Assembly: GCA_937873685.1 (NCBI GenBank)
Contig: CALMYO010000041.1
Coordinates: 1 to 44,954, forward strand
Direction: 5' to 3'
Source: an uncultured Paracoccaceae bacterium
GTDB lineage: Bacteria > Pseudomonadota > Alphaproteobacteria > Rhizobiales > Rhizobiaceae
DNA: 44,954 nt
Of this stretch, positions 1 through 44,954 are shown in pieces. The first letter of the stretch is position 1, and the number at the start of each line of letters is the position of its first letter. The position numbers and the translations under genes were made by a program. The notes beneath the pieces were generated by a model. It ran no database searches and was not told the DNA's origin. It saw only the letters and a list, made by a program, of their open reading frames with translations.

Positions 1-383
1 AGATGCAGGATGCGATCCCGACCATCGCGGTGATGGCGGCGTTCAACAAGACGCCGGCGCGCTTCAGCGGCATCGCCAACCTGCGCGTCAAGGAGTGCGA
101 CCGGGTGCGCGCACTTTCGACCGGCCTGAATGCGATCCTGCCGGGCCTCGCGCGTGAGGAGGGCGACGACCTGATCGTCAATGCCGACCCATCGCTGGCC
201 GGCCGGCCGCGGCCATGCCGCATCGACACCTTCGCCGATCACCGCATCGCCATGAGCTTCGCGCTCGCCGGTCTTCTGGTGCGCGATGTCACCATTCTCG
301 ATCCGAAATGCGTGACCAAGACCTGGCCCGGTTATTGGGATGCGCTGGCGGGGCTGGGGGTGGGTTTGGAGGCAGCAGGGTAA
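1..383 (+). CDS. aroA: 3-phosphoshikimate 1-carboxyvinyltransferase (EPSP synthase), C-terminal part
   Basis: The gene is cut by the window edge; only about the last 127 residues are present. EPSP synthase joins PEP and shikimate 3-phosphate in aromatic biosynthesis. Visible family signatures are the QDAIPT stretch with the catalytic Asp, LRVKECDR (the Lys-Glu-x-Asp-Arg loop), DTFADHRIAMSF, and ILDPKCVTKTWPGY with the late Lys. All C-terminal active-site residues I would expect are retained. The ILDPKC..KT.P.Y ending is like the E. coli (class I) enzyme, whereas the usual rhizobial AroA is class II with a different ending, so this may be a second, specialised copy. An SHMT-like gene follows 40 bp downstream, probably co-transcribed. 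The 5' part and start codon are not visible. Confidence 0.85.
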   Translation, partial: MQDAIPTIAVMAAFNKTPARFSGIANLRVKECDRVRALSTGLNAILPGLAREEGDDLIVNADPSLAGRPRPCRIDTFADHRIAMSFALAGLLVRDVTILDPKCVTKTWPGYWDALAGLGVGLEAAG

Positions 384-423
384 GCCCTACGATAGCGTTT
401 CAAAGAAAACAGGAACGAGCGCC

Positions 424-1746
424 ATGACAGCCCTTGCCCGCCGCCCCTGGGTGCCCGCCCATTGCGAGGACCGTGTCGCGGCCATCGCCGCCGACACGGC
501 TGCAGCTTCGCTGGACACCATCGACGCCCGCATCGAGGCGCTGATCGGGCGAAACCTCGAAATCCACGACGCCGAGTGTTTCAACCTCAACCCTGCGACC
601 AATGTGATGAATCCGCGTGCGGAAGCCGCGCTTGCACGCGGGTTGGGTTCGCGCCCCTCGCTTGGCTATCCCGGCGACAAGTACGAGATGGGGCTGGAGG
701 CGATCGAGGAAATCGAAGTGATTGCCGCCGAACTCGCTGCCGAAGTCTTCGGCGCGGCTTATGCGGAAATCCGTGTCGGTTCGGGCGCGCTCGCCAATCT
801 TTACGGCTTCATGGCGCTGACGAAATCGGGCGATGCGATCATCGCGCCGCCTGCGTCGATCGGCGGCCATGTCACCCATCACGCAGCCGGTTGCGCCGGG
901 CTGTACGGGCTGACCACCCATTCCTCGCCTGTCGACGCCGACGGCTACACCATCGACATCAAGGGCTTGCGCGATCTGGCGCATGCGGTGCGGCCGAAGT
1001 TGATCACGGTCGGTGGCAGTTTGAACCTGTTCGCCCACCCGGTGCGGCAGGTGCGCGAAGTCGCCGACGAGATTGGCGCGCATGTGCTGTTCGATGCGGC
1101 GCACCAGTGCGGCATCATCGCTGGCGGCGTGTTCGCCAATCCGCTGGACGAGGGCGCACATCTGATGACGATGAGCACCTACAAGAGCCTTGGCGGACCG
1201 GCTGGCGGGCTGATCGTCACCAATGACGCGGCGGTGGCCGAACGGCTCGACGCCAGCGCGTTGCCGGGCACGACCGCGATTTTCGATGCGGCCAAACCGG
1301 CGGCGCTGGGGATAACGCTGCTCGACTGGCGCGCCCACGGCCACGCCTATGCGACGGCGATGGTGGAATTGGCGCAGGCGCTGGCGGGCGAACTTGCGGG
1401 ACACGGGCTGCCTGTCTTCGGCGCCGAACGCGGTTACACCGGCTCGCACCAGTTCGCGATCCAGGCGGTGGGGTTCGGCGGCGGACAGGCGGCATCGAAG
1501 ACGCTGCGCAAGGCCGGCTTCCTCGCTTGCGGCATCGGCCTGCCAGTAGCGGCCGTGGATGGGGACATGAATGGCTTGCGGATCGGGACACCCGAACTGG
1601 TTCGCCGGGGCGTCACGGCAGCCGATGCGCCGGAACTTGCCGCCCTTATCGCCGATGGCCTTCGCGCCAACGATCCCGCCACGGTCGCCCCGCGCACGCG
1701 GGCGATGCGGGCGCGGTTCCAGGGTTTGCATTACATCCGGACCTGA
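424..1746 (+). CDS. Serine hydroxymethyltransferase-like PLP-dependent enzyme
   Basis: A 440-residue fold-type I PLP enzyme of the SHMT family. The ring-stacking/cofactor Asp-Ala-Ala-His motif is at D224-H227 and the Schiff-base lysine is K254 in STYKSLGGPAGG. Ordinary bacterial SHMT has THKTLRGPRGG there, so the His, Thr and Arg positions differ and this is a divergent paralogue rather than the housekeeping GlyA. Family members move one-carbon units between glycine or alanine-type amino acids and folate, but the substrate here is not known. ATG 424 is preceded by AGGAACGAGCGCC, a usable ribosome site. It follows the aroA-like gene closely, suggesting one transcript; what joins the two steps is unclear. 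Confidence 0.8.
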   Translation: MTALARRPWVPAHCEDRVAAIAADTAAASLDTIDARIEALIGRNLEIHDAECFNLNPATNVMNPRAEAALARGLGSRPSLGYPGDKYEMGLEAIEEIEVIAAELAAEVFGAAYAEIRVGSGALANLYGFMALTKSGDAIIAPPASIGGHVTHHAAGCAGLYGLTTHSSPVDADGYTIDIKGLRDLAHAVRPKLITVGGSLNLFAHPVRQVREVADEIGAHVLFDAAHQCGIIAGGVFANPLDEGAHLMTMSTYKSLGGPAGGLIVTNDAAVAERLDASALPGTTAIFDAAKPAALGITLLDWRAHGHAYATAMVELAQALAGELAGHGLPVFGAERGYTGSHQFAIQAVGFGGGQAASKTLRKAGFLACGIGLPVAAVDGDMNGLRIGTPELVRRGVTAADAPELAALIADGLRANDPATVAPRTRAMRARFQGLHYIRT

Positions 1747-1780
1747 TGGCCGGAGGCTGCCGTTGTGACAGCAGTTGCGC

Positions 1781-2116
1781 TTATTTCGGCACTTCGACGC
1801 TGATCTTGATGGACGCGTACCAGGCGGCTGCGTCGGCGATCTCCTCGTCCGACAGATCCTTGGCGATCACGCTCATCATCTCGTGCACGCGTTTTCCCGT
1901 GCGAAACGCTTTCAATTGCGTCTGGATGTAGATCTCGTTCTCGCCGGCCAGATGCGGCGCAATCGGCATCTTTGCGATACCGTCCAGCCCGTGGCAGGTC
2001 TGGCACTGGCGCTTGACCAGCGCCTTGCCAGCCGTTGCATCGCCGGCGCAAGCCGGTTGGGCGGCAACCAGAAGCGCGCTTGCGCCGAGGGCGGCGGTGA
2101 GGAGGCGTGAAATCAT
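1781..2116 (-). CDS. Small periplasmic c-type cytochrome
   Basis: A 111-residue protein with a signal peptide (hydrophobic stretch ending PACAG, residues about 1-24) and one haem-binding CQTCH motif near residue 40, plus a Met-containing loop (KMPIAPHLAGE) typical of class I monohaem cytochromes. It should be exported, receive covalent haem and carry electrons in the periplasm. It lies 96 bp downstream of a secreted sugar dehydrogenase on the same strand, so it is a likely electron acceptor for that enzyme (inference from context). A strong hairpin sits between the two genes. The stop is 34 bp from the end of the convergent SHMT-like gene. Confidence 0.85.
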   Translation of the reverse strand: MISRLLTAALGASALLVAAQPACAGDATAGKALVKRQCQTCHGLDGIAKMPIAPHLAGENEIYIQTQLKAFRTGKRVHEMMSVIAKDLSDEEIADAAAWYASIKISVEVPK

Positions 2117-2160
2117 TGTGAATTCCCGTAGGCTACCAGTTTTCGCAGCGCTGACATGGA

Positions 2161-2187
2161 GGCGGGCCGGAAATCATCCGGCCCGCC
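2161..2187 (-). other. Perfect intercistronic hairpin between dehydrogenase and cytochrome genes
   Basis: A 10-bp perfect GC-rich stem (2161-2170 pairing with 2178-2187) with a 7-base loop lies between the dehydrogenase stop and the cytochrome start. There is no T-run on either side, so it does not look like a standard intrinsic terminator. More likely it is a partial attenuator or an mRNA-stabilising element that sets the ratio of the two proteins (inference). Confidence 0.55.
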
Positions 2188-2212
2188 ATCGACGCGTTCA
2201 TGCCGTTTGCGG

Positions 2213-3448
2213 CTACTCGCCGTAGGAGATGCGGGCACCGGCGAGATCGTCGGAAACCAGGATCGAGCCGTCGCGCAACTGGGCGACATCGACCGGGCGT
2301 CCGAGGTATTCGCCGTTCTCATCGATCCAGCCGTCTGCGAACACTTCCGTCGCGCCGGCAGAGCCGTCCTCGTTCACGGCCGTGAACATCACACGCGCGC
2401 CGACCGGGGTGGTGCGGTTCCACGAACCGTGCTGGGCTGAGAAGATGCCGCCCTTGTACTTCGCCGGGAACTGCTTGCCGGAATAGAAGGTCATGCCGAG
2501 GTCGGCCGCATGCGCGTCCATCTCGACAACCGGATGCACGATATCCGCCGGCGGTTCCTCGCCCTTGTACTCATTGGTCCGCACCGTGCCGCCGCCGAAC
2601 CACGGATGGCCGAAATGCTGACCCATGGCTGTCTGGCGGTTCAGTTCGCCGGGAGGAATGTTGTCGCCCATGCCGTCGACCTGGTTGTCGGTGAACCAGA
2701 GTTCGCCGTTGGCCGGGTTGAAGTCATGGCCGACGGAGTTGCGGATGCCGTAGGTGTACACCTCGCGGCCGCTGCCGTCCGTGTTGACGCGGATCATGCC
2801 GCCGATACCGACCTGACGGTAGAGATCGAGCTTTTCCGGTGGGGCAACGTTGAAGGGCTGGCCAAGCGAGATGTACAGCTTTCCATCCGGCCCGATGCGG
2901 CAGACGCGCGCCGTGTGATTGAAGCTTTCCTCCTCCGGCGGGACCAGTTGGCCCTGCGGAATGACGTTCACGGCCACCACATCCGGGCTTTCATAGAAGA
3001 ACTCGGCGGCCGGATAAACCAGCACGCGGTTCTGTTCGGCAATATAGAGGAAGCCGTCCGGCGAGAAGCACGGTCCGTTCGGGATCGCCTTGGCGAGCGA
3101 CGGCGCGAAGTTCTTCACCTCGTCGGCCACACGATCCTTGTTGCGGTCGGTCACCGCCCAGACCTCGGTCTTGCGGGTTCCGACAAAGGTGACGATGCCT
3201 TGCGGACCGACCGCCATGTGGCGGGCGTCGGGCACGATCGCGTACAGGCTGATCTTGAACCCCTCCGGCATCTTGATGCGCTCGAGGTTTTTCTTGATCT
3301 GTTCGGCGTAGTCGCCACCCTGCGGCACGACCGTGAACTCGGTCACGCCGGTGGTCTTGAAGTTCGACAGTTTTTCAAGGTTGTCCTGGGCGTAGGCGGC
3401 CGTGGTCGCCAGCAGCGCCGCCATCGACAGTCCGATCATCCGCATCAT
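2213..3448 (-). CDS. PQQ-dependent sugar dehydrogenase / L-sorbosone dehydrogenase-like protein, periplasmic
   Basis: A 411-residue beta-propeller protein with an N-terminal signal peptide (MMRMIGL... ending AAYAQ, about residues 1-20). Repeated blade motifs include CFSPDGFLYIAEQN, IGPDGKLYISLGQP and GIRNSVGHDFNPANGELWFTDN, which match the sorbosone/soluble glucose dehydrogenase family that oxidises aldoses or aldehydes with PQQ. Start 3448 is chosen because GGAGGAAAAG lies directly before the double ATG and the signal peptide begins there; the reading frame stays open further upstream without a better site. The cytochrome c gene downstream fits its electron acceptor. No PQQ biosynthesis gene is in the window, and the substrate cannot be read from sequence. 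Confidence 0.8.
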   Translation of the reverse strand: MMRMIGLSMAALLATTAAYAQDNLEKLSNFKTTGVTEFTVVPQGGDYAEQIKKNLERIKMPEGFKISLYAIVPDARHMAVGPQGIVTFVGTRKTEVWAVTDRNKDRVADEVKNFAPSLAKAIPNGPCFSPDGFLYIAEQNRVLVYPAAEFFYESPDVVAVNVIPQGQLVPPEEESFNHTARVCRIGPDGKLYISLGQPFNVAPPEKLDLYRQVGIGGMIRVNTDGSGREVYTYGIRNSVGHDFNPANGELWFTDNQVDGMGDNIPPGELNRQTAMGQHFGHPWFGGGTVRTNEYKGEEPPADIVHPVVEMDAHAADLGMTFYSGKQFPAKYKGGIFSAQHGSWNRTTPVGARVMFTAVNEDGSAGATEVFADGWIDENGEYLGRPVDVAQLRDGSILVSDDLAGARISYGE

Positions 3449-3595
3449 CTTTTCCTCCCAGAAAGAGCAGAACGACGACACAGAATGAGCCTTCTGCGAC
3501 GTGCCGGGTAGCAACCGGCTACCACACAATTGCATTCGGCGATTCTTCGTACACGAATGAAAACAGTGCGAAGCATAGCGAACTCCGCAGTTGCA

Positions 3596-4069
3596 TCACG
3601 CCAGATCCGGGTCAACGCCGATGTTCGGCCGGTCGATGATCTCGCGCAACGCAAAGGCCGAGTTGATCTTCACCACGTGCGGCAGCGCCGACAGCCAGTC
3701 GCGGTGGATGCGCTCGTAATCCTCGAGATCCTTTGCGGCCACGCGCAGGATGTAATCGTATTCGCCGCTCATCAGGTGGCAGGCGAGCACATTCGGGCAC
3801 AGTTTGACGGATTTCTCGAATTCCGACAGCGTCTTCTCGAACTGGCCGGAGAGCGAGATGTGCACGATTACCGTCATCTTGTGGCCGAGCGCCTTGTTCG
3901 ACAGCCGCGCATGATAGCCGCGGATCACGCCGCTTTCCTCCAGCGCGGCCAGCCTTCGCGAACAGGCCGATTGCGACAATCCCACCTTCTCCGCCAGGGC
4001 GGCGTTGGAGATCCGGCCGTCCTCCTGCAAGGCCTTCAAAATCGCAACATCGATCCTGTCGAGCGACAT
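3596..4069 (-). CDS. Lrp/AsnC family transcriptional regulator, probable activator of ald
   Basis: A 157-residue regulator with an N-terminal winged helix-turn-helix ([20 protein letters not shown], then [12 protein letters not shown]) and a C-terminal RAM ligand-binding domain. Start 4069 gives the standard [11 protein letters not shown] opening and has AAGGAG nine bases upstream; in-frame codons further upstream would run into the ald promoter region. It is divergent from alanine dehydrogenase with 151 bp between them. In alphaproteobacteria such Lrp genes control the neighbouring ald in response to alanine, so it is likely the AldR-type regulator (family knowledge plus context, not proven here). 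Confidence 0.88.
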
Positions 4070-4220
4070 CGACGCAAACTCCTTCGAAAAGCAAGCCATA
4101 TCGCACAAACTTCTTGCGAAAGCGTGCCAGCGCCTGCCCATCTTTGCAAGGATATTCGCGCGTGGTTGCGGCATCTTATCCCAATCAACGCCGGAACGAT
4201 CAGGCGACAGGGAGAAGAAG
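4070..4220. promoter_or_regulatory. Divergent lrp-ald control region
   Basis: The 151 bp between the divergent starts must hold both promoters. It has several similar AT-containing half-sites with TTGC cores (around 4080-4115 and 4142-4160), as expected for an octameric Lrp protein wrapping DNA, but I cannot define exact operators or -35/-10 boxes by eye. The ald ribosome site GGGAGAAG is at its right end. Confidence 0.4.
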
Positions 4221-5339
<1,119 letters not shown>

Positions 5340-5381
5340 CCGTTCGAAAGCTTCCTCCCGTGCGCGTGAAGCGCACCGACT

Positions 5382-5412
5382 GCGCCCGATGGCTTACCGC
5401 CGGGCGCTTTTT
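5382..5412 (+). terminator. Intrinsic terminator after ald
   Basis: A 7-bp perfect stem GCGCCCG (5382-5388) / CGGGCGC (5401-5407) with a 12-base loop is followed at once by five T residues. It lies 42 bp past the ald stop and is oriented for rightward transcription. Confidence 0.75.
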
Positions 5413-5472
5413 CATGCGCGCCAGTTGGGGGGATGTCGGACTGGACATTCTCAGGAACACCGCCTTCTTATA

Positions 5473-6677
5473 CCAATCGGCCGAAGTCGTGACTCATTTT
5501 CGGGATTCCCGTGATGTCTGAACTCTGGCTCAACAGAGGCATGAACAGAGGAGTCGACCATGGGACGGGCTGTTGATGTTACACGCCGTGGTTTGTAAGC
5601 GGATGGCCTGAGGCGGGAAGCCGGTCGGATCAGCGACGGTCGTGTTGTTCGCCGTGTTCTTGCGATCGCAATGGTGGTTGACGGCATGGACCGCAAGACG
5701 GCTGCCGAGGCCTGCGGAATGGACCGGCAAACCTTGCGCGATTGGGTTCACCGTTACAACGCAGAAGGCCTTGAAGGGCTTTCCAACCGCAGAGGCGGCG
5801 GCGCCAAACCGCGTCTGTCGCCGCAACAGCAGGCCCGGTTTGTGAATTGGGTCGAGGACGGTCCCGATCCTGAAAAGGATGGCGTGGTGCGATGGCGCTG
5901 CGCCGATCTTCAGGCGCGCATCGAAGCGGAATTCGACGTCAAGCTCCATGAGTGCACGGTCGGCAAGCATCTGGCCAAGCACGGCTTTCGCCGCCTCCCG
6001 GTGCGACCCGGGCATCCCGGGCAGACCCCGCGGCCCAGGAGGCTTTCAAAAAAACTTCCGCGACCTCGTCGCTGAGGCGCTTCCCGCAACCGTACAGAAC
6101 ACGCCGATCGAGATCTGGTTCCAGGATGGTGAGGCGGGAGAGAAGTCGTGGATGGACCTGCGATTTCCCGCCGAACAGAGTGGGGCAACAAGGCACGCTC
6201 ACTCGAAAATGGGCGAGACGCGGGACCCGACCCCGCGCACCCCGCGATACGCGCTACAAATGGAGCTACATTTTCGGGGCCGCCTGCCCGCAACGGGGAG
6301 CGGCGGCGGGGCTGGTCCTGCCATATGTCGATGCCCAGGAGAGGAACCTGCATCTGGAAGAGATCGCCAGGGCCGTCGCTCCCGGCGCCCATGCGCTTCT
6401 GATCATGGACGGAGCTGGATGGCACACCGCCAAGGCGCTCACAGTGCCTGACAACATCACGCTCCTGAAACTGCCGCCATACGCACCCGAATTGAACCCG
6501 ATGGACAACGTCTGGGCCTACCTGCGCGCAAACAAGCTCGCCATTACCGTGTTCGACAGCTACCAGGACATCCTCGACAAGTGCCAAGCCGCATGGAACT
6601 TCCTTGCCAACGATCCGCAGCGCATCAATTCAATAACCAAAAGACACTGGGCAACGGTCAAGTGATCGGGCCGCTGG
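5473..6677 (+). mobile_element. Degenerate IS630-family insertion sequence with TA flanks
   Basis: About 1.2 kb. The left end (5473-5493, starting CCAATCGGCCGA) and the right end (6657-6677) form an imperfect inverted repeat of about 21 bp. Each end is bordered by the dinucleotide TA (5471-5472 and 6678-6679), the target duplicated by IS630/Tc1-mariner elements. Inside is a single decayed transposase gene. The size, TA flanks and transposase type agree. On the right it directly abuts a fragment of a different, IS5-type transposase, so it probably landed in older IS debris. Confidence 0.8.
5560..6665 (+). pseudogene. IS630-family transposase, inactivated by one stop and several frame breaks
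   Basis: Joining three frames gives a whole transposase: N-terminal helix-turn-helix (DRKTAAEACGMDRQTLRDW), then NFRDLVAEALP...IEIWFQD, then a DDE catalytic part (ALLIMDGAGWHTAKAL and LPPYAPELNPMDNVW). Lesions I can place are an in-frame TAA at 5596, a lost base near 6020 in a C/G run, a lost base in the seven-A run 6048-6054, and about 40 extra bases around 6133-6175 inside the WFQD(E)ARVGQQG region. The element therefore cannot make its own transposase. The stop codon falls inside the right terminal repeat, usual for compact IS630 elements. Confidence 0.85.
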
Positions 6678-6679
6678 TA

Positions 6680-6907
6680 TTCCTCCAGTGGTGCACTGAT
6701 AACGGCGTTACGCCGGTCATCCCGCCAAAGGCCAACCGCACCGAAAAGCGCGACTATGACAAATACCTCTACAGACTGCGTCATCTCATCGAAAACGCCT
6801 TCCTGAGACTCAAACAGTGGAGGTCGATTGCGACACGCTACGCCAAATCCACCGCAACCTTCCTTGCCGAATGCCAGATCTCCGCCATCATGTTATGGAC
6901 CGCTTAA
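6680..6907 (+). pseudogene. IS5-family transposase, 3' fragment
   Basis: About 75 residues in one frame ending at TAA 6905-6907: VIPPKANRTEKRDYDKYLYR, then RHLIENAFLRLKQWRSIATR. This matches the C-terminal part of IS5-group DDE transposases, including the catalytic Glu of the HLIEN motif. Everything upstream is missing; the sequence starts right at the TA bordering the IS630 element. I could not recognise the 5' half on the other side of the IS630 insertion, so this is a remnant rather than a simply split gene. Confidence 0.8.
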
Positions 6908-6995
6908 ATCAGGGACAGCGGCTAGAGCCTGTTCTCGCGGCGCAAGAACCTCCATTCCTGAGGTTCTCGATGTGTGCCAGGAGCCTGCACGGCAT

Positions 6996-7721
6996 TCACC
7001 GTGCCTCGCTATCCTTAACAAGGACCACCGGATCGAGCAGTGCGCCCCACTTCACATTGTCCCCCTGCCAATGTGCAATCTGAGGCTTGTCGATCTGGCT
7101 GTTCATCCGGAAGATTGTCATACGCTGATCGGCATGCTCAGTACCGCTTTCGCCATCGTCAATGCGAACCATAAGAACATGGAAATTGTGTTCCGCATTC
7201 TTGTCTGAGATTGCTGCGACAATTTCCTTGGCTTCCTGCTGATTTTCGCCAACACGGACATAAAGGGTCCGGTCAGTCTTCCTGATATTGTCCAGAAATT
7301 TTTCTGAAAGATATGTCACTTTTTGTTTCTGCTTTGCGAACTCGGTTTTGATTATTTCTTGAGTAGAATGTCCATTAATTCTTGAAAAACTATGGACGAA
7401 ATAAATGCCTGTTGCGTTATCCAATACAGATCCTGTTTCGGTTATTGAAAGATTTTCCTCTTTGAAAACATTGGAAAAATCGTCCCTGATACAGGAAATC
7501 ACTCCTTCAATCGGAGAGACATTCCAGTCGAAAAAGTATGACCCTTCGCTCGCAGTGGCTTCCCTCGCTCGGGTATAAAGCGCCTTTTCAAACGCCGCCA
7601 TGTCGACGGCCGCGCCGCCAAGTCCTCGCTTGTACAGACTGAGCGACACCTGGTACCGAACGCGGCAATCACTTCCAAGACTGACAATCCTGTCGAATGG
7701 TTTGGAGTATAGTTCTTGCAT
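6996..7721 (-). CDS. DUF1796 family putative papain-like cysteine peptidase
   Basis: A 241-residue protein opening MQELYSKPFDRIVSLGSDCR with the family's conserved Cys (C19) in SLGSDC, followed by a FFDWNVSP motif. Both are hallmarks of DUF1796, annotated as putative cysteine peptidases and often seen near glycan or glycosyltransferase genes. No biochemical role is established. Start 7721 is preceded by AGGAAGAC, a close but acceptable ribosome site; the frame is open further upstream but loses family similarity. The body of the gene is much richer in A+T than its neighbours (for example 7290-7460) and it sits beside IS remnants, which suggests horizontal acquisition. No partner glycan genes are nearby, so it may be stranded. 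Confidence 0.65.
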   Translation of the reverse strand: MQELYSKPFDRIVSLGSDCRVRYQVSLSLYKRGLGGAAVDMAAFEKALYTRAREATASEGSYFFDWNVSPIEGVISCIRDDFSNVFKEENLSITETGSVLDNATGIYFVHSFSRINGHSTQEIIKTEFAKQKQKVTYLSEKFLDNIRKTDRTLYVRVGENQQEAKEIVAAISDKNAEHNFHVLMVRIDDGESGTEHADQRMTIFRMNSQIDKPQIAHWQGDNVKWGALLDPVVLVKDSEAR

Positions 7722-7941
7722 GTCTTCCTGCCTTGCGACCTTTGATTGTGATCGCTGAACGGAGCATTTGGCGACCACGAGAATCCCAACGCCGGTTTGA
7801 ATCCTCGGAAACCGGCAAGATGAAAGGACGTTGATGTCGAATGCGGTTTGTGACACCGCTCGCCGGCGCAGTCGATAACGCGTAACCGGCCTTGCGCGCA
7901 ATCCCACCTCCCCCGGGCCCACATCCGGACACTGATCAACG

Positions 7942-9675
7942 TCAGAAGATGTCCGGTTCGGGTACAGGCTTGCCGAACTCGGTGCGCAGGAAGTCGAAAT
8001 CGCAGCCCTTGTCGGCCTGCTCGATGTGCCGCGCGAACATCCAGCCGTAGCCGCGTTCGTACCGTGGCGCGGGCTGCGTCCATTGCGCGCGGCGGCGCGC
8101 CAGTTCGTCGCCGGACAATCGCACGTCGAGCCGGCGGTTGGGCACGTCGAGTTCGATAATGTCGCCGCTTTCGATCAGCGCTAGCGGCCCGCCGATGAAG
8201 GCTTCGGGCGCGACATGCAGGATGCAGGCGCCATAGCTGGTGCCGGACATGCGCGCGTCGGAAAGGCGAACCATGTCGCGATGGCCCTGTTTCAAAAGCG
8301 CCTGGGGCATCGGAATCATGCCCCATTCGGGCATGCCAGGCCCACCCTGCGGGCCGGCGTTGCGAAGCACCAGCACATTGTCCGGCGTCATCGGATAATC
8401 GGGATCGTTGATGATCGCCTTCAGTTGCGGATAGCTGTCGGCGACAATCGCCGGTCCCGCATGCTTCTGGAATTTCGGGTCCATCGCCGCCGGCTTGATC
8501 ACCGCACCGTCAGGGGCGAGATTGCCGCGCAGCACGGCAAGCGATCCCTCGTGATAGACCGGGTTGGAAAGCGGGCGGATCACGTCGGAATTGTAGTTGC
8601 GCGCGCCCCCGATACATTCGCCAAGCGTTTGCCCGGTGACGGTGGTGACGGAGAGATCGAGCTTGTCGCCAAGTTCCTGCATCAGCGCCGGCATGCCGCC
8701 GGCATAGAAGAAATCCTCCATCAGGTACCCTTTTCCAGAGGGGCGGATGTTGGCGATTACCGGCGTGGTGCGGCCTATCGCGTCAAGATTGTCGAGCGTA
8801 AGCGCAATGCCGGCGCGCCGCGCCATGGCGATGAGGTGGATGATGGCGTTGGTGGAGCAGCCCGTCGCCATGGCGACGGTAACGGCGTTGCGCGTCGCTG
8901 CCTCGGTGACAATTCTGTCCGGCGTCAGATCCTCCCACACCATCTCGACGATGCGCCGCCCGCAGGCGACCGCCATGCGCTTGTGGCCGGAGTCGGGTGC
9001 GGGAATCGACGATGCGCCGGGCAGGGTGAGGCCGAACCCCTCGGCGATGCCCATCATGGTGGAGGCGGTGCCCATCGTCATGCAGGTGCCGTAGGATCGG
9101 GCGATGCCGCCCTGCACCCCTACCCACTGCGCCTTGTCGATGGCGCCGGCGCGCCGCTCGTCCCAATACTTCCACACATCCGTGCCGGAACCGAGTTTCT
9201 CGCCGGCGTAGTTGCCGCGCAGCATCGCGCCGGCGGGCAGGAAGATGAAGGGCAGGCCCATCGACAGCGCGCCCATGATCAGTGCCGGGGTGGACTTGTC
9301 GCAACCGCCCATCAAAACCGCGCCGTCGACCGGGTGAGAGCGCAGCGTCTCCTCCACCTCCATCGCGCCCATGTTGCGATACAGCATCGATGTGGGTTTC
9401 AGGAACTGTTCGGAAAAATCGTGAACGGGCAGTTCCGCCGGCATGCCGCCCGCTTGCAGAATGCCCTTCTTCACGAATTCCGCACGGTCGCGCAGATGGT
9501 GGTGGCAGGGCGAAAGGTCCGACCAGGTGTTGATGATGGCAATGACCGGCTTGCCGCTCCAGTCCTCTTCTGAAAGGCCCATCTGCATGGCGCGCGAGCG
9601 ATGGCCCATGGAACGCAAGTCGTCGGGCGCAAACCAGCGGGCGGAACGCAGATCCTGCGGGCTCTTTCTTCGCAT
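7942..9675 (-). CDS. IlvD/EDD family dehydratase, probably sugar-acid (L-arabonate/xylonate-type) dehydratase
   Basis: A 577-residue iron-sulfur dehydratase. The three conserved cysteines are in NTWSDLSPC (C57), MGGCDKSTPA and SYGTCMTMGTAST, and the C-terminal LSDARMSGTSYG motif is present. The opening LRSARWFAPDD and overall length match the sugar-acid branch (arabonate, xylonate, gluconate-like) better than the housekeeping dihydroxy-acid dehydratase of branched-chain synthesis; this is inference and the product name in databases may simply be IlvD. ATG 9675 has AGGACAGG upstream at good spacing; ATG 9696 in the same frame is also possible. It is divergent from the amidase at 9923, and no other sugar-acid pathway gene adjoins it. 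Confidence 0.85.
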   Translation of the reverse strand: MRRKSPQDLRSARWFAPDDLRSMGHRSRAMQMGLSEEDWSGKPVIAIINTWSDLSPCHHHLRDRAEFVKKGILQAGGMPAELPVHDFSEQFLKPTSMLYRNMGAMEVEETLRSHPVDGAVLMGGCDKSTPALIMGALSMGLPFIFLPAGAMLRGNYAGEKLGSGTDVWKYWDERRAGAIDKAQWVGVQGGIARSYGTCMTMGTASTMMGIAEGFGLTLPGASSIPAPDSGHKRMAVACGRRIVEMVWEDLTPDRIVTEAATRNAVTVAMATGCSTNAIIHLIAMARRAGIALTLDNLDAIGRTTPVIANIRPSGKGYLMEDFFYAGGMPALMQELGDKLDLSVTTVTGQTLGECIGGARNYNSDVIRPLSNPVYHEGSLAVLRGNLAPDGAVIKPAAMDPKFQKHAGPAIVADSYPQLKAIINDPDYPMTPDNVLVLRNAGPQGGPGMPEWGMIPMPQALLKQGHRDMVRLSDARMSGTSYGACILHVAPEAFIGGPLALIESGDIIELDVPNRRLDVRLSGDELARRRAQWTQPAPRYERGYGWMFARHIEQADKGCDFDFLRTEFGKPVPEPDIF

Positions 9676-9922
9676 GACGTCACCTGTCCTGACCATGGGT
9701 TCTCTTCATGGAACAGAATGCCTCTGCCTGCCGCCGTCAATAGTCGCCAGCGCAAATCGGGTCGCTGCGGACCGCTGGTGCGCTGTCTGCCGCCGTCGAT
9801 TGCACGACAATCGCGCGCCGGGCTATGGCTACGGAAGCCGGGCAGCCGCGAGGCGGTGCGTTGCGCGAAACCGGCCTTGGCCGGTTGGCCGGCTGTAACG
9901 GGAACAGGAGAAGGGGTCGGGC

Positions 9923-10804
9923 ATGCGCGAGGTGACCGTTGCCGCCACACAAATGGCCTGTGTCGACGATGAAAACGCCAATATCGCCGCCGCCGAGCGG
10001 CTGGTGCGCAAGGCCGCGACGCAAGGCGCGAACATCGTTCTTTTGCAGGAACTGTTTGAAGGCCCGTATTTTTGCCAGGATGAGGATCCGCGGCACTTCG
10101 CGCGCGCCCGGCCGGTCGACGATCACCCGGTCATTCGCCATTTCCAGGCGCTGGCGCGCGAACTTCGCGTCGTGCTGCCGGTGTCATTCTACGAACGCTC
10201 GGGAAGCGCCCGGTTCAATTCCGTCGCCATCGTCGATGCCGATGGCGCCGTGCTCGGCGTCTATCGCAAGAGCCATATCCCGCACGGGGCAGGGTATCAG
10301 GAGAAATACTACTTCTCGCCCGGCGACACCGGATTTCGCGTATGGGAAACCGCGTTCGGCCGGATCGGCGTCGGCATCTGCTGGGACCAGTGGTTTCCCG
10401 AATGCGCCCGCGCCATGGCGTTGCAGGGCGCTGAAATCCTGTTCTATCCGACCGCGATCGGCTCGGAAATCGGCGCAAGCGACTGGGATTCCGCCGCCCA
10501 TTGGCAACGGGTCCAGCAGGGCCATGCCGGCGCCAACATCCTGCCGGTGGTCGCCTCGAACCGCATCGGCGTCGAGAAGGGGTTGAAGGGTACCGAACTT
10601 ACCTTCTACGGCTCTTCCTTCATTACCGATCCCTTCGGCGAAAAGGTCGCCGAGGCGGACCGCGCCAGCGAAACCGTGCTGACGCAAACCTTCGACCTCG
10701 ACGAAATCGCCCGCAAGCGGGATTACTGGTGTGTGTTCCGCGACCGGCGGCCGGACCTTTACGGCCCGCTGCTCACCCTCGATGGCCGCCACCGCGCGGG
10801 GTGA
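9923..10804 (+). CDS. aguB: N-carbamoylputrescine amidase
   Basis: A 293-residue nitrilase-superfamily enzyme that hydrolyses N-carbamoylputrescine to putrescine, ammonia and CO2 in the agmatine route of polyamine synthesis. The catalytic triad is visible: E43 in LLQELFEGPYF, K116 in YRKSHIPHG and C153 in GICWDQWFPE. The residues around the Cys and the EKYYFSPGDTGF segment match the AguB family closely, not general nitrilases. GGAGAAGGGG precedes the ATG. The usual partner, agmatine deiminase (aguA), is not adjacent. The gene converges on an OmpA-domain gene with only 22 bp between stops. Confidence 0.92.
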   Translation: MREVTVAATQMACVDDENANIAAAERLVRKAATQGANIVLLQELFEGPYFCQDEDPRHFARARPVDDHPVIRHFQALARELRVVLPVSFYERSGSARFNSVAIVDADGAVLGVYRKSHIPHGAGYQEKYYFSPGDTGFRVWETAFGRIGVGICWDQWFPECARAMALQGAEILFYPTAIGSEIGASDWDSAAHWQRVQQGHAGANILPVVASNRIGVEKGLKGTELTFYGSSFITDPFGEKVAEADRASETVLTQTFDLDEIARKRDYWCVFRDRRPDLYGPLLTLDGRHRAG

Positions 10805-10826
10805 CGGCCTGTTTGTCGATGGCAAG

Positions 10827-11483
10827 CTACCGCACAAACCCGGTGATCCGGCGGATCGTCACGCGGCGGTTGCGCCATTCCTCGTAGGGCACCGGCACCA
10901 GCAGGAAGTCCTCGCCGTAGCCGACGGTCTCCAGCGTGTAGCCGGGCAGGCCGAACTCGCGCACCAGCACCCGCTTCAGCGAGGCCGCGCGCCGCTCCGA
11001 CAGGATCTGGTTGGAGTAGCGCGAACCGACCGCGTCGGTGTGGCCTTCGATCAGGATGCGCTCGACGCGTCGCGACAGGACGATCGGACGAAGAGCCAGC
11101 GCGATCTGCTCGACCTTGCGGTACTGCGAGTAGGGGATTTCGGCCGAGCCGAAGGCGAAGTTGATCGCCTGGATGTCGATCGACGGTGCGCGGCGGCGCA
11201 GTTCCGGCTGGCGCTTGATTTCCTGGATCGTCACGCGCTCGCGCGGCGGCAAAGCCTTGACGCCGTTGCCGGTCTCAAGCCGGCGGCGGATCGTTTCGGC
11301 GGACGGGGCCTCGCGGCTGGCGCCTGCGGCAGATGGGTTTTCCTCGGGAAGCTGTTCGATTGTTTCGCCCGGCTTCGGCTTGCGCCAGAAGCCCGGCCGG
11401 GACTCCTGCGCCTGCGCGGCGCCAAACAGCGTGGAGGCGGCGGTTGCGCCAAGGGCGAGGACGAAAGCGCGGCGGTCGATCAT
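10827..11483 (-). CDS. OmpA-domain periplasmic/envelope protein
   Basis: A 218-residue protein with an N-terminal export signal followed by a Pro-rich linker and a C-terminal OmpA-like peptidoglycan-binding domain (INFAFGSAEI, ILIEGHTDAVGS with the key Asp, and NRRVTI with the key Arg). The signal MIDRRAFVLALGATAAS has twin arginines followed by a hydrophobic stretch and ends GAAQAQ, so Tat export is possible. I chose ATG 11483 because AGGA lies seven bases before it; ATG 11489, two codons earlier, is too close to that site. No beta-barrel precedes the domain, so it is probably soluble or peptidoglycan-tethered. Confidence 0.85.
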   Translation of the reverse strand: MIDRRAFVLALGATAASTLFGAAQAQESRPGFWRKPKPGETIEQLPEENPSAAGASREAPSAETIRRRLETGNGVKALPPRERVTIQEIKRQPELRRRAPSIDIQAINFAFGSAEIPYSQYRKVEQIALALRPIVLSRRVERILIEGHTDAVGSRYSNQILSERRAASLKRVLVREFGLPGYTLETVGYGEDFLLVPVPYEEWRNRRVTIRRITGFVR

Positions 11484-11611
11484 GGTCATGTCCTTTCGGT
11501 TCGCGTCATCCGACGGTTGGCGGGGAAATACAGCTTCCAGCCTGAAGCGGGCATGAACGACGAGTTCATGTAACAGTTGGCGGCAATTTCGGCGCTTTGG
11601 CGGCGCGCACG

Positions 11612-12700
11612 TCAGTTGCCGCGCAGGCGCTTTCCCTCTGCGTCGAAAGCGTGGATGTCGGCTGCATCGTAGGCGAGCGCGATTTCCTCGCCGCGGGCGA
11701 TCGCCGGCTGGCCGGGAAGCACGGCAAGTATGCGCTGGCCACCCTTTGTCTGGGCATGCACTACGGTCTCCGCGCCGAGTTGTTCGGCGAGCGTCACCGT
11801 GACCTCGATCGCCGCCTCATGGCCGCGCGCCAGTTTCAGGTGCTGGGGGCGGATGCCGAGCGTGACGGAAGCGCCGGGCAACACAGCGCCGCCTTCGGCG
11901 TCGATCGACACCCGCCCGCCATCCAGCCACGAGCAGGCAAGCCCGTCGGCGGCGACGCCGGTCACGGTGGCGGGGATCAGGTTCATCGACGGTGCGCCGA
12001 TGAAGCCGGCGACGAACAGGTTCGCCGGCCTGTTGTAGAGATTGAGCGGCGTGTCGACCTGCTCGATTCGTCCCGCACGCAGCACGACGATACGATTGGC
12101 GAGCGTCATCGCCTCCACCTGGTCGTGCGTCACGTAGATCATCGTCGTCTTCAGCCGCCCGTGCAGCGCGGCGAGTTCCGCCCGCATCGAGACACGCAGT
12201 TCCGCATCGAGGTTCGACAGCGGTTCGTCGAGCAGGAAGGCTGTCGGGTTGCGCACGATCGCCCGGCCGATCGCCACGCGCTGGCGCTGCCCGCCAGACA
12301 GCTGGCCGGGGCGGCGCTCAAGCAGTGCGCCAATTTCCAGCATGCGCGAGGCCTCGGCGATGCGCGCCTCGATTTCCGGGCGCGGAAGATGAGCGTTCTC
12401 CAGCCCGAAAGCCATGTTCTGGCGCACCGTCATGTGTGGATAGAGCGCATAGGACTGGAACACCATCGCAAGCCCGCGATCGGCGGCGGCGACGCGCGTG
12501 ACGTCGCGGCCATCGATCTCGATCCGGCCGCCGGTCGGCTGGTCCAGCCCGGCGATCAGCCGAAGCAGGGTGGACTTGCCGCAACCCGACGGGCCGACGA
12601 ATACCACCAGCTCGCCGGCGGTGATGTCGAGGTCGATGCCCTTTAGCACATGAACCGCGCCAAAGGATTTCTCGATGCCGGTCAGCGTGATGCGTCCCAC
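11612..12700 (-). CDS. ugpC: Sugar ABC transporter ATP-binding protein, UgpC/MalK family
   Basis: A 362-residue ATPase of the MalK/UgpC/MsmK group that powers a carbohydrate importer from the cytoplasmic side. Walker A GPSGCGKST, Q-loop VFQSYALYPHMTV, signature LSGGQRQRVAIGRA, Walker B FLLDEPLSNLD and the switch His (YVTHDQ) are all intact. The C-terminal third is the TOBE-type regulatory domain (FIGAPSMNLIPA, LGIRPQHLKL). The start is GTG 12700, ten bases after the permease stop, with a GGGGGAG site. It is the last gene of a five-gene leftward operon. The symbol follows family usage and does not imply glycerol phosphate as substrate. Confidence 0.92.
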   Translation of the reverse strand: MGRITLTGIEKSFGAVHVLKGIDLDITAGELVVFVGPSGCGKSTLLRLIAGLDQPTGGRIEIDGRDVTRVAAADRGLAMVFQSYALYPHMTVRQNMAFGLENAHLPRPEIEARIAEASRMLEIGALLERRPGQLSGGQRQRVAIGRAIVRNPTAFLLDEPLSNLDAELRVSMRAELAALHGRLKTTMIYVTHDQVEAMTLANRIVVLRAGRIEQVDTPLNLYNRPANLFVAGFIGAPSMNLIPATVTGVAADGLACSWLDGGRVSIDAEGGAVLPGASVTLGIRPQHLKLARGHEAAIEVTVTLAEQLGAETVVHAQTKGGQRILAVLPGQPAIARGEEIALAYDAADIHAFDAEGKRLRGN

Positions 12701-12710
12701 CTGCTCCCCC

Positions 12711-13763
12711 TCATTTCAGCCCGGTTCCGGCAATGCCGGCTGTGATGAATCGCTGCAGGAACACGAACACCAGCACCACCGGGATCATCGTCACCACGGT
12801 CATGGCCAGAATGAAATGCCACTGCACGTTCAGTTCGCCGGCATAGGTGTTGAGGCCGACCTGCAGCGTGTAGAGTTCCTTGCGCGACAGCACGATCAGC
12901 GGCCACAGGAAATCGTTCCAGCGCCACACCACCGAGAAGATGGCGAGCACGGCAAGCGCCGGCGCGGTGAGCGGCAGCACGATGCGCCAGTAGATCTGCC
13001 ACTCCGACGCCCGGTCCATCCGCGCCGCGTCCAGCAGTTCGTCGGGAATGGTCAGCATGTACTGGCGCAGCATGAACACGCCGGTTGGCGTCGCCACGGT
13101 CGGCAGGATGACGCCCCACAGCGAATTGAACAGCCCCACTGCGTTGATGACCGAATAGAGCGGGACGAGAATGACCGACAACGGCACCATCAATGTCGCC
13201 AGGATCAACAACATCACCATGTTGCGGCCGCGAAACTGGTATTTCGACAAGGCGAAAGCCGCCATGGAGTTGGTGATGAGCGTGATCAGCGTCGCCATCA
13301 CCGTCACGAAAACCGAGTTCTGCAAGTAGAGCACGAAATCGTTCTTCTGCAGCGGCTCGACGTAGTTTTCGGTCGCAAAGCCGATGTCGCGCGCCGGCTT
13401 GCGGTCGGCGATGTTGACCTTGATCACCTCGTCCGGCTTCGCGGGATCGATCATCTGGGCGACGATGCCGATGCGCCGCTTTTCGGCGAGGATGCGCGTC
13501 TCGCCGTTTTCGAGCGTCACCTCGAACAGCGGCAACGGCTTGTCGAAGCCTTCCACCGGCACAGTGCGCGCCACATAGGGCAGGATCGTCGGCGGGAATT
13601 CGGCAAGTTGCGCCGGCGACTTGAAGGAGGAGCCGACCAGCCATACCGCCGGGCCGAACATCACGATCACGCCCGAGATCAGCCAGAACCAGGTAAAGTA
13701 ATCCGTCCAGTGCCAGCGGTCGCCGCCGCGCCGTCGAAGCAGGAAATCGCTGACGCGGCTCAT
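12711..13763 (-). CDS. Sugar ABC transporter permease, MalG type
   Basis: A 350-residue inner-membrane permease. The coupling (EAA) loop is DELLDAARMDRASEWQIYWR followed by IVLPLTAPAL. Membrane segments are at about residues 25-45 and five more from about residue 155 on. Ordinary MalG-type permeases are about 275-300 residues; the extra length is a roughly 100-residue periplasmic insertion between the first and second membrane segments (about residues 52-152, starting FKSPAQLAEFPPT), perhaps contacting the binding protein or an unusually shaped substrate. The ATG overlaps the stop of the upstream permease by four bases, indicating translational coupling. Confidence 0.92.
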   Translation of the reverse strand: MSRVSDFLLRRRGGDRWHWTDYFTWFWLISGVIVMFGPAVWLVGSSFKSPAQLAEFPPTILPYVARTVPVEGFDKPLPLFEVTLENGETRILAEKRRIGIVAQMIDPAKPDEVIKVNIADRKPARDIGFATENYVEPLQKNDFVLYLQNSVFVTVMATLITLITNSMAAFALSKYQFRGRNMVMLLILATLMVPLSVILVPLYSVINAVGLFNSLWGVILPTVATPTGVFMLRQYMLTIPDELLDAARMDRASEWQIYWRIVLPLTAPALAVLAIFSVVWRWNDFLWPLIVLSRKELYTLQVGLNTYAGELNVQWHFILAMTVVTMIPVVLVFVFLQRFITAGIAGTGLK

Positions 13764-14773
13764 GAGCGCTTGCCCTTCTGCTCGCCGCGCCGCGCCACGC
13801 CAAGCTGAATCAGGGTCAGAACCACCAGCACCGCCCCCATCAGGATCGACGCGGCCGACGCCAGCCCCGGATTGCGCAGCAGCGAGGCAAAGCCCACCTC
13901 GTAGATGTATTGCGTCACGAACAGCGTCGCCGTGCCCGGCCCGCCACCAGTCAGCACATAGACTTCATCGAAGATCTGCACGGCGCGGATCAGCACGAGA
14001 ACGATCACCACCAGCAGGTTCGGCATCAGCAGCGGCAGGGTGATGCGCCAGAACACGCGTGACGGGCGCGTGCCGTCCATTTCGGCGGCCTCGTAGAGAT
14101 CGCGCGGGATCGCCTGCAACCCGGCGAGCAGGATCAGCGCGTAAAAGCCGACATGCGCCCAGATCGACACGCCGATCGCGGCCGTGAAGGCCCATGTCCG
14201 GTCTGTCAGCCACACCGTCGGCTCGATGCCGAACTGGTAAAGGAAGTAGTTGAGCAGGCCTTCGCGCTGCAGGATCCAGCGCCAGATCAACCCGACGACG
14301 ACCGGCGACAGCAGCACGGGAAAGAAGAAGACGGCGCGCCAGAAACTGCGCGCGCGAATGTCGCGGTTGAGGATGAGCGCAGTGACCATCGCCACCACGG
14401 TCATCGCCACCACCTGCAGTACGACGAAAAGCGCGGTGTTGTGCACCGCGACCCAGAACAGGTCGTCGGTGCAAGTGCGGGGATTGGCGTAGTTCTCGCA
14501 GGTCAGCAGCCGCGCATACTGCTCGCCACCGACAAAGCTGCGGTCCGGAAGGAAAAGCGCGGAGCCGCCCGTCATCGAGTAGGCGAAGTTGACGACCAGT
14601 GGCAGCAACACGAACACGCCGAAGATCGCCATGTTCGGAAACAGGAAGAACGCCGCCATGCCGCCGAAGCCGGCGCGGTTCTGCAACGCGCGCAGCGGCT
14701 TGTCGATCAGCGCGGCGAGCCACATGGCCGGCGCCGCAAGCACGGCGCCGACCGATTTCGTCAGGGCAGACAC
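13760..14773 (-). CDS. Sugar ABC transporter permease, MalF type
   Basis: A 337-residue permease with an N-terminal amphipathic stretch, a first membrane segment near residues 38-62 (FFLFPNMAIFGVFVLLPLVV) and five further segments. The EAA coupling loop is IPRDLYEAAEMDGTRPSRVF followed by WRITLPLLMPNL. A periplasmic loop contains two cysteines (LTCENYANPRTCTDD) that could form a disulfide. The start is GTG 14773, 15 bases after the binding-protein stop, with a GGCGGA site. It pairs with the MalG-type permease that overlaps its stop codon to form the channel. Confidence 0.92.
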   Translation of the reverse strand: MSALTKSVGAVLAAPAMWLAALIDKPLRALQNRAGFGGMAAFFLFPNMAIFGVFVLLPLVVNFAYSMTGGSALFLPDRSFVGGEQYARLLTCENYANPRTCTDDLFWVAVHNTALFVVLQVVAMTVVAMVTALILNRDIRARSFWRAVFFFPVLLSPVVVGLIWRWILQREGLLNYFLYQFGIEPTVWLTDRTWAFTAAIGVSIWAHVGFYALILLAGLQAIPRDLYEAAEMDGTRPSRVFWRITLPLLMPNLLVVIVLVLIRAVQIFDEVYVLTGGGPGTATLFVTQYIYEVGFASLLRNPGLASAASILMGAVLVVLTLIQLGVARRGEQKGKRS

Positions 14774-14788
14774 GGACCGGTCCGCCGG

Positions 14789-16051
14789 CTACTTGGCCTG
14801 CGCCACCTGGTCGGCGATGTCCTGGTCCATGCGAGCCCAGGCCTCCTCGAGCTTGAGTTCGCCGGCCATCACCTGGCTTGCGCGGGTCACCAGCGCGCCG
14901 TAATAGGCCGAGGCCCACTTCCATGCCGGAAGCGCGTCGGCGGCCGGCGCGATCTGCGAGGACGCCTGCACGAACTTCTCCAGTGCGCCCTTCACGTTCG
15001 GATCGTCGGTCTGGAAGTTCAGCCCGCCCTTGGCGACCACGCCCTTGTGGGCCGGCAGGAACAGCGTGCGTTCGGTGAACTCCTTCACGATGTCCTCGCG
15101 GGCGAGGTAGTCCATCACCTTGCCGACTTCGGTCGGGTTCTGCGTGTACTTGATGGCGACCATCGCCGCACCGCCCGCCAGACCGGAGCAGGCCGTGGTG
15201 CCACATGGGCTGCCCGTCGCGATCCAGTCGAACGAATCGCCGATCTTGGTCGACAAGTTGGCGATCTGCCAGGAGCCCGAATACAGGAAGGCGATCTGGG
15301 CGTTGATGAAATCGTCGGCGCCGGAGCGATAGGTCGTGCCGGCGGCCGAGACCCAGACTTCCTTGGAATGCTTGCCTTCCGCGGTCCAGTTCACCAGCTT
15401 GGTGACGAAGGCCTTGACGCCGTCGTCAACCGGGGCGGGCATGCCATCAGCGCCGATGTAGTTACCGCCATACGACGCGTTAGGTCCGGAGATGCGGTGG
15501 CCCGAGCGGTCGATCGCAAACGCGGCCGGAAGCTGCTGGCTCGCCTGCACCTTGGCGGCGGCGTCGACCCATTCGTCCCACGTCGCCTTCTCGCCGGGGA
15601 TCTCGACGCCGGCCTGCTCGAACAGCGTCTTGTTGGCGAAGCCGCCGGTCAGCGTCAGCTGCGTCATGAAGCCGGTGATCGCGTCGGACCCGTCCGGGCG
15701 CATCCAGTCGGCCTGCGCGCCGAAATTCGCCTTCCAGTATTCGGGATCGGCAACATGCGGCGTGATGTCGAGCCAGTGCTGCGCCAGCGCCTTCAGGTTG
15801 GTGACGCGGGCGATGTCCGGCCCCTTGCCGGCTTCGAGTTCGATCGGCAGTTGCTCCTGGATCACCTTGTAGGCGACGTTGTCCAGGATAACGTTGATGC
15901 CGGGGTTTTCCTTCATGAAGCGGTTCAGCAGGTCCTGAATGACCTCGCCCTCCACCCCGTCCGAATACCACATCACGCGAACGTCGCCCGCCTGCGCGGT
16001 CGACGCCAGCAGCGCGCCCGCAAGCGCGCCAAGAATTGCCTTGGCCTTCAT
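14789..16051 (-). CDS. Sugar ABC transporter extracellular (periplasmic) substrate-binding protein
   Basis: A 420-residue family 1 solute-binding protein. The signal peptide MKAKAILGALAGALLASTAQA is followed by GDVRVMWYSDGVEGEVIQDL, the usual start of mature sugar-binding proteins, and later INVILDNVAYKVIQEQLPIE and GSWQIANLSTK, the hinge and ligand region. It delivers substrate to the two permeases encoded downstream. The ligand is not readable from sequence; the large carbohydrate-active-looking gene upstream suggests an oligosaccharide. GGAGGAGAATGAC precedes the ATG. Confidence 0.93.
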   Translation of the reverse strand: MKAKAILGALAGALLASTAQAGDVRVMWYSDGVEGEVIQDLLNRFMKENPGINVILDNVAYKVIQEQLPIELEAGKGPDIARVTNLKALAQHWLDITPHVADPEYWKANFGAQADWMRPDGSDAITGFMTQLTLTGGFANKTLFEQAGVEIPGEKATWDEWVDAAAKVQASQQLPAAFAIDRSGHRISGPNASYGGNYIGADGMPAPVDDGVKAFVTKLVNWTAEGKHSKEVWVSAAGTTYRSGADDFINAQIAFLYSGSWQIANLSTKIGDSFDWIATGSPCGTTACSGLAGGAAMVAIKYTQNPTEVGKVMDYLAREDIVKEFTERTLFLPAHKGVVAKGGLNFQTDDPNVKGALEKFVQASSQIAPAADALPAWKWASAYYGALVTRASQVMAGELKLEEAWARMDQDIADQVAQAK

Positions 16052-16129
16052 GTCATTCTCCTCCGGTTGTCCTCCTCCATGGCGCGCTTTGCGCCATGGT
16101 TGGAGGCGACTTTTTCACGGAACGGTTTT

Positions 16130-18625
16130 TCAGGCAACCGTTCGTTCGCCCTTCACGGTCCACGTCGCCGGGTCGATGGTTTCGCCGGCGGCCGCCACCT
16201 TTCCGTCGGCACGAAAGACGACGCGGCCGTAGTGCGGATCATCGACGACGATGTCGCCGTTGGCCATGAAATGGGGCGCGACGCCGCCGTGCTTTTCGGC
16301 AAATTCGTCAAGCGTCCCGTCTCTTGCTTCCTGTCCGAGCCACACCAGCCACCAGCCCTTGCGACCGGCAAGGCGCAATTCGCAGCCGGTCGTCGGTCCG
16401 GTCGCCAGTTCCTGCAGTGTTCCGCTCGCCTTCACCACCATCAGCCCGTTGCCGCTCTGCGCCAGCGCCGTGTCGCCTGATACGGCCGAGCGGTCGAAGC
16501 ACGGCCGCGGGAACCAGGCATGAGTGAAGTCCGGCTGCTCGTCTGCCCCGTCGAACACGACGATCGCCAGGTTGCGGAACTGCTGCACGCGCGGGATCGA
16601 GGCGCTGCCACCCCAGTAGGACGGGCGGCCGTAGCCCGAATGGATCACTTCGCCGGGGTGGTTGATCCAGAGCTGCGCATCCGGGTTTTTCCCGATGCGG
16701 GCGTGGATCAGCGTTTCCTGGTAGCCCCATTCGTACCAGCGATAAGCCGCCGCTGTGCCGAGCGCGGTGTCGGCGCTCTTGTGGTGCTGCAGCGCGGCAA
16801 ACCCGTTCTCGCCTTGCTTGAAGCACCAGCCCTGCGCCGCGTCGCGCGTCCACACCGCGCGGTCCTGCAAATCGGCGGCAAGTTCAAGCCCGTGGTCGCG
16901 CAGGCAGAGCGCCAGTTGCGGCAGGGCATGGAAGCGCGCGCCGAAATGTCCCGCACCCCAGAGCAGCCGCGCCATTCCCGAAAGCTCCAGCGAACGCCCG
17001 GCGCGCAACGTATGTTCGTAGGAACGCCCCTGCGCCCCGGTGATCGCGCCGTGATGGGCGCTGTTGGCGACGATCTCGACGAGGCGCGCAATGCCCTTGC
17101 CCGCCCGCTCGGCGATATCGGCGTCGTGCGCAAGCGCGTAGAGCGCGGTGAGGCCCTTCAGGTCGATCGGGAAATACGGCGCCGAGTTGAACTCCGCCAT
17201 TTCCCATTGCTCGAAATGGTCGAGCCAGGCGCGCACCCGCTCGCGCCCGACGGAAGACTGCTCCGCCCCCTTGCGGCCGGAGCGCAGGAAGGTTGCGTGC
17301 GGCAACAGCGCGCCGGCCAGATAGGCGGCGGTGTGGAACAGCAGCGCGTGGTTCTCGGAAAAATACCACTGCACGTCGTTGCCCGGCTCGTCCATACAGT
17401 AACGGTAGGCGGGCATGGTGTCGTCGATGCGCCGCACCAGATCGGCGTCGAGCCGGTCGGCGAAGCGCGCGCGCGTCCAGATCAGCGGCACCAGCGCGAA
17501 ATCGGCGCAGTCGTGGCAGTCGCTAATGACCGGAAGCGTGGCGGCGATCATCGCGGCCGCCTTGCCGTCGCTGCGCCCGGCGGCCAGCCGCGCCAGCGCG
17601 CCGACGGTGTCGGGTTCGCCGCGATCGGCCACCCAAGCGAGCGCCTCGGCAATGCGTTCGTCCAGCGTCGCCGGCGCCGCGCCCTGCGCCTCAGCCTGGC
17701 AGATCTCGACGCCGAAGACGCGGCTGGCCGAAAACCCGCCGGCCGTCAGCGTCACCGTGAAATGGCGGAAATCGCCGGGCAAATCTTCCGTGTCGGCAAC
17801 GGGCAGCCGCGTTGCACCGGCCGCCAGCCGCGAACGCAGCAGCAGCGGCTGCTCGCGGCTCATGAAATCGCCCTCGACCGCGATGTCGGCGACAGCGTCG
17901 ACCGGCAGCGGCGCTGGCAGCACAAGCGCGACCTCGCCCGCGACATAGGACGGGCGCTCGAAATGCATCGCGTCGAGCGCCGCTTCAACAGCTGACGCGA
18001 CCGCGCCATCCGCCGCCATCGGCAGCGCGTTGTCGGCGCCCGGTCCCGCCATCCAGTCGAGGCGGATGAAGTAGCGCGCGTCGCGTTCGGCGAGGTCGTC
18101 GATGAACACCTCGAAGATGTGAACGCCGGCGGAGAGTTCCACCTCGAACTCCTGCGCGGTTTCGAAATTGCGCTGGTAGCGCGCCATGTGGCCGGTCTCG
18201 ACGCCGTCAACGTACAGCACCGCCCCGCCGCAGGTGGAAAGCTTCAGCCGCGCCGCGCCCGCCTCATGCGCGACGATCGCGGTGCGCGCCCATGTCGCGA
18301 TGACGGTCGGGCGGAACCAGAAGCCGGAGAGATCGAGCCGGGGCGAGCCGAACGGCAGCCACACCCGGTCATGGGCGAACCGGCCCGCAACGCGCGGCCG
18401 CTGCCCGCGCCGCTCGGCGGCAAACGCCGTGCGGCAGGGGTATTCGTGCGGGATGAAGTTCTTGTCCTTGGTGAGGAAGAAGAACGGGTCCATCGCGCCG
18501 GCCATCGGCTGGTCCGGAGTGTCGTAACGCGTCTCGTGTGTTTGTCCGACCAGCCAGCGGGTTAGCGGTGCGCCCGGCGATAGCCGCTCGGCGAGGATGG
18601 TCGGGGTTTCGGCGGGGGAAGTCAT
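16130..18625 (-). CDS. Large uncharacterised protein heading a sugar ABC operon, possible glycan-processing enzyme
   Basis: An 831-residue protein I cannot assign. It has no signal peptide and should be cytoplasmic. The N-terminal 220 residues look like a beta-sandwich (LKLSTCGGAVLYVDGVETGH, EFEVELSAGVHIFEVFID), resembling accessory domains of glycosidases. Residues about 380-690 are helical with conserved-looking motifs WYFSENHALLFHTAAYLAG (SENH at 423-426), SAPYFPIDLKGLTALYALA and a HPGEVIHSGYGRPSYWGG segment, reminiscent of an (alpha/alpha)6 barrel of glycoside hydrolases or polysaccharide lyases. The C-terminus is beta-rich. Start 18625 is the first Met of the conserved-looking part; its ribosome site is weak. 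Position 78 bp upstream of the binding protein suggests it processes the imported sugar. Confidence 0.7.
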   Translation of the reverse strand: MTSPAETPTILAERLSPGAPLTRWLVGQTHETRYDTPDQPMAGAMDPFFFLTKDKNFIPHEYPCRTAFAAERRGQRPRVAGRFAHDRVWLPFGSPRLDLSGFWFRPTVIATWARTAIVAHEAGAARLKLSTCGGAVLYVDGVETGHMARYQRNFETAQEFEVELSAGVHIFEVFIDDLAERDARYFIRLDWMAGPGADNALPMAADGAVASAVEAALDAMHFERPSYVAGEVALVLPAPLPVDAVADIAVEGDFMSREQPLLLRSRLAAGATRLPVADTEDLPGDFRHFTVTLTAGGFSASRVFGVEICQAEAQGAAPATLDERIAEALAWVADRGEPDTVGALARLAAGRSDGKAAAMIAATLPVISDCHDCADFALVPLIWTRARFADRLDADLVRRIDDTMPAYRYCMDEPGNDVQWYFSENHALLFHTAAYLAGALLPHATFLRSGRKGAEQSSVGRERVRAWLDHFEQWEMAEFNSAPYFPIDLKGLTALYALAHDADIAERAGKGIARLVEIVANSAHHGAITGAQGRSYEHTLRAGRSLELSGMARLLWGAGHFGARFHALPQLALCLRDHGLELAADLQDRAVWTRDAAQGWCFKQGENGFAALQHHKSADTALGTAAAYRWYEWGYQETLIHARIGKNPDAQLWINHPGEVIHSGYGRPSYWGGSASIPRVQQFRNLAIVVFDGADEQPDFTHAWFPRPCFDRSAVSGDTALAQSGNGLMVVKASGTLQELATGPTTGCELRLAGRKGWWLVWLGQEARDGTLDEFAEKHGGVAPHFMANGDIVVDDPHYGRVVFRADGKVAAAGETIDPATWTVKGERTVA

Positions 18626-18836
18626 GGCTTGCGCTTTCGTGCCGGATGATTGCTGCGCTTGATGGCAAGGAAACGGACAAATGGGAAGATCGTCATTGCA
18701 AAAGGCTGCCGTGGAGCATGTTGGTGGACCGATGAATGCGCTATCGCCTTGCATTTTACCGATCGATTTAATGCCGGTTTCACGCGAATGGGGTTACGTG
18801 ACGGCAGAAGAATAACCGGAGCGGGAAAACCGCAAG

Positions 18837-20078
18837 ATGAAGCATTCGAACAACAATGCCACCACGATCGGCAGGTTTGCGACTGACAACGCAGCCAACC
18901 TGGCGATTACGTTTGCGGCGATCATCCCGCTGTTTGCGGGCGCCGTCGGCATAGCGGTGGATTACTCCCGCGCATTGAATGCCAAAAGCGCCTTGCAGGA
19001 GGCGTTGGATGCCGCGACGTTTGCGGCGGCAAGCGAGAAGACGCAGGCCGACGCAAAGAAGAAGCTGGATGATTTCCTCGCCTATCAGCAGGCCAACGAT
19101 GAAACGCTGGCCGGGTTGAAGGCCAAGATTGTTTCATTCGATTCGACTGGATTGACAGTCAGTGCCGATGCCGACATGAAAACCACCTTCGCGGGCATTT
19201 TCGGAGTGTCGCAGTTGCCGGTGGCGGTGCAGTCTTCCGTGGCGTTTGGCGCTGGCCACCAGGAACTGCATTTCGTGCTCGATCTCTCGGGATCGCTTGG
19301 CATGGCCGCCACGCCTGCCGATCGCGTTGCGCTTGAAGCGGTGACGCAGCCTTACGTGTTTCCGGCCTATGGTTCGATCCTGCCACAAGGCTGTGCCTTT
19401 GCCTGTCATCAACGTGAAGGATGGGAGCCGGTTGGCAAGACCGTCTACCAGATCGCCCATGAAAACAGCATAAAGCTGCGCGAAGACGAATTGATGCATC
19501 AGTTCGGCGGCCTCGTCGACATACTGCTCGACCCAACCGACCAAATTGTCATCGACGGGAAGCGAAAGGTTGGCGTGATCGGCTTCAGCGGTTACGCGAA
19601 GCAATTGATCGCCCCCTCCGCTTCGGCCGCCGATGTCAAGGCGGCGATGAACGATTTTCCGTTGCACGATCGCGACAGCACCCAGTACGCCGCTGCCTTC
19701 GCGAAGATCAATGAGGTTATCGGCGCACAGGGCAATGGCGGCGCCGGAAGCCCCGACAAGGTGGTGATCCTGATCACCGACGGTATCGAGTCGCGTTCGG
19801 CCTTTTTCGCCCAGAACGCTATCGACACGTCGCTGTGCCAGACAGTGAAGGACAAGGGCTTCACGCTTGCCGTGGTTGAGCTGAAGTACCCGAAGCTGAC
19901 GTCGAACTCACTCTACAACGATACGGTGCTGCCGGTTGAAACCACCATCAGTCCGGGCCTTGCCGCCTGCGCGTCAACGGGGTGGCATTTCACTGCCACC
20001 AACAATTCCGACATACCGGTCAAATTCAATGAAATCCGCGCGAAATTCGGCGTCAGCACGGTTCGTCTGACGCAGTGA
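18837..20078 (+). CDS. TadG-like pilus-assembly/secreted protein with von Willebrand A domain
   Basis: A 413-residue protein. The N-terminus has the TadE/TadG-type segment: a short basic stretch, then NLAITFAAIIPLFAGAVGIAVDYSRA, one membrane helix that anchors it facing the periplasm. A von Willebrand factor A domain follows from about residue 143, with the metal-site DLSGS (D149, S151, S153) and a LITDGIES strand. An insertion with two nearby cysteines (GCAFACHQ) lies after the metal site. Such proteins belong to Flp/Tad pilus systems, but no other tad gene is in the window, so this is an orphan. The ribosome site (GGGAAAACCGCAAG) is weak. Confidence 0.82.
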   Translation: MKHSNNNATTIGRFATDNAANLAITFAAIIPLFAGAVGIAVDYSRALNAKSALQEALDAATFAAASEKTQADAKKKLDDFLAYQQANDETLAGLKAKIVSFDSTGLTVSADADMKTTFAGIFGVSQLPVAVQSSVAFGAGHQELHFVLDLSGSLGMAATPADRVALEAVTQPYVFPAYGSILPQGCAFACHQREGWEPVGKTVYQIAHENSIKLREDELMHQFGGLVDILLDPTDQIVIDGKRKVGVIGFSGYAKQLIAPSASAADVKAAMNDFPLHDRDSTQYAAAFAKINEVIGAQGNGGAGSPDKVVILITDGIESRSAFFAQNAIDTSLCQTVKDKGFTLAVVELKYPKLTSNSLYNDTVLPVETTISPGLAACASTGWHFTATNNSDIPVKFNEIRAKFGVSTVRLTQ

Positions 20079-20097
20079 ACGCCGAATGGCTTTGGCG

Positions 20098-20124
20098 CCG
20101 GGGACGCCTTGTGCGTTCCCCCTT
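20098..20124 (+). terminator. Possible weak terminator hairpin after the TadG-like gene
   Basis: A GGGGACGC / GCGTTCCCC stem with one bulged base and a short loop lies 20 bp after the TadG-like stop and before gltX. The T-run is only two bases, so it may be a weak terminator or chance structure. Confidence 0.3.
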
Positions 20125-20157
20125 GCGAAACGCTTCGGCGGCGACTAACCCGCGCCC

Positions 20158-21531
20158 ATGAGTGTCACCGTCCGTTTTGCCCCGTCGCCGACCGGCCATA
20201 TCCATATCGGCAATGCCCGCACCGCCTTGTTCAACGCGCTCTTTGCGCGCCAGCACGGCGGCCGGTTCATCCTGCGTTTCGATGATACCGACACCGTCCG
20301 GTCTCGACGCGAATATGCAGATGGAATCGCTGCCGATCTGGAATGGCTCGGCGTAAAGCCGGACATGGTGGTGCGTCAGTCGGAGCGTTTCGGGCTGTAT
20401 GATGCGGCCGCCGACCGTCTGCGACAGGCGGGATTGCTCTACCCATGCTTCGAGACGCCGGAAGAACTGGAGCGGCGGCGCAAGATCCTGCTGTCGCGCC
20501 GCCTGCCACCGGTCTACGGCCGCGAGGCGCTGCGGCTTACCAAAGAGCAGACCGAAGAAAAGATCGCCGCGGGTGTGCGGCCACACTGGCGATTCCTGCT
20601 GCCGAATTTCGATGCCGATCCGTTCAAGCCGCACCGCACCGATGTTCATTGGGACGATGTGATCCGCGGACCGCAGACCATCGATCTCGCCTCGATGTCG
20701 GATCCTGTCCTGGTGCGTGAAGACGGCGGTTATCTCTACACGCTTCCATCGGTCGTCGACGACATCGATCTTGGCGTGACGCATGTCATTCGCGGCGACG
20801 ACCATGTCACCAACACCGGCGCGCAGATTGCGCTTTTCAGGGCACTCGGCGCAAACGAACCGCAATTCGGTCATCACAACCTGCTGACGACGGCAAGCGG
20901 TGAAGGGCTGTCAAAACGAAGCGGTGCGCTGTCGATCCGGTCGCTCGCCGAAGCCGGGCAGGAGCCCATGGCGGTTGCCTCGCTTGCCGTGCTGATCGGC
21001 ACCTCGGCGCCGGTTGTCGCCCATCGCACGCTTGCCGATCTGGCCACAGTCTTCGATCCAGCCGGTGTGTCGAAATCGGCGGCGAAGTTCGATCCGGCCG
21101 ATCTCGATACGCTGACGCGTGCCATTGTACATGAGTGTTCTTTCAACGATGTATCGGAGCGGTTGTCGGCGCTTGGCATTGCAGGGCCGGTCGCCGAGCC
21201 GTTCTGGCTGGCTGTGCGCGGCAATTGCGACAAGGTGTCCGACGCGGCGTTCTGGTGGCGCGTGGTCCGCGACGGTCCGGCGGATCGCGTAACGCTCGAT
21301 GACAACGATGTCGCCTTCATCCGCGACGCCTTCGACCTGCTGCCGCCGGAACCGTGGAACCGCGAAACCTGGAAGGTATGGACCGACGCGGTGAAGCAGG
21401 CCAGCGGCCGCAAGGGCAGGGCGCTGTTCATGCCGCTCAGGATTGCGCTTACTGGATGCGAGTCGGGTCCTGAGCTCGCAGATCTATTGCCGCTTCTGGG
21501 GCGGGCAGGAACGCAGGCCCGACGACCCTGA
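20158..21531 (+). CDS. gltX: Glutamate--tRNA ligase
   Basis: A 457-residue class I aminoacyl-tRNA synthetase that charges tRNA with glutamate. The HIGH-type motif reads HIGN in [16 protein letters not shown], and the KMSKS-type loop reads GLSKRSG. FDDTD and [11 protein letters not shown] are the Glu-enzyme signatures. The anticodon-binding C-terminal part is somewhat short and variable. Many alphaproteobacteria carry two gltX copies, one of which may form Glu-tRNA(Gln) for the amidotransferase; which this is cannot be decided here. Its last 83 bases overlap, on the opposite strand, the end of the DUF2865 gene. Confidence 0.93.
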
Positions 21532-22558
21532 CCTCGGTCTCGCCTTCCTCGCCGATGACCTGTCCGACCAACCGCGATTCGGTCAGGCCCTCGATAACGG
21601 CAGGCGTCAACTGGCCGATGGCGTCGAGCTGAGTATCGGGGTCGGCTGCCGGATCGGGTCTCGCTACCGGCGTCGGCGCGAACGGCTCGTCGAGCAGTTC
21701 AGTATCAGGCGGCTGGCGCAGGACGGCTGAAAGGTTACACGAACACTGCGGTTCGGCGCCGACGCCGGCGGTGCGATAGCGAAATGCGTTCGGCATTTCG
21801 GAGTAGGGCGCGCCGTCGAGCGACACCATGTCCTCGCTGTCCTGGTCGGGCACCGAATGCACGAAGAGCGAAACATCCGTTCCCGGACACATTGATTGGC
21901 AAGCTACCGCATCGCGGTCGAAATCGGCGCGCGATGAGGCATAGGAAATCGGGAAGTAGTAGCCGTCGCAACTGCGCACGCACATGGTGCGATAGTTGCC
22001 ACTCGGCACGGCATATTCTGTCGAGGGAACCGAGGTATCGGGGCCGCCGGACGTGTTCTCACGCACAATGATGCGCTTGGCGTTCGATTTGCGCACGCCG
22101 AAGATCTGCTGTTCCATCGTGCCGCGGTTCTCGCGCACCACGGTGGTGCGTGCGCCGCCGCCATTGCAGCCGTTCTGTTCCAGTGCGGCGAGGATGCGTC
22201 GGCGCTGCGCACGCGAAACACCGCCGCCCGAACCGGCCTGGTTTTCCAGCTTCGACAGGTTCGCGCGCATGCGGGTTATGAGAGAGTTCAACTGGCCGCA
22301 ATTGGCGCCAGAAGCGCGAAAGCTGCCGCCATTGCAGCCGCCGCGGCGCGCCATGGCTTCGGTCTTGCGAAGCTCGGCCTGCTGGCGTTTCGCAGCGGCG
22401 GAATAGCGAGTGGATGATCCGCCACCGCTTCGCAACTGGGATTCCAGATTTGTGCAGATCGCGGCGCGCGCGAAAGCCTCGGCCGGCCCGAAGAACAAGA
22501 GCACGGATGTCACAAGGGCGGAGGCCACAGCCTTTGCCTTTAGCGGATACTCCAACAC
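21449..22558 (-). CDS. DUF2865 domain-containing secreted protein
   Basis: A 369-residue protein of the DUF2865 family, largely restricted to Rhizobiales, function unknown. After a signal peptide ([20 protein letters not shown], cleavage near AEAFA) come a helical region with paired cysteines ([26 protein letters not shown]), then the DUF2865 core with [19 protein letters not shown] and [15 protein letters not shown], and an acidic Pro-rich tail. I prefer the GTG start at 22558: ACGGAG sits six bases before it and the signal peptide follows at once; ATG 22612 would add 18 residues before the signal. The 3' end overlaps gltX by 83 bp antisense. Confidence 0.82.
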
Positions 22559-22744
22559 GACAAACTCCGTATGCTCCGGCCAAACTGACTGGCTGACCGG
22601 GCGGAACCGCATTACCTCAGTTCCGCATACGCCGCACCCGTAAACATTCCTAGCAGGTTATGTTGCCTTCGTCGCCCCTTCAGAGGCTGTTGCGTAAAAT
22701 TATCCCGTTAGCGTTAAGCGTTGATTTCCCTTTGCTGCGCCGGC

Positions 22745-23524
22745 TCAAAATCCGCTCGGGAACAAGCCGCCATCCAGCAGCAGGTTCTGTCCGGTGATAT
22801 AGCCGGCCTGTGCCGAGCACAGGAAGGCGCAGGCCTGTCCGAACTCTTCCGACGTGCCGAAGCGCTTGGCCGGAATGGCCTGCTTCTGGCGAGCGACCTC
22901 CTGTTCGACCGGGATGCCTGCCGCCTTCGCGCCGCGTTCGAAGCCGCCGCGCAGCCGGTCGGTATCGAACTTGCCCGGCAGGATGTTGTTGATCGTGACG
23001 TTGCGGTCGGCGACGGTGCGGCACACGCCGGCAAGAAATGCGGTCAAACCGGCACGCGCGCCGCTCGACAGGTCCAGCCCTTCGATCGGCATGTAGACCG
23101 ACAGCGAGGTGATGTTGACGATGCGGCCGAAGCCGCGTTCCGCCATACCGGGCATGACCGCCTGGATCAGTTCGATCGGCGTGATCATGTTGGCGATGAC
23201 GCCGGCGATCATCGCCTCGCGGTCGAGTTCGGTATAGTCGCGCCGCGGAGGGCCGGCATTGTTGTTGACGAGGATGTCGGGAGCGGGGCAGGCCTCAAGC
23301 AGCGCTGCGCGGCCTTCCGCAGTCGAGACATCGGCGGCGACAGCGGTGACGGTAACGCCGGTCGCGGCACGGATCGCCTCGGCCGTTGCGGCAAGCACTG
23401 CCTTGTCGCGGCCGTTGATCACGACCGCGCAGCCGGCTTCGGCGAGCGCCGTCGCGCAGCCGCGCCCAAGCCCGCGGCTCGATGCGCAAACGATTGCTTT
23501 CTTTCCGGAAATTCCAAGATCCAT
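22745..23524 (-). CDS. SDR family oxidoreductase lacking the canonical Tyr-x-x-x-Lys
   Basis: A 259-residue short-chain dehydrogenase/reductase-fold protein. The nucleotide-binding loop is CASSRGLGRG (no leading Thr-Gly), with NNAG at VNNNAGPP and the catalytic Ser in NITSLSVY. Where the YxxxK pair normally stands the sequence reads LSSGARAGL, so Tyr is replaced by S153 and Lys by R157. The C-terminus ends with the usual TGQNLLLDGGL. Relatives with an LSN/S..R motif are recurrent in rhizobia, so this looks like a defined subfamily, not a mutation; its chemistry is unknown. ATG 23524 has GGGGAG upstream. It is divergent from an MFS transporter gene 84 bp away. Confidence 0.88.
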   Translation of the reverse strand: MDLGISGKKAIVCASSRGLGRGCATALAEAGCAVVINGRDKAVLAATAEAIRAATGVTVTAVAADVSTAEGRAALLEACPAPDILVNNNAGPPRRDYTELDREAMIAGVIANMITPIELIQAVMPGMAERGFGRIVNITSLSVYMPIEGLDLSSGARAGLTAFLAGVCRTVADRNVTINNILPGKFDTDRLRGGFERGAKAAGIPVEQEVARQKQAIPAKRFGTSEEFGQACAFLCSAQAGYITGQNLLLDGGLFPSGF

Positions 23525-23608
23525 GCTGCAAACTCCCCGTTTGCAGGCACTGTACAGAAGGGAACGGCAGGCGTAAACGCGCGCTTTGATTTGCGACCGG
23601 GCTCCTTG

Positions 23609-24808
23609 ATGCCGGATTCGGCCATACCCTTCGACACGCGCTATACCCGACGTGGCTACACGGTGCGCACGGCGCTGTTCTATTGCGCGATTTTCGTGTC
23701 TGCGGCCGTATTCGGGCCGTTCTTTCCGCTCTGGCTGACGCATCACGGCATCGAACCGACGGGGATATCGATCATCCTCTCCACCAACATGCTGATCGGC
23801 GTGATCCTGACGCCGGTCTTTGCGATGATCGCCGACCGCTCGCCCGACCGCGCCATCGTGCTGACAATCCTGTGCTGGCTGACATTTGCCTTCGCCTGCG
23901 GTTTCCTGTTGACCCCGACATTTTGGGGCGTGCTGGCGGCCGTCATCGGGCTGTCGGTGTTTGGCAAGCCGCAAGTGCCGCTTGCCGAGGCAATCACGCT
24001 TTCCGGCGTTCGCCGCTACGGCGTCGATTACGCAACGGCGCGCATGCCCGGATCGATCGTGTTCATGGTCTGCGCTTTCGTCGCCGGCTTCGGCATCGAG
24101 AAGATCGGCATCGACGCCTGGCCGCTCGTCTATGTGCCGGCGGTCATACTGCCCGCATTTGTGGCCCTTGCGATGCCGCGCGTCGGCAGGCCCCGCTATT
24201 CGACGCCCATTGCCGCCCTGGCACAAGGTGGAGCGTTTGGGCTGCTGCGCTCGCGCCCGTTCGTCACCATGCTCACGGCCTCATCGTTGGTCGGGGCGTC
24301 GCACGCGATGCTGCACGGCTTTTCGTCGATCTACTGGTCACAACTTGGCTATTCCGGCGCTTGGATCGGCGCTTTCTGGGCGGTCAGCGTCATCGCCGAG
24401 GTGGCGTTCTTTCGCGTGTCGAGCCGCTTTATCGCCCGTTTTGGGGCGCGGAACCTGCTGATGGCCGCCGGATTGGCAGGTGCAGCGCGCTGGTTCCTGT
24501 TCCCGTTACTGGGAGGAGGCTGGTTCGGCGCAACAGGTTTCCTCGTTATCCAGCTCGCCCATGCGCTCACCTACGCTGCGGCGCACCTGTGCACCCAGCA
24601 TCTGATCGTCCGCGATATCGATGAGGGCGACCTTGGTGCGGCGCAGTCGCTGGTTTTCCTAACGACCAACCTGACCATGGGGTTGCTGATCGCGGCTGGC
24701 GGGCCGCTCTATGTGTCGCTTGGCGGTTTCAGCTTCTGGACAATGGCGGTGATGTCGGCTGCGGCAGCCGTTGCAGCGTGGCAGTTGCCCGAGGGTGAGG
24801 TGCAGTAG
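23609..24808 (+). CDS. MFS transporter
   Basis: A 399-residue, 12-helix inner-membrane protein of the major facilitator superfamily, with the inter-helix motif MIADRSPDRAIV (the loop 2-3 GxxxDR-type signature) and helices running evenly through the sequence. The FFPLWLTHHGIEPTGISIIL segment and the short length resemble the MFS_1-like / phenylpropionate-permease (HcaT-like) group. The substrate is unknown. The start codon ATG 23609 precedes MPDSAIPFDTRYTRRGY; the upstream GCTCC TT sequence is not a strong ribosome site. It shares an 84-bp promoter region with the divergent SDR gene. Confidence 0.88.
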   Translation: MPDSAIPFDTRYTRRGYTVRTALFYCAIFVSAAVFGPFFPLWLTHHGIEPTGISIILSTNMLIGVILTPVFAMIADRSPDRAIVLTILCWLTFAFACGFLLTPTFWGVLAAVIGLSVFGKPQVPLAEAITLSGVRRYGVDYATARMPGSIVFMVCAFVAGFGIEKIGIDAWPLVYVPAVILPAFVALAMPRVGRPRYSTPIAALAQGGAFGLLRSRPFVTMLTASSLVGASHAMLHGFSSIYWSQLGYSGAWIGAFWAVSVIAEVAFFRVSSRFIARFGARNLLMAAGLAGAARWFLFPLLGGGWFGATGFLVIQLAHALTYAAAHLCTQHLIVRDIDEGDLGAAQSLVFLTTNLTMGLLIAAGGPLYVSLGGFSFWTMAVMSAAAAVAAWQLPEGEVQ

Positions 24809-24917
24809 GCAAGTCGGCAGTCGAACAGCAATCGCGGGTGCGCGGGCTTGGCAAGTCTTCTGAACTGACAACCGGAAAATTGTCTCACCCAGAACCCGTC
24901 TGCCGACTGCCCAGCCT

Positions 24918-25910
24918 TCACCCCCACAACCCTGCCTCAGGCGGCGACACCAGGGCGGTCGTGTAAGTCAGTGCCGGGTAACGATCGCGTTCCAGCAGCA
25001 GCGGCCCGTCGAGATCGACATAGTCGGCGTCCTGTGCAAGCAGCACCGCAGGCGCCATGGCGAGCGACGTGCCGACCATGCATCCGACCATGATGCCGAA
25101 ACCCATAGCGCGCGCGGCATCGCGCATCGCCAGCGCCTCCGTCAAGCCGCCGGTCTTGTCGAGCTTGATGTTCACGGCGTCATAAAGGCCGCGCAGCGGT
25201 TCGAGTTCGGCCGAGGTATGGGCGCTTTCGTCAGCGCAGATCGGCACCGGATGGGGAATGTCGCGCAGGATTGCGTCCTTTCCGGCCGGCAGAGGTTGTT
25301 CGATCAGCGCAATGTGCATCTCGGCGGCGGCGCGCAGCAGATCGACGATGGTGTTCTCGTCCCAGGCTTCGTTCGCATCGACAATGATGCGTGCCCGCGG
25401 TGCCGAAGACGCGACCGCATGCATGCAGGCGACCGGTTTTTCGCCGTCGACCTTGATCTTGAGCAGCGGCCGGTCAGCGGCGGCCCGCGCGGCTTCGGCC
25501 ATGTTGGCCGGGGTGTCGAGCGAGATGGTCAACGCCGTCGGTACCGGTCGCGGTGGCAGCCGGCAGGCGAGGCTGTGCGCCGGAACGCGGCTGGTCTTGG
25601 CCTCCAGATCCCAAAATGCGCAATCGAGCGCATTGCGCGCCGCGCCGGGCTTCATAGCTGCGCGCAAGGCCTCGCGCGGATTGTCGCCAAGCGACAGGGC
25701 GTCGAGCCCGGCGATCTGGTCGCGCACGCTTTCCACGGTTTCGCCGTAGCGGCGATAGGGCACGCATTCGCCAATGCCGGTGAAACCGCCGCCGGAAACA
25801 CGGCAGGTCACAACCTCGGCCTCGGTCTTTGCGCCGCGCGAGATGCGGAACTGGCCGCGGATCGGGAACCGCTCCACGGCCGTGGTGATCGAGAGGCGGG
25901 AGTGCGTCAT
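24918..25910 (-). CDS. Enolase-superfamily dipeptide epimerase / N-acyl amino acid racemase-type enzyme
   Basis: A 330-residue member of the muconate-lactonizing subgroup of the enolase superfamily. Visible active-site residues are the acid/base Lys pair in LLKIKVDG, the Mg ligands in VDANEAW, IEQPLP and CADESAHT, and the second acid/base Lys in NIKLDKTGG. The DES and KLDKTGG motifs match L-Ala-D/L-Glu epimerases (YcjG type), which recycle murein peptides. The rhizobial protein annotated DgcA (N-acetyl-D-glutamate racemase) is a close relative, but its usual DUF1611 partner is not adjacent, so I give no symbol. It is divergent from the MCE operon. Confidence 0.85.
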   Translation of the reverse strand: MTHSRLSITTAVERFPIRGQFRISRGAKTEAEVVTCRVSGGGFTGIGECVPYRRYGETVESVRDQIAGLDALSLGDNPREALRAAMKPGAARNALDCAFWDLEAKTSRVPAHSLACRLPPRPVPTALTISLDTPANMAEAARAAADRPLLKIKVDGEKPVACMHAVASSAPRARIIVDANEAWDENTIVDLLRAAAEMHIALIEQPLPAGKDAILRDIPHPVPICADESAHTSAELEPLRGLYDAVNIKLDKTGGLTEALAMRDAARAMGFGIMVGCMVGTSLAMAPAVLLAQDADYVDLDGPLLLERDRYPALTYTTALVSPPEAGLWG

Positions 25911-25956
25911 GGCGGGCTTCGTGACAGGCGGAAAAACTCAGGTTAAGGGTTCACCC

Positions 25957-27147
25957 ATGTTCACCCGCACGAAAAACAAAGCAAGCGGCGATTTCGCCTC
26001 GGGTCCGGAGCGCCCGCGTGCGGAATGGATGGAGACCGGCGGCGGCGCCTCGATTGCCTTGTCCGGCCGCTGGACGACGCAGACCGTTGGCTTGGTCGAT
26101 GCGGCGGTGCGCGAACTTGAGTCCAGGGCTGGCTCAGGGCAATCGGTGCAAATTGATGCTTCGGGCGTGACCGGCATCGACACGTCGGGCGCGTGGCTCG
26201 CGAAGCGGCTTGCCGAGGCGTTTCGAGCCGCGGGAGCCACCGTTTCGCTCCGCAATTTCAGTGTAGCCGGGGAAACCCTGCTCGATGCGGTGGACGAGGC
26301 GCTCGCCGAAGGCGGGGAAACAACGCCTCCGAAGAAGCGGGACAACTGGGCGATCCGCACGCTCATCAACCTCGGCAAGGCAACTTATGCCATGCGCCGC
26401 GACATGGCGATGTCGATGCACATTCTCGGCGCCGCGGTCTATGGCGCGCAACTGCGGTTCGATCGCAGGCGGCCGTTTTCGCTCGCACCGCTCATTCACC
26501 AGATCGATCGTATTGGCGTGCGCGCGATACCCATCATCACCCTGATGAGTGTCATCATCGGCGCGATCATCGCCCAGCAGGGTGCGTTCCAGCTGAAATA
26601 CTTCGGCGCCGACATCTTCGTCGTCGACCTCGTCTCGATCCTCGTGTTGCGCGAGATCGGCGTGCTGCTGACCGCGATCATGATCGCCGGCCGTTCCGGA
26701 AGCGCGATCACCGCCGAGATCGGGTCCATGAAGATGCGCGAGGAGGTCGACGCTTTGACCGTGATCGGGCTCAATCCGATCGGCGTCCTGGTGTTCCCGC
26801 GCCTGATGGCGCTTGTGATCTCGCTGCCGCTGCTGGCGTTCATCGCAAACATCGCGGCGCTTGGCGGCGCGATGGTGGTGTGCGCCGTCTACTCGAACAT
26901 TTCGCCGGACGCCTTCATCGCCCGCATGCGCGATGCGATCGACCTCACCTCGATTTTTTCCGGCCTTATCAAGGCCCCATTCATGGCTATCGTGATCGGC
27001 GTGGTGGCTTCGGTGGAAGGCATGAAAGTGGGCGGCAGCGCGGAATCGCTGGGGCGTCGCGTCACCGCCTCCGTGGTCAAGGCAATCTTTGTCGTCATTG
27101 TCGCCGATGGCATATTCGCGATGTTCTATGCAGCCATCGATTTCTGA
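25957..27147 (+). CDS. MlaE family ABC transporter permease with N-terminal STAS domain
   Basis: A 396-residue inner-membrane subunit of an MCE-type lipid transporter. Residues about 15-115 form a STAS-like domain (VQIDASGVTGIDTSGAWLAK) and the rest is the MlaE permease with membrane helices and signature ITAEIGSMKMREEVDALTVI. In Mla systems STAS is a separate protein (MlaB); the fused form is common in alphaproteobacteria. I start it at ATG 25957; ATG 25909 in frame is also possible but overlaps the divergent epimerase start. First gene of the mlaE-F-D-lipoprotein operon. Confidence 0.9.
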   Translation: MFTRTKNKASGDFASGPERPRAEWMETGGGASIALSGRWTTQTVGLVDAAVRELESRAGSGQSVQIDASGVTGIDTSGAWLAKRLAEAFRAAGATVSLRNFSVAGETLLDAVDEALAEGGETTPPKKRDNWAIRTLINLGKATYAMRRDMAMSMHILGAAVYGAQLRFDRRRPFSLAPLIHQIDRIGVRAIPIITLMSVIIGAIIAQQGAFQLKYFGADIFVVDLVSILVLREIGVLLTAIMIAGRSGSAITAEIGSMKMREEVDALTVIGLNPIGVLVFPRLMALVISLPLLAFIANIAALGGAMVVCAVYSNISPDAFIARMRDAIDLTSIFSGLIKAPFMAIVIGVVASVEGMKVGGSAESLGRRVTASVVKAIFVVIVADGIFAMFYAAIDF

Positions 27148-27976
27148 AACTCCAGTCCCTCTTCCGACGCCGCCGGATGCGGCGATACCGGACGGCGAGA
27201 TCGTCATCGCCGCGCGCGGCGTCACCGTGTCGTTCGGGCCGCGAACAATCCTGGAAAACCTCAACCTTGACGTTTATCGCGGCGAGATCCTCGGTTTTGT
27301 CGGCCCCTCCGGTTCCGGAAAGTCCGTCCTCCTGCGCACCATTCTCGGCCTCAACGCCAAGCAGGCCGGCAGCATTTCCATCTTCGGCAAGGACCTCGAT
27401 TCGATCGGCCCGACCGAGAAGACCGCGCTCGACATGCGCCAAGGCGTGCTGTTCCAGCATGGCGCCCTTTTTTCTGCGCTTACCGTGCTGGAAAACATCC
27501 AGGTGCCGATGCGCGAGTACCTGTCGCTGCCGAAACCGCTGATGCGCGAACTGGCGCTGTTGAAACTGCAACTTGTCGGCCTCAAACCCGAGGCGGCCAA
27601 CCTCTACCCGTCGCAATTGTCCGGCGGCATGATCAAGCGCGCGGCCCTGGCGCGCGCGCTCTCGCTCGATCCCGACATCGTGTTTCTCGACGAGCCCACA
27701 TCGGGGCTCGATCCGATCGGCGCCGCCGATTTCGACGAACTGATCGCCAAACTGCGCGACACGCTGGGCTTGACGGTTTACATGGTGACGCATGACCTCG
27801 ACAGCCTGTTCACCGTCGCCGATCGTATCGCCGTGCTCGGCAACCGCCGCGTCCTGGTCGAAGGGACCGTCGAAGACATGCTCGCCAGTGACGAACCCTG
27901 GGTGAAGACCTACTTTCGCGGCAAGCGCGCGCGCCTGATCGACCATGGCGCTCGGATGCTTCGCAAGGCCGGATGA
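27128..27976 (+). CDS. MlaF-type ABC transporter ATP-binding protein
   Basis: A 282-residue ATPase driving the MCE lipid transporter. Walker A GPSGSGKS, Q-loop LFQHGALFSALTV, signature LSGGMIKRAALARAL, Walker B IVFLDEPTSGLD and the switch His (MVTHDL) are intact; the MIKR form of the signature is characteristic of MlaF. The proposed ATG 27128 lies inside the end of the permease gene (20-bp overlap), giving MQPSISETPVPLPTPPD as a flexible N-terminus. Six bases separate its stop from the MCE-domain gene. Confidence 0.93.
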   Translation: MQPSISETPVPLPTPPDAAIPDGEIVIAARGVTVSFGPRTILENLNLDVYRGEILGFVGPSGSGKSVLLRTILGLNAKQAGSISIFGKDLDSIGPTEKTALDMRQGVLFQHGALFSALTVLENIQVPMREYLSLPKPLMRELALLKLQLVGLKPEAANLYPSQLSGGMIKRAALARALSLDPDIVFLDEPTSGLDPIGAADFDELIAKLRDTLGLTVYMVTHDLDSLFTVADRIAVLGNRRVLVEGTVEDMLASDEPWVKTYFRGKRARLIDHGARMLRKAG

Positions 27977-27982
27977 GAAGAC

Positions 27983-29947
27983 ATGGAAACGCGCGCCAAC
28001 TACATCATCGTCGGCATCTTCACGCTGGTCGCTTTCGCGGGGGCCTTTGCGTTCATCTGGTGGGTGGCGCAATACAATCAGGGCAGCGATCGCGTTCGGC
28101 TCGACGTGCTGATCGAGGGTTCGGCAAGCGGGCTGCAGCCGGGCAGCGCGGTCCGTTACAACGGCATTCGCGTCGGTCTTGTGCGCCGCATCTACCTGCC
28201 GTCGGATCGGCCAAATCTTGTCATTGCCGAGACGCTGGTGGATCCCTCGACGCCGGTTTCCACCACCACCCATGCGCTGCTCGGCCTGCCGGACCTGACC
28301 GGCGTCGCCTATATCGACCTGGAGGGCAGGCGCGAGGTTGGCGTCGACCTGCTGGCCAAGGCGCGCGAGGAAGGCGCGATTGCGACCATCAAGGCCGATC
28401 CCTCGGCCATCAGCACGCTGCTCGCCTCGGCGCAGAACATTCTATCTCGCGCCGACAGTTCGATGACGGAATTCGAGGGGTTCGTGAAGGATGCTCGCGG
28501 GCCGGTCTACGAGACCGTCGAGAACGTAAAGACGTTCTCCGGTGCACTGAAGGACAACGCGGCCGGCATCGACCAGTTTCTCGAAGGCGCAACCGATCTC
28601 GGCCGCGCGTTGACCGACATTTCCGGCAAGCTCGACGGCACGCTGAAGTCGGCCGAAGCGTTGCTGAATTCCGTTGAGCCGGAACGGGTGTCCCAGATCG
28701 TGCGTAATGTCGAGCAGGTGACGGCCGATGTGCGCAACGCATCGGGCAAGCTCGACAAGGTGATCGAGACAACCACGACCGTTGCCGATGACCTCAAGGC
28801 CTTCTCCGGTCGCGCCAACGAGACGCTGACCAGGGTCGACACCCTCGTCGCCTCGGTGTCGCCCGACCAGATCAGGTCGACGGTCGAGAACGTCAATGGC
28901 GCGACTGAAAGCGCCCGCACCGCACTGGCCGACATCGCCAAGCTGACGGACACGCTTTCCGGGCGCACGCAGGACATCGATTCGATCATCGCCAGCGCCA
29001 AGAGCGTGGCTGAAGGCGTCGACGCGACGACAAAGCAGGTGCAGGGGGTGGTGGCGCGGCTCGATGCCTTCATCGGCGAGGGCGACGGCACGAAACTGCT
29101 GGACGAGGCCTCGCGCATCCTCAAACGGGCCGACGAGATTGTCGCCGCTGCATCGCCGGAAAAAGTCGGCGCCACCATCGATGATGCTTCGGCCGCTGCG
29201 CAAACCGCTCGCAAGGCAGTGGAGGACATCGCAAAGATCACCGAGACGCTGGGCGGCCGCACCGGTGACGTCGACCAGATCATCACCGACGTGCGCTCGC
29301 TCGCAAGCCGGTTGAACACGGCGTCGGAGAAGTTCGACGGGGTGATCGCGCAGGTCGACAAGGTGCTTGGCGAGGCCGGCGGCTCGCAATTGTTTGCCGA
29401 CGCATCCAAGCTGGTGCGCCGCGCCGACGAGATCCTGAGTGGTGTATCGGCCGAAGAGATCAACAAAAGCGTCAGGAGTTTCGGCGAGGCGGCCGACAGC
29501 GCAAAGACTGCGATGGCCGATATCGCGAAGGTGACAGGGCCGATCGGCGAGCGCTCCGGGGAGGTAGGCAAAATCGTTGACGACATTGCGCAGATGTCGT
29601 CGCGTCTCAATGCCGCGTCGGTACGTGTCGATGGGGTGCTGGAAAAGGTCGACAAGCTGCTTGGCAGCGGCGAAGGGGGAGCGCTGATCGCCCAGGCTGA
29701 AGACACGCTGAAAACCTTCCAGCAGGTGGCGCTCAATCTCGACCGGCGTCTGGCGGAAATTTCCTCGGGTTTGTCGCGGTTTACGGGGCAGGGCTTGCGT
29801 GAAGTGGAAGGTCTGGTGCGCGATTCGCGTAACGCGGTGACCCGGATCGAACGCGCCGTCAGCGACCTCGAGCGCAACCCGCAGCGCCTGATCTTCGGTG
29901 GCGAAAGCGATGTGAAGACCTACAATGGCGGGCGGCAGCGGCGTTGA
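27983..29947 (+). CDS. MlaD family (MCE domain) protein with long repeated C-terminal region
   Basis: A 654-residue inner-membrane-anchored periplasmic protein. One N-terminal helix (YIIVGIFTLVAFAGAFAFIW) is followed by a single MCE domain at about residues 38-120 (VRLDVLIEGSASGLQPGSAV, VAYIDLEG). E. coli MlaD is 183 residues; here about 450 further residues are alanine-rich, helical and repetitive. The marker Asp of V/A-D-E/T-I/L recurs at 286, 384 and 482, exactly 98 residues apart, each followed by SP/SAE and ...IAK.T...G.R...VD.I. The tail ends LERNPQRLIFGG, as in other alphaproteobacterial family members. It probably builds a long periplasmic lipid conduit with the lipoprotein downstream. 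Confidence 0.92.
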   Translation: METRANYIIVGIFTLVAFAGAFAFIWWVAQYNQGSDRVRLDVLIEGSASGLQPGSAVRYNGIRVGLVRRIYLPSDRPNLVIAETLVDPSTPVSTTTHALLGLPDLTGVAYIDLEGRREVGVDLLAKAREEGAIATIKADPSAISTLLASAQNILSRADSSMTEFEGFVKDARGPVYETVENVKTFSGALKDNAAGIDQFLEGATDLGRALTDISGKLDGTLKSAEALLNSVEPERVSQIVRNVEQVTADVRNASGKLDKVIETTTTVADDLKAFSGRANETLTRVDTLVASVSPDQIRSTVENVNGATESARTALADIAKLTDTLSGRTQDIDSIIASAKSVAEGVDATTKQVQGVVARLDAFIGEGDGTKLLDEASRILKRADEIVAAASPEKVGATIDDASAAAQTARKAVEDIAKITETLGGRTGDVDQIITDVRSLASRLNTASEKFDGVIAQVDKVLGEAGGSQLFADASKLVRRADEILSGVSAEEINKSVRSFGEAADSAKTAMADIAKVTGPIGERSGEVGKIVDDIAQMSSRLNAASVRVDGVLEKVDKLLGSGEGGALIAQAEDTLKTFQQVALNLDRRLAEISSGLSRFTGQGLREVEGLVRDSRNAVTRIERAVSDLERNPQRLIFGGESDVKTYNGGRQRR

Positions 29948-30010
29948 CTTTGGGGACCGATCGCGCGATTTGACCCTTGGCGGCCGATAGCCGCTTTGGT
30001 GTTCTGGAAG

Positions 30011-30619
30011 ATGCGAGGGCGTGGCGTGGGTTTCGGCAGGGCGGTTCCGCTGGTTGCTTTTCTGCTCGCCGGATGCGCCTCGCTGCCGGGGTCGAGCCCG
30101 CCGCCGGCCGACACTTTCGAATTGTCTGCGCCTTCCGTTCCGGCCAAATTGCCGCGCAAGCGTGGCGTCCAGATTCTGATAGCCGAACCGACCGCGTTGA
30201 AGGCGCTGGATTCGCAAAACGTGGTGGTTCGACCGACGCCGGCTTCGATCCAGTATCTCGGCGGCGCGCAATGGAGCGACCGCTTGCCGAAGGTCGTGCA
30301 GGCCCGCTTGTTCGAGGCGTTCGAGAATTCCGGCGCCTTCGGCGGCGTAGGCATGCCGGGGCAGGGGCTGGCGATCGACTTTCAGGTCGTTGCTGTGTTG
30401 CGCGCTTTCGAAATCCGCCCGATGGGCGGCGGAGACACGGCCGTCGTCACCATTTCCGTCAAGCTGCTGGACGATCGCAACGGAACTGTACGCGCGGCCG
30501 AAGTGTTCGAGGCGAGCGCACCGGCCGGAGCTGGCAATCCCGCCTTCGTCGCTGCGCTTGACAGGGCTTTCGGTGAGGTTGCGGTGGAAATCGTCGCCTG
30601 GGTAGCGAAAAGGGTGTAA
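30011..30619 (+). CDS. ABC-type transport auxiliary lipoprotein (PqiC-like)
   Basis: A 202-residue lipoprotein: the signal peptide runs to the lipobox LLAGC (C22), followed by a PqiC/ABC_trans_aux-type domain (FELSAPSV, VQILIAEP, PTPASIQYLGGAQWSDRLPK). Such outer-membrane lipoproteins accept lipids from, or complete the channel of, MCE systems. The gap from the MlaD stop is 63 bp. The start is uncertain: ATG 30011 has GGAAG immediately before it, while GTG 29999 and TTG 29996 in the same frame are alternatives. It closes the operon and faces a convergent DedA gene 23 bp away. Confidence 0.85.
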   Translation: MRGRGVGFGRAVPLVAFLLAGCASLPGSSPPPADTFELSAPSVPAKLPRKRGVQILIAEPTALKALDSQNVVVRPTPASIQYLGGAQWSDRLPKVVQARLFEAFENSGAFGGVGMPGQGLAIDFQVVAVLRAFEIRPMGGGDTAVVTISVKLLDDRNGTVRAAEVFEASAPAGAGNPAFVAALDRAFGEVAVEIVAWVAKRV

Positions 30620-30642
30620 GCGGTCCGCGCTTTATCTCAGGT

Positions 30643-31245
30643 CTACGGTCGCGTTGACGATTTCCCTGCCACTTTCCAGATCCGCCATCCGAGAAACAGC
30701 GACGCGGCAAGCGCGCCGATGAACCAGCCGAAATTGGCAAACGCGTCAGCAAGCCCGCCTATCGATTCGGCGAAGATCATGCCGATGCCGACGAAGATCG
30801 CCACCCAGAGCGCTTCGCCCGCCACGTCCCAAAAGAGAAAGGTCGGCCAGGAGAAGCGTGCGGCGCCGGTGGCATAGTTTACCAGCGGACCGATCTGGCT
30901 CACCAGCCATCGGCTGAGAAAGATCCCCATGCTGCCCCATCGCTGAGAAAACGCTTGGGCCTTTTGCAGGCCCGGACCGAGCCTACGCGCAAGAGTCTCA
31001 TTCGTCAGCATGCCCGCGCCGAGCGCGCGGCCTAGCAGGTAGCCGATTTGATCGCCCATCACCGCGCCAGCAACCGCTGCCGCAAACACATTCGCCAGCG
31101 CGAGATCGCCGGACGTGACAAGCGCGCCGGCGGTCATCAACAGGATGGAGGTCGGCAACGGTGCGCCAGCCTGTCCCGCCATAAGGCCAAAGAACAGCAC
31201 CGGCAGCCCCCACGCGGCGAACAGGTCGAGCAGGTCGGCGCTCAC
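30643..31245 (-). CDS. DedA family membrane protein
   Basis: A 200-residue multi-pass inner-membrane protein of the DedA/VTT (SNARE-associated) family, implicated in undecaprenyl phosphate or phospholipid flipping. Family features are the re-entrant GAPLPTSILLMTAGAL segment, GDQIGYLLGRALGA and FLSRWLVSQIGPLVNYATG (the R-W position of the FxxR..P motif). The expected Gly-Pro is kept. The start is GTG 31245, which overlaps the stop of the upstream small membrane-protein gene by four bases (GTGA), so the two are translationally coupled. Confidence 0.9.
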   Translation of the reverse strand: MSADLLDLFAAWGLPVLFFGLMAGQAGAPLPTSILLMTAGALVTSGDLALANVFAAAVAGAVMGDQIGYLLGRALGAGMLTNETLARRLGPGLQKAQAFSQRWGSMGIFLSRWLVSQIGPLVNYATGAARFSWPTFLFWDVAGEALWVAIFVGIGMIFAESIGGLADAFANFGWFIGALAASLFLGWRIWKVAGKSSTRP

Positions 31246-31589
31246 TGTCTTCCGCCATTTGCCTGCGCACGGGCATCGGCGACGGCGCGTTCGATGCGCG
31301 CGATCAGATCGTCGACGCTCTCGCCGCGCTCTCGTGCGATGCGCGCAAGCGTTCGACGGTCACGCGATAGCGGGTCTATGCCTGCGGCTTCGAATACCGC
31401 GTTACGCTCGACGCTCCACGACTTCGCGATATAGCCAATCGTCATCCAGGACTGGACTGGCTCTTCGCGATGTGCCGTCCAGTAGACGTAACGCGTCGCC
31501 GTGCGCGCACCGAAGAACAGTGTGAGCGCGACGGCAACCGCAAAGGCGATGACGAGCAGTCGGTTGGTCACCCATAAACGGCCCAGCAT
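31242..31589 (-). CDS. Small single-pass membrane protein, uncharacterised
   Basis: A 115-residue protein with one N-terminal membrane helix (LLVIAFAVAVALTLFFGA, about residues 11-28) and a soluble, probably periplasmic, C-terminal part (EEPVQSWMTIGYIAKSWSVE, then a charged helix). I recognise no named family. WSVERNAVFEAAGIDP suggests a small helical DNA-binding-like or protein-interaction fold, but this is only an impression. It is coupled to the DedA gene by a four-base overlap and begins 30 bp after the icd stop. Confidence 0.75.
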   Translation of the reverse strand: MLGRLWVTNRLLVIAFAVAVALTLFFGARTATRYVYWTAHREEPVQSWMTIGYIAKSWSVERNAVFEAAGIDPLSRDRRTLARIARERGESVDDLIARIERAVADARAQANGGRQ

Positions 31590-31619
31590 CGGACGCCGAC
31601 CCGTGCCGCCGCCCGATCT

Positions 31620-32831
31620 CTACCCCATCGCCTTCTGCAGGTTCTCGTCGATCTTGTCGAGGAAGCCGGTGGTCGAAAGCCAAGGCTGGTCCGGGCCGAT
31701 CAGCAGCGCCAGGTCCTTGGTCATGAAGCCGGATTCCACCGTGCGCACGCACACTTTTTCAAGCGTGTCGGCAAAGCGGGCGAGTTCGGCATTGTCGTCG
31801 AGCTTGGCGCGATGCGCCAGACCACGCGTCCAGGCGAAGATCGAGGCGATCGAATTGGTCGAGGTTTCCTCGCCTTTCTGGTGCTGGCGATAGTGGCGCG
31901 TGACCGTGCCGTGCGCGGCTTCAGCTTCCACGGTCTTGCCGTCCGGAGTCATGAGCACTGAGGTCATCAGGCCGAGCGAACCGTAGCCTTGCGCCACCGT
32001 GTCCGACTGCACGTCGCCATCGTAGTTCTTGCATGCCCAAACATAGCCACCAGACCATTTCAGGCTTGACGCCACCATGTCGTCGATCAGGCGATGTTCG
32101 TACCAGATCTTCTTTTCCTTGAAGGCGGCCTCGAATTCCGTCTCGTAGACTTCCTGGAAGATGTCCTTGAAGCGGCCATCATAGACCTTCATGATGGTAT
32201 TCTTGGTCGACAGATACACAGGGTAGCTGCGCAGCAGGCCGTAATTCAGCGAGGCGCGGGCGAAATCGCGGATCGATTCGTCGAGATTGTACATCGCCAT
32301 GGCGACGCCGGCGCCGGGCGACTTGTAGACCTCGTGCTCGATGACCTTTCCATCCTCACCGACGAACTTGATCGACAATGTGCCCTTGCCCGGCATCTTG
32401 AAGTCGGTGGCGCGATACTGGTCGCCGAAGGCGTGACGGCCGACAACCACCGGCTTGGTCCAGCCGGGGACGAGGCGCGGCACGTTCTTGGCGATGATCG
32501 GCTCGCGGAAGATGACGCCGCCGAGGATGTTGCGGATCGTGCCGTTCGGCGATTTCCACATCTTCTTCAGGCCGAATTCCTCCACGCGCGCCTCGTCCGG
32601 CGTGATGGTGGCGCATTTGACGCCGACCCCGTACTTCGCGATTGCCTCGGCGGCGTCCACGGTAACCTGGTCGTCGGTTGCGTCGCGGTGCTCGATGCCG
32701 AGATCGTAGTAGCGCAGGTCGACGTCGAGATAGGGGTGGATCAGCTTTTCCTTGATGAAGGCCCAGATGATCCGGGTCATCTCGTCGCCGTCCAGTTCCA
32801 CGACCGGGTTTTCGACCTTGATCCTGCTCAT
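31620..32831 (-). CDS. icd: NADP-dependent isocitrate dehydrogenase
   Basis: A 403-residue TCA-cycle enzyme that oxidises isocitrate to 2-oxoglutarate with NADP. It is of the dimeric, eukaryote-like type: [20 protein letters not shown] opening, IFREPI substrate motif, [33 protein letters not shown] with the metal-binding Asp residues, and [20 protein letters not shown] for NADP. Length is normal. Ribosome site AAGGAA precedes ATG 32831. It is divergent from the exonuclease-CBS-DUF294 gene, with 182 bp between starts. Confidence 0.97.
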
Positions 32832-33013
32832 GGGATATTCCTTGCTGAGATGCGTCGCCGCGCGACCGCTTTCGATCCGGCGCTGCCTATAACACTGCGA
32901 AAGCGACGGTCAAAGCCATGCTGAAGTCTCAGGCCGGCAAATCGCAACCGCTTGATTCCGGTCAAAGCCGCGGCCCGGTTCGACAGGTTAAGAGGCCAAG
33001 GGGGAGAACCGAC

Positions 33014-35134
33014 ATGCACCATGTTCACGATGCGTTGCCGCTGATCGCTGTGGAGGCTGCGGCATTCGATACGGAAACGACGGGCCTCAACCCGCGCGAG
33101 GCGTTCATCGTGCAGATCGGGGCGATGGGCTTGTCGCGCGGGCGACTGCAAGCCGAAAAGGACTTCGACATACTGGTCGATCCCGGAGCCCCGATACCCG
33201 CACAATCGACGGCCATCCACGGGATTACAGGCCAGATGGTGCGCACCGCGCCGCGCTTTCCCGATGCGTGGAAGCGATTCGAGGAGTTCCGCGCCGGCCG
33301 CCTTTTGATCGGCTATTCGCTCGGCTTCGACCTCGCGGTGCTGGAACGCGAGATGAAGCGCGCAGGTCTGCGCTGGACGCAGCCGAGATCGCTGTGCGTG
33401 CGCCTTCTGGCGTCGCTCGCCAATCCGGCGATGCAGGACTACTCCCTCGACGGCATCGCCCGCTGGCTCGGCGTCTCGACAGAAGGCCGCCACAACGCCG
33501 TAAGCGATGCGCGCATCGCAGGAGAAGTCTTCCTTGCGCTCGTTCCGCACCTCACCGAGCGCGGGATCCGCACCCTGGCCGAGGCTGAGAATGCGTGTTC
33601 GCAGTTGACGGAAACGCTGAAACGGCATCATGGGGCAGGGTGGTCGGAACCGTTCAGGCGGCCCGCCGGCGAGGCCGGACGATTTTCCGGCATGGACCCC
33701 TTCGCGTTCAGGCACAAGATCGGCGAACTCATGGCGGCCGATCTGGCGATAGCCGAGGACGGCGCTTCCGTCCTTACCGCCGCAAGGGAGATGACAGAGC
33801 GTCAGGTTAGCTCTCTTTTCGTGCGGCTGAAGGACGGCGCCGGCATGCAGGCATCGTCGTTCGGCATCGTTACCGAGCGAGACGTGATGCGCGCCATCGC
33901 GCGACAGGGCGCCGACGCCCTCGACGCCCCGGTCGTTAGCATCGCGGCATCGCCGCTCAAAACCGTCAACAGCGATCTCCTCGCCTATCGGGCGATCGGG
34001 CTGATGAATCGGCTGAAAATCCGCCACCTCGCCGTGGTCGACGAGGAAGGCGCGCTGGTGGGCGCCGTCTCGGCCCGCGACATGCTGAAGCTGCGGTCCG
34101 GGGCTGCGGTTGACATGCACGATCGCATCGAAACTGCCACCGACGACGCCGCCCTCGCATCGGCTTGGGCGATGCTGCCGCATGTCGCGCGCTCCCTGCT
34201 GGCAGAACAGGTCGATGCGCGAACGGTGACCGGCATCGTGTCGAGCGAGCTTTGCGCGCTGACCTCGCGCGCCGCCGCCATGGCGCAAGATGACATGGCG
34301 CAAGCGGGCGAGGGCGAACCGCCGTGCCGGTACAGCGTGCTTGTTCTCGGCTCGGGCGGTCGTGGCGAAAGCCTGCTTGCGGCAGATCAGGACAACGCCA
34401 TTGTTTTTGAAAGCGGTGAGCCGGGATCGTCCGTCGACGAGTGGTTCGCCCGCCTTGGCGCGCGAATGGCGCAGCACCTGCACGCGGCAGCGGTTCCGCT
34501 CTGCAAGGGCGGAGTGATGGCGTCGAACCTGCAATGGCGCGGATCGGTTGAAACCTGGCGCAGCCGCATTGCCGGCTGGGTCGGCAAGTCCCGTCCCGAA
34601 GACCTTCTGAACGTCGACATCTTTTTCGACATGACCGCCGTGCACGGCGACCTCGAAATGGCAAACGCGCTTCGCGACTATGCCTGGGAAACGGGGCGCG
34701 CCGAGGTCTCTTTCGCCAAGCTGCTCGGCGAGCGCATACGTCCGCAGGCCGCCCCCATCACGCTCTTTGGCGGCTTTCGCACGGAGAGCGGCCGCATAGA
34801 CCTGAAGATGCACGGCCTCTTCCCGATCGTGGCGGCGGCGCGTGCACTGGCGATACGTCATGGCGTGGCGCGCCATTCGACGGCCGCCCGCCTCGATGCG
34901 CTGGTCGCCTTGCCCGATGTGCCGGCGACCGACCTTGTACGGCTGCGCGACGCCCATGGCGAAATCCTGGAGTTGATCCTGCAACAACAGGTGCTGGATA
35001 TCGCCGCCGGCGTGACCGCATCCAACCGCATCGATCCCTCGATCCTGGACCAGCATGCAAAGGCCTCGCTCAAATCGACGCTGCAGGGCCTTTCCGTCAC
35101 TCCTGATGTGGTGCGAACCGCGATGTTCGCGTAA
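33014..35134 (+). CDS. DEDDh exonuclease - CBS pair - DUF294 nucleotidyltransferase-like fusion protein
   Basis: A 706-residue multidomain protein. Residues about 11-185 are a DnaQ-type 3'-5' exonuclease with all metal residues visible: D19 and E21 (FDTETTG), D106 (GFDLAV), H160 and D165 (HNAVSD). Residues about 235-370 are two CBS repeats (FGIVTERDVMRAIA, LVGAVSARDMLKL), which usually bind adenine nucleotides. From about 385 is a DUF294 domain with GlnD-like signature GSGGRGES (446) and D458-x-D460, then a DUF294 C-terminal helical domain. Its substrate is unknown; a nucleotide-sensing nuclease/nucleotidyltransferase is a reasonable guess. ATG 33014 has a strong GGGGGAGAACCGAC site. Confidence 0.9.
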   Translation: MHHVHDALPLIAVEAAAFDTETTGLNPREAFIVQIGAMGLSRGRLQAEKDFDILVDPGAPIPAQSTAIHGITGQMVRTAPRFPDAWKRFEEFRAGRLLIGYSLGFDLAVLEREMKRAGLRWTQPRSLCVRLLASLANPAMQDYSLDGIARWLGVSTEGRHNAVSDARIAGEVFLALVPHLTERGIRTLAEAENACSQLTETLKRHHGAGWSEPFRRPAGEAGRFSGMDPFAFRHKIGELMAADLAIAEDGASVLTAAREMTERQVSSLFVRLKDGAGMQASSFGIVTERDVMRAIARQGADALDAPVVSIAASPLKTVNSDLLAYRAIGLMNRLKIRHLAVVDEEGALVGAVSARDMLKLRSGAAVDMHDRIETATDDAALASAWAMLPHVARSLLAEQVDARTVTGIVSSELCALTSRAAAMAQDDMAQAGEGEPPCRYSVLVLGSGGRGESLLAADQDNAIVFESGEPGSSVDEWFARLGARMAQHLHAAAVPLCKGGVMASNLQWRGSVETWRSRIAGWVGKSRPEDLLNVDIFFDMTAVHGDLEMANALRDYAWETGRAEVSFAKLLGERIRPQAAPITLFGGFRTESGRIDLKMHGLFPIVAAARALAIRHGVARHSTAARLDALVALPDVPATDLVRLRDAHGEILELILQQQVLDIAAGVTASNRIDPSILDQHAKASLKSTLQGLSVTPDVVRTAMFA

Positions 35135-35185
35135 GGTACTGTGCGGGTGTGACACGTTTGCGCCTGCCGGGATGGGGGAACGGAA

Positions 35186-36097
35186 GTGGCCACGGCTTCG
35201 AACGCAATGACGACCGGTTTCGTCAATGGGCCTGCCGGTCCGTTGCATGTGGTCAGCGGCGGCGACCGGACCGCGCCCGCGATCCTGTTCCTGCACGGTT
35301 TTCCCGAGTACCATGTTGCATGGCTCGCGGTTGCGCGCCTTTTGGCGAACAGTTTCCATGTCATCTTGCCTGACATGCGCGGGTTCGGCCGTTCCGCGAA
35401 GCCGGGCGACGTAACCCTTTACCGCGCGGGCGCAACGCTTGCCGATACAAAGGCGATCGCCGACGCTTTTTCGCCCGATCGTCCGCTGGTCGTCGCCGGA
35501 CACGATTGGGGCGCGTCAGCGGCATATGCCTTTGCTTTTGCGTTTCCGAGCCAAGTGGAATGCCTGATCGTCGCCAACGGGGTGCATCCGTGGTGCTTCC
35601 AGAACGCGCTGCTGCAATCGCATGCTCAGCGAAAGGCGAGCGCCTACATCCACCGCCTGCGGGCGGACGGCGCCGAAGGGCGAATGTCGGAAAACGGTTT
35701 CGCACGCACCATGCGGATGCTGGAGGGTTTCTCGGCGACGCAATGGATGACGCCGCAATTGCGGGAAGGTTATCTGGACGCGTGGTCCCAGCCCGGCGCC
35801 ATGACCGCCATGCTGAACTGGTATCGCGCCTCGCCCCTCCTCGTGCCGGATGAGGACGACGCGTCGACACCCGAAGCGCCGGTGCTCGCAATCGATCCCG
35901 AACGCATGACAGTGCGGATGCCCCACCTCGTGCTCTGGGGCGAGCAGGATCGCGCGTTGTTGCCCGAATGCCTCGACGGGCTGGAGCGATTCTGCCAGGC
36001 AGGACTGACTGTGCGGCGTGTGCCGCAGGCGGGTCACTGGATCCTGCATGAGCAGCCGCAAGAGGTTGCGGATGCGATCAGCGCGTTCTGCGTTTGA
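35186..36097 (+). CDS. Alpha/beta hydrolase, epoxide hydrolase/dehalogenase-like
   Basis: A 303-residue alpha/beta-hydrolase. The oxyanion motif is LHGFPEYHVAW, the nucleophile is D107 in AGHDWGASAA, the acid is in LWGEQDRAL and the catalytic His is in AGHWILHEQP. An Asp nucleophile with HGFPE is typical of epoxide hydrolases, haloalkane and fluoroacetate dehalogenases, not of esterases. The substrate is unknown. I start it at GTG 35186 (GGGGGAACGGAA upstream); ATG 35207 in frame is an alternative. It lies 51 bp after the exonuclease-CBS-DUF294 gene and may be co-transcribed. Confidence 0.87.
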   Translation: MATASNAMTTGFVNGPAGPLHVVSGGDRTAPAILFLHGFPEYHVAWLAVARLLANSFHVILPDMRGFGRSAKPGDVTLYRAGATLADTKAIADAFSPDRPLVVAGHDWGASAAYAFAFAFPSQVECLIVANGVHPWCFQNALLQSHAQRKASAYIHRLRADGAEGRMSENGFARTMRMLEGFSATQWMTPQLREGYLDAWSQPGAMTAMLNWYRASPLLVPDEDDASTPEAPVLAIDPERMTVRMPHLVLWGEQDRALLPECLDGLERFCQAGLTVRRVPQAGHWILHEQPQEVADAISAFCV

Positions 36098-36402
36098 CGG
36101 ACCTCTCCTTCTTTTCCTTTGCGGGCAGCGGGGAGGCGAACGCCTTTGCGATATCGAGACAGCGCTAAAGCCGTGCATGGGCGGCAACGGCCATTTTCCG
36201 ACAGTCGTTGACAAACGCTTGCAGAACAGCTGATTGAACCGGTTTCTCACACTGTAACACAACCGCTTCAATTCGTGTCCGCCGCAAGGGCTTTCCACAA
36301 GCATGGCAGTATGTTAAGGCGCGTCCGCGATAACGGGTAGCGGGTCCGGTGGACGGGACGGAAAAAGAAACCGAAAACGGTGCTGTGGGGGCATCGACAA
36401 AA
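36098..36402. other. Gene-free stretch before rlpA
   Basis: About 305 bp without a convincing gene. It contains a TTGACA at 36208-36213 without a good matching -10, and a TATGTT at about 36310 without a clear -35; it presumably carries the rlpA promoter. An in-frame GTG at 36349 could extend RlpA upstream. No tRNA, terminator hairpin or known RNA was recognised. Confidence 0.35.
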
Positions 36403-37521
36403 ATGATGCCTGGCATTTCCAAGGTGGGCGTTGAGCCGCGCCGCAATCGGTTTGCGCCTGCGGCGATACGCAATTGCGCCGTTGCCGCTTTATGCCTGGG
36501 CCTAACGGCCTGCGGTTCAACCATCAACTATGAAACCGCCCAGACGACCGGCAAGACAGATCGTCCGAAGGAAGTCGCTTCAGTGTCCGCGCTCGCGGCC
36601 GATACCGGTCCGCGTCTGGAAGGCGTTTCGCAATCCGCACCGACCGAGGAGCGGCTCGACCCGCCGGCCACAGCGCTCGATTCCGGCGATCCGCGTTTCG
36701 GCGTGCGCCGCTCGCGTCTCGCGGCTTATGACGGCCCTCGTCTGCGCCGTGGCGGCGGCTACGAAAAGGTGGGTAAGGCCTACAGGATCAAGGGTAAATG
36801 GTACAAGCCGTCGGCGGACCCGCACAAGGCGGAAGTCGGCCGCGCCTCATGGTACGGAACCCAGTTTCACGGGCGCCTAACCGCGAACGGCGAAATCTTC
36901 GACATGAACCATCTTTCGGCGGCGCACCGGACATTCCCGCTGCCGAGCTACGCCCGGGTGACGAACATCCGCAACGGCCGCTCGATTCTGGTGCGCGTCA
37001 ACGACCGGGGTCCGTTCGCGCACAACCGGATCATCGACCTCTCGCGGCGCACGGCCGAGGTGCTTGGGTTCAAGCACTCCGGCACCACCGACGTGAAGGT
37101 GGAGTATGCCGGCCCCGCGCCGTTACACGGAAATGACGACGATTTCCTGCTGGCTTCCTATGACGACGGAACGAGCGGTGCGCCTACAGCCGATCCGCAG
37201 GTACTCGTCGCGGTGGCAGGGCCGACGGTCGACGGAAAACCACACATCGCCGAAGGGGCGGCGCTCGTGGCCTCGGTCGGCGCCAATCCGATCGGTCTTG
37301 GGTTGAGGAATGTGGCTCTGCCGGATGTCGGTCCGGTCATACTCAATCGCCCGGCCTATGATCCCTTTGCCGGCTCCGACAGTTTCCCTCCTGCGCCGGC
37401 CGTGCTTTCCGGATATGCCGATCTGCGCGTCAAGCTTTCCGCCTTCGGCAAGCTGATGGGCGACGACGGCCTGACCGCGGACATGGTCGCAAGGTCGTGG
37501 AAAAACGTAAGCGATCGCTGA
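36403..37521 (+). CDS. rlpA: RlpA family septal ring lytic transglycosylase/lipoprotein
   Basis: A 372-residue lipoprotein with signal to the lipobox LTAC (C37), a 90-residue Pro/Ser-rich linker, then the RlpA double-psi beta-barrel (GRASWYGTQFHGRLTANGEI, then DMNHLSAAHRTFPLP, RVNDRGPF, IIDLSRRTAEVLGF). The domain's conserved Gly-Glu and Asp positions are retained, so lytic activity on denuded peptidoglycan is possible. I see no C-terminal SPOR domain, though a long C-terminal tail exists. Start: ATG 36403 or 36406 after GGGGGCATC; GTG 36349 is possible. It is next to the D,D-carboxypeptidase gene, a usual pairing in rhizobia. Confidence 0.88.
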   Translation: MMPGISKVGVEPRRNRFAPAAIRNCAVAALCLGLTACGSTINYETAQTTGKTDRPKEVASVSALAADTGPRLEGVSQSAPTEERLDPPATALDSGDPRFGVRRSRLAAYDGPRLRRGGGYEKVGKAYRIKGKWYKPSADPHKAEVGRASWYGTQFHGRLTANGEIFDMNHLSAAHRTFPLPSYARVTNIRNGRSILVRVNDRGPFAHNRIIDLSRRTAEVLGFKHSGTTDVKVEYAGPAPLHGNDDDFLLASYDDGTSGAPTADPQVLVAVAGPTVDGKPHIAEGAALVASVGANPIGLGLRNVALPDVGPVILNRPAYDPFAGSDSFPPAPAVLSGYADLRVKLSAFGKLMGDDGLTADMVARSWKNVSDR

Positions 37522-37656
37522 TGTCCGCCCGCCGGTGACCCCCTGCGGCGCAACCTGCTCTTTTCGTTTCCACCTTTGAATCGCCGAATTTTTCCTGCGG
37601 TGTTGCTTCACGCTGCGCAACTGCGTTATTCGGTGTGAGGGGCTGGAGACAGGAAA

Positions 37657-38823
37657 ATGATGCGGTTCGCTTCTCTCGCCGTGCGGCTTTTCGCCGTTCT
37701 GCTTGTTTCGGTTTTGGCGACGGGCATGGCCCGCGCGCAACTTTTCGAGACCAAGGCCAAACAGGCCATTCTGGTCGATTACGAAACCGGAACGGTGCTG
37801 TTCGCCAAGAATGCTGACGAACTGGTGCCGCCGGCCTCGCTCGCCAAGCTGATGACCATGGAGGTTGTCTTCAATGCCCTGAAAGCCGGCACGCTTTCAG
37901 TCGACGACGAATTTCTCGTCACCGAAAACGCCTGGCGCACCGGCGGCTCGGAGTCGGGCGGCTCGACCATGTTTGCCAAGCTGAAATCGTCGATCCGGGT
38001 CGGTGACCTGATCCGCGGCGTCATCATCCAGTCCGCCAATGACGGTTGCATCATTCTTGCCGAGGGCATGGCTGGATCCGAAGGTATTTTCGCCCAGTTG
38101 ATGACAGAGCGCGCGCGCAAGCTCGGCCTTGAGAAATCGGTCTTCCGCAATTCGACCGGCTTGCCGGATCCGGAGCAGAAGGTGACGATGCGCGAGCTTG
38201 CGAAACTCGCCATGCACATTTTCCGGACCTATCCTGAATTCTATCCGATCTACTCCGAGCGTGAATTCACCTGGAACAAGATCACCCAGCGCAATCGCAA
38301 CCCGCTGCTGTCGATGGATATCGGCGCCGATGGCATGAAGACCGGGTTCACCGAGGAATCGGGCTATGCGATCGTGGGTTCAGCGTCACGCGACGGACGG
38401 CGCGTCTTCATCGCCATGAGCGGCATGTCATCGATGAACGAGCGGGCGGAGGAAGCGCGAAAGCTGATCGACTGGGGCATGCGCGCGTTCCAGCCGATGA
38501 CGCTGTTCAAGGCTGGCGAGGTCGTCGGTTCGGCGCGGCTCTATGGCGGTGAAAAACTCTCGGTCGATCTGCGGCCGGAGGGCGAACTCAAGATCTTCGT
38601 GCCGCTGGTCAACCGCGGCAAGATGAAGGCGCGCATCGTCTATGACGGTCCGGTGCCAGCGCCGGTGAGGCAGGGCCAGCCGATCGGCATGCTGCGGGTG
38701 TACATCGGCGAGGAGATGAGCCAGGAGACCCCGCTTTTCGCAGCTGAAAATGTCGACAAGGGCAACCTGCACCGCCAGGCGCTCGATGCGCTTGGCGAGC
38801 TGGTGCTCGGCTGGCTGCCGTGA
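37657..38823 (+). CDS. D-alanyl-D-alanine carboxypeptidase (PBP5/6 type)
   Basis: A 388-residue periplasmic serine peptidase that trims the terminal D-Ala of peptidoglycan stems. The signal peptide ends at ARA (about residue 27). The three penicillin-binding motifs are S61-x-x-K64 (ASLAKLMT), S126-A-N128 and K228-T-G230 (MKTGFT). A C-terminal beta domain follows and the last residues ([18 protein letters not shown]) form the amphipathic membrane-anchor helix, as in DacA/DacC/DacF. AGGAAA precedes the ATG; two ATGs are adjacent (37657 and 37660). It begins the dac-tmk-holB-metG-tatD run, with tmk starting 10 bases after its stop. Confidence 0.94.
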
Positions 38824-38833
38824 CGTTGGCTCT

Positions 38834-39541
38834 GTGCGCGGCGCTTTCATCACTTTCGAGGGCGGAGAGGGGGCGGGCAAGTCCACCCAGATCCGCTTGC
38901 TTGGCGAACGGCTTCGCAAGGCCGGGCGCGAGGTGGTGATCACCCGCGAGCCGGGCGGATCGCCTGGCGCGGAGGCGGTGCGACACGTGGTGCTGGACAC
39001 CGGCGCGGCCGAGCCGTTCGGCACGGCGATGGAGGCGATCCTGTTCGCCGCCGCCCGCGCGGACCATGTCGACCAGGTGATACGGCCAGGGGTTCTGGCC
39101 GACAGGATTGTGCTGTGCGATCGTTTCATGGATTCTACCCGGGTTTATCAGGGCGCGACCGGCCGCCTCGATCCCGTATTCCTGCGCGCGCTTGAACGCG
39201 TGGCGATCGCCGGCATGCGCCCCGATCTCACGATCCTGCTCGATCTCGATCCGCGCGAGGGCATGCTGCGCGCGCTCGCCCGGCGAGGCAAGGGCGCGCC
39301 AGACAGGTTCGAGAAGGAATCGCTCGACAAGCATCGAAAGCGCCGGCTCGCCTTTCTCGATCTTGCGGCAAGGGAGCCGGATCGCTTCCGCATCGTCGAC
39401 GCGGCGCGAACGCCGGAAGAGATAGCCGACGAAATCGAGGCGCATGTTGCGCGTTTCCTGAAACGCCTTGAGCGGCGCAGCCGGGATGAGGCGGCCGGTG
39501 AGCCCTTTGCCGCTCGCCAGGACATGGCAGCGCGCGCATGA
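38834..39541 (+). CDS. tmk: Thymidylate kinase
   Basis: A 235-residue dTMP kinase that makes dTDP for DNA synthesis. The P-loop [11 protein letters not shown] is at residues 8-18, the DRx motif in [14 protein letters not shown], and the LID region in [17 protein letters not shown] use GTG 38834 as start because it begins directly at [10 protein letters not shown]; the ATG further upstream at 38750 lies well inside the carboxypeptidase gene. The C-terminus is about 20 residues longer than usual ([20 protein letters not shown]). The stop overlaps the holB start by four bases (ATGA). Confidence 0.95.
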
Positions 39542-40572
39542 TTGATTTCGAAACGCCCGAGACGCATGATTCGCTGCCGGGGACGCCACACCCTGCCACT
39601 ACGCTCGATCTGTTCGGCCACAGGGCGATTCTGTCGGAACTCGGCCATGCCTTTCGCGCCGGGCGCCTGCATCACGGTTTGCTCTTCGAGGGGCCGCAGG
39701 GCGTGGGCAAGGCGACGCTCGCCTTTCACCTTGCCAACCACATCCTCGCCAGCCGCGATCCCGCCGATGCGCCGGAGACACCGGGCGTGCCCGATCCTGC
39801 TTCGCCGATCTTTCGCCAGGTGGCGCAGAACGTCCACCCGTCGCTGCGTCACATCTCGCGGCCCCGCAACGACGCCGGGACGGGCTGGAAGACGGCGATC
39901 ACGGTGGACGAGATCCGCAAGATCGGCCGGTTCATGGCGATGACCGCCGGCGACGGACTGCATCGCATCGTCATCGTCGACGCCGCCGGCGACATGAACC
40001 GCAACGCCGCCAATGCGCTTTTGAAAAGCCTTGAGGAGCCACCGCCGCGCGCGCTGTTCATCCTCATCTCGCACGGCTCGTCGCGCCTGTTGCCGACCGT
40101 GCGTTCACGCTGCCAGTCGGTTTCCTTCCAGCCGCTTGGCGATGACGACTTGTCGCGGGCCTTCGCTGCAGCGACCGGCGCGCCGCCGGACAAGACGGTG
40201 CTTTCCCACGCCGAGGGCAGCGTACGGCGCGCACTGCTGTTTGCGGGATATGGGGGAATGGAACTTGCCGCCGCCTTCGACCGGATCGTCGACGCCCGCG
40301 CTTATCCGGTTGCGGAAGCCTACAAGCTGGCGACTGCCGCCTCGGCGCGTGGCGAGGACATTCCGTTCAGGCTCGTCAGCGACCACGCATTGGCGCGTAT
40401 TCGTGAAAGCGCGCTGGCCGCGGCGCGCGCCGGCAATCTGCACAGCGCTGCACGGCTTGCGGAAGCCGAATCGGCGTTCGCCACCCGCCTTGCCGAGGCG
40501 ACGGCCTACAATCTCGACCGCAAGGAAGAGATGCTGCGGCTGATCGCCGAGACGCACCGGGCGCTGAATTGA
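39538..40572 (+). CDS. holB: DNA polymerase III subunit delta' (clamp loader)
   Basis: A 344-residue AAA+ family protein of the replicative clamp loader. Seen are a modified P-loop ([16 protein letters not shown]), a [20 protein letters not shown] segment, [20 protein letters not shown], and the sensor-1/SRC motif [11 protein letters not shown], all typical of delta'. The start ATG overlaps the tmk stop by four bases, the conserved tmk-holB arrangement. metG follows after 85 bp. Confidence 0.93.
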
Positions 40573-40657
40573 GAAAAACGACTTGTTGGCGCATGGCCTT
40601 TTTGCGCGTCTTGGCGTAACCGGACGCCGGAAAACGACAGTGCGGACGTGAAGGCCG

Positions 40658-42208
40658 ATGGGCGCGGAAAAATTCTACATCACCACAGCGATCTCCTATC
40701 CGAACGGGCGGCCGCATATCGGCCATGCCTACGAACTGATCGCAACCGACACGGTGGCGCGGTTCCAGCGCCTCGACGGTCGCGATGTCTTCTTCCTGAC
40801 CGGCACGGATGAGCACGGCATCAAGATGGCGCAGACCGCGCGCAAGGAAGGCTTGACCCCGCGCGAATTGGCGGATCGCAACTCCGCGCTGTTTCGCCAG
40901 ATGGCCGACCTCGTCGGCGCGTCGCAGGACGATTTCATCCGCACCACCGAGGAACGGCACTACCGCTCCTGCCAGGAGATCTGGCGGCGCATGGAAGCCA
41001 ATGGCGACATCTACAAGGGCGCATATGCCGGCTGGTATTCGGTGCGCGACGAGGCCTACTACGACGAGGGCGAGACGGAATTGCGCGCTGATGGCGTGCG
41101 CTACGGGCCGCAGGGAACGCCGGTCGAGTGGGTGGAGGAGGAGAGCTATTTCTTCCGCCTCTCGGCTTACCAGGACCGATTGCTGGCGCATTATGGCGCC
41201 AATCCGGATTTCATCCAGCCCGAGACGCGCCGCAACGAGGTGGTGAGTTTCGTCTCCGGCGGTCTCACCGACCTGTCGTTCTCGCGCACCACCTTCGACT
41301 GGGGCGTGCCGGTGCCGGGCGACGAGAAGCACGTGATGTATGTGTGGGTCGATGCGCTGACCAACTACATCACTGGCGCCGGCTTTCCGGACGAGAACGC
41401 GCCACGCTGGCGCTACTGGCCGGCCGACATCCACATGATCGGCAAGGACATCGTGCGCTTCCACGCCGTCTACTGGCCGGCCTTCCTGATGAGCGCGGGC
41501 ATCGAACTGCCGAAGCGGGTGTTCGGCCACGGCTTCGTGCTGAACAAGGGCGACAAGATTTCCAAGTCGCTCGGCAACATCATCGATGTGTTCGCGCTGG
41601 TGGAAAAATACGGGCGCGATCCCGTGCGCTATTTCCTGCTGCGCGAAATCTCGTTCGGGCAGGACGGCAGCTACAGCCACGACGCGATGGTCAACCGCAT
41701 CAATGCCGATCTTGCCAACGACCTCGGCAACCTGGCGCAACGCTCGCTGTCGATGATCGCCAAGAACTGCGAGGGCAGGGTGCCTGTGGCTGGTGCGCTG
41801 ACGGAAGAGGACGAGGCGATCCTCGCCATGGCGTCGCAAGCGCTCGAAACCGGGCGCGAGGCGATGGCGCGCGTGGCCATTCACACGGCGCTCGGCGCGG
41901 TGTTTGCCGTGGTGGCCGAGGCCAACCGCTACTTCGCGGCGCAAGCCCCTTGGGCGCTGCGCAAGACCGACTTTGCCCGCATGGAGACCGCTCTGCACGT
42001 GACGGCCGAGGTGATCCGCCGCATCGCCATCCAGTGCCAGCCCTACATGCCGGACTCGTCGGCAAAGCTGCTCGATCTGCTGGCCGTGCCGGCCGACAAG
42101 CGCAGTTTTGCCGATGTTGCCACTTCGCCGTTGGTCGCGGGGACGGTATTGCCGGCGCCACAGGGCGTGTTCCCAAGATATGTGGAGCAGGACGCGGCGG
42201 AGGGGTGA
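40658..42208 (+). CDS. metG: Methionine--tRNA ligase
   Basis: A 516-residue class I synthetase that charges initiator and elongator tRNA(Met). HIGH motif [12 protein letters not shown] near residue 18, KMSKS motif as [11 protein letters not shown], and [15 protein letters not shown] are intact. The knuckle region lacks the four-Cys zinc site ([12 protein letters not shown] instead), and there is no C-terminal EMAP-like tRNA-binding domain, both as in the alphaproteobacterial type. Start ATG 40658 begins [17 protein letters not shown]. Confidence 0.96.
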
Positions 42209-42299
42209 CATTGGGTAAGGTTGCAAGAAAAGGATTGTTCGGTTCGGACTTGCCGCTCAACGCGCGCCAGCGGATGTGGGCAGGAACGCACCGCTCGCG

Positions 42300-42385
42300 C
42301 CGTCATCCCGGGGCTTGTCCCCGGGATCCAAACTCTTGTTCACGGCGTGGCCATTGGGTCCCGGGGACAAGCCCCGGGATGACGG
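42300..42385. repeat. Palindromic intergenic repeat (rhizobial type), metG-tatD
   Basis: Two 30-bp arms (42300-42329 and 42356-42385) are inverted copies with one mismatch, separated by 26 bp. Each arm is itself a nested palindrome around CCCGGGG-CTTGT-CCCCGGG. This is a well-known dispersed repeat in rhizobial and other alphaproteobacterial genomes; translated it gives the RHPGACPRDP and PGTSPGMTD strings often mis-annotated as proteins. The RNA would form a very stable stem and may act as a transcript-stability or termination element; no coding gene occupies this 285-bp gap. Confidence 0.85.
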
Positions 42386-42493
42386 ACGGTTGGGTTGGGA
42401 CAGGGCTGCCTGGCTTTCGGATGTTCCGGCCATTTCGGGCAATCCCCGAAACAGGGGAAGTTCTCGCAATGGAAAGTTGCAGGATCAACTCGA

Positions 42494-43285
42494 ATGCTCG
42501 TTGACAGCCACTGCCACCTCGATTTTCCGGATTTCGAGGCCGAACGCGATGCGGTGATCGATCGCGCGCGCGCCGCCGGCGTCGCCGCGATGGTGACGAT
42601 CTCGACGCGGGTGCGGAAGTTCCCGCAGGTGCTGGCGATCGCGGAATGTTATGCCGATGTCTGGTGTTCGGTCGGCACGCATCCGCACAACGCCGGCGAG
42701 GAACCGGACATCGAGACCGCCGACCTCGTGGCGCTTGCCGCTCACGACAAGGCGGTGGCGATCGGCGAGGCGGGGCCGGACTATTTCTACCACAACGCCC
42801 CGCGCGCCCCGCAGGCGCAGGGGTTCCGCCGCCACATCGCTGCGGCGCGCGAGACCGGCCTGCCGCTGGTGATCCATGCACGCGATGCCGATGACGACAT
42901 CGCCGCGATCCTGGAAGACGAAACGGCCAAGGGCGCGTTTCCCTTCGTGCTGCACTGCTTTTCGTCCGGGCGCGGCCTTGCCGAGACCGGCATCCGGCTT
43001 GGCGGCTACGTGTCGTTTTCCGGTATTCTGACCTTCAGGAACTCGCAAGCGTTGCGCGACATCGCCCGCGACCTGCCGCACGACCGGCTGCTGGTGGAAA
43101 CCGACGCGCCCTATCTTGCCCCGCCGCCGCATCGTGGAAAGCGCAACGAACCGGCCTATGTGGTCAACACGGCGGCTGTTCTGGCGGAAACGCTGGGGGT
43201 TGAGCCGGAGCAGATGGCGGACATGACCACGAAGAATTTCTTCCGCCTGTTTGCCAAGGCGAAGCGGCCGGAGGGGATGTCATGA
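42494..43285 (+). CDS. tatD: TatD family hydrolase (metal-dependent deoxyribonuclease)
   Basis: A 263-residue TIM-barrel metallohydrolase. Metal and active-site motifs: DSHCHLDF, GTHPHNAG, GEAGPDYFY with the metal Glu, VIHARDADDD, LHCFSSG and VETDAPYL with the final Asp. The Glu motif is GEAGPDY where most family members have GEIGLDY, a conservative change that keeps the Glu and Asp. TatD nucleases act as 3'-5' DNases in repair and are not part of the Tat machinery. The ribosome site is weak (AGGATCAACTCGA). It sits between two different palindromic repeats, after metG, the usual order. Confidence 0.93.
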   Translation: MLVDSHCHLDFPDFEAERDAVIDRARAAGVAAMVTISTRVRKFPQVLAIAECYADVWCSVGTHPHNAGEEPDIETADLVALAAHDKAVAIGEAGPDYFYHNAPRAPQAQGFRRHIAAARETGLPLVIHARDADDDIAAILEDETAKGAFPFVLHCFSSGRGLAETGIRLGGYVSFSGILTFRNSQALRDIARDLPHDRLLVETDAPYLAPPPHRGKRNEPAYVVNTAAVLAETLGVEPEQMADMTTKNFFRLFAKAKRPEGMS

Positions 43286-43297
43286 CCCATGCGGTTT

Positions 43298-43487
43298 GGC
43301 GCCTTTCCCTCCCCCTTGTGGGGAGGGTGGCCGCGAAGCGGCCGGGTGGGGATATTCATGCTTCCATTTTCTGCGCTTCGCAAACTGATTTGTTCTGCCC
43401 GCAAAACACTGAAAACATACCTTCGGCATCCACCCCCACCCGGCCGCTTCGCGGCCACCCTCCCCACAAGGGGCAGGGAAAGGCGCC
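43298..43487. repeat. Long inverted intergenic repeat, tatD-MBL gene
   Basis: Two 54-bp arms (43298-43351 and 43434-43487) are inverted copies with a single mismatch, spaced by an 82-bp AT-richer loop. Each arm includes a GCGGCCGCG-type core (GGCCGCGAAGCGGCC) and a CCCTCCCC run. It resembles dispersed mosaic repeats common between genes in rhizobia. Transcribed, it would fold into a very long hairpin capable of blocking read-through from tatD. Nothing coding was recognised here. Confidence 0.85.
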
Positions 43488-43543
43488 GCGTTCTACCGCT
43501 TGCACGGTGTTAAAGCGACGGTTGAAACACAGTCATTCCGCCC

Positions 43544-44401
43544 ATGCCTGACACACTGCGTTTCACGATCCTTGGATGCGGTTCGTCCCCCGGTACGCCG
43601 CGCATCACCAATGACTGGGGCAATTGCGATCCGTCAAACCCGAAGAACCGGCGGCTTCGCTCGTCCATGCTTGTGGAACGGATCGCTGCAAACGGTGCGA
43701 AAACAGTCGTCGTGATCGATACCGGGCCGGATTTTCGCGAACAGATGATCGCCAACGAGGTGCGCCAGCTCGACGGGGCGGTCTACACCCATCCCCATGC
43801 CGACCATATTCACGGCATCGACGACCTGCGCGGCTTCGTGCTGGCGCAGCGCCGCCGCATGGATATCTGGGCCGATCACAACACGCTGGAGCGCCTGCGC
43901 GAGGGGTTCGGCTACTGCTTCGAGACGCCGCCGGGCAGCGCCTATCCGCCGATCGTGGAATCGCATTTCATCAGCCATGACGCGCCCTTCGACGTGCCGG
44001 GTCCGGCCGGGCCGATCCGCTTCATGCCGCTGCCGGTGGTGCACGGGTCGTTGCGCGCGCTCGGCTTTCGCATCGGCGATGTCGCGTATTGCCCCGATGT
44101 CAGCGCGATTCCCGAACCGACGGCCGAATTGATGACCGGGCTCGACGCGCTGGTGATCGACGCGCTGCAATACCGCACGCATCCAACCCATTTCTCGCTT
44201 GGCGAAGCCTTGGCCGAGATCGAGAAGCTGAAGCCGCGTCGCGCGTTCCTCACGCACATGCACATTCCGCTCGACTATGAGACGGTGCGCGGCGAGGTGC
44301 CGGCCGGTGTGAAACCGTGCTTCGACGGCATGACATTCGACGTGGAGGCTGGCGCGTGGGACGAGGGCAGGGCCGATGAGCAAGAGCATCAGGCGGGTTG
44401 A
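43544..44401 (+). CDS. MBL-fold metallohydrolase, PhnP-like
   Basis: A 285-residue metallo-beta-lactamase-fold protein with the metal motif H83-x-H85-x-D87-H88 (THPHADHIHG), further ligands in VVHGSLRALGF and YCPD, and the terminal His in FLTHMHIP. The opening FTILGCGSSPGTPRITNDWG is typical of the PhnP group (phosphoribosyl cyclic phosphate phosphodiesterases). The phn operon is not here; the position after tatD is conserved in rhizobia, where its role is unproven. The end overlaps the next gene by 26 bp. Confidence 0.9.
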   Translation: MPDTLRFTILGCGSSPGTPRITNDWGNCDPSNPKNRRLRSSMLVERIAANGAKTVVVIDTGPDFREQMIANEVRQLDGAVYTHPHADHIHGIDDLRGFVLAQRRRMDIWADHNTLERLREGFGYCFETPPGSAYPPIVESHFISHDAPFDVPGPAGPIRFMPLPVVHGSLRALGFRIGDVAYCPDVSAIPEPTAELMTGLDALVIDALQYRTHPTHFSLGEALAEIEKLKPRRAFLTHMHIPLDYETVRGEVPAGVKPCFDGMTFDVEAGAWDEGRADEQEHQAG

Positions 44402-44870
44402 AGCGGCGGCAGCCGCCGCGGGGCTTGCGATCGAGGTGCGGCGCATGGGCGAATCCACCCGCACGGCTGCGGAAGCGGCGGCGCAATGCGGCTGCGCGGT
44501 GGCGCAGATCGTCAAGTCGCTGATCTTTGAAGGCGCTGAAAGTGGCCGGCTGATGCTGTTCCTGGTGCCCGGCGACAGGAGGCTCGACGAGGCAAAGGCC
44601 GTGACCATTGCTGGCGAGACGCTGCAACGCGCCGACCCGCGCAAGGTGCGAGACGAAACCGGCTTTGCTATCGGCGGCGTGTCGCCGCTCGGCTACGAGA
44701 CGCCAATTCCCGTCTTCGCCGATCGCGCTTTATTGGACCACGCAGTAGTCTGGGCCGCGGCCGGCGCGCATGATGCGGTGTTTGCCGCCAACCCGGCGGA
44801 ACTGGTGCGAGCCGCCGGCGCTGTACTGACAGAAATCAGCGAGAACCCGGGCTTCGCGCGCAAGGTTTGA
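44376..44870 (+). CDS. YbaK/EbsC family aminoacyl-tRNA deacylase-like protein
   Basis: A 164-residue protein of the YbaK/ProX editing family, which hydrolyses mischarged tRNAs such as Cys-tRNA(Pro) or Ala-tRNA(Pro). Seen are the conserved Lys in AQIVKSLIFE, the FLVPGDRRLD strand and the GFAIGGVSPLGY loop characteristic of the active-site pocket. It lacks a synthetase body, so it is a free-standing editor. The start lies inside the MBL gene, implying coupling. Beyond its stop the last 84 bp of the window hold nothing I can recognise. Confidence 0.9.
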   Translation: MSKSIRRVEAAAAAAGLAIEVRRMGESTRTAAEAAAQCGCAVAQIVKSLIFEGAESGRLMLFLVPGDRRLDEAKAVTIAGETLQRADPRKVRDETGFAIGGVSPLGYETPIPVFADRALLDHAVVWAAAGAHDAVFAANPAELVRAAGAVLTEISENPGFARKV

Positions 44871-44954
44871 AGCCTGGCCTGGCGCTGCGGAACTCTCTGG
44901 TGTGTCAGCGTCTCGTTCGAAGCAGCGCGCGGAACCGGCCGCAGCCGGATCGGG

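Follow-up and report, generated by a model that had tools for sequence, protein, structure and literature searches.

What is the role of a large protein of no recognisable sequence family that is encoded directly ahead of a complete sugar importer? The locus lies in a stretch of 44,954 nucleotides (the window), and its 831-residue product is, in our reading, a cytoplasmic oligouronide lyase of the polysaccharide-lyase type, to which we give a probability of about three in four, from a family absent from Pfam, NCBIfam and the sequences of the PDB. The family would be new as judged against these three collections; CAZy may already list it.

An importer operon and its unassigned first gene

ORF calls and family matches agree on five closely packed minus-strand genes, in keeping with the leftward operon that the first-pass annotation had described as a full importer plus an 831-residue protein. 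In gene order, and separated by 78, 15, -4 and 10 bp, these are the candidate uronide lyase (16130..18625), proposed as such from its ORF, AlphaFold2 model, Foldseek matches and the best 80 of 195 relatives; a 420-residue extracellular solute-binding protein (14789..16051; SBP_bac_1, PF01547, 4e-21) with a signal-like sequence at its N-terminus; a MalF-like permease with a GTG start (13760..14773); a MalG-like permease with a 4-bp overlap at the MalF stop (12711..13763); and a UgpC/MalK-type ATPase, also starting with GTG (11612..12700; NF008653, with a score over its cut-off). With SBP_bac_1, two BPD_transp_1 permeases and a MalK/UgpC-type ATPase carrying TOBE_2, this is the gene set of a CUT1-type carbohydrate ABC importer. 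The binding protein has no relative in the PDB at E<1e-10, and therefore gives no clue to the ligand. Upstream lies a divergent gene for a TadE/G-like VWA protein (18837-20078), and downstream are genes for an OmpA-family protein and an N-carbamoylputrescine amidase. The window showed neither a regulator nor a sugar enzyme belonging to the operon, the nearest sugar enzyme being a predicted L-arabinonate dehydratase (7942-9696) outside it, and scans of the operon for promoters and terminators gave nothing beyond chance level.

The first gene reads from an ATG at 18625 and its product starts MTSPAETPTILAERL. An alternative in-frame ATG is present at 18754, but at least some relatives have their start close to the shorter of the two positions, where the gene overlaps the kduI stop. 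The N-terminus has no hydrophobic leader, consistent with the earlier statement that the protein lacks a signal peptide. Searches of Pfam, NCBIfam and PDB sequences with the single protein, with four orthologues and with a 59-row profile returned no useful match; the records of Rhizobiales and Rhodobacterales that we examined label the gene "hypothetical protein", and we found no description of the family in the freely accessible literature.

A scan of genome contigs yielded 195 relatives. Of 399 genomes sampled evenly across the phylum, 11 had a match, two of them weak and partial; among genomes of the same family 18 of 121 had one, some being fragments only. Rhizobium plasmids often carry members of a second, paralogous branch with 31-33% identity, and a haloarchaeal plasmid has a copy that is more distant.

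The predicted fold

The AlphaFold2 model, built with 59 sequences (pLDDT 87.2, pTM 0.89), consists mainly of beta strands to about residue 308, followed by a helical toroid (~311-590) and a C-terminal beta-sandwich (~598-831), which is the order of beta, helical and beta regions that had been proposed from the sequence. In a whole-protein Foldseek search the first-ranked entry was the PL15 exo-lyase Atu3025 (probability 1.00), with PL17 Alg17c also at 1.00. When fragment 312-831 was used, all 19 matches at E<1e-3 were to PL17, PL12, PL15, PL35 or human dermatan sulfate epimerase 1 (DS-epi1), all of them enzymes that act on uronate residues, and PL8 came next in the ranking. A toroid followed by a C-terminal antiparallel beta-sandwich, as the model predicts, is the arrangement of the toroid clan (PL8/12/15/17/21/35). 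Since the TM-scores of the fragment are modest (0.34-0.47), identity is 9-12%, and hhalign comparisons with PL15/heparinase-type proteins from other genomes, made with small profiles, gave a probability below 1%, the likeness to lyases holds at the level of the fold only.

Several known families were considered and rejected, or gave no match. In Pfam, none of Hepar_II_III_C (PF07940), DUF4962 and Alginate_lyase was matched at E up to 10, which together with the hhalign result speaks against membership of PL15, PL12 and PL17 proper. PL22 requires a beta-propeller, whereas the model is a toroid plus beta-sandwich. PL26 (PcRGLX/YetA-type) likewise had no Pfam-A match at E up to 10, although PL26 models are possibly absent from that copy of Pfam, and no PL26 entry was recognised among the Foldseek matches listed.

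The first-pass annotation had seen a resemblance to glycoside hydrolases as well as to polysaccharide lyases, and the model favours the second of these. An intracellular hydrolase with an (alpha/alpha) barrel (GH63/GH127/GH146 or rhamnosidase-like) would make sense if unsaturated oligosaccharides produced by secreted lyases were imported ready-made, as often happens, and the enzyme trimmed the sugars that remain once GH105 has removed the unsaturated uronate. GH63, GH127 and GH146 barrels do occur among the fold matches of the fragment, but with a Foldseek probability below 0.5 versus 1.00 for the lyases. The many GH2 enzymes in the whole-protein search match the N-terminal beta domain, yet their TM-score is about 0.1 and they vanish once the N-terminal part is omitted, and they were therefore discounted. 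The invariant pattern N-H / Y / H (see below) also resembles lyases, and a hydrolase thus appears unlikely. The fold alone, however, being a predicted one that a C5-epimerase shares, does not prove lyase activity.

A candidate active site

In known lyases of this fold (PL12/15/17/21/35) an Asn/His is followed 53-57 residues on by a Tyr, and in most of them (PL15/17/21/35) a further His lies some 149-166 residues past that Tyr (PMC12088678). The helical part of the 831-residue protein contains the motif WYFSENH, which is real and conserved; the residue numbers 423-426 first assigned to it cover SENH, and the whole motif occupies residues 420-426 (17348..17368, minus strand). W420, E424, N425 and H426 do not vary among 59 orthologues or in the paralogues at about 30% identity, and neither do E478, S481 and Y484 of the segment EFNSAPY (residues 478-484; 17174..17194, minus strand). 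The distance from N425/H426 to Y484 is 58-59 residues, against 53-57 in the known lyases. By analogy with the spacing in PL12/15/17/21/35, N425/H426 are candidate carboxylate-neutralising or base residues, and Y484, by its invariance and spacing, is the candidate catalytic tyrosine.

The second half of the site departs from the usual pattern. No conserved His was found at 149-166 residues past the Tyr in the 59 orthologues; nothing evident corresponds to the superfamily His of the HxHxD-like loop, and Q636, at +152, occupies the equivalent spacing. A conserved His, H656, is found at +172 from Y484, in a segment of the beta-sandwich (residues 656-671; 16613..16660, minus strand) to which conservation lends a possible second catalytic His/Tyr: H656 is kept in 58 of the 59 orthologues, Y670 in 53 (Phe in the other 6) and W671 in all. 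H656 and Y670 may thus be further catalytic residues. Parts of the presumed active-site loops (477-483, 533-539 and 664-671) have a pLDDT below 50.

One may also consider a uronyl C5-epimerase resembling DS-epi1, which would convert the imported oligosaccharide ahead of its cleavage by another enzyme. Human DS-epi1 (6hzn) is among the fragment matches, with the joint highest TM-score to the query (0.47), and the order of its catalytic set, His205, Tyr261 and Tyr473 (PMC8006597), is mirrored by H426, Y484 and Y670. However, the partners of the gene in relatives are catabolic (GH105, KduI and KduD), and without a lyase the operon would hold no source of the unsaturated substrate of GH105, unless that substrate is imported. 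DS-epi1 itself is a biosynthetic enzyme acting on polymers; it differs from our protein in gene context and has no similarity to it in sequence. We know of no precedent for a cytoplasmic epimerase acting on free oligosaccharides, and consider this explanation improbable, more so than a hydrolase.

Gene neighbourhoods in relatives

Gene neighbourhoods were compared in the best 80 of the 195 relatives (58-67% identity, nearly full-length alignment), which are mostly from Rhizobiales and Rhodobacterales; because these are the matches with the highest scores, the counts describe close relatives. The binding-protein gene is near all 80, MalF near 79, and MalG and MalK near 77 each, the loci that fall short being those cut by contig ends. 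Upstream, a GH105-type hydrolase is present in 80/80, kduI in 78/80 and a divergent LacI gene in 79/80, and a clear kduD is nearby in eight. The hydrolase is labelled GH88 by Pfam, but its best PDB relatives are GH105 proteins (3pmm, 3qwt, 4xuv). Annotated plasmid operons have the order LacI / GH88(105)-kduI-[gene]-SBP-MalF-MalG-ugpC, followed by kduD in two of three. Since the importer gene order is kept in 80 nearly full-length relatives at 58-67% identity, the grouping of the operon is not due to chance.

The ABC genes, whose constant presence the first-pass annotation had suggested surveying, do accompany the best 80 relatives, but not all deeper ones. On a Pseudosulfitobacter plasmid and in two sampled genomes a TRAP transporter takes the place of the ABC genes, in one case with a LamB-type porin gene adjoining, and GH105 with kduI and/or kduD is still nearby; in another sampled genome kduI, kduD, GH105 and the gene stand in a row with ABC genes absent beside them. 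The ABC importer is therefore not obligatory, and where the importer is swapped the enzymes are kept, so that the constant partners of the gene are enzymes of unsaturated-uronate metabolism rather than the importer. A catalytically inactive lyase-fold protein that aids the importer as a sensor or binding protein would fit the usual closeness of the gene to transport genes and the fact that no activity is known, but it is the least probable explanation, given a predicted cytoplasmic protein whose gene lies between kduI and the binding-protein gene in relatives and stays with GH105 and kduI/kduD despite the TRAP swap, and given the strong invariance around the presumed pocket.

The earlier observation that the operon adjoins neither a regulator nor another sugar enzyme is true for the window, yet the lack of sugar enzymes is peculiar to this genome, as GH105 is adjacent elsewhere. 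The only GH88/105-family gene of the source genome lies on another contig (C59), among unrelated genes, and its product is 70% identical to the partner found in relatives. No kduI was found, nor an orthologue of the LacI regulator (best match 32%); with an assembly of 298 contigs that is 92% complete, these absences are weak evidence. That the operon is split can nevertheless be seen within contig C41. An operator-like word, TTTTCAGNTTGCGCAA, stands upstream of GH105 in 49 of the 80 best relatives; the window contains no copy of it, and the number of approximate copies in the rest of the genome does not exceed what a reversed-pattern control predicts.

Proposed function and comparison with known lyases

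A lyase-type rather than a hydrolase fold, acting upstream of the GH105 / KduI / KduD route for unsaturated uronates, is supported by these results, and the linkage to GH105 and KduI in relatives gives indirect support to the predicted activity, beta-elimination with a delta-4,5-unsaturated product. Both fold and neighbourhoods also support the suggestion that the protein, predicted to be cytoplasmic, cleaves glycans delivered by the neighbouring importer and represents an undescribed family. In the proposed scheme, the ABC importer would take up a uronate-containing oligosaccharide, which would be held in the cleft between the helical toroid and the C-terminal beta-sandwich. N425/H426 would neutralise the uronate carboxylate. 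Y484, together with H656 and/or Y670, would then remove the C5 proton and break the 4-O bond in a beta-elimination that produces a delta-4,5-unsaturated uronyl end. GH105 would then release the unsaturated uronate, giving 5-keto-4-deoxyuronate, and KduI, KduD, KDG kinase and an aldolase would lead it into central metabolism.

The targets are most likely imported acidic (uronate-containing) sugar chains of plants or algae. Because GH105, rather than direct monomer release, is the constant partner, and because the operon of the paralogue, which has GH105 and a second ABC importer, adds GH28 in Rhizobium, we infer that the substrate class is likely to be uronate-neutral-sugar repeats, e.g. rhamnogalacturonan-I or GlcA-rhamnose oligosaccharides.

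The best whole-protein fold match, the PL15 oligo-alginate lyase Atu3025 of Agrobacterium (3a0o, 3afl), is an exo-lyase on oligosaccharides. It shares with our protein the order of beta region, (alpha/alpha) toroid and beta region, and the spacing of its His and Tyr in the toroid is similar to that of our candidate residues, but identity is about 11% and the sequence profiles do not match. Hepar_II_III_C, often accompanied by DUF4962, is present in PL15-type proteins, whereas the 831-residue protein has neither; it also differs in that the HxHxD histidine is not evident and that the neighbours of its relatives are GH105, KduI and KduD. PL17 Alg17c, PL12 heparinase III and the PL35 GAGases have the same toroid plus beta-sandwich (probability 1.00) and a spacing of Asn/His and Tyr close to that of our candidate residues, but our protein has extra N-terminal beta domains, 9-12% identity to them and no Pfam family in common.

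PL22 oligogalacturonide lyases occur with TogMNAB and KduI/KduD in enterobacteria, and these systems work in the manner proposed here, with an importer, a cytoplasmic oligouronide lyase and KduI/KduD; they differ in their beta-propeller fold, and GH105 is not known to be a constant partner of PL22. YetA/LplABCD-type operons, with PL26 rhamnogalacturonan exo-lyases, also place a large multi-domain lyase beside a sugar ABC importer, with a similar domain order, but our protein matched none of the Pfam families at E up to 10. The predicted lyase would work like PL15 or PL22 systems, and by the tests made it is a member of neither.

A fuller proposal, on which we see the odds as evenly balanced, is that of a new toroid-clan family that has an additional beta region at the N-terminus, lacks the usual HxHxD histidine from its catalytic set, and acts in the cytoplasm on aldobiuronate repeats in a widespread, undescribed alphaproteobacterial uptake route, the paralogous subfamily serving a pectin-type route with GH28.

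Significance

The analysis places a conserved hypothetical gene among named partners in a compact catabolic operon. Should its product prove to be a lyase, the uronate-cleaving enzymes would gain a family, a conserved protein now without an assigned role would receive one, and the cargo of the neighbouring importer would be identified. Such a result would also help to define the use of acidic sugars by root- and alga-associated bacteria.

The word TTTTCAGNTTGCGCAA is conserved upstream of the GH105 gene in 49 of the 80 best relatives, where it is intergenic, with GH105 on one side and the divergent LacI gene on the other (e.g. L001:5995-6010), and is likely to be the operator of the LacI repressor; it is absent from the window (44,954 nt). 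Since gene context and PDB relatives suggest that the GH105-like protein (L001:6137-7162 and L098:14490-15581) is an unsaturated-uronyl hydrolase, its NCBIfam name, "beta-galactosidase BglB", may mislead.

A paralogous operon (L098:11950-20088, L101:11821-19956 and L157:4265-12758) encodes a protein 31-33% identical to the 831-residue protein, together with GH105 and a separate ABC importer of its own, and additionally GH28 (PglB) in its two Rhizobium copies. A distant homologue on an archaeal (Haladaptatus) plasmid (L099:11782-13767) covers the toroid and C-terminal part, and adjoins sugar oxidoreductase and isomerase genes. In two sampled genomes (G531, loci L165/L166, and G646, contig C34) the 831-residue gene is apparently broken, being fragmented or interrupted by a stop.

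Elsewhere in the window, the predicted N-acetyl-D-Glu racemase DgcA (24921-25910) and L-arabinonate dehydratase (7942-9696) genes, both exceeding NCBIfam cut-offs, bear no relation to the operon of the 831-residue gene and ABC importer.

The GH105 gene of this genome (G000:C59:10265-11329, L103, minus strand), which in relatives usually adjoins the 831-residue gene, lies on another contig, surrounded by aldehyde-oxidase-type genes, and neither kduI nor an orthologue of the LacI regulator was found in the genome (92% complete). Thus, the regulon of the 831-residue gene looks eroded or rearranged in this organism.
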